Shown here: positions 1 to 64,000 of the stretch, piece after piece
Numbering within the stretch: the stretch's first letter is position 1
Layout of the letters: each line of letters opens with the position of its first letter
Source: Rhodospirillaceae bacterium
Lineage (GTDB): Bacteria; Pseudomonadota; Alphaproteobacteria; GCA-2731375
Assembly: GCA_018660265.1 (NCBI GenBank)
Contig: JABJKS010000059.1
Location: 62,001-126,000 of the forward strand
Reading direction: 5' to 3'
DNA: 64,000 nt
Notes under the pieces: generated by a model
The model's database searches: none
What the model was told of the DNA's origin: nothing
What the model saw: the letters and a program-made list of their open reading frames with translations, nothing else
Made by a program: the position numbers and the translations under genes

Positions 1-2
1 AT

Positions 3-1163
3 TTAGCGGAGGCAACACCTCCCCGTCTGAAATACAAGGTGGAAAACGGCATAGAGATGCAGCGCGACGATGTCGTCGGGTGGCATAAAACCCTACACAA
101 AAAGGGCTGGGTCGCGCCGAACTGGCCAGCCGAATATGGTGGTCCGGGTTGGAGCCTGACGCAGAAATATATCTATGATGAAGAACTGGGACTGGCCGGT
201 GCACCCCGCCTGGTGGTGTTCGGTATCAATATGTGCGGCCCGGTCTTGATTGGCTTCGGCACCGAGGCGCAGAAACAGAAATTCCTGCCCCCCATGCTGT
301 CGGGGGAACATATTTGGTGTCAGGGCTATTCCGAGCCTGAGGCGGGATCAGATCTGGCCTCCCTACGGACCATGGCGGTGCGGGAGGGGGATGAATGGGT
401 CATCAACGGGGTGAAAACCTGGACCACCAAGGCGCACTGGTCCGATTGGTGTTTTCTATTGGCGCGGACCAGTACGGAAGGCCGGAAACAGGAAGGTATC
501 AGTTTCATTCTGGTGGATCTGAAAACCCCGGGGATAGAGATCAGGCCGATTTATCTTCTCGATGGCCTGCATGAAACCAACATGGTCTATTTCACGGACG
601 TACGGGTGCCGGTTGAGAATACGGTGGGCGAAATTCACAAAGGCTGGTCCATCGGCAAATATCTCCTCGCCCATGAACGCATGTCTGGCGGCTCACTCGG
701 TCATCAGAAAACCCTGCTACGGCAATTGAAACAGATCGCCGGTCAGGACGAAGTTGTGGGCGGCAAACCCTTGGCCAAAGACCCGGCGTTTGCGCAGAAA
801 ATCGCGACGATCGAGCTGGAGTTGCGAACTCTGGAGGCCTTTAACATGCGGGCCATCGACAAATTTTCCAAAGATGGAGAATTGGGCAGCAAGGCCCTGG
901 GGGTCGAAGCGAATATCTTTAAGATGCGCAGCACCGAAATCCATCAGCGCCTGACCGAGTTGAAGGTAGAGGCGATTGGTCAATACGCCATGCCGAACCA
1001 GATGGCGGCCCTGAAGGAAGGTTGGAACGAGCCAGCCGTGGGGGCTGAATATGCCAACGGTTGCATGCCGGCCTACTTGCATTTTCGCAAACTTTCGATT
1101 TACTCCGGCTCCAACGAGATACAGCACGACATCATTGCCAAGGCGCATTTAGGATTAAAATAA
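3..1163 (+). CDS. acyl-CoA dehydrogenase, 5'-truncated by window edge
   Basis: FAD-dependent alpha,beta-dehydrogenation of an acyl-CoA thioester in the cytoplasm. The frame is open to the first base, so the true start lies upstream; a GTG at 39 is internal. The visible part has the N-terminal HKKGW...WPAEYGG segment of the large-subunit PimC-like group, the YSEPEAGSDLASL substrate and flavin loop, and a C-terminal SGSNEIQ motif. The position matching the catalytic Glu of medium-chain enzymes (YEG) is Ser here (IYSGSNEIQ), as in isovaleryl-type enzymes whose base lies elsewhere. Its stop overlaps the next start by one base (TAATG), so the two genes are probably co-transcribed. The substrate is not predictable. 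Confidence 0.9.
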   Translation, partial: LAEATPPRLKYKVENGIEMQRDDVVGWHKTLHKKGWVAPNWPAEYGGPGWSLTQKYIYDEELGLAGAPRLVVFGINMCGPVLIGFGTEAQKQKFLPPMLSGEHIWCQGYSEPEAGSDLASLRTMAVREGDEWVINGVKTWTTKAHWSDWCFLLARTSTEGRKQEGISFILVDLKTPGIEIRPIYLLDGLHETNMVYFTDVRVPVENTVGEIHKGWSIGKYLLAHERMSGGSLGHQKTLLRQLKQIAGQDEVVGGKPLAKDPAFAQKIATIELELRTLEAFNMRAIDKFSKDGELGSKALGVEANIFKMRSTEIHQRLTELKVEAIGQYAMPNQMAALKEGWNEPAVGAEYANGCMPAYLHFRKLSIYSGSNEIQHDIIAKAHLGLK

Positions 1164-2152
1164 TGAAAGCCATGATCATCCGTAAAAGCGGCGCGCCGGA
1201 GGTCTTTGAACTTGCCGATATCCCGGTGCCCGAAATCGGCCCGCAACAGGTTCTGGTCCGTGTCGCAGCGACCTCCGTCAACCCGGTGGATTGGAAAATT
1301 CGCAAGCTGGGTCCGCCAATAGGCCCCGAAATGCCCGCCGTGTTGCAGGGCGATGTTTCTGGCTTGGTGGAGGCAGTGGGCCGGGAGGTCTCGGATTTCA
1401 AGATTGGTGATGAGGTCTATGGCTGTGCCGGCGGCGTTAAGGGGACAGGCGGTGCCTTGGCCGAATTCATGGCCTGTGACGGGGAATATCTGGCACCAAA
1501 ACCTTCGAACCTCTCTATGGAAGAGGCTGCGGCCCTGCCCCTTGTTTGCCTGACGGCCTGGGAAGGTCTGGTTGACGGGGCCAATGTGGGCTGGGGCCAA
1601 ACGGTCCTGGTACATGCGGGCGTGGGCGGCGTTGGCCATGTCGCCATACAGATCGCCATTGCCCGTGGGGCCACGGTATATGCCACCGTGTCGGGGCCGG
1701 AAAAGGCCGAGCTGGTGCGCGGTATGGGTGCCATACCCATCAATTATCGTGACAACAGCGTTGCCGACTATGTGGCCGAACATACAGGCGGGGTCGGTTT
1801 TGATATCGTCTATGATACGGTGGGCGGCGATAACATTCCAAAGTCGTGGGAGGCTGCGAAATTGCGCGGCACCGTGATCAGTTGCCAGACCAATTCGACC
1901 CAGGACCTGACGCCGCTGCACCTTAAGGGTCTGCAGCATATTGGCGTTCTGATGCTGATCCCGCTGTTGCATGGCCGGGGTGGGGAACGTCATGGCGAAA
2001 TCATGCGGGAGATTACCGCCCTGGCGGAGGCCGGACAGATCCGCCCCCTGATGGACGGGGCACCTTATGCGTTGGAGGATGTGGCAAAGGCGCATGCGCG
2101 CATGGAATCCGGTCAAGCCATGGGCAAGGTGGTGGTGCGGGTCAGCGCCTAG
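1163..2152 (+). CDS. zinc-free MDR oxidoreductase (quinone oxidoreductase-like)
   Basis: Medium-chain dehydrogenase/reductase of about 329 residues. The ATG at 1163 is chosen because it shares a base with the upstream stop and gives the classic family start MKAMII; the frame stays open upstream but has no family sequence there. It has a GroES-like N-terminal half and a Rossmann half with the NADPH loop HAGVGGVGHVAIQ near residues 149-161. The Cys/His zinc ligands of alcohol dehydrogenases are not seen, which fits the quinone oxidoreductase and enoyl reductase branch. It probably reduces an enone or quinone in the same pathway as the acyl-CoA dehydrogenase. Its last 11 bases overlap the convergent nuclease-like gene. 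Confidence 0.88.
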   Translation: MKAMIIRKSGAPEVFELADIPVPEIGPQQVLVRVAATSVNPVDWKIRKLGPPIGPEMPAVLQGDVSGLVEAVGREVSDFKIGDEVYGCAGGVKGTGGALAEFMACDGEYLAPKPSNLSMEEAAALPLVCLTAWEGLVDGANVGWGQTVLVHAGVGGVGHVAIQIAIARGATVYATVSGPEKAELVRGMGAIPINYRDNSVADYVAEHTGGVGFDIVYDTVGGDNIPKSWEAAKLRGTVISCQTNSTQDLTPLHLKGLQHIGVLMLIPLLHGRGGERHGEIMREITALAEAGQIRPLMDGAPYALEDVAKAHARMESGQAMGKVVVRVSA

Positions 2153-2645
2153 TCGCAGCCCTATTTACGGCATCATTTACAGCGTCAGGAAAATCACCGC
2201 GCCACAGACCCCGTTTGCGTTTGCGCGAAGCTGCCTCAACTTGCCGATAGTGCGCCGGCGCGCTTTTTGTGGCGCGGGCATAGCCGGTGTAAATCATACC
2301 TTCCGACAGGTCATAGCCCTTTGCCTTGCAGGTTGCCCACAATGTACTGCTGCGATTACTGTCATCGGGTAGTTCACAAATCACCTCAGTGCCGGCGGTG
2401 AGGTCCATCAACGCCGTCGTCGCGACACGGCCGCAGGCGATGGTCACGTTGCGAAAGGGGCAACGATCATCAGGTGTAGGTGTGGCAATGCCGCGCAGGC
2501 GAATGGTCTGGCCGGCAATCCGCAGGCTTCCTGCATCGATCACCTTGATCGGGCCGGACAATGTCTCGGCATGTGCCGGGGCAAATGGAGCCGGGGCAAT
2601 AATCAGGTGGCTTAGAATTAGCAGCAGCATTATTCTCATCGCCAA
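2142..2645 (-). CDS. secreted thermonuclease-like (SNase, OB-fold) protein
   Basis: A 167-residue protein with a signal peptide (hydrophobic residues 4-20, cleavage likely after AHA at 24-26), followed by a short staphylococcal-nuclease-like domain. Visible landmarks are VIDAGSL, the RLRGI strand with an Arg (about 51) at the place of nuclease Arg35, and the C-terminal YDLSEGMIYTGYARA block. Cys 62, 71, 90 and 106 could form two disulfides in the periplasm. The acidic metal ligands of true nuclease are only partly evident, so activity is uncertain. It overlaps the convergent MDR gene by 11 bases and is divergent from the CoA ligase across 38 bases. Confidence 0.72.
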   Translation of the reverse strand: MAMRIMLLLILSHLIIAPAPFAPAHAETLSGPIKVIDAGSLRIAGQTIRLRGIATPTPDDRCPFRNVTIACGRVATTALMDLTAGTEVICELPDDSNRSSTLWATCKAKGYDLSEGMIYTGYARATKSAPAHYRQVEAASRKRKRGLWRGDFPDAVNDAVNRAATRR

Positions 2646-2683
2646 ATAATGCCAAAATCCGGAAAGAACCGGAAGTCAAAGAA

Positions 2684-4516
2684 ATGCGAGCAGGCTTACT
2701 GGAACCGAAACAGCAGGGTTGGGCAATGGCGCTAGACTATCTGGAACCAAAGATTGATGTGGAACGCCGCGACGATGGCAGCATTATACTGTCTTCACCC
2801 CATCCCTTGGCCCCGGCGGAGCGGCAGCTGGGATTGTATATGCGCCATTGGGCCGAGGCGGCACCGGAACGGACGTTTCTGGCGGTGCGGAAAGGCGACG
2901 GTTGGCAAAACCTGTCCTTTGCTGAGGCCCGTAAACAGGCCGATGCTATTTCCAAAGGGCTATTGGAACGGGATCTAAGCGCAGATCGTCCGGTGATGAT
3001 CCTGTCCGGCAACTCACTACAACATGCCATGCTGACCTACGGTGCCATGCAGGTGGGTATTCCCGTCGCACCCGTCTCGCCGGCCTATTCGCTGATGAGC
3101 CAGGATTTCGCCAAGCTGCGGCATATTTTTGCTCTGGTACAGCCGGGGTTGATCTTCGTGGAGGATGCAACACCCTTCGCCCAGGCCCTTGATAGCCTCG
3201 ACCTGGGCGGTGTCGAAGTTTTGGATGGCAACGGTTTGCAAAGCTTGAGTGCCGCGAACCCAGGGGCGGAGGTCGAAGCAGCCTTCGCTGCCGTTGGCCC
3301 TGACACGGTGGCAAAATACCTTTTCACTTCCGGCTCCACCGGCCTGCCAAAAGGGGTCATCAATACCCAAGGCATGTTGTGTTCGAACATGCAGCAACTG
3401 CGGCAGGTTTGGCCGTTTCTGTTGCGCCAACCGCCCATCCTGATCGACTGGTTGCCCTGGAACCATACCTTTGGCGGCAACATCGTCATCAACAACGCCA
3501 TGTGCAACGGCGGCACGTTATATGTGGACGGGGGTAAACCGGCACCGGGTTTGATCGATCTTACCATCGACAATCTACGTCGGGCCGCTGCCAACATTTA
3601 TTACAATGTGCCCGCAGGTTTCGCCGCGCTGTTGCCGTTTCTGGAGGACGATGCGGCCTTGCGGGATAATTTTTTCTCCCGCCTGGAGTTGATATTTTAT
3701 GCCGGCGCAGCCTTGCCCCAGGACCTGTGGCAACGCCTGGAGGCGGTCTCCATCCAGTCGCTGGGTCGTGCAGTGCCCATGGTTTCCGCCTGGGGTTCCA
3801 CGGAAACCGCACCCATGGCCACGGCTGTGCATTGGCCCATCGACAGGGCCGGGGTCATCGGCCTGCCGGTGCCGGGAACCGAGATTAAAATGGTGCCCAA
3901 TGGCGGTAAGATGGAGCTGCGGGTACGCGGACCCAACGTGACGTCGGGCTATCTTAAACAGGCGGAACTGACGGCAGCGGCCTTCGACGACGAAGGCTTT
4001 TATCGTATTGGCGATGCGGGGGATTTCGCTGATCCGGCGCATCCCGTTAAAGGCCTGATATTCGATGGCCGGGTGGCGGAGGACTTCAAACTGACCACGG
4101 GTACCTGGGTCAACAGCGGTGGCCTGCGTCTGGCCGCCATGACGGCTGCCGCCCCGGTCCTACAAGACGTGGTCGTCGCGGGCCATGATCGTGACTATGT
4201 GGCCTTGCTGGCCTGGCCGAACCTGGCCGGATGCCAAACAGTCTGCGGTGATGGAGAGCTGGATGCCGCGGGGGCGGCGGCCTCGGACAAAGTCCATCAG
4301 CATATTCGCCAGGCCCTGGAAGCCTACAATAAAGACTATCCAGGCTCTTCCACCCGGATCAACCGGATGATCCTGATGGCCACACCGCCCGCGACCGACG
4401 CCAATGAAATCACCGACAAGGGTTACATCAATCAACGGGCCGTGCTGAAGAACCGGGCGGTGGAGGTGGGGCGTCTGTATGCTGATGCCCCAGATGAGGG
4501 CGTCATTCAGCTTTAG
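2684..4516 (+). CDS. feruloyl-CoA synthase-like AMP-dependent ligase
   Basis: ATP-dependent activation of a carboxylic acid to its CoA thioester. The 610-residue length and the N-terminal HPLAPAERQLG and C-terminal regions resemble the feruloyl-CoA synthase branch of the ANL superfamily, which activates hydroxycinnamates. Motifs: phosphate loop TSGSTGLPKGV near residue 215, WGSTETAPM near 369, and the hinge region FDGRVAEDFKL. A second ATG at 2726 (MALDYLEPK) is also possible; the upstream one has GGAAG nine bases before it. A short inverted repeat TCCGG-N6-CCGGA (2658-2673) sits between it and the divergent nuclease-like gene. Its 3' end overlaps the convergent desaturase by 4 bases. The exact substrate is inferred, not shown. 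Confidence 0.78.
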   Translation: MRAGLLEPKQQGWAMALDYLEPKIDVERRDDGSIILSSPHPLAPAERQLGLYMRHWAEAAPERTFLAVRKGDGWQNLSFAEARKQADAISKGLLERDLSADRPVMILSGNSLQHAMLTYGAMQVGIPVAPVSPAYSLMSQDFAKLRHIFALVQPGLIFVEDATPFAQALDSLDLGGVEVLDGNGLQSLSAANPGAEVEAAFAAVGPDTVAKYLFTSGSTGLPKGVINTQGMLCSNMQQLRQVWPFLLRQPPILIDWLPWNHTFGGNIVINNAMCNGGTLYVDGGKPAPGLIDLTIDNLRRAAANIYYNVPAGFAALLPFLEDDAALRDNFFSRLELIFYAGAALPQDLWQRLEAVSIQSLGRAVPMVSAWGSTETAPMATAVHWPIDRAGVIGLPVPGTEIKMVPNGGKMELRVRGPNVTSGYLKQAELTAAAFDDEGFYRIGDAGDFADPAHPVKGLIFDGRVAEDFKLTTGTWVNSGGLRLAAMTAAAPVLQDVVVAGHDRDYVALLAWPNLAGCQTVCGDGELDAAGAAASDKVHQHIRQALEAYNKDYPGSSTRINRMILMATPPATDANEITDKGYINQRAVLKNRAVEVGRLYADAPDEGVIQL

Positions 4517-5556
4517 CTTATAGCCGCTATGGGATCGGCACTGACCAATCTGGCGGTGGCGAAAATATGGCGCACTTCCGCGTTGTTCAATAGACCGCGC
4601 TGTTGCATTTCCCGGTGGCAGACGGGCAGATTGTAATGGGGAATGGCGGGATATAGATGATGTTCGATGTGATAGTTCACCTGATAGGGAAACAGAAACC
4701 ACAGCAACCATCCCGGGCCTAGGTTGGTGCGCGCCGCCAGCAAAGGTGAGTGTTCATCCTGGACTGCGCCGTGTTCGCAAATAGCCCGAAAGCGCAGCAA
4801 GGCCTGCAGCACAGTGCATAAGGGCAATATCCACAGAAGAAAATAAGCAACGCCGTAACCGGTCGCAATCGCCAGAGCCAGGGCGCAAACCTGAAGCCCG
4901 ACAACGAACCAGCGATCCTGCCGCGCCGCTTTGCGCAAAACCGGCGCAGTGTCGTGCAAGGGCTCTGTCGTATTCGGTGCTTCGTCATTGATTGCCGGGG
5001 CACCCATGAAATAGGCGAAGGTTTTGGGTGCCGTCCGCCCGGTCAAATCGAACAGCAATTTCCGCAGCAGATATCGCCGCCCCCGTGGATAGCCGCCATG
5101 CAGGGGTATGTCAGGGTCCTGTCGTTCATAGAGATGATTGTGATGCAGGCGATGGACAACCCTGTAGGTGCGCATTGAAATGCCGACCGGTGCGGCCAGG
5201 GCGCGGCCAACAACATCGTTCAACGCCCTGTTCTTGAACAGGCGGTAATGGGCCGCGTCATGGGCCAGGACAAAACAGGCCTGCTGGCGGGAAGCAATGA
5301 TCACAATTGCCGGAACAATCACCCAAGGAGTCCACCAGTAAAGGGCAGCGGCAACACAGGCTGCGACCACCGCAACCAGTGAAATGACTGAAATCCAGGC
5401 CTTCGTATCATCTTGCTGCGACAGTTCTTTGACCAAGGCTGCGGGCAGGCCGGCCCGGCCGCCTTGGCCGCGCCTGTCGTTGCGAAACTCTTCGCCCTGT
5501 CTCTGCTCCTCTGCCATAGCCATTGTGTAAGGTTCCACGGATTTGATAGCCAGCAT
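4513..5556 (-). CDS. membrane fatty acid desaturase family protein
   Basis: Integral membrane di-iron enzyme that introduces a double bond or hydroxyl into an acyl chain. All three histidine boxes are present: HDAAH (99-103), HRLHHNH (about 135-141) and HIEHH (about 295-299). Hydrophobic segments lie near residues 55-90 and 205-235. The length of 347 residues is normal; starts at Met12 or Met14 (MAMAEEQ) are alternatives, as residues 1-11 look poorly conserved. It is divergent from the aminotransferase across 56 bases and convergent with the CoA ligase. The electron donor is not encoded nearby. Confidence 0.86.
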   Translation of the reverse strand: MLAIKSVEPYTMAMAEEQRQGEEFRNDRRGQGGRAGLPAALVKELSQQDDTKAWISVISLVAVVAACVAAALYWWTPWVIVPAIVIIASRQQACFVLAHDAAHYRLFKNRALNDVVGRALAAPVGISMRTYRVVHRLHHNHLYERQDPDIPLHGGYPRGRRYLLRKLLFDLTGRTAPKTFAYFMGAPAINDEAPNTTEPLHDTAPVLRKAARQDRWFVVGLQVCALALAIATGYGVAYFLLWILPLCTVLQALLRFRAICEHGAVQDEHSPLLAARTNLGPGWLLWFLFPYQVNYHIEHHLYPAIPHYNLPVCHREMQQRGLLNNAEVRHIFATARLVSADPIAAIS

Positions 5557-5612
5557 TTTTTCGTGCGCCGATGTCCAGTTGGTATAACATCAACATTTAA
5601 TCGCGCAGTCAG

Positions 5613-6998
5613 ATGAGTGGACCCATGCTAAGCAATTCTCCTATCGTGAACCAATATGTCGACCGTACGCCCGCCAGCCAGGCCCTGGCGGCCCAGGCCG
5701 GAAAGCATTTTCCTTCCGCCATAACCCATGACAGCCGCCACACCACGCCCTATGGCATTTATGTGGAAAAGGCCAAAGGCTCACGCAAATGGGATGCGGA
5801 CGGCAATAACTATGTCGACTATTTCGGCGGTCATGGGGCCTTGATGCTGGGCCACCGTAACGAGGAGGTTGAGGTCTGCATTCAGGAAGCCCTGGCGGCA
5901 GGCACGCATTTTGGTTCGTCCCATAAATACGAGGTTGCCTGGGCCGGCGCGGTGCAAAACCTGATGCCCTCAGCCGAACGAATTCGTTTTACCGCCTCGG
6001 GGACAGAGGCCACATTGCTGGCCATGCGCCTGGCAAGAGCCTTTACAGGTAAGAACCGCATCGCACGGTTTAGAACCCATTTTCATGGCTGGCACGATCA
6101 TATGGCCTTTGGCGTGGCCAATCATTTTGACGGTACGGCGACGCCCGGCGTTTTGCCGGAAGTCGCGGCACAAGTCACACTGTTGGACCCCAATGATATT
6201 GATGCGGTGGCCCAGGCGTTGGAGGACGACAAGGAAATTGCCGCCATTATTCTGGAGCCCACGGGCGGTGGCGGCGGCATGGTGCCCCTGGTGCCTGATT
6301 TTGTGGTGCAATTGCGCGAGTTGACGGAACGTCACGGGGTTTTGTTGATCCTGGACGAGGTGGTTACCGGCTTTCGGGTGCATCCGGGCGGGGCCCAGGG
6401 GTTGTTCGGCGTTACACCTGATTTAAGCACATTGGCCAAAATTCTGGCCGGCGGCCTGCCTGGTGGTGCCGTCGTAGGTCGGCAGGATATATTGGAGCGT
6501 TTGGATTTTAAGTCCGCGGCGGACAAGGCCTTCGAAAAGATCCATCATCCCGGTACTTTCAATGCAAATCCCCTGTCAGCCGCGGCAGGCACCAAGACAT
6601 TGGAGATCATTGCCAATACGGATGCCTGCGCCAAGGCGGCTGCCTTTGGGGCGGAAGTCCGGCAAAAACTGAACGAAAGTTTCGCCCGCGCCGGCATTGC
6701 CTGGGCTGCTTATGGCGAACAGGCGAACTTCTTTATTTTCATGAACAGCGCCGATCTGAAGATTGATCCATTGGAATTTGATCCACTTTCAATGCCCTAT
6801 GAGGATTTGAAAGGCAAACCGGCTGGCCTGTTGAATAAGTTGCGCCTGGCCTTGTTGATCGGTGGTGTCGATATCTCCGGTTCGGGCGGGGGCGTGATTT
6901 CGGCCACCCACGATGACGATGACCTGGCCCAGACCGTGGCGGCGTTCGAGGGTGCCTTGGAAATGTTGCGGGCGGAAGAAAGCTTACCCAAATTATAG
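5613..6998 (+). CDS. class III (HemL-like) PLP aminotransferase/aminomutase
   Basis: PLP enzyme of 461 residues in the glutamate-1-semialdehyde aminomutase-like branch of class III aminotransferases. Landmarks are GGHGALMLGHRN in the N-terminal part, FRTHFHGWHDH, the cofactor motif LILDEVVTGFR, and STLAKILAGGLPGGA, in which Lys276 is the expected Schiff-base lysine. It is not likely the biosynthetic HemL: it is longer and sits with an SDR 18 bases downstream, suggesting an operon that transaminates a substrate and then oxidises or reduces it. A second start at Met5 is possible. Confidence 0.82.
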   Translation: MSGPMLSNSPIVNQYVDRTPASQALAAQAGKHFPSAITHDSRHTTPYGIYVEKAKGSRKWDADGNNYVDYFGGHGALMLGHRNEEVEVCIQEALAAGTHFGSSHKYEVAWAGAVQNLMPSAERIRFTASGTEATLLAMRLARAFTGKNRIARFRTHFHGWHDHMAFGVANHFDGTATPGVLPEVAAQVTLLDPNDIDAVAQALEDDKEIAAIILEPTGGGGGMVPLVPDFVVQLRELTERHGVLLILDEVVTGFRVHPGGAQGLFGVTPDLSTLAKILAGGLPGGAVVGRQDILERLDFKSAADKAFEKIHHPGTFNANPLSAAAGTKTLEIIANTDACAKAAAFGAEVRQKLNESFARAGIAWAAYGEQANFFIFMNSADLKIDPLEFDPLSMPYEDLKGKPAGLLNKLRLALLIGGVDISGSGGGVISATHDDDDLAQTVAAFEGALEMLRAEESLPKL

Positions 6999-7016
6999 CA
7001 GGCGCAGGAGAGCGAC

Positions 7017-7814
7017 ATGGCGGAAGATTTCACAGGCAAGGCAGGCATTGTAACCGGTGCGGGCTCCGGCATCGGTCGATCAGCGGCAATCGGCTTTGCA
7101 GAGGCCGGGGCGCAGGTCGTCATTGTTGATGTGGACGAGGATGGCAGCAATGCCACCAAGGCCATGATCGATCAACTGGGCGGCGAGGTTATCTGCGTCT
7201 CTGCCGACATCAGTCAGGAGGCGGCTGTAGAGAAAATGGTGGCAGAAACCGTCGCCACCTATGGCAAGTTGGATTTCGCCTTCAATAACGCGGGCATTGC
7301 GGGCGATATTGTGCCTTTGATTGATTATACGGAGGAACTTTGGGACCGGGTCATCGGTATCAACCTGAAAGGCGTCTGGCTGTGCATGAAGCATCAGATC
7401 CGGCAAATGTTGGAGCAAGGCCAGGATGCCAATGGCGATGGCAATGGCAATGGCCGTGGTGCTATCGTCAATACGGCCTCGGTCATGGGCCTGATCAGCA
7501 GCGCCAGCAACCCGGTCGCCTACACGGCCAGTAAACACGGCGTTATCGGGCTGACAAAATCCGCCGCCCTTGGCTATGCCGAGGCGGGCATTCGCGTTAA
7601 TGCGGTCTGCCCCGGCTATATCATGACGCCATTGGTGGCGGGCGTGTTTGAAAAACATCCCGATCGTAAGGCACAGATCGTTGCTGACCATCCCATCGGT
7701 CGCCTGGGCACACCGGAAGAGATTGCCGCCGCCGCTGTCTGGCTATGTTCCGATGCCGCATCCTTCGTCAACGGCACCGCCATGACCGTGGATGGCGGCT
7801 ATGTCGCGCATTGA
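7017..7814 (+). CDS. short-chain dehydrogenase/reductase (SDR)
   Basis: Classical SDR of 265 residues. It has the cofactor loop TGAGSGIG (about 13-20), an acidic residue after strand two (VDVDED) favouring NAD(H), the NNAG motif, and the catalytic YTASK. A GGAG ribosome site precedes the ATG. The aminotransferase just upstream is probably its operon partner. Oddity: the segment before strand five contains DANGDGNGNGRG, encoded by a hexanucleotide repeat, which lengthens a surface loop relative to typical SDRs. Confidence 0.88.
   Translation: MAEDFTGKAGIVTGAGSGIGRSAAIGFAEAGAQVVIVDVDEDGSNATKAMIDQLGGEVICVSADISQEAAVEKMVAETVATYGKLDFAFNNAGIAGDIVPLIDYTEELWDRVIGINLKGVWLCMKHQIRQMLEQGQDANGDGNGNGRGAIVNTASVMGLISSASNPVAYTASKHGVIGLTKSAALGYAEAGIRVNAVCPGYIMTPLVAGVFEKHPDRKAQIVADHPIGRLGTPEEIAAAAVWLCSDAASFVNGTAMTVDGGYVAH
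7431..7454 (+). repeat. in-frame hexanucleotide repeat inside the SDR gene
   Basis: Four consecutive 6-base units (AATGGC, GATGGC, AATGGC, AATGGC) code for alternating Asn/Asp-Gly within the SDR. The repeat is in frame, so copy number changes would only lengthen or shorten a loop. Confidence 0.8.
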
Positions 7815-7826
7815 TCAGGAATGCTT

Positions 7827-9125
7827 CTACCGTTCCCGGCGGATTTTTGTGAAGTCGACTGTGTTGTCCGGGCCATCGTGAGGGTCATGGGAATAGGTGG
7901 CGACGGTGCCAAGACCCTTCAATTCGATGGCGTCATGGGCATCGAAATGCCAGCGCTCCCGCAGGCGCCAATAGGTCGGCTCTGACACCAGAATTTTGCC
8001 GGGATCGGCAGCGGCCTCAAGGCGGCTGGCTAGGTTGACCGTGTCGCCCCAGATGTCGAAAGTCTTCTTCGTTGCGCCAATGACGCCGGATATGGCGTGA
8101 CCGCTACTCACGCCGATACGCATGCGGGCATCAAAGCCATAGCGCTGACTGACGGTGCGCAACATGTAAATCATCGACAAAGCAAATTCGAACAGGTTGT
8201 CCACCCCCGCATCGTGAGCGGATGCAACCCCGGTTGCCGCCATATAGCTGTCGCCAATCGTCTTGATTTTCTCCACCCCGTGTTCTTCCGCCAAGGCATC
8301 GAAGGCGGTAAACAATTCATCCAGAAATTCGAGCAAAAGGGCCGGCGAAACACGATGCATCAACTGGGTAAAACCGACGATATCGGCAAACAGGACCGCC
8401 GTATCACTATGGCTGTCGGCAACCTTGGTGTCACTTTTCATGACCTGGGCAAGTACGGGGGCGGGCATGGAATCCCGCAGAAATGATGCCAGCTTTTCCC
8501 GCTCCACCTCGGATTTTTGGTAGGACCCTAGCATCCTTGCGTGCAACATTCGGACGATCGCAACGATCAACAGGACTATGAAAAAGCCGTTGGCGTAGTA
8601 GCCAATTTCATAATCCTGTCGGCTGAATTCCAGCAAGGGTCCATACATCCGTCCCAGCCAGATGCCGACGATGGTGCCTATGGCACAGGTTGCCAGAGAC
8701 AGGGCTAGTGATCGAATTTCGCCTTGCGCAAACATTAGAGCGGGCAGAATGAAGATAAATAGGGCGGTGTATTCCGCGCCCTGCCAGGGGCCGACCAGGA
8801 CGTTGAGAAAGATAAAATGCGCATTGATCGCGAGGAGAAACAGAATGCGCGCCGAACCGAACAGCGACAACGCATTTAACCCTAAGCAGCCACTATACAC
8901 TATGGCAAGGCCCAGGCTGACCAGAGCATAGTAGGGGGATTGCGAAAGAATTCCGCCAAATACGGCATAAAAAATGGATAAAAGAAAGGCCAGGAAAAAA
9001 CACAGATTAGCGGCGTACTTCAGCAGCTTCGTTTCGATACCGTCGTCATCGGTGGTGCCGACCCTGCCGATCATCGAAAGGTATTTGCGCATTTCTGTCT
9101 CTACTGCCATCGCTGACCGTGACAC
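7827..9125 (-). CDS. membrane-anchored class III adenylate cyclase
   Basis: Makes cAMP from ATP at the inner membrane. The N-terminal half (about 38-195) holds roughly six hydrophobic segments; residues 240-400 form the cyclase domain. Metal ligands Asp248 (FADIVGFT) and Asp292 (GDSYMA), the adenine-selecting pair Lys288 and Asp357 (FDIWGD), and transition-state residues Asn364 and Arg368 (NLASR) are all in place, so this looks like an active ATP-specific enzyme. The linker (about 200-235) is where a signalling helix would lie. A start at Met6 is possible. No linked cAMP effector gene is in the window. Confidence 0.9.
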   Translation of the reverse strand: MSRSAMAVETEMRKYLSMIGRVGTTDDDGIETKLLKYAANLCFFLAFLLSIFYAVFGGILSQSPYYALVSLGLAIVYSGCLGLNALSLFGSARILFLLAINAHFIFLNVLVGPWQGAEYTALFIFILPALMFAQGEIRSLALSLATCAIGTIVGIWLGRMYGPLLEFSRQDYEIGYYANGFFIVLLIVAIVRMLHARMLGSYQKSEVEREKLASFLRDSMPAPVLAQVMKSDTKVADSHSDTAVLFADIVGFTQLMHRVSPALLLEFLDELFTAFDALAEEHGVEKIKTIGDSYMAATGVASAHDAGVDNLFEFALSMIYMLRTVSQRYGFDARMRIGVSSGHAISGVIGATKKTFDIWGDTVNLASRLEAAADPGKILVSEPTYWRLRERWHFDAHDAIELKGLGTVATYSHDPHDGPDNTVDFTKIRRER

Positions 9126-9240
9126 GCTATCCGCCCAGGATTGGGCCGTCGGAATGCCGAAGACTGTAGTAGCAAATTAATTGTTACGCAAAATCATTTG
9201 GTGTTTTGTTCCGGGGATTGATGAAATGGACGACCTTGTT
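9126..9240. promoter_or_regulatory. upstream region of the adenylate cyclase
   Basis: About 115 bases, AT-richer than the surroundings, between the cyclase start and the decayed stretch that begins at 9241. The cyclase promoter should lie here. I see no clear operator or -35/-10 pair. Confidence 0.3.
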
Positions 9241-9594
9241 TCACCCGCTGTCTTTATCATTCGAAGGCACGGCCCCTAAATCCCCTTTCAACTTGTCGAC
9301 GCGTTGGCGCAAACGTTCAAGCTCTACTTGATCTCGAAAAGTTGCTGCTTAATGCCCAATCTGAGTTTGTGACGTTGTAGGACTTCAATTCCTCAGGGGA
9401 CAGCCAATAGGTATCCGATTGGTCCGTATTCAGACCCGGTGCCAGTAGTCGAAGAGAGCCCGCATTCGGACCAGATGTTCCGCCTCGTCGGCTGCGGTTA
9501 GGCCTCCAATGATCATGCCCAGTACGGCTGCCTTCTCTTGCTGCGAGCCGGCGGCCTCGTATGCCGACGTGCTGAATAATGCTGATACGACCAA
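9241..9594 (-). pseudogene. decayed coding stretch (frame-broken) or tiny secreted ORF
   Basis: The only stretch of more than 300 bases without an intact gene. On the minus strand three protein-like pieces lie in different frames: a signal-peptide-like piece ending ALFDYWHRV (TTG 9594 to TGA 9430, 54 residues), then SDTYWLSPEELKSYNVTN (about 9350-9421), then a coiled-coil-like piece VELERLRQRVDKLKGDL ending at TGA 9241. This looks like a periplasmic protein gene broken by at least two frameshifts. The first piece might instead be a real 54-residue protein. No family assigned with confidence. Confidence 0.35.
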
Positions 9595-9634
9595 AAATAC
9601 GCAGATAGTGCAAATATTCCGGGCTTGTGGAAAT

Positions 9635-9985
9635 CTAAATCAGCTTCCGCAATACGTGGCTGCGATTGGTGGTGAAGGGGCGCACTTGACCGCCCCAACG
9701 ACCTTCCTCCACCGCTTCGGCCCAGGCGGCACTGTTGAGGACATCGGGGCTGTCGACTTCATAGACCGCGATGTAATGGGGCATGCCCTCACCTGTGACG
9801 GGAATTTCATCGCCGCCCATTGCCAAAACGGCGGGCTCTGTTTTCAGGCGGGAGACGGCGACCACGCCGGGTACTTTCAACAGGGCGGGGATATGCTCCT
9901 CATCATAGACTTCGTTGAAAAGCGCCTCCTTGTCAGGGGCAACGTCCATGGAAACGATGAAGGCATATTTGGCATTAAAGGGCAT
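9635..9985 (-). CDS. dimeric alpha-beta barrel (EthD-like) protein
   Basis: Small cytoplasmic protein of 116 residues with the pattern of ferredoxin-like dimeric alpha-beta barrels: a strand KYAFIVSMDV, the helix and loop FNEVYDEEHIPALLKVPGV, and a later strand HYIAVYEVDS. Related domains act as small monooxygenases or lyases or bind hydrophobic ligands; no catalytic residue can be named. A GGAG-type ribosome site precedes the ATG. It lies 29 bases downstream of the citrate synthase-like gene on the same strand, so the two are probably one operon. Confidence 0.7.
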   Translation of the reverse strand: MPFNAKYAFIVSMDVAPDKEALFNEVYDEEHIPALLKVPGVVAVSRLKTEPAVLAMGGDEIPVTGEGMPHYIAVYEVDSPDVLNSAAWAEAVEEGRWGGQVRPFTTNRSHVLRKLI

Positions 9986-10014
9986 TGGCTTCTCTCCTCA
10001 AAAGATGGTTCGGC

Positions 10015-10806
10015 TTAATCATAGCTGATTTGGCTGGCTGGTATATGGCGCCAGGTGGTGTCTTGTTCCTGTTCCTCCAGAAAATGCGCGCCCATGGAGA
10101 CCGAGCGTGGGGTCAACAGGAACAACCGGGTGCTTTGCCAGGTAAAGCCCATGTCCAGAATAACTACGGCGGAGACCCCGTCCAAATTCATCGGCACCAC
10201 TTTGCCGCCACGCTGGGCCGCCAGGGCGGTCTCTATTGCCATACCAAGGCGGCAATAATTGCCAAACGTACCCTCTTCCCGGGCCACGGACAAAACGCCG
10301 GGTGCCCGTGGATCGGCACCGTGCAGCGGAATGCCATAACCGGGCACCCGCTGACCCGTCTCGCCTGCCTCTCTGACCATTTCGGCTGCGATGTCGTTCA
10401 GGGTTTGGTCGTCGATTTCACTATTGGCCGGATCATAAGGCGTTAGGCGTTCCACCATTTGCTGGGCCAACTGTTCGCCCAGGCCACCCATACGGTCTCC
10501 AAAGGCCAGGACACCGCCACCTACCGCGGCCTGGATCGAGGTGCCGTAAGAGGCAAAACAGCGGCTGATCATGGACGGCGGTGCAATGCCGTGCTCCATG
10601 GAGGCGACCAGCAGGGCATCCAGAACCCGCGCCTGCGGCGGCGTAGGCAAGCGCCCTGCCAGCATCAGGAACATCATTTCGGCAAAGCTAACCTTGCCGA
10701 TCAATTGGCTGAGGGGCTGGCCCCGCACCATGATCTCCTCCTCCGTTTCGGTGCTGATGACCTGGGAAATGGATGTCTTCCAACTCGTCATATCTCGTGT
10801 CGCCAT
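10015..10806 (-). CDS. citrate synthase-fold (citryl-CoA lyase-like) protein lacking catalytic histidines
   Basis: About 263 residues from the ATG at 10806, chosen because GGAGA precedes it; an upstream in-frame Met at 10860 has no ribosome site. The family pattern is clear: TSISQV start, VRGQPLSQLIGKVSFAEM, MEHGIAPPS, then GVLAFGDRMGG, GYGIPLHGADPRAPG and MNLDGVSAVVILD. In citrate synthases and citryl-CoA lyases the last blocks normally read like G..HGGA and G[FY]GH.....DPRA. Here both active-site His positions appear to be Met and Ile. It may act on a different acyl-CoA or not be an enzyme. Partner: the EthD-like gene downstream. Confidence 0.75.
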   Translation of the reverse strand: MATRDMTSWKTSISQVISTETEEEIMVRGQPLSQLIGKVSFAEMMFLMLAGRLPTPPQARVLDALLVASMEHGIAPPSMISRCFASYGTSIQAAVGGGVLAFGDRMGGLGEQLAQQMVERLTPYDPANSEIDDQTLNDIAAEMVREAGETGQRVPGYGIPLHGADPRAPGVLSVAREEGTFGNYCRLGMAIETALAAQRGGKVVPMNLDGVSAVVILDMGFTWQSTRLFLLTPRSVSMGAHFLEEQEQDTTWRHIPASQISYD

Positions 10807-10973
10807 GGTGCCGTCTCCTGCTTTTGTACAAATGCGCTGCGCCCAAAGTGTCAGATTCATTCGGCATTACAAGTGGCAACATGGTTGTGTTCCCATTTGC
10901 GTTCCCAGTTGCGTTCTGGGTGCCAATTTGGGAGCATGGGGAAAAGCCATACGGAAAACGGAAGGATACCATC

Positions 10974-11819
10974 GTGCAAACATTGACGAAGGAACAACGC
11001 CGGGCCTGGGACATTGACGGTTACGTCCAACTCAAAGGCGTCTTCGATGCTGAGGAAGTCGCATTTTTCTGCGATGAAATTGACAATATGCGAGCCCAAC
11101 CGGGATGGGAGCCGACGGATTTGCCGCGCGGCCATTACGGTTGGGTGGAACACGGTAACCCGGATCCGGAAAGCTTCATGGATCGCCGCGACATCCTGCC
11201 GTATCACAAGGCGTTCAGAGATCTGATCGACCGGCCGGAGGTTTTCGATCTGGTGGTTGATATTATGGGCCCCTACCTCTCCTTTTCCATGGCGCAGTGT
11301 ATTGTCCGTGCCTCGGACCCGGAATTCCTTGGCTATACCCATACGGACGGCGGCGAAGGTCTGCGCCGGGTGCGGGTGACGGAATCCAGCCGGCCCCTGG
11401 CCATGAAGGCGCTGTATCTTTTGACGGACGTTGATGGTCCGGACAATGCCAATTTCACCGTCTTCCCCGGCAGCCATATGCGCCCTTTCCCGGAATTGGA
11501 CGAGCCGGTGGTCACGCCCACCACGCCCGGTGCCGTGCCCCTGACGGGCAAGGCAGGCGATTGCGTCATCTTCTCCCATTCCCTGTGGCATGGACCGGGG
11601 CGGAACATATCCGGCACGGCGCGCAAGACCCTGCTGTACAATTACTGTCAAATGTTCGTCCGCCCCTATGACTATGCTGTGGCCTCACACGTAGCTGAAC
11701 AATGTACGCCCCGGCAACGGCGTCTGTTGGGGGATTTGGGCTATGATTTCCGTCCGGGCTCTTACGTTTATGTACCCGACGATCAGGTTGAGTTGATTAC
11801 CGGCCAAGCCTCGCAATAG
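10974..11819 (+). CDS. phytanoyl-CoA dioxygenase (PhyH) family oxygenase
   Basis: Fe(II)/2-oxoglutarate-dependent hydroxylase of about 281 residues. The GTG at 10974 is preferred: GGAAGG lies eight bases upstream and LTKEQRRAWDIDGYVQLKGVF is the usual N-terminus; longer in-frame starts add unrelated sequence that runs antisense into the divergent gene. The iron triad reads His123-x-Asp125 (THTDGG) and His206 (LWHGPGRN), with the 2-oxoglutarate-binding basic residue just after. First gene of a plus-strand run to 16.1 kb. The substrate is unknown; PhyH relatives act on acyl-CoAs, small amides and phosphonates. Confidence 0.83.
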   Translation: MQTLTKEQRRAWDIDGYVQLKGVFDAEEVAFFCDEIDNMRAQPGWEPTDLPRGHYGWVEHGNPDPESFMDRRDILPYHKAFRDLIDRPEVFDLVVDIMGPYLSFSMAQCIVRASDPEFLGYTHTDGGEGLRRVRVTESSRPLAMKALYLLTDVDGPDNANFTVFPGSHMRPFPELDEPVVTPTTPGAVPLTGKAGDCVIFSHSLWHGPGRNISGTARKTLLYNYCQMFVRPYDYAVASHVAEQCTPRQRRLLGDLGYDFRPGSYVYVPDDQVELITGQASQ

Positions 11820-11832
11820 CGAGCTATCTCCC

Positions 11833-13152
11833 ATGGCACCGAATATGCACCTGGCCTTTGTGCTTGGTCACGGGCCCTCTCAGCATTCCATTGGTGCCTG
11901 GGCCATGCCCAGGGCTTATCGCGGTTTTAACTACGCCCAACCGGCATTTTGGGAACATCTTGCGCGCACCCTGGATCGGGGCTGTATCGATATGCTGTTC
12001 TTTGCCGATATGTATGGGGTCTATGATGTGTTCGAGGGCAAGGCGGATGCCGCCGTCAAATACGCCATTCAATTTCCCTTGCATGACCCTGCCCCCCTGG
12101 TGCCCCTGATTACCCGCTCCAGCACCGGTCTGGGCGTCGGCATCTCGGTCTCCACCACCTATGTGCCGCCCTATCACACGGCCCGGTCCATGGCGACGTT
12201 GGATCATCTAAGCGAGGGCCGCGTGGCCTGGAACGTGGTCGCCAGCTATGGCCGTAACGCCGCCGCCCAATTCAATATGACGGAGGAGCTGTCGAAGCAG
12301 GAACGCTACGCCCGGGCGGAAGAATATATGCAGGTCTGCTACAAGCTATGGGACAGTTGGGAGCCGGACGCCCTGGTTATGGATCGTGATGGCATGACCT
12401 TCGCCGATCCTGCGAAGGTCCATAAGATCCACCATCAGGGCGACTATTTCCAGGTCGAAGGTCCGCTGTGCGTGGCACCAGGACCCCAGGGCTGGCCGGT
12501 GATTATTCAGGCGGGCGGCTCCGGCCCCGGGATGGCCTTTGCCGGCCGCCATGCCGAAGTGCATTTCGCAACGTCCTCCAGCCTGGCGGGTATGGCAGAA
12601 CATCGGGCGCGGATAGATGCCAGTGCCGGGGAAGCCGGGCGTGCGCCTAAAGATATTCGTACCATATGGGCCAGCTCCATCTTCGTCGGCGAGACGGAGG
12701 CGGAGGCGAAAGCCAAGGATGAGGCTCTGCGCGCCATGGTGCCGCCCATGGGCGGCCTGGCCCTGATGTCCGGCCATTTCGGCGTGGATTTTTCAACCCT
12801 GCCGTCGGACATTCCTATCGAGGATACGGGGATCGAAGAAACACCGGGAATGCAGGGCGTCGCCAACATGCTGCTGCGGGACTATCACGGCCAAACCCTG
12901 GCCGAGGTGGCGCGTATGTACGGCAACGGTATGGGCGGTTTCCGCGCCATTGGCACGGCAGCGCAAGTCGCCGATAAAATGGAAGAGGCCTATGATGCAT
13001 CGGGCGGCCATGGTTTCATGTTCCGTTGCGCCGATTTGCCGGGCAGTGTGGCCGACGTGGTGGATTTGTTGGTGCCGGAACTGCAACGACGGGGCCGCTT
13101 CCGCAAGGCCTATGAAGGTGAAACCCTGCGTGATCGGTTATTGAGTGATTGA
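11833..13152 (+). CDS. flavin-dependent monooxygenase, NtaA/SnaA/DszA group (luciferase-like)
   Basis: TIM-barrel FMNH2-dependent monooxygenase of 439 residues, the size of the nitrilotriacetate/dibenzothiophene-sulfone monooxygenase group. Typical blocks: SIGAWAMP near the N-terminus, STTYVPPYHTARSMATLDHLSEGRVAWNVV, the YMQVCYKLWDSWE helix, HQGDYFQVEGPL and QAGGSGPGMAFAGRHAE. It needs a separate flavin reductase, none of which is visible nearby. It begins 13 bases after the PhyH gene, so the two oxygenases are probably co-expressed. A start at 11845 (MHLAFVLG) is equally possible. Confidence 0.86.
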   Translation: MAPNMHLAFVLGHGPSQHSIGAWAMPRAYRGFNYAQPAFWEHLARTLDRGCIDMLFFADMYGVYDVFEGKADAAVKYAIQFPLHDPAPLVPLITRSSTGLGVGISVSTTYVPPYHTARSMATLDHLSEGRVAWNVVASYGRNAAAQFNMTEELSKQERYARAEEYMQVCYKLWDSWEPDALVMDRDGMTFADPAKVHKIHHQGDYFQVEGPLCVAPGPQGWPVIIQAGGSGPGMAFAGRHAEVHFATSSSLAGMAEHRARIDASAGEAGRAPKDIRTIWASSIFVGETEAEAKAKDEALRAMVPPMGGLALMSGHFGVDFSTLPSDIPIEDTGIEETPGMQGVANMLLRDYHGQTLAEVARMYGNGMGGFRAIGTAAQVADKMEEAYDASGGHGFMFRCADLPGSVADVVDLLVPELQRRGRFRKAYEGETLRDRLLSD

Positions 13153-13177
13153 TGAAGTTTGGTGAGGATAAAACCCT

Positions 13178-14011
13178 ATGAGCAGTAATTACCAAGCCAA
13201 GATTGACGGGTTGGAAAACGTTGCCCGACATATCCGGCGCAATGTCTGGCGGGCCCTGCATGGTGCGGGCTCCGGCCATATGGGTGGTTCCTCATCCGCA
13301 GCCGATATCCTGGCGGCGTTGTATTTTCATCATTTGAACCTGCGCCCGGATGATCCCGACTGGTCAGACCGGGACCGCTTTGTTCTGTCCAAAGGGCACG
13401 CCAACGCGGCCCTGGGCGCAACACTGGCGCAAGCTGGATATATCGATGATAGCGTGTTGGATCAGTTCTATGCCTATCAGTCGTCGTTCGGCATGCACCC
13501 GGATATCAAAATGGCCGGGGTGGAGATGAGTACGGGCGGTCTGGGGCATGGCCTGTCGGTGGGCATCGGCATGGCCTTGGGCGCGCGTATGCAGGCTAAG
13601 GATTTCCGTACTTGTGTGATGATCGGCGATGGGGAGTTGCAGGAAGGCTCCAACTGGGAAGGTGCCATGGCGGCAGCCCATCTGGGCCTGTCAAACCTGA
13701 CAGTCATTCTGGATTACAACAAGATCCAACAGTCGGGCCACGTGGGCCAGATGTTGGATTTGGAACCGGTGCTTGATAAATGGGCCGCATTCGGTTGGGC
13801 CGTGCGCGAGATAGATGGCCACAATATGAGCGCCGTGGTGGAAGCCCTGGACGCCCTGCCATTTGCCGCAGCCGCACCATCCCTGATCATCGCCCACACC
13901 ATCAAGGGCAAGGGTGTCAGCTTCGCCGAGGATAGTTTCCTGTGGCACAACAATGCCGTGACGGATGAGGTCTACGAGCAGGCCCTAAGTGAGTTGGGAG
14001 AGCCGTCGTGA
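13178..14011 (+). CDS. transketolase, N-terminal (TPP) subunit
   Basis: 277-residue protein matching only the thiamine diphosphate-binding half of transketolase. Landmarks are GAGSGHMGGSSSAADI, the SKGHANAALGATLA block and the TPP/metal motif from GDGELQEGSNWEG to ILDYNK. It overlaps the C-terminal subunit gene by four bases (GTGA), typical of two-subunit enzymes translated together. Such split enzymes often serve specialised sugar or ketose chemistry rather than the central pentose phosphate pathway; that role is inferred from the catabolic neighbours. Confidence 0.9.
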   Translation: MSSNYQAKIDGLENVARHIRRNVWRALHGAGSGHMGGSSSAADILAALYFHHLNLRPDDPDWSDRDRFVLSKGHANAALGATLAQAGYIDDSVLDQFYAYQSSFGMHPDIKMAGVEMSTGGLGHGLSVGIGMALGARMQAKDFRTCVMIGDGELQEGSNWEGAMAAAHLGLSNLTVILDYNKIQQSGHVGQMLDLEPVLDKWAAFGWAVREIDGHNMSAVVEALDALPFAAAAPSLIIAHTIKGKGVSFAEDSFLWHNNAVTDEVYEQALSELGEPS

Positions 14012-15000
14012 CCTCCACAACAGACAAAGCGGGACAGCCCAAATCGGAAACGCCGGAGTGGGAAATTAAGGCGGCAAAGCAATCGCGTCTGGCCTTTGGC
14101 CTGGCCGTTGCCGAATTGGCCCGTCGGGACGAAAAGGTCGCGGCGATTTCCGCCGACACCATTGATCTGTTCGGCCTGCGCCCGTTTCTGGAAGCCAGCC
14201 CCGAACGCCTGATTGAAGCAGGCATTGCGGAACAGAACGCCATGGGCATTGCCGCCGGGATGGCGACCACGGGTATGCGCCCGATCATTTGCGGCTATGC
14301 TCCGTTCATCACCACCCGCTCGTTGGAGCAGCTGCGCAATGATGTGGCCTATGCCAATCAACGCGTGGTCATCGGGGCGGCCTGCGGCGGTATTGTCCTG
14401 GCAATGGCAGGCGGCACCCACCATGCGGTGGAAGATCTGGCCATTATGCGCAACATGCCCAATATGACAGTGATCGTGCCGGCGGATGCGAGGCAAACCT
14501 GGCATGCGGCCATGGCCACGGAACAACTGGACGGCCCCTGTTATATTCGCCTGGGCGGCAAGTTTGATGAACCTGATGTCACCGAACTGGATGCTGATTT
14601 TCGCATTGGCCGGGCTGATCAACTACGCAACGGTGATGACATCACGGTGATCGCCTGTGGTGCCCTGGTCGCACCGGCGGTGGCCACATCCCAGGCTTTG
14701 GCCCATGATGGTATCGGGGTCCGGGTTTTGAATATGCACACCATAAAGCCGCTGGATCGGGATGCGGTGCTGGCCGCGGCGGTTGAGACCGGGGCCATCG
14801 TCACGGCAGAGGAACATCGGGTAACGGGCGGCCTGGGCGGTGCGGTGGCGGAATTACTGGCCACGGAACAACCCACGCCCATGCGCATGATCGGCATGCC
14901 GGATGAATTCGCCATCGTCGGGCCCACCGCACAGGTGCGGGAACATTACGCCATGGGCGAGGGCGCCATCACGGATGCCTGCCGCGATCTGATGAGATAA
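14008..15000 (+). CDS. transketolase, C-terminal subunit
   Basis: 330-residue protein with the pyrimidine-binding and C-terminal domains of transketolase. SRLAFGLAVAEL, IEAGIAEQNAMGIAAGMA (with the Glu that activates TPP), HHAVEDLAIMRNMPNM and the C-terminal TAEEHRVTGGLGGAVAELL block are visible. The GTG start at 14008 sits in the overlap with the upstream subunit. Residues 1-20 are a variable polar extension. It should form a heteromer with the product of 13178-14011. Confidence 0.9.
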   Translation: MTSTTDKAGQPKSETPEWEIKAAKQSRLAFGLAVAELARRDEKVAAISADTIDLFGLRPFLEASPERLIEAGIAEQNAMGIAAGMATTGMRPIICGYAPFITTRSLEQLRNDVAYANQRVVIGAACGGIVLAMAGGTHHAVEDLAIMRNMPNMTVIVPADARQTWHAAMATEQLDGPCYIRLGGKFDEPDVTELDADFRIGRADQLRNGDDITVIACGALVAPAVATSQALAHDGIGVRVLNMHTIKPLDRDAVLAAAVETGAIVTAEEHRVTGGLGGAVAELLATEQPTPMRMIGMPDEFAIVGPTAQVREHYAMGEGAITDACRDLMR

Positions 15001-15068
15001 ATGCCGGGGACGGAGTATGATCAACATCAGAGTATCCCTGAAACGTTTTGAACGTTAGGAAAACGCAA

Positions 15069-16088
15069 ATGCTTGAAACCACGGTGGCGGGAAGCTTGCC
15101 GAAACCATCCTGGCTGGCTGAACCTAAAATACTCTGGCCGGCCTGGCGGCTCGACGGCGATACATTATTCGAAGGCCAACAGGATGCAGCCCTTGCTTGG
15201 ATCAAACATCAAGAGGATGCGGGGATAGATATCGTCAGCGATGGGGAGCAATTTCGAAAGCATTTCGTACACGGATTTCTTGAAACCATAGAAGGCATTG
15301 ACTGGCAGCTGATGACCACCATGGGCATTCGCAATGACCGCTATGATGCACAAGTGCCAACAGTAACTTCGGCTGTGCGCCGCCCCGGCTCTGTCCATGG
15401 TGCGGATGCCAGTTTCTGCCGCGATAATACCAAACGAAAATTGAAGTTCACATTACCCGGCCCGATGACGATTTGCGACACGATCGCCAACGCCCATTAT
15501 GACAGCCGACCGCATATGGCCATGGCCTTTGCTGATTTACTAAATGCCGAAGCCAGAGAGTTGGAGGCCCTTGGCGTCGACGTAATCCAATTCGACGAAC
15601 CGGCCTTCAACGCCTTCATGGGCGATGTTGTGGAATGGGGTGTCGACGCCTTGCATCGCGCCATTGATGGTCTGAAGTGCAAGACCGCCGTGCATATCTG
15701 TTATGGCTATGGCATTCAACAAAACATCGCTTGGAAAGCAACCTTGGGCGAGGAATGGCGTCAATACGAAGCGTTTTTCCCAGCCCTGAATGACAGCCGC
15801 ATCGACCAGGTTTCATTGGAATGCGCTAATTCAAAGGTACCCCTGTCCGTCCTGGGTCTTTTGAAAGATAAGGAAATTTTAGTCGGTGCCATCGACGTGG
15901 CCACCGAGGTTATTGAAAGCCCGGAACAAGTGGCCGAAACCTTGCGCGGGGCAATGGAGTTCGTAGACCCGGAGCGGATTATAGCCTGCACGAATTGCGG
16001 CATGGCACCGCTGCCCCGCACAGTGGCCGAGGCAAAAATCACCGCCCTGGGCCAGGGTGCCGCCTTGTTGCGCCAAGAGCTGGGTTAG
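15069..16088 (+). CDS. MetE core-domain methyltransferase-like protein
   Basis: A 339-residue protein that matches only the C-terminal catalytic barrel of cobalamin-independent methionine synthase (full MetE is about 750 residues). Zinc ligands are recognisable: His209 and Cys211 (HICYGYG), Glu251 (SLECAN) and Cys310 (CTNCGMAPL). ATG 15069 is chosen because TAGGAAA stands eight bases ahead; the frame is open slightly further upstream. Core-only MetE proteins transfer methyl groups from donors other than polyglutamyl folate, or remain uncharacterised. Its position behind oxygenases and a split transketolase suggests a catabolic or salvage job. Confidence 0.82.
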   Translation: MLETTVAGSLPKPSWLAEPKILWPAWRLDGDTLFEGQQDAALAWIKHQEDAGIDIVSDGEQFRKHFVHGFLETIEGIDWQLMTTMGIRNDRYDAQVPTVTSAVRRPGSVHGADASFCRDNTKRKLKFTLPGPMTICDTIANAHYDSRPHMAMAFADLLNAEARELEALGVDVIQFDEPAFNAFMGDVVEWGVDALHRAIDGLKCKTAVHICYGYGIQQNIAWKATLGEEWRQYEAFFPALNDSRIDQVSLECANSKVPLSVLGLLKDKEILVGAIDVATEVIESPEQVAETLRGAMEFVDPERIIACTNCGMAPLPRTVAEAKITALGQGAALLRQELG

Positions 16089-16141
16089 GTACAGATTTCA
16101 GCGATGATTGGCACCATTGCCGCGCTCTAACTTTCCAAGTT

Positions 16142-16156
16142 TCACGCAGAGGATAT
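16142..16156 (+). repeat. 15-base direct repeat, left copy
   Basis: TCACGCAGAGGATAT recurs exactly at 16304-16318; after one or two mismatches the copies continue CGG. The pair brackets about 150 bases that contain two palindromic elements. Confidence 0.7.
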
Positions 16157-16187
16157 GCGGTTACATCCGATATAGCGGACGTGACGG

Positions 16188-16220
16188 CTCTGGATTGCCG
16201 GATCAGGTCCGGCAACGACG
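16188..16220. repeat. REP-like palindromic element, copy 1
   Basis: Perfect inverted repeat TTGCCGGA-TCAGG-TCCGGCAA (16195-16215) with flanks CTCTGGA and CGACG. It matches the general form of intergenic palindromes common in alphaproteobacteria (ATTGCCGG...CCGGCAATGACG). It could act as a transcript-end hairpin for the MetE-like gene. Confidence 0.7.
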
Positions 16221-16257
16221 GGGATGTGGAGGAAAATGGCTAAAAACAGCCATAATG

Positions 16258-16290
16258 TCATTAACGGGCTTGACCCGTTAATCCAGGGTT
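16258..16290. repeat. REP-like palindromic element, copy 2
   Basis: Perfect inverted repeat TTAACGGG-CTTGA-CCCGTTAA (16261-16281) followed by TCCAGGG. The CTTGA loop and TCCAGG flank match the widespread GGGCTTGACCC...ATCCAGG type. With copy 1 about 45 bases away it forms a paired, BIME-like unit. Confidence 0.7.
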
Positions 16291-16303
16291 GCGGCGTAGT
16301 TAA

Positions 16304-16318
16304 TCACGCAGAGGATAT
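16304..16318 (+). repeat. 15-base direct repeat, right copy
   Basis: Second exact copy of TCACGCAGAGGATAT; on the minus strand it contains the stop codon and last codons of the Lys/Ala-rich gene. Confidence 0.7.
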
Positions 16319-16852
16319 ACGGCAGGAGATTTGCCAGCTGACTTGGCCGTTGTTGGATAGTTTGTCGTAGTTCAGGCGTTTTTTCTTGGCCTGTTTGCGC
16401 AGGACGTCTTCCAGCAGAGTTCGGGTTTCAGCATCCAAGTCATCTGCATCCAGCGTCAGGGTCATGGGTAGTTTGGAGCTGCGCTTGGCCGAACCCGCCT
16501 TGCCGTTCTTGCGGGCCGGTTTTTGGCTGCCGCCGGAACTGAAAATACCATCCCAGCCGGAGCGATAATCGTCCGTGGAGACAGACGAGAAGTAGCTGAT
16601 GGGGCGGGAGGCGCCGGAAGACGTCTTGCCGCTGCCGCCACTATCGCTATCGCCGTCCGTCGTCGCGGCAGCGGTGTCCGTACTTGTCGTATCCGTATTC
16701 GCTGTGTCCGAACTTGCCGCATCCGTCTTCGCAGCCTCGGCCTTTGGTGCTTCGGACTTTGCAGTTTCTGTCTTCTTTGCCTTTGGGGCGGCCTTAGTCT
16801 TTGGCGGGGTTTTAGCAGTGGTTTTCGGTGCCGATTTAGAGATTTTAGCCAT
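16304..16852 (-). CDS. Lys/Ala/Thr-rich protein with conserved-looking C-terminal part, unknown function
   Basis: 182 residues that I do not recognise. Residues 1-28 are basic and rich in K, T, P and A, like a histone H1-type tail; 29-70 form an acidic, Ala/Thr/Asp low-complexity linker with repeated TDT units; 83-105 carry an aromatic patch (PISYFSS, YRSGWDGIF); 107-128 are basic again; 130-180 look like a folded helical-strand domain (DADDLDAETRTLLEDVL, then KKKRLNYDKL and VSWQIS). The basic tails suggest nucleic acid or membrane-surface binding. The stop codon lies inside a 15-base direct repeat. Downstream of an acyl-CoA synthetase gene transcribed from the other side of 16880. Confidence 0.6.
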   Translation of the reverse strand: MAKISKSAPKTTAKTPPKTKAAPKAKKTETAKSEAPKAEAAKTDAASSDTANTDTTSTDTAAATTDGDSDSGGSGKTSSGASRPISYFSSVSTDDYRSGWDGIFSSGGSQKPARKNGKAGSAKRSSKLPMTLTLDADDLDAETRTLLEDVLRKQAKKKRLNYDKLSNNGQVSWQISCRISSA

Positions 16853-16879
16853 TTTTGATTACATACCGTTCAAGAATAA

Positions 16880-18577
16880 TTACGCAGTCTTGGCGACTTC
16901 CAGGTTCAATTCTTCGATCATCTGATCCCGCATGACGAATTTTTGCACCTTGCCGGTGACGGTCATGGGGAATTCTTCGACAAACTTAATATAACGGGGC
17001 ACTTTATAATGGGCGATCTGACCCCGGCAAAATGCCTTGATCTCGTCCGCATCCGCCGTCTCGCCTTCGCGCAGGATGATCCAGGCGCATAGTTCTTCGA
17101 CGAATTTCGGGTCCGGCACGCCGATCACCTGGACGTCCTGGATTTTATCGTGGCGATAGAGATATTCCTCTATCTCGCGGGGATAAATGTTTTCCCCGCC
17201 CCGGATCACCATGTCCTTGATGCGGCCCACCACATTGCCATAACCGTGTTCGTCCATGGTGCCCAGATCACCGGTGTGCATCCAGCCGGCATCGTCAATG
17301 GCCTCTGCCGTGCGCACGTCGTCATCCCAATAGCCCAACATGACGTTATAGCCGCGGGTCAGGATTTCGCCGGTCTCTCCCGGTGCCACGATGCGCCCGT
17401 CGCTATCGACGATCTTGCTTTCCACATGCGGGATTGATCGGCCCACCGTGCCGACTTTGCGTTCCAGTTCATCATCCACGGCGGTGGAGAAACTAACGGG
17501 GGAGGTTTCGGTCATGCCGTAGGCGATGGTCACCTCATGCATATTCATTTTGTCCACCACCTGCTTCATGACTTCGATGGGACAGGGGGAACCCGCCATG
17601 ATGCCCGTGCGCAATGTGGACAGATCAAATTTGTCAAAATCCGCATGATCCAGGGCGGCAATGAACATGGTCGGTACGCCATAGAGGGCGGTGCAGCGTT
17701 CGTCCTGAACCGCCCTTAAGACTTCCGTCGGATCGAAACCCTCGCCTGGGTAAACCATGGTGGCACCATGGGTGATACAGGCCAGATTGCCCATGACCAT
17801 GCCAAAGCAGTGATACAACGGCACGGGGATCGCCAGGCGGTCACCTTCGACCATCTCAATCGCCTCACCGACAAAGAAACCGTTGTTGAGGATATTATGG
17901 TGGGTCAGGGTCGCGCCCTTGGGAAAGCCCGTGGTGCCCGATGTGAACTGAATATTGATCGGCTCATCGAATTGCAACAGCCCGGCCAATTCGGCCATAC
18001 GCTGCCGCGCCTTGTCATTGGCCATTGCCGAGATGTCGGCGAAATTGTACATGCCCGGCGTGGCGTCATCGCCCATGCGGATGACGGTGGTCAGGTGTGG
18101 CAGTTTTTCGGCCCTGAGCTGTCCCGGCTGGGCCGTCTCTATTTCCGGTGCCAGGGTCTGGACCATACCGATATAGTCGGACGTCTTGAAGCTGGGGGAG
18201 ATGATCAGCGCCGTACAGGCAACTTTATTCAGGGCGTATTCCAACTCCGACAAACGATAGGCGGGGTTGATATTGACCAGGATCAGACCGGCCTTGGCGG
18301 TGGCGAACTGACTGATGGTCCACTCGGACGTGTTCTGGGACCAGATGCCGATGCGGTCCCCCGGTTGCAGCCCCAGGGCGATCAGACCGGCGGCAAAGGC
18401 GTCCACCTCTTCCTTCAGCTGGGCAAAGGTCCAGCGGACATTTTGATGAGGGACAACCAGGGCCTCCTGCGCAGACCAGCGCGCGGCGGCGTTGTCAAAA
18501 TATGCCCCGATGGTTTCGCCGATCAATGGCTTTGCACTGGCCCCATGGGTATAACTTTGCGTCAGCGTGCTCATCAA
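16880..18577 (-). CDS. acyl-CoA synthetase (AMP-binding, FadD-like)
   Basis: ANL-superfamily ligase of 565 residues that activates fatty or other carboxylic acids to CoA esters. Motifs: [18 protein letters not shown] (A3), [11 protein letters not shown] (A5), [47 protein letters not shown] and the C-terminal catalytic lysine region [10 protein letters not shown]. It resembles the medium/long-chain fatty-acyl-CoA synthetases widespread in proteobacteria. Translation could start at Met1 or Met2. It lies 78 bases downstream of htpG on the same strand; no degradation genes are adjacent, so it probably serves general fatty acid uptake. Confidence 0.87.
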
Positions 18578-18655
18578 ACCTCTCCCCGAATGCGTCGTTA
18601 GATTACTAGCGAGGCAAGCATGCCATGCCGCAGAATATTTGTCAGCCCGCAGCGC

Positions 18656-20542
18656 CTATCCAGCAGCCTTGGCCATCACAGTCGCCATACGGCGGGAGAA
18701 GGCAGCCGGGTCCGGCAGGGCCTCTCCCTCGATGATACGGGCCTGATCCAACAGCAAGAATGCCAGATCCGCCAGATCATCCGCGGCCCCGCCCTTGGTG
18801 GCGGCAGCGGACATGTTCTTGATCAGATCATGTTTTGGGTTGATCTCCAAAATCCGGACACTGTCTGTCTTCAATTGGTTGTGGGCCTTCAACATCCTCT
18901 CCAACCGCATATCCATGTCGCCGTCGTCGGCAACCAGGCAGACGGCGCTGTCGGTCAGGCGGTCCGTGGTGCGAACATCCTTCACCGCTTCACCCAGGGT
19001 TTGTTTGACCAGGGCGATCAATGTGGCCAGGTCGCCTTCCTTGGCCGGTTCCGCCGTGTCGTCCGCATCCTTGGCCGCCTCTTCGCCCATGTTGGACAGA
19101 TCGGTGGAACCCCGGGTGGCGGAGGTCAACGCATGGCCGTCATATTCGAACACGGCGGAGAGCCAGAAATCGTCCACCGGGTCAGACAGCAGCAAAACCT
19201 CAACCCCGCGGGCCCGGAAGCCTTCCAGGTGGGGGCTGTTTTCCAGGGTCTGCAGATCATCGCCCGTAATATAGTAAATCGCCTCCTGGCCCTCCTTCAT
19301 GCGACCGACGTAATCTTTCAGGCTGACAAGTGCCCCATTGTCAGTGGCTCCAGCAGTGGAGCGAAAGCGTACCAGCTCCAACAATTCGGCTTGACGTTCG
19401 TGATCCTCGTACAGGCCCTCTTTCAGAACCGATCCGAAATTGCCCCAGAATTCAGCGTATTCCGTTGGCTCTTTTTCCGCCTTCTTACCCAGCTCCGTCA
19501 GAACACGTCGGGTCACGGCCTGGTTCATATGACGAATAAGGGGGCTGTTCTGCAGCATCTCGCGGCTGATATTCAGCGGCAGATCCTCACTATCCACCAC
19601 ACCGCGCAGAAAACGCAGATAGGATGGGATCAAACCCTCGGCCTCGTCGGTGATGAAAACCCGGCGTACGTACAGTTTCACCGCGTGGCGGCGGGCGGGA
19701 TCAAACAGATCGAACGGCGGGCGGGACGGCACAAACAACAACCCCGTATATTCGATCTTGCCTTCCGCCTTGTAGTGGATGTTCAGCCATGGATCATCCA
19801 TGGCGTGGCCTACATGGTGATAGAATTCGGTATATTGCTCGTCCGTAATCTCGCTCTTGGGGCGGCTCCATATGGCGGAGGCTTCGTTGGCCGCCGTCTC
19901 CTCACCATCATCAATGGCCAGCATAATGGGGAGAGCAATATGGTCGGAGTATTTTTTGACGATGGTTTGCAGGCGGCTTTCCTCCAACCATTCATCCTCA
20001 TCCGCCTTCAAGTGGATCACAATGGTCGTGCCGCGCCCTTCACGTTCAGCCTCGGCAATGGTGAATTCGCCCAAGCCGTCCGAGGTCCAGATCCAGGCCT
20101 CATCCGCGCCGGCCCGGCGGGAGGTGACCTCAACCTTATCGGCGATCATGAAGACGGAATAAAAACCGACACCAAACTGGCCGATCATCTGCATATCTTC
20201 GGAGGCATCGCCGGACATGTTTTCCATGAACGCAGATGTGCCCGACCGCGCAATGGTGCCCAGGTCGCTGATCAGGCCATCCCGATCCATGCCAATGCCG
20301 TTGTCCGAAAGGAACAGGGTGCGGGCAGCTTTATCAACCCTGATATGGACCTTGAAATCCGGGTCATCGCCCAGAATTTCCGGTTCCGTCAGGGCCAGAT
20401 AGCGCGCCTTGTCGCAGGCATCGGAAGCATTCGAGATCAATTCCCGCAAAAATACTTCCTTGTCCGAATAAACAGAATTGACCATCAGGCGCAAAAGTTT
20501 CGCTACCTCGGTCTGGAAGGAGAGTGTTTCCTCGCTCATCAC
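18656..20542 (-). CDS. htpG: HSP90-family chaperone HtpG
   Basis: ATP-dependent cytosolic chaperone, 628 residues, full length. The GHKL ATPase domain shows ELISNASDACDKARY, DNGIGM, and IGQFGVGFYSVFMIAD; the middle domain includes GVVDSEDLPLNISRE; the C-terminal dimerisation domain follows. AAGGA precedes the ATG. The gene starts 38 bases after the end of the DUF4340 gene and shares its strand, so it may be partly read from the ABC operon in addition to its own stress promoter inside that gene. The opposite strand is open for over 600 codons here; that frame is a shadow. Confidence 0.97.
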   Translation of the reverse strand: MMSEETLSFQTEVAKLLRLMVNSVYSDKEVFLRELISNASDACDKARYLALTEPEILGDDPDFKVHIRVDKAARTLFLSDNGIGMDRDGLISDLGTIARSGTSAFMENMSGDASEDMQMIGQFGVGFYSVFMIADKVEVTSRRAGADEAWIWTSDGLGEFTIAEAEREGRGTTIVIHLKADEDEWLEESRLQTIVKKYSDHIALPIMLAIDDGEETAANEASAIWSRPKSEITDEQYTEFYHHVGHAMDDPWLNIHYKAEGKIEYTGLLFVPSRPPFDLFDPARRHAVKLYVRRVFITDEAEGLIPSYLRFLRGVVDSEDLPLNISREMLQNSPLIRHMNQAVTRRVLTELGKKAEKEPTEYAEFWGNFGSVLKEGLYEDHERQAELLELVRFRSTAGATDNGALVSLKDYVGRMKEGQEAIYYITGDDLQTLENSPHLEGFRARGVEVLLLSDPVDDFWLSAVFEYDGHALTSATRGSTDLSNMGEEAAKDADDTAEPAKEGDLATLIALVKQTLGEAVKDVRTTDRLTDSAVCLVADDGDMDMRLERMLKAHNQLKTDSVRILEINPKHDLIKNMSAAATKGGAADDLADLAFLLLDQARIIEGEALPDPAAFSRRMATVMAKAAG

Positions 20543-20580
20543 GGATAATCCTTATTTCGTGGTAATCGTATGTTTGTCTT

Positions 20581-21690
20581 TTACTTGGTGTCTTCGTCTT
20601 TGATCAGCAAGGTCGCGGCCTCGGTCATGTAATCTTTCGCCTTGTAGTCCGGTATGACATAGGCCCAGGCGCCATAGCGTTTGTTGATTTCGGCGACTTC
20701 CACTTTCGCGTCCGCCTCGCTTTTCATGACCTTTTTCTGCGCATCCGTCAGGCCATCCAGCTTGCTGTCTGCCGCATCAAAGGTTGCCGCCATGCGCATC
20801 CAATGAACCTCCTTACGGCCATTTTTGCCCTTGATCACCGACAGCTTGATGCTGACGCCGTCAAAGGTTTTGAATTCGGCCACGTTGGCATTGCTGAAAT
20901 CAATCTTGTCGGCCAGACGCACGTCCTTGAAATCCAGAAAGCCAAGGGAGGATCCCAAGGCATTGCCAATGGTATCGCCCAGGGGTTTCATGCCAGGGGG
21001 AATATCGGCCACTTGGAAGTCCCCGGCGTCAGGATCCTTGCGAACAACACCGACGCGATCACCATTTGGCTGGATGGTGGTCGCGGCCCGAATGCGTTTG
21101 CGTGCGATGGTGGGCAGGCTGTCGTCCAGCCAACGGTCAATGGTCTCCCACACCTCTACCCTGCCGGCGGCAAGATAGCTTTGCGCCTGGTCCAGACGCC
21201 GCACATAATAGATGCCGTCGTCATTCTCGCTCGGTTCGGACTTGGTCTTGCCAACCACAATAGCCGCAAGCGCCTTGCCCGCACCGTCAGCCAAGGCAAT
21301 CGTTGTGCCCCGGCCGCCGTCTTTTGGTGACTTCAGGAACAGGCGGTTATGGAGTTCAGGCTTGGCGGTCTTCGCCTCCAGCATACGCATGCTGGCCATG
21401 CCGACGACGGCCTGTTTGATGGTGGCAAATTTCACTGGGTAGCCGTCCCGTTCCTTGACCCGCCAGCTGTCGGTCCCGTCAACCTCTGTGCGCTCAATGG
21501 TAAAGGCCAGTTTTGGCGTGTGCACATCAATGCGCGCGATGTCGTTGACCTGTTCGATCAGGCCCGGGAACAATTCATCAGGGGGGGCCAGGGATGCGGT
21601 GGCGCGGCCGCGTTCCAATGTGGACCAGGCAGCGGCGACGACGGCAATTGCCGTGGCGGCGGCAAGCAGCGTGAATGGTTTGGTTTTCAT
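20581..21690 (-). CDS. DUF4340 membrane-anchored protein of the Gld-type ABC operon
   Basis: 369-residue protein with an N-terminal signal-anchor (about 6-24) and a large periplasmic region resembling DUF4340: repeated segments of the type IERTEVDGTDSWRVKERDGYPV. The start at 21690 is chosen for GGGGAGAG just upstream; six extra codons are open before it. It overlaps or abuts the GldG-like gene and is last in the four-gene set. DUF4340 proteins regularly accompany GldA/F/G-type ABC systems; function unknown. Confidence 0.8.
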   Translation of the reverse strand: MKTKPFTLLAAATAIAVVAAAWSTLERGRATASLAPPDELFPGLIEQVNDIARIDVHTPKLAFTIERTEVDGTDSWRVKERDGYPVKFATIKQAVVGMASMRMLEAKTAKPELHNRLFLKSPKDGGRGTTIALADGAGKALAAIVVGKTKSEPSENDDGIYYVRRLDQAQSYLAAGRVEVWETIDRWLDDSLPTIARKRIRAATTIQPNGDRVGVVRKDPDAGDFQVADIPPGMKPLGDTIGNALGSSLGFLDFKDVRLADKIDFSNANVAEFKTFDGVSIKLSVIKGKNGRKEVHWMRMAATFDAADSKLDGLTDAQKKVMKSEADAKVEVAEINKRYGAWAYVIPDYKAKDYMTEAATLLIKDEDTK

Positions 21691-21704
21691 GTTCCGCTCT
21701 CCCC

Positions 21705-23609
21705 TCAACGCCGCGCCGCGGCTGCACGCCGTCGGCGACGTATGCCCATGACAGCCAGAATGGCCGCGACCACCGCAACAGCCAACGGCATCAGACCCAC
21801 GTTGGCGAATTTCAAGCGCGCTTCCAGGCCGTCAATATTCCGGTTCAGATTGTGCTGGACGTCGCGCAATTGCTTGCGGGTTTGCAGCACCTGGCTCCGG
21901 GCTGATTTGATCTCCGCCCGCTGTTCAGGCGTTAGCAAACCGCCGCTACCATCTGAACTGCCACCCTGGGCTCTGGACTCCAACTCGGCAATGCGGGCCG
22001 TGCTTTTTTCCAGGCTGTCCTTCAGCTTGCGTTCCTCGGCCAGGAATTCCTGCTCGGCGGCCAGGCGCATGGCTTGTACCAAAACAAATGGCCGGTTTGA
22101 TTTGCCCCGGCTGCGCAGGCCGATCAGGTCCGATGAGCCGGAAAGATTGTCCAGGGCGTTGATCACGAAATCGCCGTTGGCGGCAATGGGCACGACCATA
22201 TTCTGGCCCATCATGTTACGCTGGCGCAGCCAAAACTGGTCATGCAAAAGATCACTGTCGCTTACCACGATGACGCCGATGTCCTTGGCGCTTTCCTTCA
22301 GGTGGCCGGTATCTTTTCTGCCCTTTGGCGGGCCGTCGGGAAAGGCCGATTTTATCTTGCCGCCCAGGCGGGCCGCCAGCACGTGGCTCTTGCCATCCGG
22401 CTTGAACATTTCCAAAAGACGATCCGGCGCCGGGCCAAAGCGGACCATGTTCGTCTCCAACCGCATGGCCTGCAGGCCGGTCGAAATCAGCGGCGTCACT
22501 TCGACGCCTGTGTCGGGCAGGGTCAGGATGGTGCCGGCATTGGCGATCATCATGGGGCCAAGATCGGCGGTGATGACATCGTCGGGGTTCAGGTTGGCGC
22601 CATCCATCTGCAACCAGACCAGATAACGAACAATACGTTGCGCCCCAGCCTGGCCCGCATTGACCTGTTGCGAGGTTTCAAAATCCGCGATGACATGATC
22701 GGTGGGAACGGAAACACCCCAGGCATTCAACAGCGTCTCCAGATCGGATGAGGCCAATTCGATAGCCCGCTGTTGATTGCGCTGCCCACCTTGTTGGCCA
22801 CGTGCGGTTACTTCTGAAAATGGATCAACAAAAACCAGGGCCCGGCCACCGGCCAGTACGAACTGGTCGATGGCGTACAGGATCTGTTCGCTCAACCCCA
22901 AAGGATGCGTGATCATCAGGATATCAACGTCTTTTGGGATGATCCCCTGGGCCGTATCCACGGTCCGCAAATCGAACACGTCGCGGATCGCCCCGACGAT
23001 GCCCCAGGGCTGCGCGCCACCGTTCATGCGCATCATGGGGGACGCGTCGGCGTTCATCTGCAAACCGCTGATCAGGCCAACGACGGGCTTTTTCGGATCA
23101 CTTAAATTGTACAGCATCCGGGTCAGGTCGTATTCCAGGAAGGCTTCTTTCTCACGGCTGAAAAACGGTACCACCTGGCGGTCATCAATGGTGTTGGTGG
23201 CGACAAGGCCGAAATAGAGGCTTTCCCCAGTACCAATTGGAACTGCCTGCATACCTAAACGGACCGCTTCGTCTTCCGCATCCGTAAAGGGTTCGGGGTC
23301 GATGATCTCCAACCGGACTTTGCCGTTTGATCGGTTGGCATATTCCTCCAGCAATTCCCGGACCCGCAAGCCGTAGGATTTGACGTTGGGCAGTTGATTG
23401 GCCAGTTTTTCCGAGAAGTAGAAACGCAGGCGCACAGGCTCGGGCACCTCGGCCAGAATTCGTTTGGAGCCGGCACTGAGGGTGTAAAGGCCGTTCTCGG
23501 TCAAATCCAGACGGGCGGAGCGGAAGATATTGGCCGAGAAGATATTGACGGAGAGAAACAAAATAGCCGCCAGGACCAGGGCCAGGATCGCGGTTGTTGA
23601 ACGGTTCAT
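21705..23609 (-). CDS. GldG-like ABC-system auxiliary protein
   Basis: 634-residue membrane protein with an N-terminal transmembrane helix (about 8-28), a long extracytoplasmic region of the GldG / ABC_transp_aux kind (EVPEPVRLRFYFSEKL, GKVRLEIIDPEPF, RALVFVDPFSE) and a C-terminal helix near 605-622 followed by an Arg-rich tail. Residues 510-600 form a likely coiled coil (LKDSLEKSTARIAELES, then ARSQVLQTRKQLRDVQ). It is encoded 12 bases after the permease gene. In gliding Bacteroidetes GldG partners GldA and GldF; here it must do something else, perhaps in envelope stress or export. Confidence 0.85.
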   Translation of the reverse strand: MNRSTTAILALVLAAILFLSVNIFSANIFRSARLDLTENGLYTLSAGSKRILAEVPEPVRLRFYFSEKLANQLPNVKSYGLRVRELLEEYANRSNGKVRLEIIDPEPFTDAEDEAVRLGMQAVPIGTGESLYFGLVATNTIDDRQVVPFFSREKEAFLEYDLTRMLYNLSDPKKPVVGLISGLQMNADASPMMRMNGGAQPWGIVGAIRDVFDLRTVDTAQGIIPKDVDILMITHPLGLSEQILYAIDQFVLAGGRALVFVDPFSEVTARGQQGGQRNQQRAIELASSDLETLLNAWGVSVPTDHVIADFETSQQVNAGQAGAQRIVRYLVWLQMDGANLNPDDVITADLGPMMIANAGTILTLPDTGVEVTPLISTGLQAMRLETNMVRFGPAPDRLLEMFKPDGKSHVLAARLGGKIKSAFPDGPPKGRKDTGHLKESAKDIGVIVVSDSDLLHDQFWLRQRNMMGQNMVVPIAANGDFVINALDNLSGSSDLIGLRSRGKSNRPFVLVQAMRLAAEQEFLAEERKLKDSLEKSTARIAELESRAQGGSSDGSGGLLTPEQRAEIKSARSQVLQTRKQLRDVQHNLNRNIDGLEARLKFANVGLMPLAVAVVAAILAVMGIRRRRRAAAARR

Positions 23610-23621
23610 ATATCGATCCCC

Positions 23622-24356
23622 TTAGCTGGCTTTTTTCAGATCGACGACCAACAGATTGGCAAATAGCCAAAACAGGATCAACGAAAGGAAATAGACCAAA
23701 TCGCGCACATCAATGACGCCATTTTGGATTGCATTGAAATGGGTCAGGAAGCTGAAGGAGGCGACCGCATCCAACAAGGCCTGGGGTGCCCAGGCCGCGA
23801 AGAAATCCAACACCACCGGTGCGCCCGCAACCGTGAACAGAAAACAGACCACCACCGATATGACAAAGGCGATGACCTGGTTCCGTGTCGCCGCCGATAT
23901 ACAGGCGCCGATGGCCAGGTAGCCGCCGGCCATCAACATGGACCCTAAGTACGAGGCGATGATAACCCCGTGATCAGGCTGACCCAGATAGCTGACCGTG
24001 ATCCACATCGGGAAGGTCAGGCCAAGCGCTATGATGATAAAGACCCATGCCGCCAGGAACTTGCCCAGCACCGTGGACCAGATGGACAAGGGCAGGGTCA
24101 ACAGCAGCTCAATCGAGCCGGACTTCCGCTCCTCCGCCCACAGACGCATGGCGATGGCCGGTACCAGGAACAGATACAGCCAGGGGTGAAAATTAAAGAA
24201 CGGCTTTAGGTCCGCCTGTCCGCGGATGAAAAAGCTGCCCATGTAAAAGGTGAATATACCTGTCAGAAACAGGAAGATAACAATGAAGACATAGGCCAGG
24301 GGCGTGGAGAAATAGCCCCGCAGCTCGCGCCGGAAAACAGCCAAGGTCGTAGCCAT
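23622..24356 (-). CDS. ABC-2 type permease (GldF-like)
   Basis: 244-residue integral membrane protein with six predicted helices, starting TTLAVFRRELRGYFSTPLAYVFIVIFLFL. The WAEERKSGSIELLLTLP block is the signature of GldF/NosY-type ABC-2 permeases. Its ATG shares a base with the end of the ATPase gene (overlap at 24356), so translation is coupled. It should form the transmembrane channel energised by the upstream ATPase. Confidence 0.9.
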   Translation of the reverse strand: MATTLAVFRRELRGYFSTPLAYVFIVIFLFLTGIFTFYMGSFFIRGQADLKPFFNFHPWLYLFLVPAIAMRLWAEERKSGSIELLLTLPLSIWSTVLGKFLAAWVFIIIALGLTFPMWITVSYLGQPDHGVIIASYLGSMLMAGGYLAIGACISAATRNQVIAFVISVVVCFLFTVAGAPVVLDFFAAWAPQALLDAVASFSFLTHFNAIQNGVIDVRDLVYFLSLILFWLFANLLVVDLKKAS

Positions 24357-25303
24357 TATGCAGCCTCCCCCCTGGTTGTGTTGTTGGCACCGGTAATGTT
24401 GCGAAAGACTTCGTCCAGGCGGGGTGCTTCAACGGACAGTTGGGATGTCGTCCAGTTTTGTTTTCTGGCCAGGTCCGCAACCTCGGCGACGATGCTTTGA
24501 CCGCCTTTTGGATAAGCCCTGAAACGTCCACCTTCGATCCGTTCGACCCGGTCGACGTTATCGAGGGCCCCCAGTGCCTCTGCCACGCCGTCATCCTGGC
24601 ATTCGATCAGGACCGCATTATATTGCGGTGATTGGCTTTCCAACTCGCCTGGGGTGCCATCGGCGACGACGCGGCCATTGGCAATAATCATGGCCCGGTT
24701 GCAGATCGCGTCTACTTCTTCCAGGATATGAGTTGAAATCACGATGGCTTTATCCTTGGCCATATCCGCGATCAGGCTGCGCACTTCATGCTTTTGGTTC
24801 GGGTCCAGGCCGTCCGTGGGCTCATCCAGGATCAAAACGGGGGGATTATGCAGAATGGCCTGGGCCAGCCCGACCCGGCGCTTAAAACCCTTCGAAAGCG
24901 TCTCAATCGGTTGTTCCAAAACCGCATCCAAATGAACATTGGCAATGACATAATCCAGGCGTTCAGCCCGCGTTGCAGCGTCCATGCCACGCACATCGGC
25001 GATGAAATTGAGGAAGCTGATGGGCGTCATATCCGGATACGCCGGGGCCCCCTCGGGCAAATAGCCGATCTGCGCCTTGGCGGCGATGGGGTCGGTATCC
25101 ACGTCATAGCCCGCGACTTTGACCGAGCCTGCGGTAGGAGCCATAAAGCCGGTAATCATTTTCATTGTGGTCGATTTGCCGGCGCCATTGGGGCCTAAAA
25201 ACCCCAGCACCTGACCCTTTGGCACGTTGAAGCTGACACCATCCACCGCCCTTAGGTGGCCAAATGTCTTTACCAGGCCATCAACTTCAATCATCCAGTC
25301 CAT
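24356..25303 (-). CDS. ABC transporter ATPase (GldA-like)
   Basis: 315-residue nucleotide-binding subunit. Walker A GPNGAGKST, signature LSKGFKRRVGLAQAI, Walker B VLILDEPTDGLDP and the switch His (STHILEE) are intact. Residues beyond 220 form a C-terminal domain seen in ABC-2-type exporters. Translation may begin at Met1 or Met4. First gene of the operon ATPase, permease, GldG-like, DUF4340; the promoter should lie in 25304-25447, which it shares with the divergent DUF1289 gene. Confidence 0.92.
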   Translation of the reverse strand: MDWMIEVDGLVKTFGHLRAVDGVSFNVPKGQVLGFLGPNGAGKSTTMKMITGFMAPTAGSVKVAGYDVDTDPIAAKAQIGYLPEGAPAYPDMTPISFLNFIADVRGMDAATRAERLDYVIANVHLDAVLEQPIETLSKGFKRRVGLAQAILHNPPVLILDEPTDGLDPNQKHEVRSLIADMAKDKAIVISTHILEEVDAICNRAMIIANGRVVADGTPGELESQSPQYNAVLIECQDDGVAEALGALDNVDRVERIEGGRFRAYPKGGQSIVAEVADLARKQNWTTSQLSVEAPRLDEVFRNITGANNTTRGEAA

Positions 25304-25447
25304 AGATGTTACGCCTCTTTCGCCAAAATTTATCTGATGTGATGTTTTTGGGATGGATTTGGCCCGTTAAATAGTCGTTCAGTGCGGAACCTTCAAGGGC
25401 ATTTGCGCAGGTTCCCATTTGCCGTATAGATTAACCTCTGGGCAATC

Positions 25448-25675
25448 GTGGGGACAACGGTGACAAATACTCCTGAACCATCCAATGCAGTGGATACAAA
25501 CCGGCGTGTGATCTCGCCCTGCGCCGGGGTTTGCATTTTGCATACGGCAACGAAACTATGCCTGGGCTGCTATCGCACCATCGAAGAAATCGCCGGCTGG
25601 CAAGTGATGAGCGCCCCTGATCAACACCGCATCATAGCCGAAATTGCCCAACGCCGCGCCGCAGATGGTCGATGA
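25448..25675 (+). CDS. DUF1289 small Cys-rich protein
   Basis: About 75 residues with the DUF1289 signature: Cys25, Cys29, Cys38 and Cys41 (SPCAGVCI...CLGCYRT) followed by IEEIAGW. This spacing suggests a bound metal or Fe-S cluster. Start is a GTG at 25448 or the in-frame GTG at 25460; the first 20 residues are not conserved. Function unknown; the family is common in proteobacteria as short stand-alone genes. Confidence 0.83.
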   Translation: MGTTVTNTPEPSNAVDTNRRVISPCAGVCILHTATKLCLGCYRTIEEIAGWQVMSAPDQHRIIAEIAQRRAADGR

Positions 25676-25698
25676 GGGCGGGTGTTAATGGCGGGCGC

Positions 25699-26610
25699 TT
25701 AGGACTTTTTCCGCCCGGAAAACTGCATCAGCCAGATGCCGGCCAGGACCAGGCCGCCGCCCAGTAATTGTATGGGCGTCATGATCTCGCCAAACAGCAA
25801 ATAAGCTGCGCTGATGGAGACCAGGGGCTGGGCATTGGTGAACATGGCTGATTTCATCGCACCGATGTAGGCCAGGGCCAGAAAATACAGGGGCACGGAC
25901 GTTGCCTGTAATATCACCACGGCCCATAGACCGCCCCAGCCGGCGGTAGTGTGCGGCCAACTAATATTGCCAAAGCCAAGACATAGGCCGATCAAAACCA
26001 CTGCGGCGACCAGGGCCATGTGGGTGGTCACCACCAGTGGTTCATAGCCTTTCATGCGCCGGACCAGCCAGACCGCATTCCAGGCCGCAGCAGTGCCCGC
26101 GCCCAAGGCCAGGGCAACGCCGCGCCAGTCCACGACTTCCAGGGAAACCCCCAGCATCAAGGCCAGGCCAATGAATGCGACAGCCACGGCGATCAGGGTG
26201 GGGGCGGTGATCCTTTCCCTGACGACCACGATGTTCAATACCGCAATCATTGGCGGGTAGGTGAAGAACAACAGCACCGCCAACCCGACCGAGATGAACT
26301 CCACCGCACCCACATGGCCATAGAACATCATCGCCGTCAGCACCCCCAGCCCGGCGCAATGGAACCAGGCCCGCCAGGGCAGAAACAACGAACGACCACT
26401 GGCGAGGCAAAACAACGGCAATCCCAGGGCCATCAAACCGGCCCGGGTGCTGGCGACGGTGATGCCGTTGGCGCCTCCCTCATAGGCGAAGTGCGACAGC
26501 GCCACGGCCAAACCAAGTCCCACGGCGGCCAAGACAGCCATTGCGGTGCCCAGGACCTGATGCCGCCCTTCAGGCAAAGGTACCCGCCCCAAGGATCCAG
26601 CCTTCCTCAT
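25699..26610 (-). CDS. EamA/DMT-superfamily transporter
   Basis: Inner-membrane protein with ten hydrophobic segments in two EamA repeats (about 20-140 and 155-290). It likely exports a small metabolite or amino acid. The ATG at 26610 would overlap the preceding gene by 41 bases; an internal Met at 26541 would avoid the overlap but starts right at the first helix, so the start is uncertain. Same strand as the unrecognised gene upstream. Confidence 0.83.
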   Translation of the reverse strand: MRKAGSLGRVPLPEGRHQVLGTAMAVLAAVGLGLAVALSHFAYEGGANGITVASTRAGLMALGLPLFCLASGRSLFLPWRAWFHCAGLGVLTAMMFYGHVGAVEFISVGLAVLLFFTYPPMIAVLNIVVVRERITAPTLIAVAVAFIGLALMLGVSLEVVDWRGVALALGAGTAAAWNAVWLVRRMKGYEPLVVTTHMALVAAVVLIGLCLGFGNISWPHTTAGWGGLWAVVILQATSVPLYFLALAYIGAMKSAMFTNAQPLVSISAAYLLFGEIMTPIQLLGGGLVLAGIWLMQFSGRKKS

Positions 26611-27469
26611 CCTCGATCAGTTTTCGGATATTTGGCGTCAGGCTGTCCGGTCCGGACAGATCCCCGGCTAACAGGCCCATTTTGTCCCGTTCCGCCAAAT
26701 GCCGGGCGATGGTCTCAACCTGGACCGCATCCTTGATCTGGTCGTCCGGCGCGATGATTTTCAGGATCGAGGGATAGACCTCCGCCAGGATCACTTGCCA
26801 GGACGGCTCCATTTGGGGCGGGGGCGGGCCCAGGCCGGTCTCAAAAGGCCAGACAAGGGTCTGTTTCGCCAGATCCGGGTGATCGCGCAGGGCTTTCAAA
26901 ACAGGAATACCCATCAAAGCTTGCGAGCCGACGGAGCCGGTGGTGAACAGCTTCCAACATGGCTGGCTGCGGGGCAGCCAGGCCTCGCAATGACGTCGCT
27001 CTGGTATGGCCTTGCCGTAATCGTGGGTCTTGCGCGCCGACAATGTTTCGCTCTGTCGATGTGTTGGGCAACCCCAAAACGGAAACGGCCCACCGGATAT
27101 GCGTTCGTTCAATTGCGCTGCGATCTCAAATCTATTGTTGCCGTTGTTTGCACTATCTTCGATCATGCCGTCCAGGCCATCCCAGACAGCACGCCAGGCT
27201 AGGCCTGCAAAACCCACCGCATGTGCGAAACCGGCAGGATAGCCATTGGGAAAATCAAAACCTGCCAGAACCCGTTGCCTGTCCTTTACCAGTTTTCTCA
27301 AGATTTCAATGATTTCATCACGTGCCTGCCAGCGGGTTGCCGGGTTACGCAGTTCTGTCTCGCCATGACCGGTTTGCAGATAATACCAAATGCTGTCCGC
27401 GCCCCGTTTTGGTGTGGCATTGGCACTCCAATCCACAATCAGATAGGCATCAAATATGTTGCGGCTCAT
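26570..27469 (-). CDS. uncharacterised conserved protein, RNase H-fold-like start
   Basis: 299 residues; I cannot name the family. The N-terminus AYLIVDWSANATPKRGADSIW, with Asp-Trp-Ser in a first strand, and the later VLAGFDFPNGYPAGFA with a second acidic strand recall RNase H/actin-like folds such as DUF429. C-terminal residues 225-265 carry VILAEVYPSILK, which in such proteins holds another acidic residue. It lies between the LpoA-like gene and a DMT transporter on the same strand, 11 bases after the end of the former. A nuclease or phosphotransferase role is only a guess. Confidence 0.6.
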   Translation of the reverse strand: MSRNIFDAYLIVDWSANATPKRGADSIWYYLQTGHGETELRNPATRWQARDEIIEILRKLVKDRQRVLAGFDFPNGYPAGFAHAVGFAGLAWRAVWDGLDGMIEDSANNGNNRFEIAAQLNERISGGPFPFWGCPTHRQSETLSARKTHDYGKAIPERRHCEAWLPRSQPCWKLFTTGSVGSQALMGIPVLKALRDHPDLAKQTLVWPFETGLGPPPPQMEPSWQVILAEVYPSILKIIAPDDQIKDAVQVETIARHLAERDKMGLLAGDLSGPDSLTPNIRKLIEDEEGWILGAGTFA

Positions 27470-27480
27470 TGGTGGTTTGC

Positions 27481-28962
27481 TCAGTTAATCGGGGTCTCAA
27501 ACGTGGTGGGGGCTTTGCGCCGGACGCGAAAACCGTCCCGTTCTATTTCCAGGACCGCCATGCCCCGTTGTGCGACGCCATCGAGGCCAAATCGAAAGAT
27601 GCCGTCGCTGCCCACGAAACCGTCAGGGTTGGTGATGGCGCGGTTGGTAAAATCCGGGCCACCGGCTTCCTGGCCCAGGACGGCGGCCAGGGCCATGGCA
27701 TCAAAAGCCAGGGACGCCAGGCGCGGTGGGTTGTGGCCGTAAACCGCTTTGTAGCGGTCCCGGAAACTGATGGCGGCCGCCCTGTCTGCGCCGGCGAACC
27801 AGCCACCCATCAAGGCCGGTTCCAACCGCAGCTTCGGATCATCCCATCGACCTGTACCCAATAGACGGATTTCAGTCGTGTCGATGTCGTAGTAGGGCAG
27901 CAAAGGCGCCAGGGATTTCAACAATTCTCCGCCCTCGGGCAGCAGCACCGCATCAAAATCCAGATCGCCCAACGTGTCATGCTTTTCCAGGGCCTTTAGC
28001 ATCAGTTTAGCGGATTCGTCTTCCTCATTTTGCAATTCCTTGCGGCGTAGCAGCAGGGCTTGGCGGCGGCTGTGATAATTCGCCAGACGTTTGACGGATT
28101 TATCCAAATCCTCACCATTTGGGGAATAAAATTCAGCCCTGGCCAGTTCCGCGCCGTGACGCAGTACCGCCTCCCGCGCTGCGTCCAACACGGCCAAGCC
28201 GTAAAGATCGTCAGGCAACAGGGCCGCGACCCGGCGCAAGCCACGGGCGGCAGCAAAGCCGATTACCGCGTCGACTTCCTGCGAGGGCGTGAAACTTAAA
28301 ATATAGACGCCGTTGCCCGCTACCCGCCGGTCGGATGAAAACGAGATCATGGGCACCCCTCTGGTCTGCGTGATCACGGCGGCTGCCTCGACAGAGGTAT
28401 TGAACAGCGGCCCCAGTATGATTTCCGCCCCTTCGCCCAACAATTCGACCGTCGCCTGTACGGCCCCCTGGGGTGTTCCGCCCGTATCCCGGGGCATCAG
28501 CAACAGGCGCTCTCCACCAATATCAAACAGCGCCAATAGGGCGGCATTCAACATGGCTTGTCCCAATTCCGTGGCTCTTGAGGGGCCGCTAAGGGGCAAT
28601 AATAGGCCGATGCGGGTGGGCTGGCCTTCTATGCCGGATGGGGGCTGCAACGTTGGTGCGCTTTCCACCAACACTTGCTGAGGCATGGGCACCGTACCGA
28701 TGACGGGCGTTTGCGCGGGTGCCGGTGCGGGGTCTGCCTTTTTCACCGGCTTTCGAAATGTTTGTTGCTGTTGTACTGGTTTTTTTGCTTCTGCCTTGGG
28801 GGGCTGTACTGGCACACTACCGATATTGGGCAGCGGTAATTGCGCGCAGCCCGCCAGCACCGTGGGAACAAGAAGACATGCCGCCAAAAAAAACGCCGGG
28901 CACCAGCGACGGTTATCGCGACGGTGATGCTGCCGCGAAGAACGTGCGCGCGCCATCTTCAT
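27481..28962 (-). CDS. LpoA-like lipoprotein, penicillin-binding protein activator family
   Basis: 493-residue outer-membrane lipoprotein candidate. A signal peptide ends in the lipobox LAGC with Cys39; a Pro/Lys/Gln linker (about 50-95) leads into a type I periplasmic-binding-protein domain (RIGLLLPLSGPSRATELGQAML onward to about 460), as in the C-terminal half of LpoA. The TPR-like N-terminal half of E. coli LpoA is absent. Start 28962 is preferred over an 11-codon extension. Role by family: supports peptidoglycan synthesis by class A PBPs. Divergent from rsmI, with start codons only two bases apart. Confidence 0.8.
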   Translation of the reverse strand: MKMARARSSRQHHRRDNRRWCPAFFLAACLLVPTVLAGCAQLPLPNIGSVPVQPPKAEAKKPVQQQQTFRKPVKKADPAPAPAQTPVIGTVPMPQQVLVESAPTLQPPSGIEGQPTRIGLLLPLSGPSRATELGQAMLNAALLALFDIGGERLLLMPRDTGGTPQGAVQATVELLGEGAEIILGPLFNTSVEAAAVITQTRGVPMISFSSDRRVAGNGVYILSFTPSQEVDAVIGFAAARGLRRVAALLPDDLYGLAVLDAAREAVLRHGAELARAEFYSPNGEDLDKSVKRLANYHSRRQALLLRRKELQNEEDESAKLMLKALEKHDTLGDLDFDAVLLPEGGELLKSLAPLLPYYDIDTTEIRLLGTGRWDDPKLRLEPALMGGWFAGADRAAAISFRDRYKAVYGHNPPRLASLAFDAMALAAVLGQEAGGPDFTNRAITNPDGFVGSDGIFRFGLDGVAQRGMAVLEIERDGFRVRRKAPTTFETPIN

Positions 28963-28964
28963 CA

Positions 28965-29957
28965 ATGTCCCCCTCAAACCAAAACTTAAACCCAAATCAC
29001 GTCGACCAATCTAATGTGGCGGCGCGAGGTGGTAAAGCCACAGAGACAACTGCAGAGACAACTGCAGAGACAACTACGGTGACCACGACCGCGACGACAA
29101 AAGTTACAAAATTCGAACCGGGCCTCTATATCGTCGCAACGCCTATCGGCAATGCCCGCGATATTACCCTGCGGGCATTGGATCTGTTGGCCGCCGCCGA
29201 CGTCATCGCCTGCGAGGATACACGGGTAACGCGAAAGCTGCTGTTGATCCATGGTATTACCTGCCCCACCGTTGCCTATCATGATCACAATGCCGCCCGC
29301 ATGCGACCCCGGCTTATGGAACGCCTGATAAATGGCGAAATTGTGGCTTTGGTCAGTGATGCAGGCACCCCCTTGATCTCGGACCCGGGCTATAAGTTGG
29401 TCAAAGCCGCGCGGGAGGGGGATGTTGCGGTAACCGCCCTGCCAGGTGCCTCGGCCCCCATGGCGGCCCTGGCAAGTGCCGGGTTGCCCACGGATCGTTT
29501 TCTGTTTACCGGTTTCCTGCCCGGAAAAACAGTGGCCCGTCGTCGAACGCTGGCTGAGTTGGCGTCGCTATCGGCTACCTTGGTCTTTTTCGAGGCCGCG
29601 CCGCGTTTGGCGGCATCATTGGCCGATATGGCAGCCGAACTGGGCCCGCGGGAAGCTGCGGTGATGCGGGAGCTGACGAAAAAGTTTGAGGAGGCCCGCC
29701 ACGGCAGCCTTGAGGAATTGGCCGGCCATTATGCCGAGGCCGGCCCACCGAAGGGAGAGATCGTCATTCTGGTGGCCCCGCCGGGCGATGAAACGGTCCC
29801 AATGGAAGCGGGCGATATCGACGCTTTGTTGGTGCTGGAATTAGAACGTGGCAGTGTCAAGGATGCGGCCAGGGCGGTGGCGGAACAGACGGGCCTGCCG
29901 CGCCGGGATCTGTATAATCGGGCTGTCGCCTTGCGCGCAGATGAGAAGGGCGCATAG
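28965..29957 (+). CDS. rsmI: 16S rRNA 2'-O-ribose C1402 methyltransferase RsmI
   Basis: SAM-dependent methyltransferase modifying C1402 in the ribosomal P site. The core (from about 29116) is complete: GLYIVATPIGNARDITLRAL, CEDTRVTRKLL, VSDAGTPLISDPGYKLV, LPGASAPMAAL. Upstream the frame remains open through a Ser/Asn/Thr-rich extension without similarity to the family. The ATG at 28965 gives 330 residues; GTG 29016 or a start close to the core (about 280 residues, as in E. coli) are possible, as no clear ribosome site marks any of them. A 12-base tandem repeat codes part of the extension. yraN follows after two bases. Confidence 0.93.
   Translation: MSPSNQNLNPNHVDQSNVAARGGKATETTAETTAETTTVTTTATTKVTKFEPGLYIVATPIGNARDITLRALDLLAAADVIACEDTRVTRKLLLIHGITCPTVAYHDHNAARMRPRLMERLINGEIVALVSDAGTPLISDPGYKLVKAAREGDVAVTALPGASAPMAALASAGLPTDRFLFTGFLPGKTVARRRTLAELASLSATLVFFEAAPRLAASLADMAAELGPREAAVMRELTKKFEEARHGSLEELAGHYAEAGPPKGEIVILVAPPGDETVPMEAGDIDALLVLELERGSVKDAARAVAEQTGLPRRDLYNRAVALRADEKGA
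29042..29077 (+). repeat. 12-base tandem repeat in the rsmI 5' region
   Basis: Three units of AGAGACAACTGC (the last ends AC) in frame with rsmI, coding ETTA-type repeats in a Thr-rich extension. Confidence 0.8.
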
Positions 29958-29959
29958 AC

Positions 29960-30346
29960 TTGGCCGGCAGGACCGTCAAAGAATCGCCACAATCTGTGCG
30001 CAAACAGGCCTATCGGGCCGGGCGTCGGGCGGAAATGATGGCGGTGCTTCTCTTGCGTTTAAAGGGCTATCGTATTATGGCCCGAGATTATCGTGCAGGG
30101 GTTGGCGAATTGGATATAGTGGCCCGGCGGGGCCGGTTGTTGGTGGTGATTGAGGTCAAGCGGCGGCGGGATATGACATCGGCGTTGACGGCGATTACAG
30201 ATCGGCAGCGCCGGCGTATTATCCGGGCGACAGAGGCATTCATGGCGCGGCATAAATGGCTTGGCGACATGGATATTCGGTTTGATGCGATCGTCGTCCT
30301 GCCAAACCGTCCGCCAAGGCATATTAAGGACGCGTGGCGACCGTGA
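29960..30346 (+). CDS. yraN: YraN family (UPF0102) endonuclease-like protein
   Basis: 128 residues from a TTG at 29960, two bases after the rsmI stop. It shows the UPF0102 restriction-endonuclease-like core: RAGRRAEMMAVLLLRLKGY, then the acidic strand GVGELDIVARR and VVIEVKRRR, matching the E...D...ExK nuclease pattern. The biochemical role is not established in the family. The rsmI-yraN pair is widely conserved. The stop codon lies inside a 14-base tandem repeat. Confidence 0.9.
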   Translation: MAGRTVKESPQSVRKQAYRAGRRAEMMAVLLLRLKGYRIMARDYRAGVGELDIVARRGRLLVVIEVKRRRDMTSALTAITDRQRRRIIRATEAFMARHKWLGDMDIRFDAIVVLPNRPPRHIKDAWRP

Positions 30347-30391
30347 TGGGGCGACCGTAACGGGGCGATCATGGCGGGGCGATCAGGTTGG
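30336..30391 (+). repeat. 14-base imperfect tandem repeat, four units
   Basis: Four consecutive units of the form GGCGA[CT]C plus seven variable bases ending GG, from the last codons of yraN to just before the BON lipoprotein gene. The array ends about 10 bases upstream of the ribosome site of the next gene. Confidence 0.75.
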
Positions 30392-30408
30392 GTATTGGTA
30401 GAGGTGAC

Positions 30409-31035
30409 ATGATGGAAGCAAATGGACGTTGGTCGAGGGGACTTTACCTGTGTCTGGCCCTGACGGCATTGACCGCGCTGGCCGGTGGCCTGGGCGGTTG
30501 TGCCTCTGCCCTCATTGGGGTGGGTGCAACGGCTGGCGTCGCGGTAGCACAGGAACGTTCCATTGGGCAGGCGGTTGACGACGCCACGATCCTGGCTGAT
30601 ATCAATCACAAATTGCTGCAACGTTCCGAGACCCTGTTCATCAACGTGGATGTGGAAGTTGTGGAAGGCCGGGTTTTGCTGACCGGTAATGTGAAACTGC
30701 CCGCCAATCGCATCGACGTGGCCCGCATGGCCTGGCAGGCCAAAGGCGTGCGCGAAGTTTTGAACGAGTTGGAGATCAGGGATACGGGTTCGCTACGTGA
30801 TTATGCCACGGACGTTTGGATCACAACTCAGTTGAAGGTCAAGTTTCTCGGTGATACGGAAATTTCCGCCATCAATTACTCCATCGATACATTGAATGGC
30901 GTGGTCTATTTGTTCGGTATCGCTCAATCGCAAAAGGAACTGGACCGCGCCACGGGCCATGCGCGCAATGTTAAGGGCGTTGTCAAAGTGGTCAGCCATG
31001 TGATCTTGAAAACAGACCCAAAACGTAATTCTTAA
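30409..31035 (+). CDS. BON-domain lipoprotein (DolP/OsmY-like)
   Basis: 208 residues from ATG 30409, preceded by AGAGGTGA. Signal peptide with lipobox LGGC (Cys31) places it as a lipoprotein. Two BON domains follow (about 55-115 and 125-200), as in E. coli DolP (YraP), which maintains outer-membrane integrity. Position after rsmI-yraN repeats the E. coli order yraL-yraM-yraN-yraO-yraP minus diaA (yraO), which supports the DolP assignment. The C-terminus has VVKVVSHVILK, a typical BON strand. Confidence 0.88.
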   Translation: MMEANGRWSRGLYLCLALTALTALAGGLGGCASALIGVGATAGVAVAQERSIGQAVDDATILADINHKLLQRSETLFINVDVEVVEGRVLLTGNVKLPANRIDVARMAWQAKGVREVLNELEIRDTGSLRDYATDVWITTQLKVKFLGDTEISAINYSIDTLNGVVYLFGIAQSQKELDRATGHARNVKGVVKVVSHVILKTDPKRNS

Positions 31036-31068
31036 AATTTGGACGATCTATAGATTGAAGGAGGCATT

Positions 31069-32007
31069 ATGAGCCTTGCCGTGGCCATACAGATGGACGC
31101 GATTGAGCCCATCGACATCAACGCCGACAGCACATTTGCCCTGGCGGAGGAAGCGCAAAGCCGCGGCCACCGCCTTTATCACTACCTGGTCAAGGATTTG
31201 AGCCTGAAAAACGGCCGCGTCATGGCCTGGGCCCGCACCCTGGAAGTGCGCCGTGAAATCGGCAATCACGCCAGCATGGGCGAGCTGGAGGAGTTGGACC
31301 TATCGACGATGGATGTGATCTTGATGCGCCAGGATCCGCCCTTTGACATGGCCTACATCACCGCGACCCATATATTGGAGCATATCCACCCCAAAACCCT
31401 GGTGGTGAATGACCCGGCCGCGGTTCGTAATGCGCCCGAGAAGCTGTTCGTCACCCATTTTCCAGACCTGATGCCCCCGACCCTGATCACCGCAAATGCA
31501 TCTGAGATCCAGGCCTTTCGGGACGAGCATAAGGACATCATCGTCAAGCCCCTGTTCGGCAACGGCGGGGCCGGGGTTTTCCACATCAAACCCGGCGACG
31601 AGAATCTGTCTTCCCTGATCGAAATGTTTACGGAACAATCCCGTGAACCCATCATCGCCCAAGGCTATCTGCCCGCAGTTCGCCAGGGCGACAAACGGGT
31701 CATTCTGGTCGATGGTGAAGCGGTCGGTGCCATCAACCGTGTGCCGGCGGAGGGTGAGGCGCGCTCGAATATGCATGTCGGCGGCACGCCCCTGAAAAGC
31801 ATCCTGACGCCGCGAGACCTGGAAATCTGCGCCGCCATCGGCCCAACCCTGAAAGAAAAGGGCATGATCTTCGTCGGCATCGACGTCATCGGCGACTATA
31901 TGACGGAGATCAACGTCACCTCGCCCACAGGCATCCAGGAATGTGGCAGATTTGATGGCACAAATTTGTCGGCAAGCATCTGGGATGCCATTGAGGCGAA
32001 GCGATAG
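31069..32007 (+). CDS. gshB: glutathione synthetase
   Basis: ATP-grasp enzyme joining gamma-glutamylcysteine and glycine. 312 residues, normal length. [15 protein letters not shown] start, [31 protein letters not shown] (ATP loop), [20 protein letters not shown] and [11 protein letters not shown] are all hallmarks. A strong AAGGAGG lies just before the ATG. It is 33 bases after the BON lipoprotein gene on the same strand and may share its transcript. Confidence 0.97.
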
Positions 32008-32064
32008 ACGGTAAATGCGCTGCTTTTGAGGGTTTTGTCTTCGGAATACAGCAGGGAAATTGAG

Positions 32065-32673
32065 ATGCCAAAAGCGTTGGTCAGCGGCACCGAAGGATAT
32101 GCTGAAATCGCAGAGGCAAGCATCAACGTCTATGAGCAGGTGGCTTTCTCAGAGCTTTATAAAGATCTCCAACATCTATTTCCCGCACCCGCAGCCAGGA
32201 TACTCGATATCGGCTCGGGCACCGGTCGTGATGCCGCGGCCTTGGCAGCAATGGGGCACTATGTTGTCGCTATTGAGCCAATGGATTGTTTTCGCCGCAG
32301 TGCCCGTAAATTGCATCCGTCTCCAAGCATCGATTGGGTAGACGACAGCCTGCCAAACCTCGTCAGCCAACGGGATAATGAAAACCGTTTCGATTTGATC
32401 TTGCTACAAGCAGTTTGGATGCATCTTGATGAACGACAAAGGGAAAACGCAATGCCGAAGATTGCCGCCCTTATGCGATTGGGCGGTCTTCTGATCCTAT
32501 CTCTGCGCCACGGCCCCATTCCACAAGGAAAACGTATGTTTAATGTCACCGCCGGGGAGACGATAGCGCTGGCTAGAAAAGCGGGGCTGGACGATATTTT
32601 GCGGTTGGAAAACCAGGCAAGCGCCCTCAATCGATCAGATGTCACATGGACGCGTTTGACTTTTCGCAAGTGA
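32065..32673 (+). CDS. class I SAM-dependent methyltransferase
   Basis: About 202 residues. Motif I ILDIGSGTGRDAAALA, the acidic residue after strand two (VAIEPMD), and LILLQAVWMHL (motif IV region) identify a Rossmann methyltransferase. The ATG at 32065 is preferred (GGGAAATTGAG upstream) over a TTG at 32026. N-terminal residues GYAEIAEASINVYEQVAFSELY form a helical lid. Substrate unknown; it follows gshB but with 57 bases between. Confidence 0.8.
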   Translation: MPKALVSGTEGYAEIAEASINVYEQVAFSELYKDLQHLFPAPAARILDIGSGTGRDAAALAAMGHYVVAIEPMDCFRRSARKLHPSPSIDWVDDSLPNLVSQRDNENRFDLILLQAVWMHLDERQRENAMPKIAALMRLGGLLILSLRHGPIPQGKRMFNVTAGETIALARKAGLDDILRLENQASALNRSDVTWTRLTFRK

Positions 32674-32730
32674 CGTAATCAAACATATTTAAATGCGGGA
32701 GCCCTCAAACCTTAATCCGTTGTGACGTCG

Positions 32731-33600
32731 CTATGGCATAGAGAGGCGCTCAGCGTCTGCCGTATGCCCCCGATAATTCATCAGCGCCTTGTCCCGGTCT
32801 CGGACGGCGTAGCAGTAGGCGCAGCCGTGGGGGCAGGTGTCGTAGGTGCCGATGTCGCGGCTTTCGGCGCAGAGGCAGCCGGGGCGGTTGCCCTTTTGCC
32901 GGGCCTTTATGTCATGGCCTGCGATGTCTGACAGCCGTTGGATGTCGATGCAGCGGGCAGGTGCGGCGTTGATGTCGGGCTGGCTGCAGACGGTGAGGCG
33001 CATGTGGTGGTCGGCTGCCGTTGCCTGCAAATCCTCCAACAGGGTCTGTTTTGCTTCCCAATCCGGGTCCCACCAGGTGAAACCGTGCTTTTCGGCGGCC
33101 TGGTCCAGGTTGCGGCGGGTTTTGCGATAAATCTGTGCGAAGGAGATACAGACTTCATCAACGCTGCCCGTCAGGGCGCCGGCCAGGCGGGCAAAGTTTC
33201 GCCGGTGGAAGTCAGCATCGGTCAGATCTGTAAAGACGATGGGGTCATAGCGCCAAACGACGGCCCTGGCCCTGTACGTGCCCGCAAGGTTTTTGATGCT
33301 GGCCACGGCCTGCTCCGGTGCAATGACCGATGGCTCCAGGGCGCGTGGGTAGCCTGTGGCGGTATATTGCACCATGAAGGGCACACCCTGGCCGGCGATG
33401 GTGGCCAGATTGGCCCTGAACGGTTCCATATTTCGGGTCCAGAAGACGAAGCCGTCCACCTTGTCGCCGACCAAATCCACACGATAGGGTTTACCGCCAT
33501 AGGGATTGCTCACCATGGTATAGCCCTGGGCCAGGGCCTGGGCAAACCAGCCACCATAAAAGGCCGGGATATCCGTGCGGTATGAGGCGGAGACGATCAT
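32731..33600 (-). CDS. DUF1848 protein with C-terminal Cys cluster
   Basis: 289 residues from the ATG at 33600, where MIVSASYRTDIPAFYGGWF, the typical DUF1848 start, begins; the frame is open 35 codons further but without family sequence. The C-terminus holds Cys-x-Cys (GCLCAES) then CPHGCAYCYA, a Cys-x3-Cys-x2-Cys arrangement that could bind an Fe-S cluster in the style of radical SAM or spore photoproduct lyase relatives. Function unknown. The AT-rich palindromic sequence ATCGATAATATATATCG lies directly ahead of the start. Confidence 0.82.
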   Translation of the reverse strand: MIVSASYRTDIPAFYGGWFAQALAQGYTMVSNPYGGKPYRVDLVGDKVDGFVFWTRNMEPFRANLATIAGQGVPFMVQYTATGYPRALEPSVIAPEQAVASIKNLAGTYRARAVVWRYDPIVFTDLTDADFHRRNFARLAGALTGSVDEVCISFAQIYRKTRRNLDQAAEKHGFTWWDPDWEAKQTLLEDLQATAADHHMRLTVCSQPDINAAPARCIDIQRLSDIAGHDIKARQKGNRPGCLCAESRDIGTYDTCPHGCAYCYAVRDRDKALMNYRGHTADAERLSMP

Positions 33601-33721
33601 GATCGATAATATATATCGTACCGCAAGGGTCTCGATATCCGGTTTTTCATTCATATCGATAAAAATTGAGGGTTTCAGCTCATTTTTACCATGATTTTTG
33701 GTCATCTGGCATATGTGCGAG

Positions 33722-33750
33722 GTTGCGCACAGACTATGCCGGACCTATAT
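33722..33750 (+). promoter_or_regulatory. putative RpoH (sigma-32) promoter of dnaK
   Basis: GTTG, 18 bases, CCTATAT, about 110 bases before dnaK. The alphaproteobacterial heat-shock consensus is CTTG-N17/18-CYTATnT; the downstream element matches fully and the upstream one at three of four bases. Confidence 0.5.
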
Positions 33751-33860
33751 ACCTCGCAGACGCGAAATAATTCATTATCGCATCTGTTTCATTTACAACC
33801 GGGGATCCAGGCGGTGCTTAAAAGGCTGCCAAATGATCTGCCAACGGAGGACTGTTCGAT

Positions 33861-35801
33861 ATGGGTAAGGTAATTGGTATTGATCTAGGAACCACCAACT
33901 CCTGCGTCGCATTGATGGAGGGTGGTGACAGTAAAGTGGTCGAGAACGCGGAAGGTACGCGGACCACACCATCCATGGTCGCCTTCACAGAGGGTGACGA
34001 TGGCGAGATGTTGGTAGGCCAGCCGGCCAAGCGCCAGGCGGTGACCAACCCCGACGGCACATTGTTCGCCATCAAACGTTTGATCGGACGCAATTTTGAC
34101 GGCAAGGCCGTCACGGAAATGCGCAAGACCGTGCCCTTTGAGATTTCCAAAGCAGACAACGGCGATGCCTGGGTCACGGTCAAGGGTGAGAAATATGCCC
34201 CCAGCCAGATCAGCGCCTTCGTGCTGCAAAAGATGAAGGAAACAGCCGAGACATATTTGGGTGAGACGGTCGATCAGGCGGTTATCACGGTTCCGGCCTA
34301 CTTCAACGATTCACAACGTCAGGCCACCAAGGATGCGGGCAAGATTGCCGGCCTGGAAGTCCTGCGTATTATCAACGAACCGACAGCCGCCGCCCTTGCC
34401 TATGGTCTGGACAAACAAAGCGATGGCAAAACCATTGCGGTGTACGATCTGGGCGGTGGTACTTTCGATATCTCTGTCCTGGAAATCGGCGACGGCGTAT
34501 TCGAGGTGAAGGCCACCAACGGCGACACCTTCCTTGGTGGTGAGGATTTTGACCTTGTCGTGGTCAACTATCTGGCTGATGAGTTCAAGAAAGAGAACGG
34601 CATTGACCTCCGCGAAGACAAGCTGGCCCTGCAACGCCTGAAAGAGGCGGCGGAAAAGGCCAAGATTGAGCTGTCATCCGCCGTGCAGACAGAGGTCAAC
34701 CTGCCCTTTATCACCGCTGATCAAAGCGGCCCGAAACATTTGACCATGAAGGTCACCCGCGCCAAATTGGAAGCTTTGGTCGATGATCTGATCCAGCGGA
34801 CCATTCCGCCCCTGAAGGCAGCCTTGAAAGATGCCTCCATGAGCGCGGGTGAGATTGACGAAGTGGTTCTGGTCGGCGGCATGACCCGCATGCCCAAGGT
34901 CATCGAGTCCGTCAAAACCTTCTTTGGCCGGGAGCCCCACAAGGGCGTGAACCCCGACGAAGTGGTCGCACTGGGTGCCGCCATTCAGGCCGGTGTCCTG
35001 CAGGGCGATGTGAAAGACGTATTGTTGCTGGATGTGACGCCGTTGTCCCTGGGTATTGAGACCCTGGGCGGTGTCTTCTCCAAGTTGATAGAGCGTAACA
35101 CGACGATCCCGACCAAGAAGGGTCAGACCTTCTCCACCGCTGAAGACGGCCAGTCTGCGGTAACCATTCGGGTTTTCCAGGGCGAACGTGAAATGGCGGC
35201 TGATAACAAGCTGTTGGGTCAGTTCGATCTGGTTGGTCTGCCCGCCGCCCCCCGCGGTGTGCCGCAGATTGAAGTTGCTTTTGATATCGATGCCAACGGC
35301 ATCGTCAATGTCTCCGCCAAGGACAAGGCGACGGGCAAAGAGCAACAGATCCGCATCCAGGCATCGGGTGGTTTGTCCGATGACGAGATCGAAACAATGG
35401 TCAACGATGCCGAGGCCCATGCCGAGGAAGATTCCAAACGCCGTGAAGAGGCGGAGGCCAAGAACCAGGCTGATGCCATGATCCATGCGACGGAGAAAAG
35501 CCTGGCCGACCTGGGCGATCAGGTGCCTGAAGAAGAAAAGACCGCGATCGAGACTGCCGTGGCAGAGCTGCGTACAGCCCTTGAAGGCGATGACGTCGAA
35601 GACATCAAGGCGAAAAGCGAGACTTTGATGCAGGCGTCCATGAAGCTGGGTGAAATGGCTTATCAGGCCCAGCAAGATGCGGAAGGCGATGACCCGGACG
35701 CCGCTCCTGCCGACGGCGATCCCAGTGCGGAAGGTGATGATGTTGTCGATGCGGACTTTGAAGAAGTCGATGACGATGATAAGAAGAGCACATCTGCCTG
35801 A
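33861..35801 (+). CDS. dnaK: HSP70 chaperone DnaK
   Basis: 646-residue ATP-dependent chaperone. [61 protein letters not shown], and the linker [12 protein letters not shown] are all intact. The C-terminal lid ends in an Ala/Asp/Gly-rich tail terminating EEVDDDDK plus a short extension. GGAGG stands about 11 bases before the ATG. It works with DnaJ, encoded next, and a GrpE encoded elsewhere. A heat-shock promoter-like sequence lies upstream. Confidence 0.98.
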
Positions 35802-35852
35802 TCAGGAAAGCTTGATGTCCAGATGATATCATTGCGGTTTGAAAACAAACGA

Positions 35853-35880
35853 GCGCGGTCCCAGAAATGGGGCCGCGTTT
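35853..35880 (+). terminator. hairpin between dnaK and dnaJ
   Basis: Nine-base stem CGCGGTCCC / GGGGCCGCG (one G-T pair) with loop AGAAAT, followed by TTTCG. It may attenuate dnaJ relative to dnaK or protect the dnaK mRNA end. Confidence 0.6.
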
Positions 35881-35943
35881 CGCTGTATCCGGGCGTATGG
35901 TCCAGCCGCGTGTATAAATGTAGCGGGTTTGGGGATTTGCAGA

Positions 35944-37074
35944 ATGGCTGAGCAGGATTTTTACGAGCTGCTGGGAGTGGACCGCCAGGTCAGCGAAGGT
36001 GACTTGAAAAAGGCCTATCGTAAAATGGCCATGCAATATCACCCCGACCGGAACCAGGATAATCCCGAGGCCGAGGCGAAGTTTAAGGAAATCTCCGTCG
36101 CCTATGATGTTCTTTCCGATGCGGAAAAGCGCGATGCCTATGACCGCTATGGCCATGCTGCCTTTCAAAACAGCGGCGGCGCGGGGGGCTTTGAAGGTGG
36201 CTTCGGCTCCTCCTTCGCGGATGTTTTCGATGATCTGTTTGGCGAATTCATGGGCGGTGGCCGGCAACAACGCGGCGGCAACAATCGCGGCTCTGACCTG
36301 CGCTACAACATGGATATCACGTTGGAGGAGGCCTTCAACGGTAAGGCGGCGAAGATCACCATTCCCACCACCTCCATGTGTGATGGCTGTGAAGGCACGG
36401 GGGCAGAGGCCGGCTCCCAACCCAGCACCTGTGCCACCTGTCAGGGGCACGGCAAGGTTCGGGCCCAGTCAGGCTTTTTCACCATTGAGCGCACCTGCCC
36501 CAATTGCGGCGGCGTGGGGCGGGTGATCTCCAACCCCTGCAAATCCTGCTCTGGTGCGGGTCGGGTGGAAAAAGACAAAACCCTGTCCGTTAATATTCCC
36601 AAAGGTGTTGAGGACGGCACCCGCATTCGCTTGAGCGGTGAGGGTGAAGCCGGTTTGCGCGGCGGCCCGGCGGGTGATCTGTACATCTTCCTGGCCCTGC
36701 AACCCCACGAATTCTTCCAGCGCGAAGCTGCCAATATCTATTGCCGGGTACCCATTACCATGACCACGGCAGCCCTGGGCGGCGATATCGATGTTCCGAC
36801 CCTGGATGGCGGCCGCGTCGCCGTATCCCTACCCGAAGGCACCCAGACCGGACGGCAATTCCGCCTGCGCGGCAAGGGGATGCCGCATATGCGTGGTCGC
36901 GGTCAGGGCGATATGTATGTCCAGACCATGGTTGAAACCCCGGTCAACCTGTCGAAAGAACAGCGCGCCCTGTTGGAACAGTTCGAAGAGTCTCTGGGCG
37001 ACGGCGGCACCAGCCCGGAAAGCGAAGGCTTCTTCAAAAAAGCCAAGGAATTGTGGAACGATATTACTGAGTAA
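35944..37074 (+). CDS. dnaJ: co-chaperone DnaJ
   Basis: 376-residue type I J-protein. J domain (residues 5-70) with HPD at YHPDRN, a Gly/Phe-rich segment (76-110), four CXXCXGXG zinc repeats ([32 protein letters not shown]), and C-terminal substrate-binding domains. The ATG at 35944 gives the canonical start [12 protein letters not shown]; an open stretch upstream has no similarity. It stimulates DnaK ATP hydrolysis. 142 bases separate it from dnaK. Confidence 0.97.
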
Positions 37075-37132
37075 CGCGGTCGGTTGAACGGTTTTTTGCT
37101 GGCGGACTCCAGGCCAAATAGAGCTGGATATA

Positions 37133-37177
37133 TTGGCCCCATAATTATTCTTTTATTGGCTCTTTTATAGGGGCCAA
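37133..37177. promoter_or_regulatory. long AT-loop inverted repeat after dnaJ
   Basis: TTGGCCCC-ATAA and TTATA-GGGGCCAA arms around a pyrimidine-rich loop of about 20 bases, between dnaJ and the MFS gene. It may end the dnaJ transcript, though no clean U-tract follows; an operator for the MFS gene is the alternative. Confidence 0.5.
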
Positions 37178-37221
37178 AATGGCGCCAGATAAGGTATCCG
37201 TACCTTGATCCAGGATTTGCC

Positions 37222-38460
37222 ATGAATGCGCGCCGGAAAAAGCCACAACAATTAAAATGGGCAATCGTTCTTTTTGGTTTTATGGCGTTGTCCATGGCCT
37301 TCTCAACCCGCGCCGCGTTGAGCTTGATGATGCCGGTATGGCAGAGCGAACTGGGTTGGTCCGCTTCATTTGTATCATCGGTGGGTGCTGCGGCTCTCAT
37401 TGTCATGGCGATCATCGCGCCGGTTGCGGGACGGCTGTTGGATCGCAAAGGGCCTCGATTTACCTTAAGCTTGGGCCTCGGTGCCGTGACCACCAGTTGC
37501 TTTCTGATTGCCTCCACATCCTCCAAATTAGTCTTTGCCATTGCCTTTGGGGGCATCGGAGCCATTGGGTTTGGCATCGTTGCGGTGCATGTTGTCTCAA
37601 GCGCAGTAATTTATAGCTTCGATAAGCACCAGGGCCTGGCCACGGGCATTGCCTCATCCGGTTCAACGGGGGGGCAGTTTCTTGTTGTGCCATTGCTCGC
37701 CGGGCTGCTGACTTTCGCCTCGTGGCGGTGGAGTTTTACAGGCCTGGGTATTGTCTGCCTGGCGCTTCTGCCCTGTATCCTTTACTTCATGCCAAGGGGG
37801 ATCATCAGGAACGGAGACGCGGCTGCGGCGACTACGGAAGCGGTTTCAGTCGGCCAAGAAATCCGTTTCATGCTGGGTAAGCCGGCATTTCATATCCTGT
37901 TTTGGAGCTTTCTGATCTGTGGCTTTACGACAGCGGGGGTCATCGAAACGCACTTTCTGCCCTTTGCGGCCTATTGCGGATTTTCGCCCATTCCTTCCGC
38001 CACTGCCTATGGTGTACTCTCCGCCGTCAACCTTTGCGGGATGATCCTGGCCGGTTGGTTGACGGACCGCATCAACCGACCCTTGCTGCTTGCCGCAATC
38101 TACCTGCTCCGCGCGTTGAGCTTCGTGCTGCTTGCCAATGTGCCAGGCGCGGGCATTGAAACCCTATTTCTTTTCGTGGTGTTCTTCGGATTGGTCGATT
38201 ATGCCACGGTCCCCGTCACGGCCTCGTTGATGGCGAGTGAGGTGGGCATCAATGTCCTTGGCCTGGGCATGGGCCTGGTGGCCGCCGGTCACGCCCTTGG
38301 TGGTGCCATGGGCGCGGCCTTCGGCGGCTATGTTTTCAGCAGTTCCGGCAACTACGGACTGGTCTGGACGTCATCCCTGTGGTTGGCGGTCGGCGCAGGC
38401 CTCATGGTTCTCGCCTTAATTAAGTCCCCAACCAAAGGCGCCGATGCCCGGCCATCGTGA
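37222..38460 (+). CDS. MFS transporter
   Basis: 412-residue major facilitator with 12 hydrophobic segments, in the monocarboxylate/oxalate-formate-like branch. The cytoplasmic loop after helix two reads AGRLLDRKGPR, the MFS motif A; its second-half counterpart is AGWLTDRINRP. Probably imports an organic acid. A monocistronic unit: a hairpin lies on each side. Confidence 0.86.
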   Translation: MNARRKKPQQLKWAIVLFGFMALSMAFSTRAALSLMMPVWQSELGWSASFVSSVGAAALIVMAIIAPVAGRLLDRKGPRFTLSLGLGAVTTSCFLIASTSSKLVFAIAFGGIGAIGFGIVAVHVVSSAVIYSFDKHQGLATGIASSGSTGGQFLVVPLLAGLLTFASWRWSFTGLGIVCLALLPCILYFMPRGIIRNGDAAAATTEAVSVGQEIRFMLGKPAFHILFWSFLICGFTTAGVIETHFLPFAAYCGFSPIPSATAYGVLSAVNLCGMILAGWLTDRINRPLLLAAIYLLRALSFVLLANVPGAGIETLFLFVVFFGLVDYATVPVTASLMASEVGINVLGLGMGLVAAGHALGGAMGAAFGGYVFSSSGNYGLVWTSSLWLAVGAGLMVLALIKSPTKGADARPS

Positions 38461-38542
38461 CGCCAAACCATTTTAGTGTCAGCCCGGATCGCAAATTGCG
38501 TCCCTAAAGCACCAGTCCTGTATTCCGACAAGGCCGTCAAAC

Positions 38543-38590
38543 CGGCGGGCACCGGGCCTCTCGCAAGTCTCTGGGGTGCCCGCCGTTTTC
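38543..38590. terminator. bidirectional-type terminator between MFS and SDR genes
   Basis: An 11-base perfect stem CGGCGGGCACC / GGTGCCCGCCG with a 21-base loop, followed by TTTTCGTTTG on the plus strand. It lies between two convergent genes, where a transcript end is expected. Confidence 0.7.
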
Positions 38591-38595
38591 GTTTG

Positions 38596-39417
38596 TTAGT
38601 TTGGCGTGGTCTCGCCCTGCATGGCGGAACGGCCGCCGCCGCCGGCCATCATGCCGCCGTCAATCACCAGTTCCGATCCGTTGACATAGGATGACAGGTC
38701 GGATGCCAGGTACAGCACCCCGTCGGCGATTTCCTGCGGCCGTCCGGCCCGATGGGCCACGGTCCCGTTGGCCAATGCCTCCGGATCAATAGCATTGGCA
38801 CCGCCGCTTAAGGTACCGGGGCGCAGCTTGGTCCAGATCGGGGTGTCGATGATGCCTGGATGGACAGAATTGATCCGCACCTTTAATCCCGCAGCCGCAC
38901 ATTCCAAAGCGGCGGATTTGGAAAACAGGCGCACCCCGCCTTTCGATGCGCTGTAACCTGCCAAACCCGGTGATCCGCGCAGGCCCGCCACGGACGACAT
39001 AATGATGATGGAGCCGCCACCCGATTGATCGATCAAAGGAATGCCATGTTTGGTGCCCAGGAAGACGCCGTCCAGATTGATGGCGTTCTGATGACGCCAA
39101 TCTTCCAGGCTCATCTCCAATAGGGGGCCACCAATGCCGATCCCGGCGTTGTTGACCAGAATATGCAGCCCGCCGCAGCGGGATTTCACCTCAGCCAATA
39201 CGGTTTGCCATTGTTCTTCATCTCTGACGTCATGGGGCAGGGAAATGGCTGTGCCGCCCTGTTCTTTAATTCCGGCTACGGTTGCCGCCATGCCGTCTGC
39301 GTCAATATCCGTGATCACCAACGAGGCACCTTCCCTGGCCAGGGTTTCGGCGCAAGCCCGCCCAATGCCTGATCCACCGCCCGTAACCATTGCAACCTTG
39401 CCCGATACCAGTCCCAT
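38596..39417 (-). CDS. short-chain dehydrogenase/reductase
   Basis: 273-residue classical SDR. TGGGSGIGRACAE near residue 12, Asp after strand two (ITDIDADG, NAD preference), NNAGIGIGGPL, catalytic YSASKGG and HPGIIDTPI. It is divergent from the ferredoxin-P450 pair across 150 bases, and a dehydrogenase acting on the P450 product (alcohol to ketone) would be a sensible partner. Similar to the cyclopentanol/3-hydroxysteroid dehydrogenase group, but the substrate is not predictable. Confidence 0.87.
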   Translation of the reverse strand: MGLVSGKVAMVTGGGSGIGRACAETLAREGASLVITDIDADGMAATVAGIKEQGGTAISLPHDVRDEEQWQTVLAEVKSRCGGLHILVNNAGIGIGGPLLEMSLEDWRHQNAINLDGVFLGTKHGIPLIDQSGGGSIIIMSSVAGLRGSPGLAGYSASKGGVRLFSKSAALECAAAGLKVRINSVHPGIIDTPIWTKLRPGTLSGGANAIDPEALANGTVAHRAGRPQEIADGVLYLASDLSSYVNGSELVIDGGMMAGGGGRSAMQGETTPN

Positions 39418-39567
39418 GTCCGTCCTCCAAAATTTTGATTATTATCTGATTGTGGGCTGATTATGGCTGTCGGGGAGGTCATGGACAACCCAGTGTTGGA
39501 TCGGTATTCTGCGCTTTGCAATTGTCATAAGGCGAATATGCAAGGTCTGATGTAGAGGAGTAGAAAT

Positions 39568-39765
39568 ATGCGTGTCAAAGTGAATGCGGATAAGTGCGAA
39601 GGCCACAATCGCTGCTGCGCTCTGGCGCCGGAGATTTTTGATGTGGATGACTATGGTGCCGCCACCGCATTGAATGACGGCAATGTACCCCCCGAGTTGG
39701 AGGCAAAGGCAAAGCTGGCAGTGGAAAATTGCCCGGAATATGCCATCGAGTACATCAAAGACTAG
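39568..39765 (+). CDS. [3Fe-4S]-type ferredoxin, P450 partner
   Basis: 65 residues with Cys10, His13 (at the usual second Cys position), Cys16 and Cys55 (CEGHNRC ... NCPEY). This Cys-x2-His-x2-Cys-xn-Cys-Pro pattern is typical of small ferredoxins that pass electrons to bacterial cytochromes P450, often with a 3Fe cluster. The P450 gene starts 49 bases downstream. No ferredoxin reductase is nearby. GAGGAG precedes the ATG. Confidence 0.9.
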   Translation: MRVKVNADKCEGHNRCCALAPEIFDVDDYGAATALNDGNVPPELEAKAKLAVENCPEYAIEYIKD

Positions 39766-39813
39766 AAACAAAGAGAACAATTTTACGTCGGTAGACAGCG
39801 GAGAAATGAGCCA

Positions 39814-41049
39814 ATGACCGAAACGCCACCAGTGGATAATTGGGCAACGGACTATGATTTGTTCGACGATGCCTACGTCAAGGACCCAGCCCCGGTTTGG
39901 AAAGAATTGCGGGAAAAATGCCCCATTGCCCATACGGAACGCTGGGGCGGCTCGTGGTTGCCGACCAAGTATGAGGACATGCAAGCCTTTGTCCGCATGG
40001 TGCCGGAATTGTCTTCCCGCAATCCATTGGTGGTGAGCCAGCCCAGGGACGAACAGGAATTCGATCCCGTGTTGGCGGAATACGGTAATTCGGCACCGCC
40101 CATCACCTCGGACCCACCGGACCATATCCCGATGCGGCGGATGATCCTGCCCCTCTTTACACCCAAGGCGGTGGAGAAGCATCGCGTCTTTGTCGAGGCT
40201 TTGTGCCACGAGTTGATCGACGGCTTTATCGAAAAGGGCACGTGTGATGCGGCCCTGGACTATGCGGTTTATATCCCCGCCAAAACCATTGCCCATATCA
40301 TCGGGGTGGATGCGGATCGGATTGATGAATTCATCGGCTGGGTTCGCGGTGTGCTGGAACAAAATGTCGGCAATGTAGATGAGCGGAACAGATATAATCG
40401 TATCATCCGGCAATTCTTTGGCGAATTGGTGACCGAGCGTAAGGCCAACCCCAAGGACGATTTGATCTCCAACTTATTGGCCCAGGAAATCAATGGCTCA
40501 CCTGTGGCGAAAAAGGCCGTGGTTGGCATGTGCAATCTGATGCTGGTCGCGGGTATTGATACGACGTGGAGCTCCATCGGCTCGGCCCTGTTGCATTTCT
40601 CCACCCATCCCGAACATCGCCGCCGTATGGCGACAGAGCCTGATTTGCTGCCGTCCGCTATGGAAGAGATGCTGCGGGTTTATTCCCCCGTGACCATGGC
40701 CCGTGAAGTGACGGAGGAAATTCAAACCGGTGATGTTACCTTCAAACCCGGCGACAAAGTGTTGTTGAACTTCCCCGCCGCGAACCGGGATCCGGAAGTT
40801 TTCGAAAATCCCGACACGGTTGACCTGGATCGGGAAAAGAACCGCCACATCGCCTTCGGCATCGGTTCTCACCGTTGCGCCGGGTCTAACCTGGCACGGT
40901 TGGAAATGGAAACCGCCCTGCGGGTCTGGTTCGAACGCATTCCGGAATTCGAATGCGCCAATCCGGCGGCAGTGGAATGGGCCGGTGGTCAGGTCCGTGG
41001 CCCACGGCATCTGCCGTTCACATTCCCGGCGAAAAAGGTTAGGGGCTAA
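39814..41049 (+). CDS. cytochrome P450
   Basis: 411-residue soluble bacterial P450. I-helix motif LVAGIDTTWSS (oxygen activation), ExxR in EEMLRVYSPV, and heme loop FGIGSHRCAGSNLAR with axial Cys355. Resembles the terpene/steroid-type bacterial families. Its electron donor is the ferredoxin encoded directly upstream. Hydroxylates a hydrophobic substrate; which one is not known. Convergent with the thioesterase gene. Confidence 0.93.
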   Translation: MTETPPVDNWATDYDLFDDAYVKDPAPVWKELREKCPIAHTERWGGSWLPTKYEDMQAFVRMVPELSSRNPLVVSQPRDEQEFDPVLAEYGNSAPPITSDPPDHIPMRRMILPLFTPKAVEKHRVFVEALCHELIDGFIEKGTCDAALDYAVYIPAKTIAHIIGVDADRIDEFIGWVRGVLEQNVGNVDERNRYNRIIRQFFGELVTERKANPKDDLISNLLAQEINGSPVAKKAVVGMCNLMLVAGIDTTWSSIGSALLHFSTHPEHRRRMATEPDLLPSAMEEMLRVYSPVTMAREVTEEIQTGDVTFKPGDKVLLNFPAANRDPEVFENPDTVDLDREKNRHIAFGIGSHRCAGSNLARLEMETALRVWFERIPEFECANPAAVEWAGGQVRGPRHLPFTFPAKKVRG

Positions 41050-41071
41050 CCTTTTAACCCCCCAACACCGC

Positions 41072-41473
41072 CTAAGTCTGGGTTACCCGCGCCACGCGTT
41101 TGCCATTGTCGTCGGTCAGTTCCGTATCGATGACAATGGTGCTGCGCCCGGTGTGCAGGGGTGTCGCTGTTGCGTGGATATAGCCATCGCGGACGGCGCG
41201 AAAAAAGTTCGTTTTGCTTTCGATGGTGGAGGTCGCCGTGGCCCCTTCGGGCAGGTTCAGAAAGGCCAGGAAGCCGCCCAGACTGTCCGCCAGGGCCATA
41301 ATGGCCCCGCCGTGCAGGATGCCGGCAGCGGTGCAGCGTTCCGGTGCCCAGGCCATGCGCGCCTTGACAGCGGTTGGCGCGGCAGAAATGAACTCTATCC
41401 CCAAAGCGCCCACCAGGGGCATGCGGGATTGTAGATTTGCCGTCAGTTCCTGATCAATAACGACATCGTTCAT
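41072..41473 (-). CDS. PaaI-type hotdog thioesterase
   Basis: 133 residues from ATG 41473, one base after the stop of the acyl-CoA dehydrogenase gene. Hotdog fold with GILHGGAIMALADSLGG, the PaaI signature holding the catalytic Asp and the HGG turn. It hydrolyses a small or aromatic acyl-CoA. Coupled to the dehydrogenase, it may release the acid or clear stalled CoA esters. Confidence 0.88.
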   Translation of the reverse strand: MNDVVIDQELTANLQSRMPLVGALGIEFISAAPTAVKARMAWAPERCTAAGILHGGAIMALADSLGGFLAFLNLPEGATATSTIESKTNFFRAVRDGYIHATATPLHTGRSTIVIDTELTDDNGKRVARVTQT

Positions 41474-41474
41474 T

Positions 41475-43328
41475 CTAAAATGCCTCATCGCCCGGCATCA
41501 TCAAGACATCGGCACCCGCCTCGGCCCGGCGTTTCAATGATGCGGTGTCAGGCATGACCCGGCCCATATAGAACCGCGCGGTATTCAGCTTCATCTCGTA
41601 GAACGCTGCTTCCTCGCTGCCTGCGGCCAGTTGATCAAGGGCGACGCGGGCCATGCGGGCCCACATATAACCCACTGCCACCGTACCCATCATGCGCAGG
41701 AAATCGACTGAAGCCGCACCCGCTTCCTCGTGGTTCTGAACAGCATTCTGCGCCAGCCACATGGTCGTGCCCATAAGATCGTTCAGGCCCGCCTCCAACG
41801 GCTTGGTATAAGCTGCCATGGCCTCATCGCCTTTTTGTTCGGCGATGAATTCAGAGATCAGGGCGAACAAGGCGCGCGCAGGTCTGCCATTGTCCACGCC
41901 CATGCGCCGGCCCACCAGGTCCAGGGCCTGAACGCCATTGGCACCTTCGTACAATTGCGAGATGCGGGTATCACGCACGAACTGCTCCATGCCATGTTCA
42001 TGGACATAGCCGTGGCCGCCAAAGCACTGCATGGCCATGTTGGCGCATTCAAAGCCGACGTCGGTGAAATGGGCCTTGACCACGGGGGTCAGCAGATTGA
42101 ACAGATCGCCGACCTGTTGTTTACGTTCGTCATCACCGTCAAAGCGGCCAATGGTGGCTTCGTGGGTCAACCACATCAACAGGGCCCGCGCCCCTTCGGT
42201 GAAGGCACGTATATGCAACAACATGCGGCGTACGTCCGGGTGCACCACAATGGGGTCTGCCGGTTGATCGGGATATTTCGCGCCTGTCAGGGCGCGGCCC
42301 GCCGTACGTTCACGGGTATAGACGGCAGCGTTTTGATAGGCGACCTCCGCCAGGGCGACGCCCTGATAGGCGACCCCAATGCGCGCGCCGTTCATCATTT
42401 GGAACATCCCCGCCATGCCGGCGCCGGAACTACGCTTTTTCTTCTTCCCGTCGCCATCGTCCTTTGCACCCTCAACCTTAGGCTCCGGCTTTGGGCCAAG
42501 GCGATAACCAATGGCAGCGTCATAATGCAGGACGGCGGTCGCCGAACCTTTGATGCCCATTTTGTGCTCAATGCCGCCACAAACCACGTTGTTGGCCTGG
42601 CCCAAGCTGCCGTCGTCGTTGACCGTGACCTTGGGCACAAGAAACAGGGATACGGCAGACAGACCTTCGCCCTCGCCCTCCACTTTGGCCAGGACCAGAT
42701 GGACGATATTCTCCGTCATGTCGTGATCGCCGCCGGAGATGAAAATTTTCGTGCCCGAGATGGCGTAGGTGCCGTCGTCCTGCTCCACCGCCTTCGTGCG
42801 CATGAGTTTCAGGTCGGTGCCGGCATGTGGTTCCGTCAGGTTCATGGTACCGGCCCATTGCCCGGATATCATCTTTGGGACGTATAGCTGTTTCAGATGA
42901 TCTGGCGCGACGGACATTAAGACGCTGGCCGCACCCCCCGTCAGACCGACATAGATGGAAAGTGCCAGGTTTGAGGACATGGCCATTTCCCCAACCGCCA
43001 TGCCCAGCACGCCGGGCAGACCCTGACCGCCCCAATCGGTGGAGGTGGAGATGGCATTCCAGCCGCCTTCATTCCAGGCGTCGAAGGCCTCCTTAAAGCC
43101 ACTGGGGGTGCGCACTTTGCCGTTCTCAAACCGGCAGCCTTCCTCGTCGCCAACCTGGTTCAGAGGGGCCCAGATTTCTTCCGCCATTTTGGCGCTGCCA
43201 TCCAGGATGGCGTCGGTCAAATCATCACTGACATCCCCATAGCCGGGCAACTCAGTACAGTCATTGATTGCCAGTAACTCGTTCAAAACAAATCGTAATT
43301 CCCGTACCGGTGCGTTGTAACTTGGCAT
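41475..43328 (-). CDS. acyl-CoA dehydrogenase, long (about 617-residue) type
   Basis: FAD enzyme with an N-terminal extension (1-35), the dehydrogenase core, and a C-terminal extra domain (about 470-600) of the kind seen in proteobacterial DmdC/FadE-like 600-residue enzymes. MNLTEPHAGTDLKLMRTKA is the flavin/substrate loop; ISQLYEGANGVQALDL contains the Glu at the place of the catalytic base. An internal Lys-rich insert (GDGKKKKRSSG) sits near residue 280. Forms an operon with the thioesterase. Related DmdC enzymes act on methylthiopropionyl-CoA, but no other dmd gene is in view. Confidence 0.9.
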   Translation of the reverse strand: MPSYNAPVRELRFVLNELLAINDCTELPGYGDVSDDLTDAILDGSAKMAEEIWAPLNQVGDEEGCRFENGKVRTPSGFKEAFDAWNEGGWNAISTSTDWGGQGLPGVLGMAVGEMAMSSNLALSIYVGLTGGAASVLMSVAPDHLKQLYVPKMISGQWAGTMNLTEPHAGTDLKLMRTKAVEQDDGTYAISGTKIFISGGDHDMTENIVHLVLAKVEGEGEGLSAVSLFLVPKVTVNDDGSLGQANNVVCGGIEHKMGIKGSATAVLHYDAAIGYRLGPKPEPKVEGAKDDGDGKKKKRSSGAGMAGMFQMMNGARIGVAYQGVALAEVAYQNAAVYTRERTAGRALTGAKYPDQPADPIVVHPDVRRMLLHIRAFTEGARALLMWLTHEATIGRFDGDDERKQQVGDLFNLLTPVVKAHFTDVGFECANMAMQCFGGHGYVHEHGMEQFVRDTRISQLYEGANGVQALDLVGRRMGVDNGRPARALFALISEFIAEQKGDEAMAAYTKPLEAGLNDLMGTTMWLAQNAVQNHEEAGAASVDFLRMMGTVAVGYMWARMARVALDQLAAGSEEAAFYEMKLNTARFYMGRVMPDTASLKRRAEAGADVLMMPGDEAF

Positions 43329-43349
43329 TTGATCAGCTCCAAATCGACC

Positions 43350-43571
43350 TTAGTGGTGTTCGCGTGTTACGGCCCAGTCCGCGACCGCATCCGCCAATAT
43401 CTCAAAATCCGACATCTGGCAATCAACCTGTGCCGCCAACCGGGCCCATAGGCGACCGGATCGGGCGATGATCGGAACTTCAATGTCATGTTTGTACAAC
43501 AAATGCTCCCGCAACGCTTGTGCTTCCTCTGCATCGGCGGCGTGTAGCCTTGGCTTCAACGCGCGCAGCAT
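43350..43571 (-). pseudogene. C-terminal remnant of a class V (isopenicillin N epimerase-like) aminotransferase
   Basis: A 73-residue frame whose sequence LREHLLYKHDIEVPIIA...RLWARLAAQ...DFEILADAVADW fits the last 60-70 residues of class V PLP aminotransferases (helix, IEVPI strand, and final helix). The N-terminal 300 residues with the PLP lysine are missing; a stop lies 13 codons upstream in frame. It sits between the acyl-CoA dehydrogenase and CoA ligase genes, probably a deletion scar. Confidence 0.6.
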
Positions 43572-43607
43572 ATGTTGCGCGGGGTGGCCAGGTGCCCGAA
43601 TTGAGTA

Positions 43608-45167
43608 TCAGCCAACACGTCGGTCCCGGCCTGCCCAATAAATCTCCCGCAAAGCCTTTTTGTCCGGTTTTCCCAGGGGGGTCAGGGGGATTTCATCGAC
43701 AATATCCACCGATTTTGGTGCCTGCACAGCGCCCTTGCTATCCTTGACCCGTTGGATCAGGGCCTCTGTATCGATCTGGGCCCCGGCCCGGACGACAACC
43801 ACGGCCTTGACCGCCTCGCCCCATTTATCATCCGGCACGCCGATCACGGCGGCCATGGCGATGTCTCTGTCGGTGGTGATGACGTCCTCCACCTCCCGGG
43901 GGAAGACGTTGAAGCCGCCGGTGATGATCATGTCTTTCTTGCGGTCGACGATGTAGAGATAGCCGCGATCATCGGCCCAGGCCATATCGCCGGTGTGCAG
44001 CCAGCCATGGGCGAACACTTCCTCTGTCTGTTCCGGGCGCTGCCAATAGGCATCCATGATTTGGGGACCCTGGGCGCAAATCTCACCGACCTCACCGCCA
44101 GGCACCTCCTGGCCCTCTTCGTCCAGCAGGGCGATACGGACGGAACTGACCGGATGGCCGCAGGCGGCAAACAGGCCGGGATCATCCTTGTTGTGATCGC
44201 CTTTGCGCAACACGGTCAGGGGATAGCCCTCGGTCTGGCCATACAATTGGCAGAACACCGGGCCAATCCGCTCCAACCCCTCCAACAGACGGGTGGGGGA
44301 CATGGGCGCGGCACCGTATATCAGCAATTCCAGGCTGGACAGGTCCGTTTGGTCCAGTTTCGGGTGGTCCAGCAGGATGTTGACCATGGTCGGCACTAGC
44401 AGGGTGGTGGTGATCCGCTCTGCCGCAATTGTGTCCAACACCGCCTCGGGGTTAAAGCCATGGTGCATATGGACACGACCGCCGCGCAGCAATGTGGTCG
44501 GAATTTTGGTTCCCCCTACATGGGAAATCGGTGCGACGGAAAGATAGACGATGTCTTCCGGCCATTCGAAGTCCGCCGAGACCGCATTTGTCATGGCGAC
44601 AAATGAATGATGCCGACGCATCGCACCCTTGGATTTGCCCGTGGTGCCGCCCGTGTAGCTGAGCCAGCCCTCATCGTTGGGTTCGGCCAACACAATTGGC
44701 GAGACCGCCCCGGCACCTGCCGCCCCGGCGGCGATATCGAGGCCGTAATCCGAAGGGCCAAGTGTGAAGACCTGCTGCAAACGATCGGTGGCGGCCGCCA
44801 GCTCGCTGCCCCGTTCCAGGTAGTTGTCCCCATCCACCAGCAGATAGTCGATTTCACCGTCTTCCAGAATAAACTGGTGATCGTCCAATGCCCCCAGGGG
44901 GTGCAGCGCGGTCATGCACAGTCCCAATGCCTGTGCCGCAATACCGACCAGCCAGCCATCGGCCCGGTTGGCGCTTAGAATGGCGAGGCGCTGACCGCGT
45001 TTGGCACCAGCCCCTTGCATCACGGCCTGATAACGGCCCACCAGATCAAGGCATTGGGCATAGGTAAAGGTGCCGCCATAACCGCTAAAGGCAACACGGT
45101 CGCCCCAACGAGCCATGGCGCGCATCATCGATGAGCCGGAGGTTAAGCCCTGATGCAGATTGGACAT
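43608..45167 (-). CDS. acyl-CoA ligase (AMP-binding)
   Basis: 519-residue ANL ligase. A3 loop YTGGTTGKSKGAMRRH, A5 YGQTEGYPLTV, then WLHTGDMAWADDRGYLYIVDRKKDMIITGG, and the C-terminal PLTPLGKPDKKAL with the catalytic lysine. It activates an unknown acid. Together with the hydratase gene just upstream (16 bases away) it forms a minus-strand set of ligase, hydratase and methyltransferase. Confidence 0.87.
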   Translation of the reverse strand: MSNLHQGLTSGSSMMRAMARWGDRVAFSGYGGTFTYAQCLDLVGRYQAVMQGAGAKRGQRLAILSANRADGWLVGIAAQALGLCMTALHPLGALDDHQFILEDGEIDYLLVDGDNYLERGSELAAATDRLQQVFTLGPSDYGLDIAAGAAGAGAVSPIVLAEPNDEGWLSYTGGTTGKSKGAMRRHHSFVAMTNAVSADFEWPEDIVYLSVAPISHVGGTKIPTTLLRGGRVHMHHGFNPEAVLDTIAAERITTTLLVPTMVNILLDHPKLDQTDLSSLELLIYGAAPMSPTRLLEGLERIGPVFCQLYGQTEGYPLTVLRKGDHNKDDPGLFAACGHPVSSVRIALLDEEGQEVPGGEVGEICAQGPQIMDAYWQRPEQTEEVFAHGWLHTGDMAWADDRGYLYIVDRKKDMIITGGFNVFPREVEDVITTDRDIAMAAVIGVPDDKWGEAVKAVVVVRAGAQIDTEALIQRVKDSKGAVQAPKSVDIVDEIPLTPLGKPDKKALREIYWAGRDRRVG

Positions 45168-45182
45168 CTCGTATTCCTCTCC

Positions 45183-45977
45183 TTAGGTAACGCTAAGACT
45201 GGCCTGGCCCAGCCCCTCTATTTCAGTCACCATATGATCGCCTGGTTGCAGCCATTTGGTGGCAACGATAGATCCAGTCAGGACCACATCGCCCGCCCGC
45301 AACATGGTGCCGCGCTGGTTCAGATTGTTGGCCAGCCAGGCGAGCGGTATCAGGGGATGGCCCAGGGCATCGCCGCCGACACCCTCACCCACAACCTTGT
45401 CGTTTATCAGCATACGGCCCGGTAATGCGGACAGATCCAGACCCTGCCAGTTGGTCACGTCCGGGCCCAGGATACAGCCCGCATTGAACGAATTATCGGC
45501 GATCAATTGCGGCGCTTCGACCAATTTGTAATCAATGGCCCGGTCATCGACAATCTCAATCGCCGCCATACAGGCTGCGACGCCGGGTCGAATATTATCC
45601 TGATCATAGGGCGTGCCTGTAGCCGGTAAATCATGGGCGATGCGCACGGCAATTTCAGATTCCACGCCGATGTTGACGAAATCCCCGTGCGCCACGGTGA
45701 CGTCCCCGTGATGTACACGGGAGGCGAATATTGCACCTTCACAGGGCCTGGCCACACCCAACAGCTCCTGCATCACTTTGGAGGTCAGGGCGACTTTCCA
45801 ACCGACGATGGCCCCCGCGCCCGCGTCGATCCACATCTTTTGTAGGCGATCTTGTACCTGATAGGCAGCGTCTGCGTCCGGCGGCATCAGGTCATTGGGC
45901 AAGGGTATGCCCTGATCACCGGCCTGGGCCGCCTTGAAGAAGAATTCCGCTGCACCGTCAATTGGATTGGTCGTCAT
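45183..45977 (-). CDS. 2-keto-4-pentenoate hydratase/decarboxylase family (MhpD-like)
   Basis: 264-residue member of the FAH-fold hydratase/decarboxylase family of meta-cleavage pathways, which add water to 2-hydroxypentadienoate or decarboxylate 4-oxalocrotonate. WKVALTSKVMQELLGVARPCEGAIF, VGVESEIAVRIAHDLP-like metal ligand strand (Glu-x-Glu at VESEIA) and the terminal VVLTGSI are characteristic. No extradiol dioxygenase is nearby, so the ring-cleavage partner must be elsewhere or the substrate differs. Confidence 0.85.
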   Translation of the reverse strand: MTTNPIDGAAEFFFKAAQAGDQGIPLPNDLMPPDADAAYQVQDRLQKMWIDAGAGAIVGWKVALTSKVMQELLGVARPCEGAIFASRVHHGDVTVAHGDFVNIGVESEIAVRIAHDLPATGTPYDQDNIRPGVAACMAAIEIVDDRAIDYKLVEAPQLIADNSFNAGCILGPDVTNWQGLDLSALPGRMLINDKVVGEGVGGDALGHPLIPLAWLANNLNQRGTMLRAGDVVLTGSIVATKWLQPGDHMVTEIEGLGQASLSVT

Positions 45978-45983
45978 GGCTGC

Positions 45984-47033
45984 CTACTCCTTTGCCGCCA
46001 CCAGCATGGTGAACATGCCGGCAACCTCTTCGCGGATAGTTTCCACCAAGCCGGCGTTTGCGAACAATTCCGCCTGCATTTCAATGGTCGGTACGATGTT
46101 GCCCCAAATCAACTCGTTGAACTGGGTCTGAACCGCGAATTTGTAACTGGGGTCGCGCAGACCGGCCAGATCGGATGGATAGGTCTCGTCCAATATGAAC
46201 AGCATGCCGCCGGGCTTTAAAGATTTGGCCACATCCCTGACCACATCTGGGCGGATGCCGTCATCGATTTCGTGCAGTACTTCCATCATGATCGCCAGGT
46301 CGAATTCGCCGTCATGGCCGATGCCGTCCGGTCCCACTGCTTCGATGGTAACCCGATCCGCCACCTCAGATGCGGCAATATTGGCCTGGGCCTGACTGAT
46401 GCCAAAGGGATCAATGTCCACACCGACGCAATGGGCATTGGGCCAAGCCTGGGCAACCTTCATCGCCAGGCCACCAGTGCCGCAACCTACATCCAGGACC
46501 TTGCCCCCTGCTTCCAATTTTTCCGCCAGGCCTGGCACGCCGCGTAGCATGCTCTTGGCTAAAACCGTATGGAAACCCGCTGTTGTATCGCCCACATGGC
46601 GGGAGAATTCTTCGCCATGTTCCTGAAAGCGGTGGGCACCGCCAGTGCGGAAATATTCCGGATAGCTGCGCAAATCGTCGCTGCCGAAGCCTGCCGTGGC
46701 TTTGATATAGCCGGACAGGTTGCGGGGATCACGTAGGTCTACCAAAGCCGCATCCATCATTTCGGCCAGATAGAACGCGCCGTTCTCGCCTGCCTCCAGT
46801 ATGTCGTAGTGATAGCCCGTGCGGCACCAGACATCCACGTAGAGGGGGTGCAGCTGTAGATCCGCGGCCAGTTTCGCCGGCGTGCAACCACCTGCCCCCG
46901 CAGCCTGGATCTGTTTGAACAGGCCCATTTCCGTGCCCATGGCCATATGATGGACGGCGTGAAAGCCCTTTAGGTATTCCCAAATCTTATCCATTGGGTT
47001 GGCTGGCGTGTTGGCTTGTTCTTTGTCAGACAT
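45984..47033 (-). CDS. SAM-dependent methyltransferase with N-terminal winged helix
   Basis: 349 residues. The N-terminal 100 residues resemble the dimerisation winged-helix domain of O-methyltransferases (TEMGLFKQI, KLAADLQLHPLYVDVWC). The catalytic domain has motif I LDVGCGTGGLAMKVA, acidic VGVDIDP, and DLAIMMEVLHEI. Probably methylates a small hydroxylated compound. It lies six bases upstream of the hydratase gene, on the same strand, and is likely in its operon. Confidence 0.85.
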   Translation of the reverse strand: MSDKEQANTPANPMDKIWEYLKGFHAVHHMAMGTEMGLFKQIQAAGAGGCTPAKLAADLQLHPLYVDVWCRTGYHYDILEAGENGAFYLAEMMDAALVDLRDPRNLSGYIKATAGFGSDDLRSYPEYFRTGGAHRFQEHGEEFSRHVGDTTAGFHTVLAKSMLRGVPGLAEKLEAGGKVLDVGCGTGGLAMKVAQAWPNAHCVGVDIDPFGISQAQANIAASEVADRVTIEAVGPDGIGHDGEFDLAIMMEVLHEIDDGIRPDVVRDVAKSLKPGGMLFILDETYPSDLAGLRDPSYKFAVQTQFNELIWGNIVPTIEMQAELFANAGLVETIREEVAGMFTMLVAAKE

Positions 47034-47083
47034 TTTGGCGACTCCCAGATAATAATTTTTTTGATTTTTATATTGGCTTTTAG

Positions 47084-47590
47084 TTATTTTAGGGCTGCGA
47101 GCGCGGCTGTGAAGCCGGCCAGGGATACGGGCACGGTAATCTGTTTTTGCCGGCTGTCATGGAAAGCCAGCTTGGCCTGCTGGCCGGCTTTCAAACGTTT
47201 CAGCAAAGCACCTTCCAGGGCCATACGGGTATGGCAACCGTTGGGCAGGCAAATCTCCACAGGAATTTGCAGGGTCTCGCCATCGTCAACCTGAAGCAAC
47301 AATCCGGCAGGCAGATAAACCCCTAACGGCAGCGTCAGAAAAACCATGGCTGGTCCTGCGGGATCCGGGTAGCGCACGCCAATTCGCAGGACATCACGCT
47401 TTTCCGCCTCTGACTTGGCGACCTGCATTATGAAGCAACGCTCCGGGTCATCTTCGCTTTTCCGCTCGCAGCGCAGACGCCAATCTTGATAGTCCTTTTC
47501 CCGCGCGCTAATCGCCTGGGCCGGTGCAAGATAGATCAGTGTCATCAGGAAGGCTGTAATCGCGGTAACGAAACGAACACTTACGGGCAT
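47084..47590 (-). CDS. IalB-family periplasmic protein
   Basis: 168 residues with a signal peptide (cleavage near AQA at 24-26). The rest matches the invasion-associated locus B family common in alphaproteobacteria: a DWRLRCE start, CFIMQVA, VFLTLPLGVYLPAGLLLQVD, PVEICLPNGCHTRMAL and a C-terminal ITVPVSLAGFTAAL. Four Cys form likely disulfides. The name comes from Bartonella; in free-living species the role is unknown. Confidence 0.87.
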   Translation of the reverse strand: MPVSVRFVTAITAFLMTLIYLAPAQAISAREKDYQDWRLRCERKSEDDPERCFIMQVAKSEAEKRDVLRIGVRYPDPAGPAMVFLTLPLGVYLPAGLLLQVDDGETLQIPVEICLPNGCHTRMALEGALLKRLKAGQQAKLAFHDSRQKQITVPVSLAGFTAALAALK

Positions 47591-47712
47591 GGCATTTTCC
47601 TATTGCAGTCTGAAATCATGATGATGAATGTAGCTGTTTTTGCGCCCTGTCGCCATACTGGCTTAAACTGCGATCAGTGGAATCGACAGAGCGAAACCGG
47701 GACGTACAAGCC

Positions 47713-48924
47713 ATGAGCACATTGTCAATAACCGCCGCCAACACATTGCCTGCAGGCGGCCTGCAAGGTTGTTTTGTTGGCCGCATCTGGCTGCCCATGC
47801 GATCTGGGGGCACGCCAGGTGCGAAAGGTGCAAAAGCGGGGCCGACCCCAGTTTTGGTCGCCGATGATGGCGTCTATGATCTATCCGCCACGTCACCCAC
47901 CCTATCGGGCTTACTGGCTATGGACGATCCTGCTGCTGCCGCGCGCGACGGCAAGGGCGAAAAATTGGGCGAGGTCACAGCGGTCCTGGCCAACAGTGCC
48001 TATCAGGACCAGGATCAGGACCAGCCGTACTTTCTGGCACCCAGCGATCTGCAGGCGCTGAAGGCCTGTGGCGTCACCTTCGTCCGCTCCATGTTGGAGA
48101 GGGTGATCGAGGAACAGGCCAAGGGTGACCCAGAGCGGGCGGCGGAAATACGCAAGGCCATCGGGGATGAGATCGGCCAGTCCCTGGCAGACGTGGTGCC
48201 CGGTTCGGACGAGGCGGCGCGGGTCAGGGACGTTTTGACCGCGCGCGGCCTGTGGTCCCAGTACCTCGAAGTCGGTATTGGCCCGGATGCGGAGGTTTTT
48301 ACCAAATCGCAACCCATGGCCGCCGTTGGCATTGGGGCCGAGATCGGCATCCATCCCAAATCGACCTGGAACAACCCCGAGCCGGAGGTGGTTCTGGCCA
48401 TCGCTCCGTCCGGTGCCATCGTCGGGGCCTGTCTGGGCAACGATGTAAACTTGCGGGATTTCGAAGGGCGCAGCGCCTTGTTGTTGGGCAAGGCCAAGGA
48501 CAACCGAGCCTCCTGCGCAGTGGGGCCATTTATTCGCCTGTTCGATGATGGCTTCAACCTTGATCACGTGCGTGGGATGCAGGTTGGCCTTTCGGTCAGT
48601 GGTGATGATGGCTTCGAACTACAGGGCCAATCATCCATTGCCGAGATTAGCCGCGATCTGGCGGACCTGGCGGCCTATGCCTGTGGCCCGCACAATCAAT
48701 ACCCGGATGGTTTGTTGCTGTTCACGGGCACCATGTTCGCCCCGACGGAAGACCGCGACGCCCCCGGTCAGGGCTTCACCCATCATCTGGGCGATGTTGT
48801 AACCATATCCAACCCCCTGCTGGGTAGCTTGAGCAATCAGATCAACCATACGGACAAAATAGCGCCCTGGACCTTTGGCATTGGCGCGCTGATGACAAAT
48901 TTGGCGGCGCGGGGTTTGTTATGA
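47713..48924 (+). CDS. fumarylacetoacetate hydrolase family protein
   Basis: About 403 residues from ATG 47713 (the frame is open 12 codons further up). FAH fold: PEPEVVLAI (metal-binding Glu-x-Glu), GACLGNDVNLRDFEGRSALLLGKAKD (Asp ligand), SCAVGPFI, and VTISNPLLGSLSNQINHTD. The length of about 400 residues with an N-terminal domain is that of the FAH-family sugar-acid dehydratase or hydrolase branch rather than short hydratases. It overlaps the RraA-like gene by four bases (ATGA). Confidence 0.85.
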   Translation: MSTLSITAANTLPAGGLQGCFVGRIWLPMRSGGTPGAKGAKAGPTPVLVADDGVYDLSATSPTLSGLLAMDDPAAAARDGKGEKLGEVTAVLANSAYQDQDQDQPYFLAPSDLQALKACGVTFVRSMLERVIEEQAKGDPERAAEIRKAIGDEIGQSLADVVPGSDEAARVRDVLTARGLWSQYLEVGIGPDAEVFTKSQPMAAVGIGAEIGIHPKSTWNNPEPEVVLAIAPSGAIVGACLGNDVNLRDFEGRSALLLGKAKDNRASCAVGPFIRLFDDGFNLDHVRGMQVGLSVSGDDGFELQGQSSIAEISRDLADLAAYACGPHNQYPDGLLLFTGTMFAPTEDRDAPGQGFTHHLGDVVTISNPLLGSLSNQINHTDKIAPWTFGIGALMTNLAARGLL

Positions 48925-49622
48925 GTGCCGGGATGTTGGATCAATTATCGGGGGTGTCCACCGCCACAGTAACCATGCAGTTGCTGAAACGGGGCTTGCG
49001 CAATTGCTTCATCAAAGGTGCCCGGCCACTGAATCCCGAAAATTGCCAATTCGTGGCGGAGGCCTATACCCTGCGTTTTATTCCCATGCGGGAGGATCTG
49101 TCCCGTGTGGAAGTGCTGGCGGATCCGGAATATCCACCGCGCAAGGCAGTTGAGGATATTGCCTCCGGTCAGGTCATGGTGATTGATGCCAGGGGTGAGT
49201 TGGGGGCCGGCGTCATCGGCGATATCCTGGCGGCACGATTGCATGAACGCGGTATTGCCGGCGTGGTCAGTGATGGTCCGGTGCGTGATGGTGCTATTAT
49301 AGCGCAAGGTGCCTTGCCTGTGTTCTGTGCCGGCAGCGCCGCGCCGGCCAGCTTGAGTGTTCATTTTGGTGCGGATTTGCAGCGCCCCATCGCCTGTGGC
49401 GGCGTCGCCGTCATGCCTGGCGATATTCTAGTCGGTGATGGCGACGGTGTTGTCGTTGTGCCGCGCGCCATGGCCGCTGAAGTCGCCTGCGACGGCGCGG
49501 AGCAGGAACGCCTGGAAAAGTTTTTGAAAGGCCGTGTGCAGGCTGGCCATCCCACCATCGGTACTTATCCACCCAACGCGGAAACCTTACAGGCCTATGA
49601 GGCCTGGAAGGCAGACAATTAG
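48921..49622 (+). CDS. RraA-like aldolase/dehydratase family protein
   Basis: 233-residue member of the RraA / 4-hydroxy-4-methyl-2-oxoglutarate aldolase family. ALSTATVTMQL-like start, GELGAGVIGDILAARLHERG and GVVSDGPVRDGAII contain the metal- and pyruvate-binding Arg/Asp pair (VRD). In catabolic clusters these cleave oxaloacetate- or oxoglutarate-type products; this fits its coupling to the FAH-family gene better than RNase E inhibition. Start overlaps the upstream stop. Confidence 0.85.
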   Translation: MSAGMLDQLSGVSTATVTMQLLKRGLRNCFIKGARPLNPENCQFVAEAYTLRFIPMREDLSRVEVLADPEYPPRKAVEDIASGQVMVIDARGELGAGVIGDILAARLHERGIAGVVSDGPVRDGAIIAQGALPVFCAGSAAPASLSVHFGADLQRPIACGGVAVMPGDILVGDGDGVVVVPRAMAAEVACDGAEQERLEKFLKGRVQAGHPTIGTYPPNAETLQAYEAWKADN

Positions 49623-49636
49623 AAGGAACAATAGCC

Positions 49637-50464
49637 ATGCGCATCGGCATATCATTGCCCGTACGGGAATTACAGAACGATATCGCGGCCATCAAGGATT
49701 TTGCCCAGGCGGCAGAAGATCTTGGTCTGACCCATTTGCGGGTGCCCGACCAGGTGATCCGCCCCGGCAGCGGCGGCTTGCACGAACCCATGACCTTGAT
49801 GGCTCTGATCGCGGGGGTAACCTCGAAGATCGAACTGGTCCCATCGGTCATTATCCTGCCGGCCCGGCAAACTGTTTTAGTGGCGAAACAGGCCGCGACA
49901 CTGGACGTGCTGTCTGGTGGCCGCCTGCGCCTTGGTATCGGCATTGGCAAAGAGCGGGCCGAATATGACGCCCTGGGCGCGGATTTCAGCAATCGGGGTG
50001 CCCGATGTGAGGAGCAAATGGCTCTGTTACAGCAATTATGGACCCGGGAGACGGTGGAACTTGATGGCAAATGGGAACAGGTCTCAGGCCTGGGTATCAA
50101 TCCCTTGCCCATCCAGCGACCAATCCCCATGTGGATCGGTGCATCAGCCGTGCCGTCGGCCCGCATACGCCGCCGCATCGGGCGGCTCGCGGACGGTTGG
50201 TTCGCGCTCTGCTCGCCCGAGGAATACCCCGAAATTCGCGATGATATCCGCGCCGAAGCCACCGCTGCCGGTCGCGATCCCACAGCCATCGGCACCGAAG
50301 CCGGGGTCGCGGTCGTCGGCCCCCGGGAACATGAATGGCAAAGCCGGGTTACCGGTTGGCGCGACGCAGGCTTAAGCCATCTGTGCCTGCGCACATTGGG
50401 CGGCGATATTCCGGCAGATCAGCATATCCCACGCATGCGCCAGGCCGTCGCCGAAATGCCGTAA
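49637..50464 (+). CDS. luciferase-like (LLM) flavin-dependent oxidoreductase
   Basis: 275-residue TIM-barrel oxidoreductase using FMN or F420-type cofactor. RIGISLPVRELQNDIAAIKDFAQAAE, TLMALIAGVTSKIELVPSV, LVAKQAATLDVLSGGRLRLGIG and PIPMWIGA are standard. It follows the RraA-like gene by 14 bases, with GAAGGA before the ATG, and is probably in the FAH-RraA operon. Too short for the NtaA group. Confidence 0.88.
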   Translation: MRIGISLPVRELQNDIAAIKDFAQAAEDLGLTHLRVPDQVIRPGSGGLHEPMTLMALIAGVTSKIELVPSVIILPARQTVLVAKQAATLDVLSGGRLRLGIGIGKERAEYDALGADFSNRGARCEEQMALLQQLWTRETVELDGKWEQVSGLGINPLPIQRPIPMWIGASAVPSARIRRRIGRLADGWFALCSPEEYPEIRDDIRAEATAAGRDPTAIGTEAGVAVVGPREHEWQSRVTGWRDAGLSHLCLRTLGGDIPADQHIPRMRQAVAEMP

Positions 50465-50481
50465 GCTGCCACGCATTGGCC

Positions 50482-51537
50482 CTAGATCGCCGTGGCCTCT
50501 TTCTGAGTCAGGGCGTTCAGCATGTTCTCCACCACATCACGGCCCAGGCCACGGGTTATGAAGACGATGCGGGAGCGGTGATCGTCATCGGGCCAGGCAT
50601 CCAGCTGTACAGGCGGGTGGAACATATGCTGGACCCCGTGGACGACCACGGGGGTTTCACTCTCCGCCACGTTCAACATGCCCTTGATGCGCAGAATATC
50701 GTCACCCCGGTAGGTGGTCAGTAATTCCAGCCAGGATGCGATCTGATCCCATGGCAGGCGGTCTTCAAGATAGACGCAATAGGCCTGAATTTCGCTGTCA
50801 TGGCGATTAACGTCATGGCCATGTTCATGGCCGTGATCGTGACTGGTGTCATCTTCATAGGCTTCCGTGCGTAACCAACGCTGCACATCCAGCGATTTTG
50901 TCTCAGGGTCGTAAAGGCCGGCGTTAAACAACAGTGCAGGGTCAATTTCGCCGTTGGCCGCATGGTGAATGCCGGCAGCCGGGTTCAGGGATTTCAGTTG
51001 GCTTTCCAGTGCAGAAATGCCTTCGTCGTCGGCCATGTCAACTTTGGTGATCACGATGCGGTCGGCCACGGCGGCCTGCTTCACCGCCTCGTCATGCTTG
51101 GCCATGGTATCGATCCCCAGCATGGCATCCGCTGTGGAAATAACTCCATCCAGGCGATAACGGCCCATAAGGAACGGGTCCGCCATCAGGGTATGCAGGA
51201 TAGGGGCCGGGTCCGCCAAGCCGGTGGTTTCGATCACCAGACGCTCAAAATCCGGGATCTCCTGTTTCGCACGTCGGGTGAACAGGCTTTTCAAGGTATC
51301 GACCAATTCGCCCTTGATGGTGCAGCACAGACAACCGCTGGACATCAGGACCACGTCGTCATCGACGCTTTCCACCAACATGTTGTCGATACCGATTTCA
51401 CCGAATTCATTGATCACGACCGCCGTGTTTGCCATGCCCGGATGCTGTATCAGCTTGTTCAACAGGGTCGTCTTGCCGCTGCCCAGAAAGCCGGTGATGA
51501 CGGATACGGGCAGGCTGTCTACTTCAACTTTTGTCAT
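50482..51537 (-). CDS. COG0523 (CobW-like) metallochaperone GTPase
   Basis: 351 residues. Walker A GFLGSGKTT (16-24), metal-binding Cys69-x-Cys71-Cys72 (SGCLCCT), the TTGLADPAP switch, NKxD-like TKVDMAD, and a His-rich loop (SHDHGHEHGHD near 233-243) that binds zinc or cobalt. The C-terminal CobW_C domain has RIKGMLNV. Delivers or stores zinc for an apo-enzyme. It overlaps the hydroxylase gene upstream by 14 bases, an unusual pairing. Confidence 0.92.
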   Translation of the reverse strand: MTKVEVDSLPVSVITGFLGSGKTTLLNKLIQHPGMANTAVVINEFGEIGIDNMLVESVDDDVVLMSSGCLCCTIKGELVDTLKSLFTRRAKQEIPDFERLVIETTGLADPAPILHTLMADPFLMGRYRLDGVISTADAMLGIDTMAKHDEAVKQAAVADRIVITKVDMADDEGISALESQLKSLNPAAGIHHAANGEIDPALLFNAGLYDPETKSLDVQRWLRTEAYEDDTSHDHGHEHGHDVNRHDSEIQAYCVYLEDRLPWDQIASWLELLTTYRGDDILRIKGMLNVAESETPVVVHGVQHMFHPPVQLDAWPDDDHRSRIVFITRGLGRDVVENMLNALTQKEATAI

Positions 51538-52375
51538 TCTGATATTCCTGCTCAGCTGGCAATGGTGACGTCTCCAATGTGCGGAAGGGCAGCACTAGCA
51601 TCCACAGCAAATTGGCGCAAATCCTGCCGTGATAGGCCGACAGACCGATGCTCATCTGATCATGACCCAGGCTTGGCTGATCCTGGTAGCTGCCGAACAG
51701 ACGATCCCACCAAGGCAGGTTAAAGCCGAAGTTGCTATTATACTCCCCCACCAGAACGGAATGGTGGACCCGGTGCATATCCGGCGTCACCACCAGCAGG
51801 CGCAGCCAACGATCCAGGCCGAGGGGCAGACGTATATTTCCGTGGTTAAACATGGCCGTACCATTCAACAGTATTTCAAAGATTAGTACGGCCAGGCCGG
51901 CCGGGCCCAGGACCATTACAGCAGCCAACTTAATTACCATGGACAGGGCAATTTCGATGGGATGAAAACGCAGGGCCGTGGTGACATCAAAATCCACATC
52001 CGCGTGGTGCATGCGATGCAGACGCCAAAACATCGGGATCACATGGAACAGGCGATGCTGCCAATAGACCACCATATCCAACACGGCAACGGCGACGGCA
52101 ACCTCCAGCCATGCGGGCAAGGCCACAATGTTGAACAGCCCCCAGCCCGCCTGTTGGGTCCAGACCGCAGCGCCAACCGCCAGAATTGGAAAGGTCAGAC
52201 GCATGACCACGGTATTGATGACAACGATGCCGAGGTTGCCCGGCCAGCGCCACAGCTTGCTTTGGATCAGAGAACGGCGCGGCGCGGCGATTTCCCATAG
52301 GGCGATGACCACCAGGATGCCCAGAAAAAAGCCGAGGCGGATCGCGCCTTCATTTTGCAGTACACTCTCCGACAT
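51524..52375 (-). CDS. sterol desaturase/fatty acid hydroxylase family protein
   Basis: About 283 residues with four or five membrane segments and the histidine clusters of the family: HRLFH, HRMHH and MHRVHH, ending in the LGEYN-like NSNFG stretch. Di-iron hydroxylase or desaturase of membrane lipids. The ATG at 52375 is favoured because MSESVLQNEGAIRLG is the normal start. It is antiparallel to the hydrolase start (see finding). Its stop lies inside the metallochaperone gene. Confidence 0.87.
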   Translation of the reverse strand: MSESVLQNEGAIRLGFFLGILVVIALWEIAAPRRSLIQSKLWRWPGNLGIVVINTVVMRLTFPILAVGAAVWTQQAGWGLFNIVALPAWLEVAVAVAVLDMVVYWQHRLFHVIPMFWRLHRMHHADVDFDVTTALRFHPIEIALSMVIKLAAVMVLGPAGLAVLIFEILLNGTAMFNHGNIRLPLGLDRWLRLLVVTPDMHRVHHSVLVGEYNSNFGFNLPWWDRLFGSYQDQPSLGHDQMSIGLSAYHGRICANLLWMLVLPFRTLETSPLPAEQEYQNDKS

Positions 52376-53006
52376 GATCCCTATCCTGTACGATGGCCCG
52401 GTTGCGGCCGATTTGACCCTTGTTCTGGCCCATGGCGCAGGTGCCGCCATGGACAGCCCCTTTATGGACGCTTTCGCAACGGGCCTGGGCGAACGCGGTA
52501 TTCGCGTGGCCCGGTTTGAGTTTCCTTATATGGCGGAACGCCGGAACTCCGGCAAAAAGGGACCACCGAACCGCCTCCCGATCCTATTGCAATCCTGGCA
52601 TGACGTCATTTCACAGTTCCGCGCGGATCACCGAGGGCAACGATTGGTCATCGGCGGCAAATCCATGGGCGGGCGCATGGCCTCTCTATTGCTGGCAGAG
52701 GGAGAACCAGACATCACGGCCCTGATCTGCCTCAGTTACCCGTTTCATCCGGCCAAAAAACCCGATCGCCTTCGCACGGAACATCTGGCCGATTTCTCAC
52801 TGCCCTGCCTGATTGTACAAGGTGACCGTGACCCCCTAGGCAATCGGGTAGAGGTGGACAGTTATGACTTGGCCAAATCCATCCAGTTTCACTGGTGTCC
52901 GGACGGGGATCATGACCTTACCCCCCGCAAACGCTCCGGCTATACCAAGGAGGCGAACTGGAACGATGCGATGGACGCCGTGGCCGGTTTCATAAAATCA
53001 CTTTAG
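52374..53006 (+). CDS. alpha/beta hydrolase, KANL3/Tex30-like (COG3571)
   Basis: About 210 residues. Short hydrolase with LVLAHGAGAAMDSPFMDAFA, nucleophile elbow GGKSMGGRMAS (Ser at SMG), an Asp in VQGDRDPLG and His in DGDHDL. The full catalytic triad is visible. Start at 52374 is supported by the family N-terminus and creates an overlap with the divergent hydroxylase start. Substrate unknown. Confidence 0.87.
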   Translation: MIPILYDGPVAADLTLVLAHGAGAAMDSPFMDAFATGLGERGIRVARFEFPYMAERRNSGKKGPPNRLPILLQSWHDVISQFRADHRGQRLVIGGKSMGGRMASLLLAEGEPDITALICLSYPFHPAKKPDRLRTEHLADFSLPCLIVQGDRDPLGNRVEVDSYDLAKSIQFHWCPDGDHDLTPRKRSGYTKEANWNDAMDAVAGFIKSL

Positions 53007-53057
53007 GCCGCGACGACGGCCCGGCGCTTACGCGTCGTACGGACGTAAACGTCGAAA

Positions 53058-53474
53058 TTAGAGACTGGTATGGCGGGCGCGGACGCCACGTTCTATCGCG
53101 GCTGCGATCAGGCGGTCCAATTGCAGACCATCGCGCAATTGTTGCAGCAGGCGCAGCTCTTCCTGCTCCACATGCAGGTCGGCGGCAGCCACTTCGCAGG
53201 CCAGGGCATAGGCCGTTTCGCTCAATTTTGCCGGCAGGGAGGCAACGATCAGATCCAATACCTGGTCCAGACCACCGGGCTGTCCCAGCTTGGCGGCGCA
53301 TTCTTCCGCCAGGGGCACCAATTCTTCCACATCGAAATCCGCAAAGACCGGCAGGTTTTGTACTTGATCGCCAATCCGCTTTAATTCCCGGTCGGTCATG
53401 TCGTTGTCGGCGGCGGAAATCAACACCATGATATAGATCAGGGCACTGTGGGGATTAAGAATATCGTCGCTCAT
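53058..53474 (-). CDS. TerB-like domain protein
   Basis: 138 residues from ATG 53474, with AAGGATAA upstream; 21 more codons are open. All-helical, with two acidic repeats typical of TerB/DjlA-type metal-binding domains: LISAADNDMTDRELKRIGDQV and CEVAAADLHVEQEELRLLQQL, where the Asp/Glu clusters could bind metal. Function unknown in this context; not linked with other ter genes. Confidence 0.8.
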   Translation of the reverse strand: MSDDILNPHSALIYIMVLISAADNDMTDRELKRIGDQVQNLPVFADFDVEELVPLAEECAAKLGQPGGLDQVLDLIVASLPAKLSETAYALACEVAAADLHVEQEELRLLQQLRDGLQLDRLIAAAIERGVRARHTSL

Positions 53475-53571
53475 GGTGTTATCCTTTGATTGGGCGCCGC
53501 AAAATAGGCGAGGGCGCGGCCCACTGCAAGCGCCCATATGGCGAATTTAGGATTGATTTGTGGATGGCTGG

Positions 53572-55113
53572 TTAACCCTGTCCCGGGAAGATGGAAGCTA
53601 GGCACCTGACCCCTTGGACAATGGCCTCTTCAGTGTGGGCAGCATAGCCCAGCATAAGGCCGTGCCGGGCGGGTTTTCCAGCGTAAGTGGCGCTTAATGC
53701 CATGGCCGTTACCTCTGACTGGGCGGCGGCGGTCACAACGCCATTGTCATCCATGGTCCCTGACAGAACGTCACCAGGCCAGGCGATCAGGTGCATGCCG
53801 GCTTCGTCCGCCGCAATATCAAGCAGTCCCGACAACTCCCGCTTGGCCGTATCCAGCAAGGCGTCCTGACGGGCCGCATACAGCCGTCGCATGCGGCGGA
53901 CATGGGCCGCAAAATGGCCATCTTCGATAAAGCTGGCCAGTACTGGTTGCGCCAACATCGCGGCATGATCATCCAAAACCCGTCGGGCCCGAATGAAAGG
54001 ATCAACCAGATCAGGCGGTACCACCAGATAGCCCAGGCGCAGGGCGGGGAATAGTACCTTGGAAAAGCTGCCCACGTAGATTACCCGACCGGTCGTATCC
54101 AAGCCTTGCAAGGCTGCCAGGGGGCGGCCGGAATAGCGGTATTCGCTGTCGTAGTCGTCTTCCAATATCCAGCCCTGACGCCGACGGGCCCATTCGATCA
54201 GGGCCAGACGCCGGCGCAGGCTCATCACCACGCCCAAAGGGAATTGATGGGACGGGGCGACACAGGCAAAGCGGGCCAAGGGCGCGCGGCTTTCGCCCTG
54301 GGCAATATCCATGCCCTCATCATCAACCGGTACCAGGGCAGTGCGGATCCCGGCTGCGGTCAAGGCGCCGCGAATGCCGCCATATCCGGGCTCCTCCACC
54401 AACGCCTGGTCATCATGATCCAGCAGGACCTGGGCCGCCAGATTGATGGCCTGTTGCGCCCCGCTGACAATAATAATTTGCCCAGGATCGCAGCGCACAC
54501 CCCGCATCGCCCCAAGATAGGCCGCGATCGCCGCCTTTAAGGGGGGGTAGCCACCCGCGTCCCGACTTACGGTGAGTTCTGAGCTGGGCCGTCGCCAAAA
54601 TCGGGTCATCAATCGGGCCCAGATATCGAACGGAAAGTTCTTCAGATCCGGGCCAGGGGCAAAGGCTTTCTCGGTGTTGTAGGGCGTTCTGCTGATGGCA
54701 GCCAGGGTACTGCCGCGCCGGGACAGGCCATAATGCCGCGGCGCACCGGTAAATTGCGGCGTTTCATAATGGCCGGGCCGGTCTGGCGACAATTGGCGGC
54801 TGGCTAGATGCTCGCCGCGCCGCCGCTCCAACGTATTGGGCCGGGCATCGGGCAATTCAGAGGCGACATAGGTGCCATCCCCCTTGCGGGTTTCCACATA
54901 GCCCTCTGCCAACAGCTGTTGCAGGGCGTTCGCCACCGTATTGCGGGAAAGTGCCAGATCTTGTGCAAGAACGCGATTTGCCGGCAGGCGCGACCCGGAA
55001 GGCAAGCGACCATCCAGGATCATCAGGCGAAAACCCTCGTACAATTGCCGGTAAAGGGGCGCCCCACCGTCACGATCCAGGTCCATGGCAACCAGATTTC
55101 CGCCGCCAGGCAT
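53572..55113 (-). CDS. MocR-type transcriptional regulator (GntR HTH plus aminotransferase domain)
   Basis: 513 residues. The N-terminal winged helix (about 15-85) reads GSRLPANRVLAQDLALSRNTVANALQQL; the rest is an aspartate aminotransferase-fold domain with YGG, SGAQQAINLAAQVLL, EDDYDSEYRYSGRPL and YVGSFSKVLFPALR, in which Lys is the PLP lysine. MocR factors sense PLP or amino acids and act on divergent neighbours. The adjacent VOC gene and palindrome at 55157-55183 are probable targets. Confidence 0.92.
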   Translation of the reverse strand: MPGGGNLVAMDLDRDGGAPLYRQLYEGFRLMILDGRLPSGSRLPANRVLAQDLALSRNTVANALQQLLAEGYVETRKGDGTYVASELPDARPNTLERRRGEHLASRQLSPDRPGHYETPQFTGAPRHYGLSRRGSTLAAISRTPYNTEKAFAPGPDLKNFPFDIWARLMTRFWRRPSSELTVSRDAGGYPPLKAAIAAYLGAMRGVRCDPGQIIIVSGAQQAINLAAQVLLDHDDQALVEEPGYGGIRGALTAAGIRTALVPVDDEGMDIAQGESRAPLARFACVAPSHQFPLGVVMSLRRRLALIEWARRRQGWILEDDYDSEYRYSGRPLAALQGLDTTGRVIYVGSFSKVLFPALRLGYLVVPPDLVDPFIRARRVLDDHAAMLAQPVLASFIEDGHFAAHVRRMRRLYAARQDALLDTAKRELSGLLDIAADEAGMHLIAWPGDVLSGTMDDNGVVTAAAQSEVTAMALSATYAGKPARHGLMLGYAAHTEEAIVQGVRCLASIFPGQG

Positions 55114-55156
55114 GATGCTTCCTTCCTTGAGAAAACAGTTGAAAATATTGGCCTCA

Positions 55157-55183
55157 ACATTATATCATAAATCCGTATAATGT
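55157..55183. promoter_or_regulatory. palindromic operator/promoter between MocR regulator and VOC genes
   Basis: Perfect inverted repeat ACATTATA-N11-TATAATGT. Each half contains a TATAAT-type -10 hexamer reading outwards, so the site could be both a shared divergent promoter and the regulator's target. Confidence 0.5.
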
Positions 55184-55233
55184 GCAGGCCATTTGCGAGA
55201 GCGATTATAGTACGGCTCAAAGGGAGTATTTAG

Positions 55234-55668
55234 ATGAAACTTAGAGATGGCGAATCCTGGATACCCGCGCCGGAATATGGCCGCGCTCTGCGTGGTCTGG
55301 GCGTCAACCTGATTGTCCGCAATATGGCAGACGCATTGCGCTTTCAGGTCGAAGTTTTGGCGGCAGACATCACTTATAGCGATCCTGATTTCGCGGCCAT
55401 AAAGGGTTATGGCGGGGAATGGATGTTACACGCCGATCATACCTACAACGATCATCCCTTGCAGGGCAGTTTGGCCCCGGATTTGGCGCGCGGTATTGGG
55501 GCGGAACTGCGGGTTTATGGCCGCGATCCTGATGTGGCGGAAGCCCGCGCCAGAGAGTTGGGGTTTGAGGTCCTGGCCGGTGCTTTGGACAAACCCCATG
55601 GCCTGCGGGAAGCTTATATCATTGATCAGGATGGCTACCTGTGGGTGCCGGGTGTGCCTGTAGAATAG
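55234..55668 (+). CDS. VOC-superfamily (glyoxalase-like) protein
   Basis: 144 residues with a single betaalphabetabetabeta pair: NLIVRNMADALRFQVEVLAAD and a C-terminal strand AYIIDQDGYLWVPGVPVE. The His/Glu metal ligands of glyoxalase are not all obvious (His of LHADHTYNDH is one candidate). An extended N-terminus (MKLRDGESWIPAPEYGRAL) resembles a group annotated as glyoxalase/bleomycin resistance. Divergent from MocR; probably regulated by it. Confidence 0.8.
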   Translation: MKLRDGESWIPAPEYGRALRGLGVNLIVRNMADALRFQVEVLAADITYSDPDFAAIKGYGGEWMLHADHTYNDHPLQGSLAPDLARGIGAELRVYGRDPDVAEARARELGFEVLAGALDKPHGLREAYIIDQDGYLWVPGVPVE

Positions 55669-55680
55669 TCGTGGATTATC

Positions 55681-56748
55681 CTAATCCTGCGCTATTCCGC
55701 CCCGCACGGCACCGGCGTCCGTGTTGCGCCATAAGGCCACGTGGTCTTGCGGCAGGGCGCGGCTGTTGGGCATGGATAGCCACAGACGGTGCAAACAGCG
55801 CCGCTCTTCCAGGGCGGCACCGGGTTGATCTTCGTAGGCGGTGCGGGCGTGATAGATCACATGGTTGTTGATGAATTGCATATCACCCGGGCGCATGGTC
55901 ATTTCCATGCAAAGTTCGTCCGCCAGATCATGCAAGGTATCGAGGGCCTGCCAATGGGCCGCCGTCATGCGCGGTACGCCCAGCATTTCCTGGGCAGCTT
56001 CCACATAAGTGCGGGAATAGTGGGAGGTGAAGCGACCGTCCCGCTGACCAAAAACAGGTAGGGCGTAGCTTAACAACTCACCGCCGCGCTCTTCTCCCAG
56101 GCGGGCCCGATGATAGGGAGCATACAACAGCGCGGCCAAATCCGGATGACGTTCCAGCATGACATTATGCACCATTGTGGAGGACGCAATGCGGCTGATC
56201 CCGCCGATGGGCGCCTGCCGGGCACACAACAGCGCGACCACATCGCAACGGTCCGTGTGAAAGCGCAACAGGGCATTGGATAGGGTGCGGGCCTTGGATG
56301 ACTTGAATGTGCTGCCGTCCCGCGCTGTTAACTTGTGGCCCAGAACCGTATCCGTGTCTTCTACGGTATCGGTGATATCCCGCATCAGCAGGGCGTTGCA
56401 GTCCTGGAAGACCGGCTGGCCCATGTGCAGTCCGATACCATAGCAAAGGTGGCGCAGACCATCGCCGAAGGCCGCCACCGGCAGGCCCGACAGATTGGCC
56501 AGACCCGAGCCGTTTTCCAGCTCCTCGGCCATGGCCGCCAGTTTCTTTGATAGATGGAGGAGGGGGAAGTCCGCCTTGGTCATCTGCTCCCACGCCAAGC
56601 CCTTTTGCATCGCCGCCGCCAGGGCGGTATGCAATTCAGCAATGTCTTCGTTCGACAGAGCAAAGCGCCAGCGATGGTCATCCGCCAGCGCTTCTCCATG
56701 CCAGACGGAATTATCTGCAATAGGCAGAAACATGCTCCCTAAATCCAA
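55681..56748 (-). CDS. TauD/CAS-like Fe(II)/2-oxoglutarate dioxygenase
   Basis: 355 residues in the TauD/clavaminate-synthase group. HTD (RFHTDRCDV) supplies two iron ligands, and the distal His with following Arg are at HRLWLSMPNSRAL. The HARTAYED segment is typical of gamma-butyrobetaine/TauD-like enzymes. The substrate is probably a polar acid. It ends 12 bases after the VOC gene stop, convergent, and its start overlaps the Rieske beta subunit end by ten bases (56739-56748). Confidence 0.85.
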   Translation of the reverse strand: MDLGSMFLPIADNSVWHGEALADDHRWRFALSNEDIAELHTALAAAMQKGLAWEQMTKADFPLLHLSKKLAAMAEELENGSGLANLSGLPVAAFGDGLRHLCYGIGLHMGQPVFQDCNALLMRDITDTVEDTDTVLGHKLTARDGSTFKSSKARTLSNALLRFHTDRCDVVALLCARQAPIGGISRIASSTMVHNVMLERHPDLAALLYAPYHRARLGEERGGELLSYALPVFGQRDGRFTSHYSRTYVEAAQEMLGVPRMTAAHWQALDTLHDLADELCMEMTMRPGDMQFINNHVIYHARTAYEDQPGAALEERRCLHRLWLSMPNSRALPQDHVALWRNTDAGAVRGGIAQD

Positions 56749-57266
56749 TATTGCAAAACGTAGTCGAAGGGCCCTTCGACGTTGACGATATCCACCCGTT
56801 GCAGCTCTATCCGGTAGCCGTCGGGGGTGTTCTTCAGATTGTGGCGGTACTTTCCGGCAAAGAACCGTTGTTCATCCATCCGGTATTCGGCGACGTAGAA
56901 TTTTGATCGCACCACCAGATCCCCGCTCGATGCATCCTCGGCCTCGACCACGACGTTGGACACCACATGACCTGTCCGATTGGCGGGAGACTGGGACCAC
57001 GCCATAGGATGATTAATGCGCCCAATGCGGGTCCGCATCAGGTAATGGTCTTCCCAGAAAATATTCGCCTGGCCATCGCCTTCCGTTTGCTCCGGTGATG
57101 CGGGCATCCAGTAATGGGCATCCGCCGTGAACAGGGCCAGCCATTCGTCCCACAGCCGATCATCCAGGATCTCCGCCTGGCGATAGAGGAATTGTTCCAC
57201 CCGGTGCTGTGTTTCCAGGCTGACGCCGGCGACAGGTAAGGCGCCACCGCTCATGGCCCCACTCAT
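56739..57266 (-). CDS. aromatic-ring-hydroxylating dioxygenase, beta subunit
   Basis: About 175 residues from ATG 57266, which overlaps the alpha subunit stop (ATGA). The small subunit of Rieske dioxygenases has a SnoaL-like fold: VEQFLYRQAEILDDRLWDEWLALFTADAHYWMP, then RTGHVVSNVVVEAE and SKFYVAEYRMDEQRFFAGKYRHNL. It stabilises the alpha3beta3 hexamer. An upstream open stretch of 57 codons, antisense or overlapping alpha, is not family sequence. Confidence 0.9.
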   Translation of the reverse strand: MSGAMSGGALPVAGVSLETQHRVEQFLYRQAEILDDRLWDEWLALFTADAHYWMPASPEQTEGDGQANIFWEDHYLMRTRIGRINHPMAWSQSPANRTGHVVSNVVVEAEDASSGDLVVRSKFYVAEYRMDEQRFFAGKYRHNLKNTPDGYRIELQRVDIVNVEGPFDYVLQYWI

Positions 57267-58585
57267 AGGGCCCCCTCCGCCTGCATGTAATTTCTCCAGG
57301 CTTCGAACTGGTTGCGCATGGGGATTTCGGAAAAGCCGATGACGGAGGTGGCGACGCCGTCTTCGACCAGGTCCTGGCCGGCATTGCGGTGAAAACTGAC
57401 CCAATCGCCGCCCTCGCTTTCCAGGCCTTCCTGGCATTTGCGGAAGTTATACAGATCATCCGCGTTGATCATGGTGGAGGGGGAGTTGACCAGATAGAAA
57501 TAATCCAGGGCCCGCCGATAGATGGGTTCCGGCGCGCCCTTCAGGCGGAAATGCCAGATCTCTGTCAGGGTCTCGTTGGCCGAGATGGGCCGTACGGCCC
57601 GCAGCTGCTGCAACGGCGACTGGATCGACAGGCAGGGATAGACCAAAAGATGATGGATATTCACATCCAGGATCTCCTTGGCACGATCAGGGCCATAATG
57701 TTTTTCCATGATGGCGTCGTATTCCAGGGTATCGGGATCGGTCGGGCGCAGCCCCATATAGCCCTGCAAGACACAATGGCCGTTGGGGTGGCCGACCACG
57801 TCCAGGGCACCCCATTTGTCCATCTCCATGGCGAAGGCGGAGATGTAGTGATAGGACAGGGGCGGTGGGTTGCCTGTTTCCGCCAGCATCTCTTTCTCGA
57901 CCTTTTGTGCCGCCAGGCCGGTGGAGCCATGGGTGACCGATGGATGCACCGCGTCCAGCTGGTTTTCCAGAAAGATCTTCCAATTCGACTTCTGGATCAT
58001 CCGGAAGCAGGTGGGCACAACCTCCACCTCCCCCTCAGGGGCCCGGTCGCACATATCATCAATGCCGGCGATGGCGGTACCCAGCCAATCCACCAGACTG
58101 GGCCCGGTGGGTGACAGGGAGGCAAAGACGAAACCGCGATAGACTTCCATCCGGGCCACAGGCTTCATATGGGAATTCGGATCATTGAGATTGAAGCGGG
58201 TATTGTCATAGCCACTTTGAATGGGAATGTGCCGGACCTTGCCATCCAGCTTGAACTGCCAGGCATGATAGCTGCAGGTGAAGTTGCCACCTGTATTTCC
58301 AGCCCGATTGGCGCACAACTTGGCACCGCGATGGGGACAGCGGTTATAGAGTACATGGATGGAACGGTTCTGATGACGCACCATGATCACCGGTTGCCGA
58401 CCGATTACCGTAGTGGCGTAATCCCCCGTATTGGGGACTTGGGACTCATGGCCGACATAAATCCAGGCTTTGTGAAAGATCTGGCGGATTTCACGCTCAA
58501 AGACCTCGTTATCGGCATAACAATTCCGATGCACCCGGTCCGGCTCGACCAGCGCATCAACATTGAAACCATTTCCATCTGACAT
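57263..58585 (-). CDS. aromatic-ring-hydroxylating dioxygenase, alpha subunit (Rieske)
   Basis: About 440 residues from ATG 58585, preceded by GGGGATAAA. Rieske centre: Cys83, His85, Cys104, His107 (CPHRGA ... CSYHAW). Catalytic iron: Asp211 bridging and His214, His219 (ENQLDAVHPSVTHGS). Dihydroxylates or demethylates an aromatic or other cyclic substrate with an electron chain not encoded nearby: no ferredoxin or reductase gene of this type is in the window. Confidence 0.95.
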   Translation of the reverse strand: MSDGNGFNVDALVEPDRVHRNCYADNEVFEREIRQIFHKAWIYVGHESQVPNTGDYATTVIGRQPVIMVRHQNRSIHVLYNRCPHRGAKLCANRAGNTGGNFTCSYHAWQFKLDGKVRHIPIQSGYDNTRFNLNDPNSHMKPVARMEVYRGFVFASLSPTGPSLVDWLGTAIAGIDDMCDRAPEGEVEVVPTCFRMIQKSNWKIFLENQLDAVHPSVTHGSTGLAAQKVEKEMLAETGNPPPLSYHYISAFAMEMDKWGALDVVGHPNGHCVLQGYMGLRPTDPDTLEYDAIMEKHYGPDRAKEILDVNIHHLLVYPCLSIQSPLQQLRAVRPISANETLTEIWHFRLKGAPEPIYRRALDYFYLVNSPSTMINADDLYNFRKCQEGLESEGGDWVSFHRNAGQDLVEDGVATSVIGFSEIPMRNQFEAWRNYMQAEGAL

Positions 58586-58653
58586 TTTATCCCCGCCCAT
58601 GCTTGTTCCTGTCGAAAATCATAACGCCTCAGTTCGCCCCCGGCAGCCCTTTT

Positions 58654-59616
58654 TTAGTTGCCCAGTATCCCTTCGACCAGCGCCTGCACCGCCAGGGCAT
58701 CTCGTGCGGTGGCCAGGGCATGGGGTTGGCCGTCCATCCAGGCGGCGACGTTGTCCAATTGCAGCCGGAAGCCTTCTACGCGAGGGTCTTCGATTTCCGG
58801 AAACTCCTGTTGCCATTCGCCGCCGTCACTGGATTGGAGGCAGAACCAATCATGCAGGCGGTGGCTTTTCTGGCTACCCCAGACCGTCATCTCCACCCGG
58901 TCCGGGCCCATCCCACCGCTGGACCCGAGTATGGAAACAGGCACATCATCACAATCGAGCACGGCCGAGACATGGGTTTCGCACAGCTCCGGGTCGTCCT
59001 GGTACACGGGGCAGGAAGTGACCAGCTCTGCCGGTCCCAACAGGCGCTGCGTGACAAAGAGGAAATGCGATAGCACCTCGCGGGTATAGCCGCCCTGATC
59101 CCGAAAGCGCAGCCAGTCCGCATCTGCCTGCCATTCCCGTGGCCAGCGGGCGAAATGCACCACGATATCGACACCGATGATATCGCCCAAGGCGCCGCTG
59201 TCGATCCGCTCCTTGGTTAAAGTCACGGCGCGGGATGATGCCTGGATGAAATTCACCACATTGGGCGTCCAGTTGTCCTCCAATGCGGCGACCAAGGCGC
59301 GGCTGTCTTCAATATCCACGCCCAGGGGCTTTTCGCAATAGACCGCCTTTTCAGCAGCCATGGCCCGGTCCGCATAGTCCCTGTGATACAAGGGCGGCGT
59401 CGCGATATAGACCAGATCGGCATCTGCGATGACCGCATCCGCATCTTCCATGATGGCCAGACCAGGTGTTTCGGTGGCCGCATCAGTGCGGGCCTGTGGG
59501 TTCGGGTCCCAGGCACCTGTGATCTCAAACCGGGGGTGGGGCACCATATTGGTGATCATCCGCCGCCCCATGATGCCCAGGCCGATGACGCCGACCTTAT
59601 GAACAATTTCCGCCAT
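58654..59616 (-). CDS. Gfo/Idh/MocA-family oxidoreductase
   Basis: 320-residue NAD(P)-dependent dehydrogenase. N-terminal Rossmann IGLGIMGRRM, the EKPLGVDIEDS motif with the catalytic Lys, and a C-terminal alpha/beta domain. GYTREVLSHFLF contains the conserved His near the active site. Acts on a sugar-like polyol or a dihydrodiol; the position one base after the alkylsulfatase stop and downstream of Rieske genes makes a dehydrogenase of the Rieske product plausible. Confidence 0.87.
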   Translation of the reverse strand: MAEIVHKVGVIGLGIMGRRMITNMVPHPRFEITGAWDPNPQARTDAATETPGLAIMEDADAVIADADLVYIATPPLYHRDYADRAMAAEKAVYCEKPLGVDIEDSRALVAALEDNWTPNVVNFIQASSRAVTLTKERIDSGALGDIIGVDIVVHFARWPREWQADADWLRFRDQGGYTREVLSHFLFVTQRLLGPAELVTSCPVYQDDPELCETHVSAVLDCDDVPVSILGSSGGMGPDRVEMTVWGSQKSHRLHDWFCLQSSDGGEWQQEFPEIEDPRVEGFRLQLDNVAAWMDGQPHALATARDALAVQALVEGILGN

Positions 59617-59617
59617 G

Positions 59618-61561
59618 CTATTCTTCTTCCTTTAAGCTGGGTGCGACCACATCGAACATCATGCTGAAATTGTCCAGCATCGCGAATAATTGTTCAATGA
59701 TCGCGTCATCGTCCTCCGCGTCCAGATCGCCTGAGGCGGTGGCGTCTGCCACCGTCGTTTTGCCCACGTTCAGCGCGACTATGGTCGCCAGGTTTGTCCG
59801 GACAGAGGCGACGGCATCTTCTGCGAAGGTATCAAATACGTGGCTCATGGTGCAGTTCTGCAGGTTCATCACTGCGCGTTCGTCGCTGTCGGTCAGTTGC
59901 CAGTTGATCTTCCAGGCCAGACCGGCGGCTTTGCCCGCATCAAGGCGCACGGCCATGAAATCGAACAAAGCATCCGCCGTCAATGCACTCAGCATATCCG
60001 GGCTCAACATAGGCCGGGGGGGCAGTTTTGCGACGCCTTGGCGCAATTCCTGGGCGGCGTATAGATAGGCATTGCGCCAGGTTGCGCTCTCCGCCTGATA
60101 GCCCAGTTGCTCAAAGGTATCCGCCAACAAGGCCCGCCCATCGCGGTTTTCCGGTTCGGCAAAGACCAGATGGCTCAACACCTGGGCCACCCAGCGGTAT
60201 TCCCCGGCGGCAAAATCAGCCTGCGCCCGCGACAATATCGCGTCCGCCCCGCCCATATACTCAACGGTCTTGCGCCCGGTTTCCCGCCGCGTGGGTGGGT
60301 TCAGGTTGGCCGGGTTGGCATCATACCAGCCAAGGTAGCGCTGATAGACCGCCTTGGCATTGTGGCGGATCGCACCGTAATATCCGCGCACGGACCAGAC
60401 CTGATCCAGGCCGGGGGGTAGCTCCAACGCCTCGGCTATTTCGCCGGGGTTCAGGCCTATGTTCATCAAACGTACGGTCTGGTCGTGGATAAATTTGTAT
60501 AGATCCCGTTGCGCCTCCAGATAGGTGCGAACTTCACCCCGGCCCCAGGTAGGCCAATGGTGCTGGCCGATCAGGATATCCGTCTGATCACCGAACATGA
60601 CCATGGCATCGGTAATATGCTGGGACCAAATGCGCGGATCACGCACCCTGGCACCGCGCAGGGGAAGAAGATTATGCAACAGCCGGGTGGTGTTCTCCGC
60701 CATATTCAAGACGCCCAATTGCGGTAGGAACATGTGCATTTCCGCCGGCGCCTCTGAATCCGGGGCCAATTGAAAGACGATCTCGACCCCATCAATTGTG
60801 TAGGCTTCGCTGGGTTCGACGATCACCAGTGTTGGCGCGATCAGGCTGACGCGGCCCCGTGCCGTGACTTTGCCTAAGCCCGCATCGACCTGGCCACGTG
60901 GTCCCTTGGCCAAAAGGCCACCAAACTGAAACTGGGCCCGGCGCATCATGGCGTTGCCGGCGGTGACGTTCTCGCCGTTTAGCTCCTCAGTAAACTGATC
61001 CGGCGCGATGACGGTAACATCACCTGAACGAACGTCCTCGGTGCTGGTCACCCCCATGACGCCGCCGTAATGATCCACATGACTGTGGCTATAGATCACG
61101 CAAATCACAGGCTTCTGCGGGCGATGGGCGTAGTACAAATTCAGCCCCGCCCGGGCGACGTCCGCCGTGGTCATGGGATCTATGATGATCAGCCCGCTAT
61201 CTCCCTCGATTATCGTCATATTGGCCAGATCCATCCCGCGTAACTGGTAGATCCTGTCGCAAACCTTGAACAAGCCGTTGTTCATATTCAGCTGTGCCAT
61301 GCGCCACAGGCTGGGGTTGATCGTGTCCGGGGCCTCGGCCTGGTTCAGGAACTCATAGGCCGGTAGGTCCCACATCTTCGCGCCCCGTTGATTTTCAACT
61401 ACGCCATCGGGCAGCGCCGCGATCAAGCCGCGCCGGGCCTGCTCGAAGTCATCCGTGTCATGAAACGGCAATTGCTCCAGGACCGCAGCCTGAAGCGCGC
61501 GGGTGCTGGGCGACGCAGGTTTCGGCCCGGTTTTCAGATCTGTGCTGTCTTCCTTGGCCAT
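59618..61561 (-). CDS. MBL-fold alkyl sulfatase (SdsA/BDS1-like), cytoplasmic
   Basis: 647 residues from ATG 61561 (family start; open frame upstream is unrelated). Metallo-beta-lactamase domain with H-x-H-x-D-H at His159, His161, Asp163, His164 (YSHSHVDHYGG), then an all-helical dimerisation domain (about 395-520) and a C-terminal SCP-2-like domain (about 530-640) as in SdsA1. Hydrolyses alkyl sulfate esters. No signal peptide, unlike SdsA1, so it should act in the cytoplasm on an imported sulfate ester. Confidence 0.9.
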   Translation of the reverse strand: MAKEDSTDLKTGPKPASPSTRALQAAVLEQLPFHDTDDFEQARRGLIAALPDGVVENQRGAKMWDLPAYEFLNQAEAPDTINPSLWRMAQLNMNNGLFKVCDRIYQLRGMDLANMTIIEGDSGLIIIDPMTTADVARAGLNLYYAHRPQKPVICVIYSHSHVDHYGGVMGVTSTEDVRSGDVTVIAPDQFTEELNGENVTAGNAMMRRAQFQFGGLLAKGPRGQVDAGLGKVTARGRVSLIAPTLVIVEPSEAYTIDGVEIVFQLAPDSEAPAEMHMFLPQLGVLNMAENTTRLLHNLLPLRGARVRDPRIWSQHITDAMVMFGDQTDILIGQHHWPTWGRGEVRTYLEAQRDLYKFIHDQTVRLMNIGLNPGEIAEALELPPGLDQVWSVRGYYGAIRHNAKAVYQRYLGWYDANPANLNPPTRRETGRKTVEYMGGADAILSRAQADFAAGEYRWVAQVLSHLVFAEPENRDGRALLADTFEQLGYQAESATWRNAYLYAAQELRQGVAKLPPRPMLSPDMLSALTADALFDFMAVRLDAGKAAGLAWKINWQLTDSDERAVMNLQNCTMSHVFDTFAEDAVASVRTNLATIVALNVGKTTVADATASGDLDAEDDDAIIEQLFAMLDNFSMMFDVVAPSLKEEE

Positions 61562-61651
61562 AACTGCCGTTTCCTTTGCAAATGATATCTTGCGATCATA
61601 TTGGACCACTTGGGCCCCTGGCGATAGGATAGGGAAAACAGGGGACGAAAA
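61562..61651. promoter_or_regulatory. divergent promoter region, alkylsulfatase versus MetX-like hydrolase
   Basis: Ninety bases between divergently transcribed genes. AGGGGACGAAAA is the ribosome site region of the plus-strand gene. GATATCTTGCGATCATA forms a loose palindrome, a weak operator candidate. Confidence 0.35.
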
Positions 61652-62668
61652 ATGAACGACTATAAGGTTTTTGAGCTGGGCAATCTGGCACTGCAAGGCG
61701 GCATGACGTTGCCGGGCGCGCAATTGACCTATCAGACCTATGGCAAGCTGGCGGCGGATAGATCCAACGTCGTGCTCTATCCCACATCCTATGGTGCCCA
61801 GCATATGGATATTGAATGGTTGATCCGGCCCGGAGGTATTCTGGACCCGGATGACTATTTCATCATCATCCCGAATATGTTTGGCAACGGTCTCTCATCC
61901 TCCCCTTCCAATATGGCGGAGCCTTTTGGCATGGGGCGGTTTCCCAGTTTTAGCCATTGGGATAACGTTCAGGCCCAGCGCCGCATGTTGGAGGAGGTAT
62001 TTGGCGTCGATCATCTGGCCCTGGTCTATGGCTGGTCCATGGGCGCGCAACAGGCCCTTCATTGGGGTGCGATTTTCCCAGACCAAGTTGATGCGATTTG
62101 CGCCGTCTGCGGCTCTGCCCGCACAACGCCTCACAACAAGGTATTTCTGGAAGGCGTGCGCGCGACCCTGACGGCCGACCCGGCCTGGCAGAATGGCGGC
62201 TTTACCGACCGTCCCGTACGCGGCCTGCGCGCCATGGGTCGTCTGTACGCCGGTTGGGCCATGAGCCAGGCGTTCTATCGGGAGGAGACGCACCTGAAAC
62301 TGGGCTTCGCGTCGCTGGAAGATTATCTGGTGCGGGGCTGGGAAGCGAATTTCCTGCGCCGCGACGGTGATGATCTGCTGGCCATGCTGTCGGTCTGGTA
62401 TCGCTCCGATATCTCCAACAATGAAATCTACAACGGCGATCTGAAGGCGGCCCTGGGGGCCATCAAGGCACGGGCCATGATCATGCCGTCCCGGACGGAT
62501 TTATATTTCACGCCCGAGGATAGCGAGATCGAATGCGCCCAGATGCCGAATGCTGAATACCGACCTATAGAATCTATCTGGGGTCATCGCGCCGGCAACC
62601 CAATCGACAATGGCGATGATGAGGCCCACATTCGTGACGCTGTCCAGACCCTGTTGGGAGCGCGATGA
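61652..62668 (+). CDS. alpha/beta hydrolase, homoserine acetyltransferase-like
   Basis: 338-residue member of the MetX-like group. LQGGMTLPGAQLTYQTYGKL start, LYPTSYGAQHMDIEWLI, nucleophile elbow GWSMGAQQAL with Ser129, Asp in SRTDLYFTPED and His in SIWGHRAG. Not biosynthetic MetX: the usual Arg and binding-pocket pattern is changed, and it is coupled to an amidase gene (ATGA overlap at 62665-62668). Probably a hydrolase or acyltransferase of the amidase substrate. Confidence 0.85.
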   Translation: MNDYKVFELGNLALQGGMTLPGAQLTYQTYGKLAADRSNVVLYPTSYGAQHMDIEWLIRPGGILDPDDYFIIIPNMFGNGLSSSPSNMAEPFGMGRFPSFSHWDNVQAQRRMLEEVFGVDHLALVYGWSMGAQQALHWGAIFPDQVDAICAVCGSARTTPHNKVFLEGVRATLTADPAWQNGGFTDRPVRGLRAMGRLYAGWAMSQAFYREETHLKLGFASLEDYLVRGWEANFLRRDGDDLLAMLSVWYRSDISNNEIYNGDLKAALGAIKARAMIMPSRTDLYFTPEDSEIECAQMPNAEYRPIESIWGHRAGNPIDNGDDEAHIRDAVQTLLGAR

Positions 62669-63840
62669 TGCAGGATATCGCAGGCGCTTTGGTGCCGGGC
62701 ACGTCCGTGCATATAGACGGTGTGCCGGGCGGGCCCCTATCGGGTCTGACGTTCGTGGCCAAGGATTTGTTTGATGTGGCCGGCCACCCAACAGGCGGTG
62801 GCAACCCGGACTGGCCCGGCAATGACCGCCCAGCGGATCAACATGCCTGGGCCGTGCAGACATTGCTGAACGCCGGTGCGGATCTGGTGGGCAAGACCAT
62901 CACCGATGAAGTTTCGCTGGGTATTCTGGGCGAAAGCGCCTTTCACGGCACGCCCCTGAACAGTGCCGCGCCGGACCGGGTGCCGGGGGGATCGTCCGCC
63001 GGTTCCGCCGCCGCGGTCGCCGCTGGGATGTGTGATATCGCACTTGGTACGGATACCGGTGGCTCCGTCCGGGTGCCGGCCAGTTTTTGCGGTTTGTACG
63101 GCATCCGACCGACCCATGGCCGGTTGGATCTTAGTGGCATGATGGCCCAGGCGCCCACGTCCGATACCACCGGCTGGTTTGCCCGTGACGCCGCCACCTT
63201 TGCCAAAGCCTCCGCCGTAATGTTGGAAGAAGATATTCCGACTACATTGCCGGACCGCCTGATCGTTGCCGTTGACGCCTTTGGTTTTGCCGATGGCCCC
63301 ATGCGGGCTGCCCTGCGGCCCATGATCGAACGGTTAAGCGATCTGATCGGTGCCGTCGAGGAGGAGGTTATGGCCCCACCGGGTTTGAGCACCTGGGCCA
63401 AGGCGCAACGCACCTTGCAACCTTATGAAGGCTGGCTGACCTTCAAAGACTGGCTGGATAGCAATCCCAACATGGCCTACAGCGTGGCCCGAGGCCTGGC
63501 AGCAGCCTCCGCCACGCCCCAGGTAGATCGGGATTGGGCCGATGTGATGCGTCAGGAGGCGCGTGCCAGGTTGAACTATTTGTTGGCCCCGAATACGGTG
63601 CTGTGTCTGCCGACCACGCCTTTCCCCGCGCCCCTGAAAGACCTGCCGATTTCACAGACCGATCCCCTGCGCCTGCAGATCGCCTGTTTGTGCAGTCACG
63701 GCGGGCTGACCGGGGTGCCGCAGGTTTCTATTCCCGGTGCGGAACTGGACGGCCTGCCGGTGGGTCTGTCGATCATTGGGCGCTGGGGCACGGATGCCCA
63801 ATTGGTGGCCCTGGCAAAAGCAATGGAGAAAAATGCATGA
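62665..63840 (+). CDS. amidase (amidase signature family, AtzE-like)
   Basis: 391 residues. Ser-cisSer-Lys triad: Lys33 (FVAKDLFDVAG), cis-Ser110 (VPGGSSAGSA) and nucleophile Ser134 (GTDTGGSVRVPA), spaced 24 residues apart as in malonamidase E2. Hydrolyses an amide or a ureido acid such as 1-carboxybiuret. Start overlaps the upstream stop and its own stop overlaps the next start, so three genes are translationally linked. Confidence 0.93.
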   Translation: MMQDIAGALVPGTSVHIDGVPGGPLSGLTFVAKDLFDVAGHPTGGGNPDWPGNDRPADQHAWAVQTLLNAGADLVGKTITDEVSLGILGESAFHGTPLNSAAPDRVPGGSSAGSAAAVAAGMCDIALGTDTGGSVRVPASFCGLYGIRPTHGRLDLSGMMAQAPTSDTTGWFARDAATFAKASAVMLEEDIPTTLPDRLIVAVDAFGFADGPMRAALRPMIERLSDLIGAVEEEVMAPPGLSTWAKAQRTLQPYEGWLTFKDWLDSNPNMAYSVARGLAAASATPQVDRDWADVMRQEARARLNYLLAPNTVLCLPTTPFPAPLKDLPISQTDPLRLQIACLCSHGGLTGVPQVSIPGAELDGLPVGLSIIGRWGTDAQLVALAKAMEKNA

Positions 63841-64000
63841 GTACGTTGGCGGTGAATGATCCAGGCGTGGTGGCCGAGGTCACGGCGTTGTTCGAGGCTT
63901 ATGAGCAGGCCCTGATCGACAAGAATGTGGATGTTCTGGACAATACATTCTGGAACAGCCCCAAGACCATCCGCTATGCCATGCACGAAAATGGCTACGG
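63837..64000 (+). CDS. AtzH/HpxZ-like (DUF3225, SnoaL fold) protein, 3'-truncated by window edge
   Basis: Only the first 54 residues are in the window, starting MSTLAVNDPGVVAEV. The segment EVTALFEAYEQALIDKN, then VDVLDNTFWNSPKTIRY fits the DUF3225 group that includes AtzH and HpxZ, found beside AtzE/HpxW-type amidases in cyanurate and oxalurate breakdown. Its ATG overlaps the amidase stop (ATGA). Identification rests on a short piece. Confidence 0.75.
   Translation, partial: MSTLAVNDPGVVAEVTALFEAYEQALIDKNVDVLDNTFWNSPKTIRYAMHENGY

Follow-up and report, generated by a model that had tools for sequence, protein, structure and literature searches.

The window, i.e. the whole stretch of 64,000 nucleotides that was analysed, contains a gene for a protein related to citrate synthases and citryl-CoA lyases. 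It is flanked by a gene for a small protein of 116 aa and by a divergent gene for a PhyH-family dioxygenase (Table 1). The reading frame runs from an ATG at 10806 to a stop codon ending at 10015 and encodes 263 aa. A longer frame with an ATG at 10860 (281 aa) is also listed. Most orthologs share a start of the form M-A/P-T-x-D-M, hence 10806 is preferred over 10860. The coding-strand letters ahead of this ATG are purine-rich (GCAGGAGACGGCACC). Both the ribosome site and the intactness of the frame, as claimed by the first-pass annotation, are thus confirmed, as the frame is free of internal stops, no frameshift is needed and GCAGGAGACGGCACC precedes the start.

Table 1. Genes and active-site codons at the locus, in window coordinates. 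Orthologs are the 13 members of the clade, others the remaining 53 aligned relatives.
Feature	Position	Strand	Remarks
Citrate synthase/citryl-CoA lyase-fold gene	10015..10806	(-)	open frame, Pfam PF00285 8.7e-25
His72 codon (EHG/DHG motif), kept	10591..10593	(-)	13/13 orthologs, 50/53 others
Met106 codon, HGG histidine position	10489..10491	(-)	ATG in 13/13 orthologs
Ile159 codon, GxGH histidine position	10330..10332	(-)	Ile in 13/13 orthologs, ATT/ATC/ATA
Arg167 codon (DPR motif), kept	10306..10308	(-)	13/13 orthologs, 53/53 others
Asp209 codon, catalytic aspartate position (NVD/NIDG motif), kept	10180..10182	(-)	13/13 orthologs
Arg234 codon (PRSVSM motif), kept	10105..10107	(-)	13/13 orthologs, 51/53 others
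116-aa small protein gene ('EthD-like' of the first-pass annotation)	9635..9985	(-)	29 bases downstream, same strand
PhyH-family dioxygenase gene, divergent neighbour, GTG start	10974..11819	(+)	PF05721 7e-14

Two further gene groups were recorded in the window. Positions 10974-16088 hold a row encoding the PhyH dioxygenase, an NtaA/DmoA-type monooxygenase, a split transketolase and a MetE-like methyltransferase, of which the part from PhyH to transketolase is kept in relatives. At 4513-6998 lie genes for a desaturase-like protein with GntB as best NCBIfam model (score 107.4, cut-off 380) and for an aminotransferase that also matches GntE well below the cut-off (239.2, cut-off 525). No claim of a GntB/GntE pathway is made.

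The match to the Pfam family Citrate_synt reaches 87.9 bits and exceeds the cut-off of 27; its best stretch spans positions 162-355 of the 357 in the profile. With 263 aa as compared to about 370-430 aa, the protein is not a full-length citrate synthase including the N-terminal part. The six top NCBIfam models are all variants of PRK06224 'citryl-CoA lyase' (NF004864-NF004869, 91.9-200.3 bits), while citrate synthase models follow far behind. In spite of being the best-scoring models they miss their curated cut-offs of 193-409 bits throughout (200.3 versus 323, 188 versus 245, 184.6 versus 193, 184.4 versus 212, 161.2 versus 261 and 91.9 versus 409), and the relatives read outside the clade keep GxGH. 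The best solved relative is the citryl-CoA lyase of Hydrogenobacter thermophilus (6hxp), aligned over the whole length with a sequence E-value of 1.3e-35. It is the best structural match as well (Foldseek 9.3e-14; Z 21.8, rmsd 3.2 over 227 residues). The citrate synthase fold proposed beforehand is hence borne out by the Pfam match and by the Z score to 6hxp. Both proteins have in common the length, the fold, the histidine of EHG/DHG, the arginine of DPR, the aspartate of NxDG and an arginine near the C-terminus. They differ in that 6hxp has histidine at both motif positions, where the window clade has methionine and isoleucine. The closest relatives are short proteins that resemble citryl-CoA lyases rather than citrate synthases. 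A search against PHROGs gave no match. The AlphaFold model of the 263-aa protein has a mean pLDDT of 80 with weak stretches at residues 1-4, 77-87, 98-103 and 253-263. Residues 77-87 and 98-103, near Met106 in sequence, are below 50 and the modelled pocket is therefore unreliable.

Residues were counted in 66 aligned relatives, comprising 13 orthologs of the clade (the window's included) and 53 others. The motif letters of the protein are those given in the first-pass annotation, AFGDRMGGLGEQ and VPGYGIPLHGADPRAP. Pairwise alignments to 6hxp and to T. thermophilus citrate synthase (1iom) place the HGG histidine at Met106, the GxGH histidine at Ile159 and the catalytic aspartate at Asp209. The absence of both histidines therefore stands: the replacements are in register in all 13 orthologs, there is no shift against either reference, and the window's copy needs no frameshift. 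Another histidine, His162 of 'IPLH', was considered as displaced catalytic residue and rejected, since 52 of the 53 other relatives have it beside their own GxGH.

The two positions behave differently among the 53 others. At position 106 these have His (38), Ile (8), Phe (3), Thr (2) or Val (2), compared to Met throughout the clade. At position 159 all 53 have His, as do 6hxp and two ATP-citrate lyases; by GltA numbering this residue is H306 of E. coli GltA. Asp209 is matched by Asp in 38 of the 53, and the 15 that lost it are the same that lack the HGG histidine, whereas the window clade kept it. The first-pass annotation makes no mention of this aspartate. This results in three active-site patterns, namely H/H/D (38), x/H/not-D (15) and M/I/D (13). 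Residues invariant and specific to the clade are Cys83, Tyr87, Thr232 and Ser237. The HGG position of Met106 corresponds to H274 of pig citrate synthase, where H238, R329 and R401 are the further matching His and Arg positions. His72, Arg167 and Arg234 are counterparts of substrate-binding residues in citrate synthase.

In ATP-citrate lyase, the citrate synthase homology module is joined to CoA-ligase and citrate-binding parts, either by fusion or as a partner. In the enzymes of Chlorobium and Methanothrix its HGG position is Phe, with GIGH and NVDG kept. The module thus resembles the window protein in that the HGG histidine is missing from a G-x-R-[FM]-GG motif and the aspartate is retained; it differs in keeping GIGH and is only about 20% identical. 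The first substitution consequently has a precedent in working enzymes. Judged by the aligned residues, loss of the HGG histidine is not new, as it is Phe in ATP-citrate lyases and absent from 15 of 53 relatives. The rare change is the one from the GxGH histidine to isoleucine, shared by 0 of the 53 and without precedent in the relatives compared. The loss of both histidines as one unusual event is hence not sustained. In the available portions of the literature searched, PMC4524684 and PMC5830745 included, no description of a natural variant of this sort was recognised.

The order was covered by 15 genomes, all of one family. Thirteen have an intact copy, one has a frame-broken copy (G392) and one has none (G067). 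The 13 orthologs are 67-86% identical to the window protein and form one clade with support of 100/99 in a tree of the 66 rows, in which bootstrap is not fully settled. The nearest sister is L008, a placement that is uncertain because of its long branch. Pairwise dN/dS ranges from 0.059 to 0.365 (78 pairs of the 13 orthologs), rough values as many dS exceed 1. Moreover 63 of 80 positions in the motif shell, which was chosen by eye, are invariant compared to 55 of 175 other positions (Fisher 1.4e-12). The gene is under purifying selection with the strongest conservation around the active site, and the M106/I159 variant is neither error nor chance.

The back-translated pattern G[YF]G[IM]P.H..DPR, searched in one spacing only, occurs in 4 genomes out of 385 from the class, and these four belong to the genus of the window. 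In the protein search of the class 30 matches were given loci; letter-by-letter reading extended to the smaller part of the 33 lower-scoring matches. The profile search of the phylum yielded matches at E<=1e-30 in 33 of 398 genomes including that of the window. Apart from the gene of the window itself, GxGH is present in every relative that was read from this search. The genome of the window also encodes a full citrate synthase (457 bits), in which the motifs HGGA, GFGH and NVD are present, as well as another short relative.

A mirror-image group was observed among short citryl-CoA-lyase-like proteins, in which the HGG histidine and the catalytic aspartate are lost and GxGH is kept. Its 13 rows (L013, L017, L020, L028, L030, L050, L076, L083, L084, L086 and L088-L090) together with L002 and L049 make up the 15 of 53 without HGG histidine and aspartate. 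L002 stems from the window's own genome (G000:C62:29003-29710; L111 6992-7711). Its three active-site residues are Thr, His and Ala, the counterpart of His72 is Gln, and a gene resembling acyl-CoA ligases lies immediately upstream. L008 has all three residues and lies in an apparent operon (L037, 3455-10167) with genes for an ADP-forming acyl-CoA synthetase, two acyl-CoA dehydrogenases and an AtuA-family protein, hinting at a role as terpene-like acyl-CoA lyase.

From its sequence features, the citrate-synthase-like protein probably has a job other than making or splitting citrate. We tentatively favour a protein specific to the order that binds an acyl-CoA and has an altered, Asp-based chemistry. 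The M106/I159 pair would have arisen once in a short citryl-CoA-lyase-like branch and then been passed down one bacterial order. A carboxylated acyl-CoA or similar ligand may be bound between the domains by His72, Arg167 and Arg234, and Asp209 may still act in acid/base catalysis at the carbon adjacent to the thioester. Lacking the GxGH histidine, the protein would not perform the usual ketone polarisation or deprotonation of a tertiary alcohol, and citrate or citryl-CoA would thus not be made or split by the standard route. The likeliest activity would be a related Asp-driven reaction at an acyl-CoA (proton transfer, hydrolysis or transfer), and the substrate may carry a non-polar group where the carbonyl of oxaloacetate would sit. 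As the aspartate and the binding residues are kept, a ligand pocket in use is favoured. High conservation of the pocket would also be expected of a non-catalytic ligand sensor. An Asp-centred acyl-CoA reaction new to the superfamily, possibly via Cys83, Tyr87, Thr232 or Ser237, or else a natural counterpart of the histidine mutants that senses CoA or a carboxylate, is conceivable but rather doubtful.

The protein may instead be a non-catalytic descendant. Its ligand would be CoA, an acyl-CoA or a carboxylate, and it would serve in sensing or as a structural or allosteric partner. Both replacements, Met106 and Ile159, are hydrophobic and fixed, which is in line with such a role. PMC7083601 reports on Caulobacter CitA with the GxGH histidine exchanged (H303A/H303W). 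These mutants lost citrate synthase activity and no longer correct a gltA mutant, yet the cell-cycle role is kept (PMC7083601). They resemble the window protein by a non-polar residue at this position, but were made in the laboratory from a full-length citrate synthase, while the window variant is natural and fixed across an order. Likewise, a function in loading CoA rather than in catalysis has been argued for the citrate synthase homology module in ATP-citrate lyase (PMC10115795). Opposed to this, Asp209 is present in 13 of 13 orthologs whereas the 15 relatives without HGG histidine have lost the aspartate, and no lasting protein partner is seen in the neighbourhoods. Hence we consider a purely non-catalytic role possible but somewhat unlikely, and give preference, still tentative, to altered Asp-based acyl-CoA chemistry.

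A citryl-CoA-type lyase acting on a citrate-like acyl-CoA, with His72, arginine side chains or main-chain amides standing in for the lost histidine, would agree with the closest solved structure and the closest NCBIfam models, all of which are citryl-CoA lyases, and with the ATP-citrate lyases that likewise do without the HGG histidine. However, none of the 53 other relatives and none of the known lyases lacks the GxGH histidine, and the six PRK06224 models all remain under their cut-offs. Moreover, the Citrate_bind domain (PF16114), a mark of citryl-CoA synthetase and ATP-citrate lyase, was found at E<=0.001 in none of the 13 clade genomes, drafts that may miss genes; the control genome G395 gave 2.7e-16. 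There, L063, a lyase-like gene in which all three residues are present, lies beside genes of the citryl-CoA synthetase/ATP-citrate lyase type. The missing domain and the missing GxGH histidine thus speak against a citryl-CoA lyase. The same histidine is essential in citrate synthase (PMC7083601). Taken together, we regard a lyase of this type as improbable.

The surroundings of the gene were compared between genomes. In subclade A (8 genomes; the window plus L034-L036 and L058-L061) the 116-aa gene directly follows the citrate-synthase-like gene at its 3' side and PhyH is divergent, in 8 of 8 cases. This is not the case in subclade B, where a methyltransferase, a serine hydrolase and a peptide ABC transporter are the neighbours. 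In G386 and G389 the 116-aa gene adjoins PhyH at a distance of 207 and 96 bases, respectively, and the citrate-synthase-like gene is found on other contigs, which means that the 116-aa/PhyH pair exists without it. An arrangement with the citrate-synthase-like gene between the two was seen only in subclade A. The 116-aa gene as a lasting partner was thus rejected outside subclade A. The 116-aa protein has no Pfam or NCBIfam match under 1e-3, the best Pfam hit being DUF5878 (E 0.097), therefore the label 'EthD-like' is unsupported. A coupled EthD-like partner, as suggested by the first-pass annotation, can accordingly not be upheld. No common pathway was seen in the neighbourhoods of subclade B, L008 and L063. 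As the neighbours differ between the subclades, no pathway indicates the substrate. Membership in a small-gene/PhyH/transketolase locus, with a task in the same pathway as those genes, would fit the distance of 29 bases on the same strand and the constant adjacency in subclade A, but the layout in G386 and G389 makes it very unlikely. A decaying gene or a sequencing artefact, for which the frame-broken copy of G392 (L062 2828-3541, GFGIPLH motif still visible; draft error or decay) and the missing copy of G067 might be quoted, has next to no probability, given the dN/dS of < 0.4 and the shared motif letters of 13 orthologs with intact frames, the stop-free frame of the window copy, for which frameshift or decay was thus rejected, and the state of G392 as an 81% complete draft in about 700 contigs.

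The earlier proposal, in which the protein may have another kind of CoA chemistry or else a role without catalysis, is compatible with our data as a hypothesis, and the step from sequence to reaction is one that we infer. The fixed and selected loss of the GxGH histidine with the aspartate kept represents a natural test of the purpose of each residue. The variant bears on the question how a central metabolic fold turns to new chemistry or signalling. For the citrate-synthase-like protein itself, a label 'citryl-CoA lyase' given by similarity alone would be unsafe.
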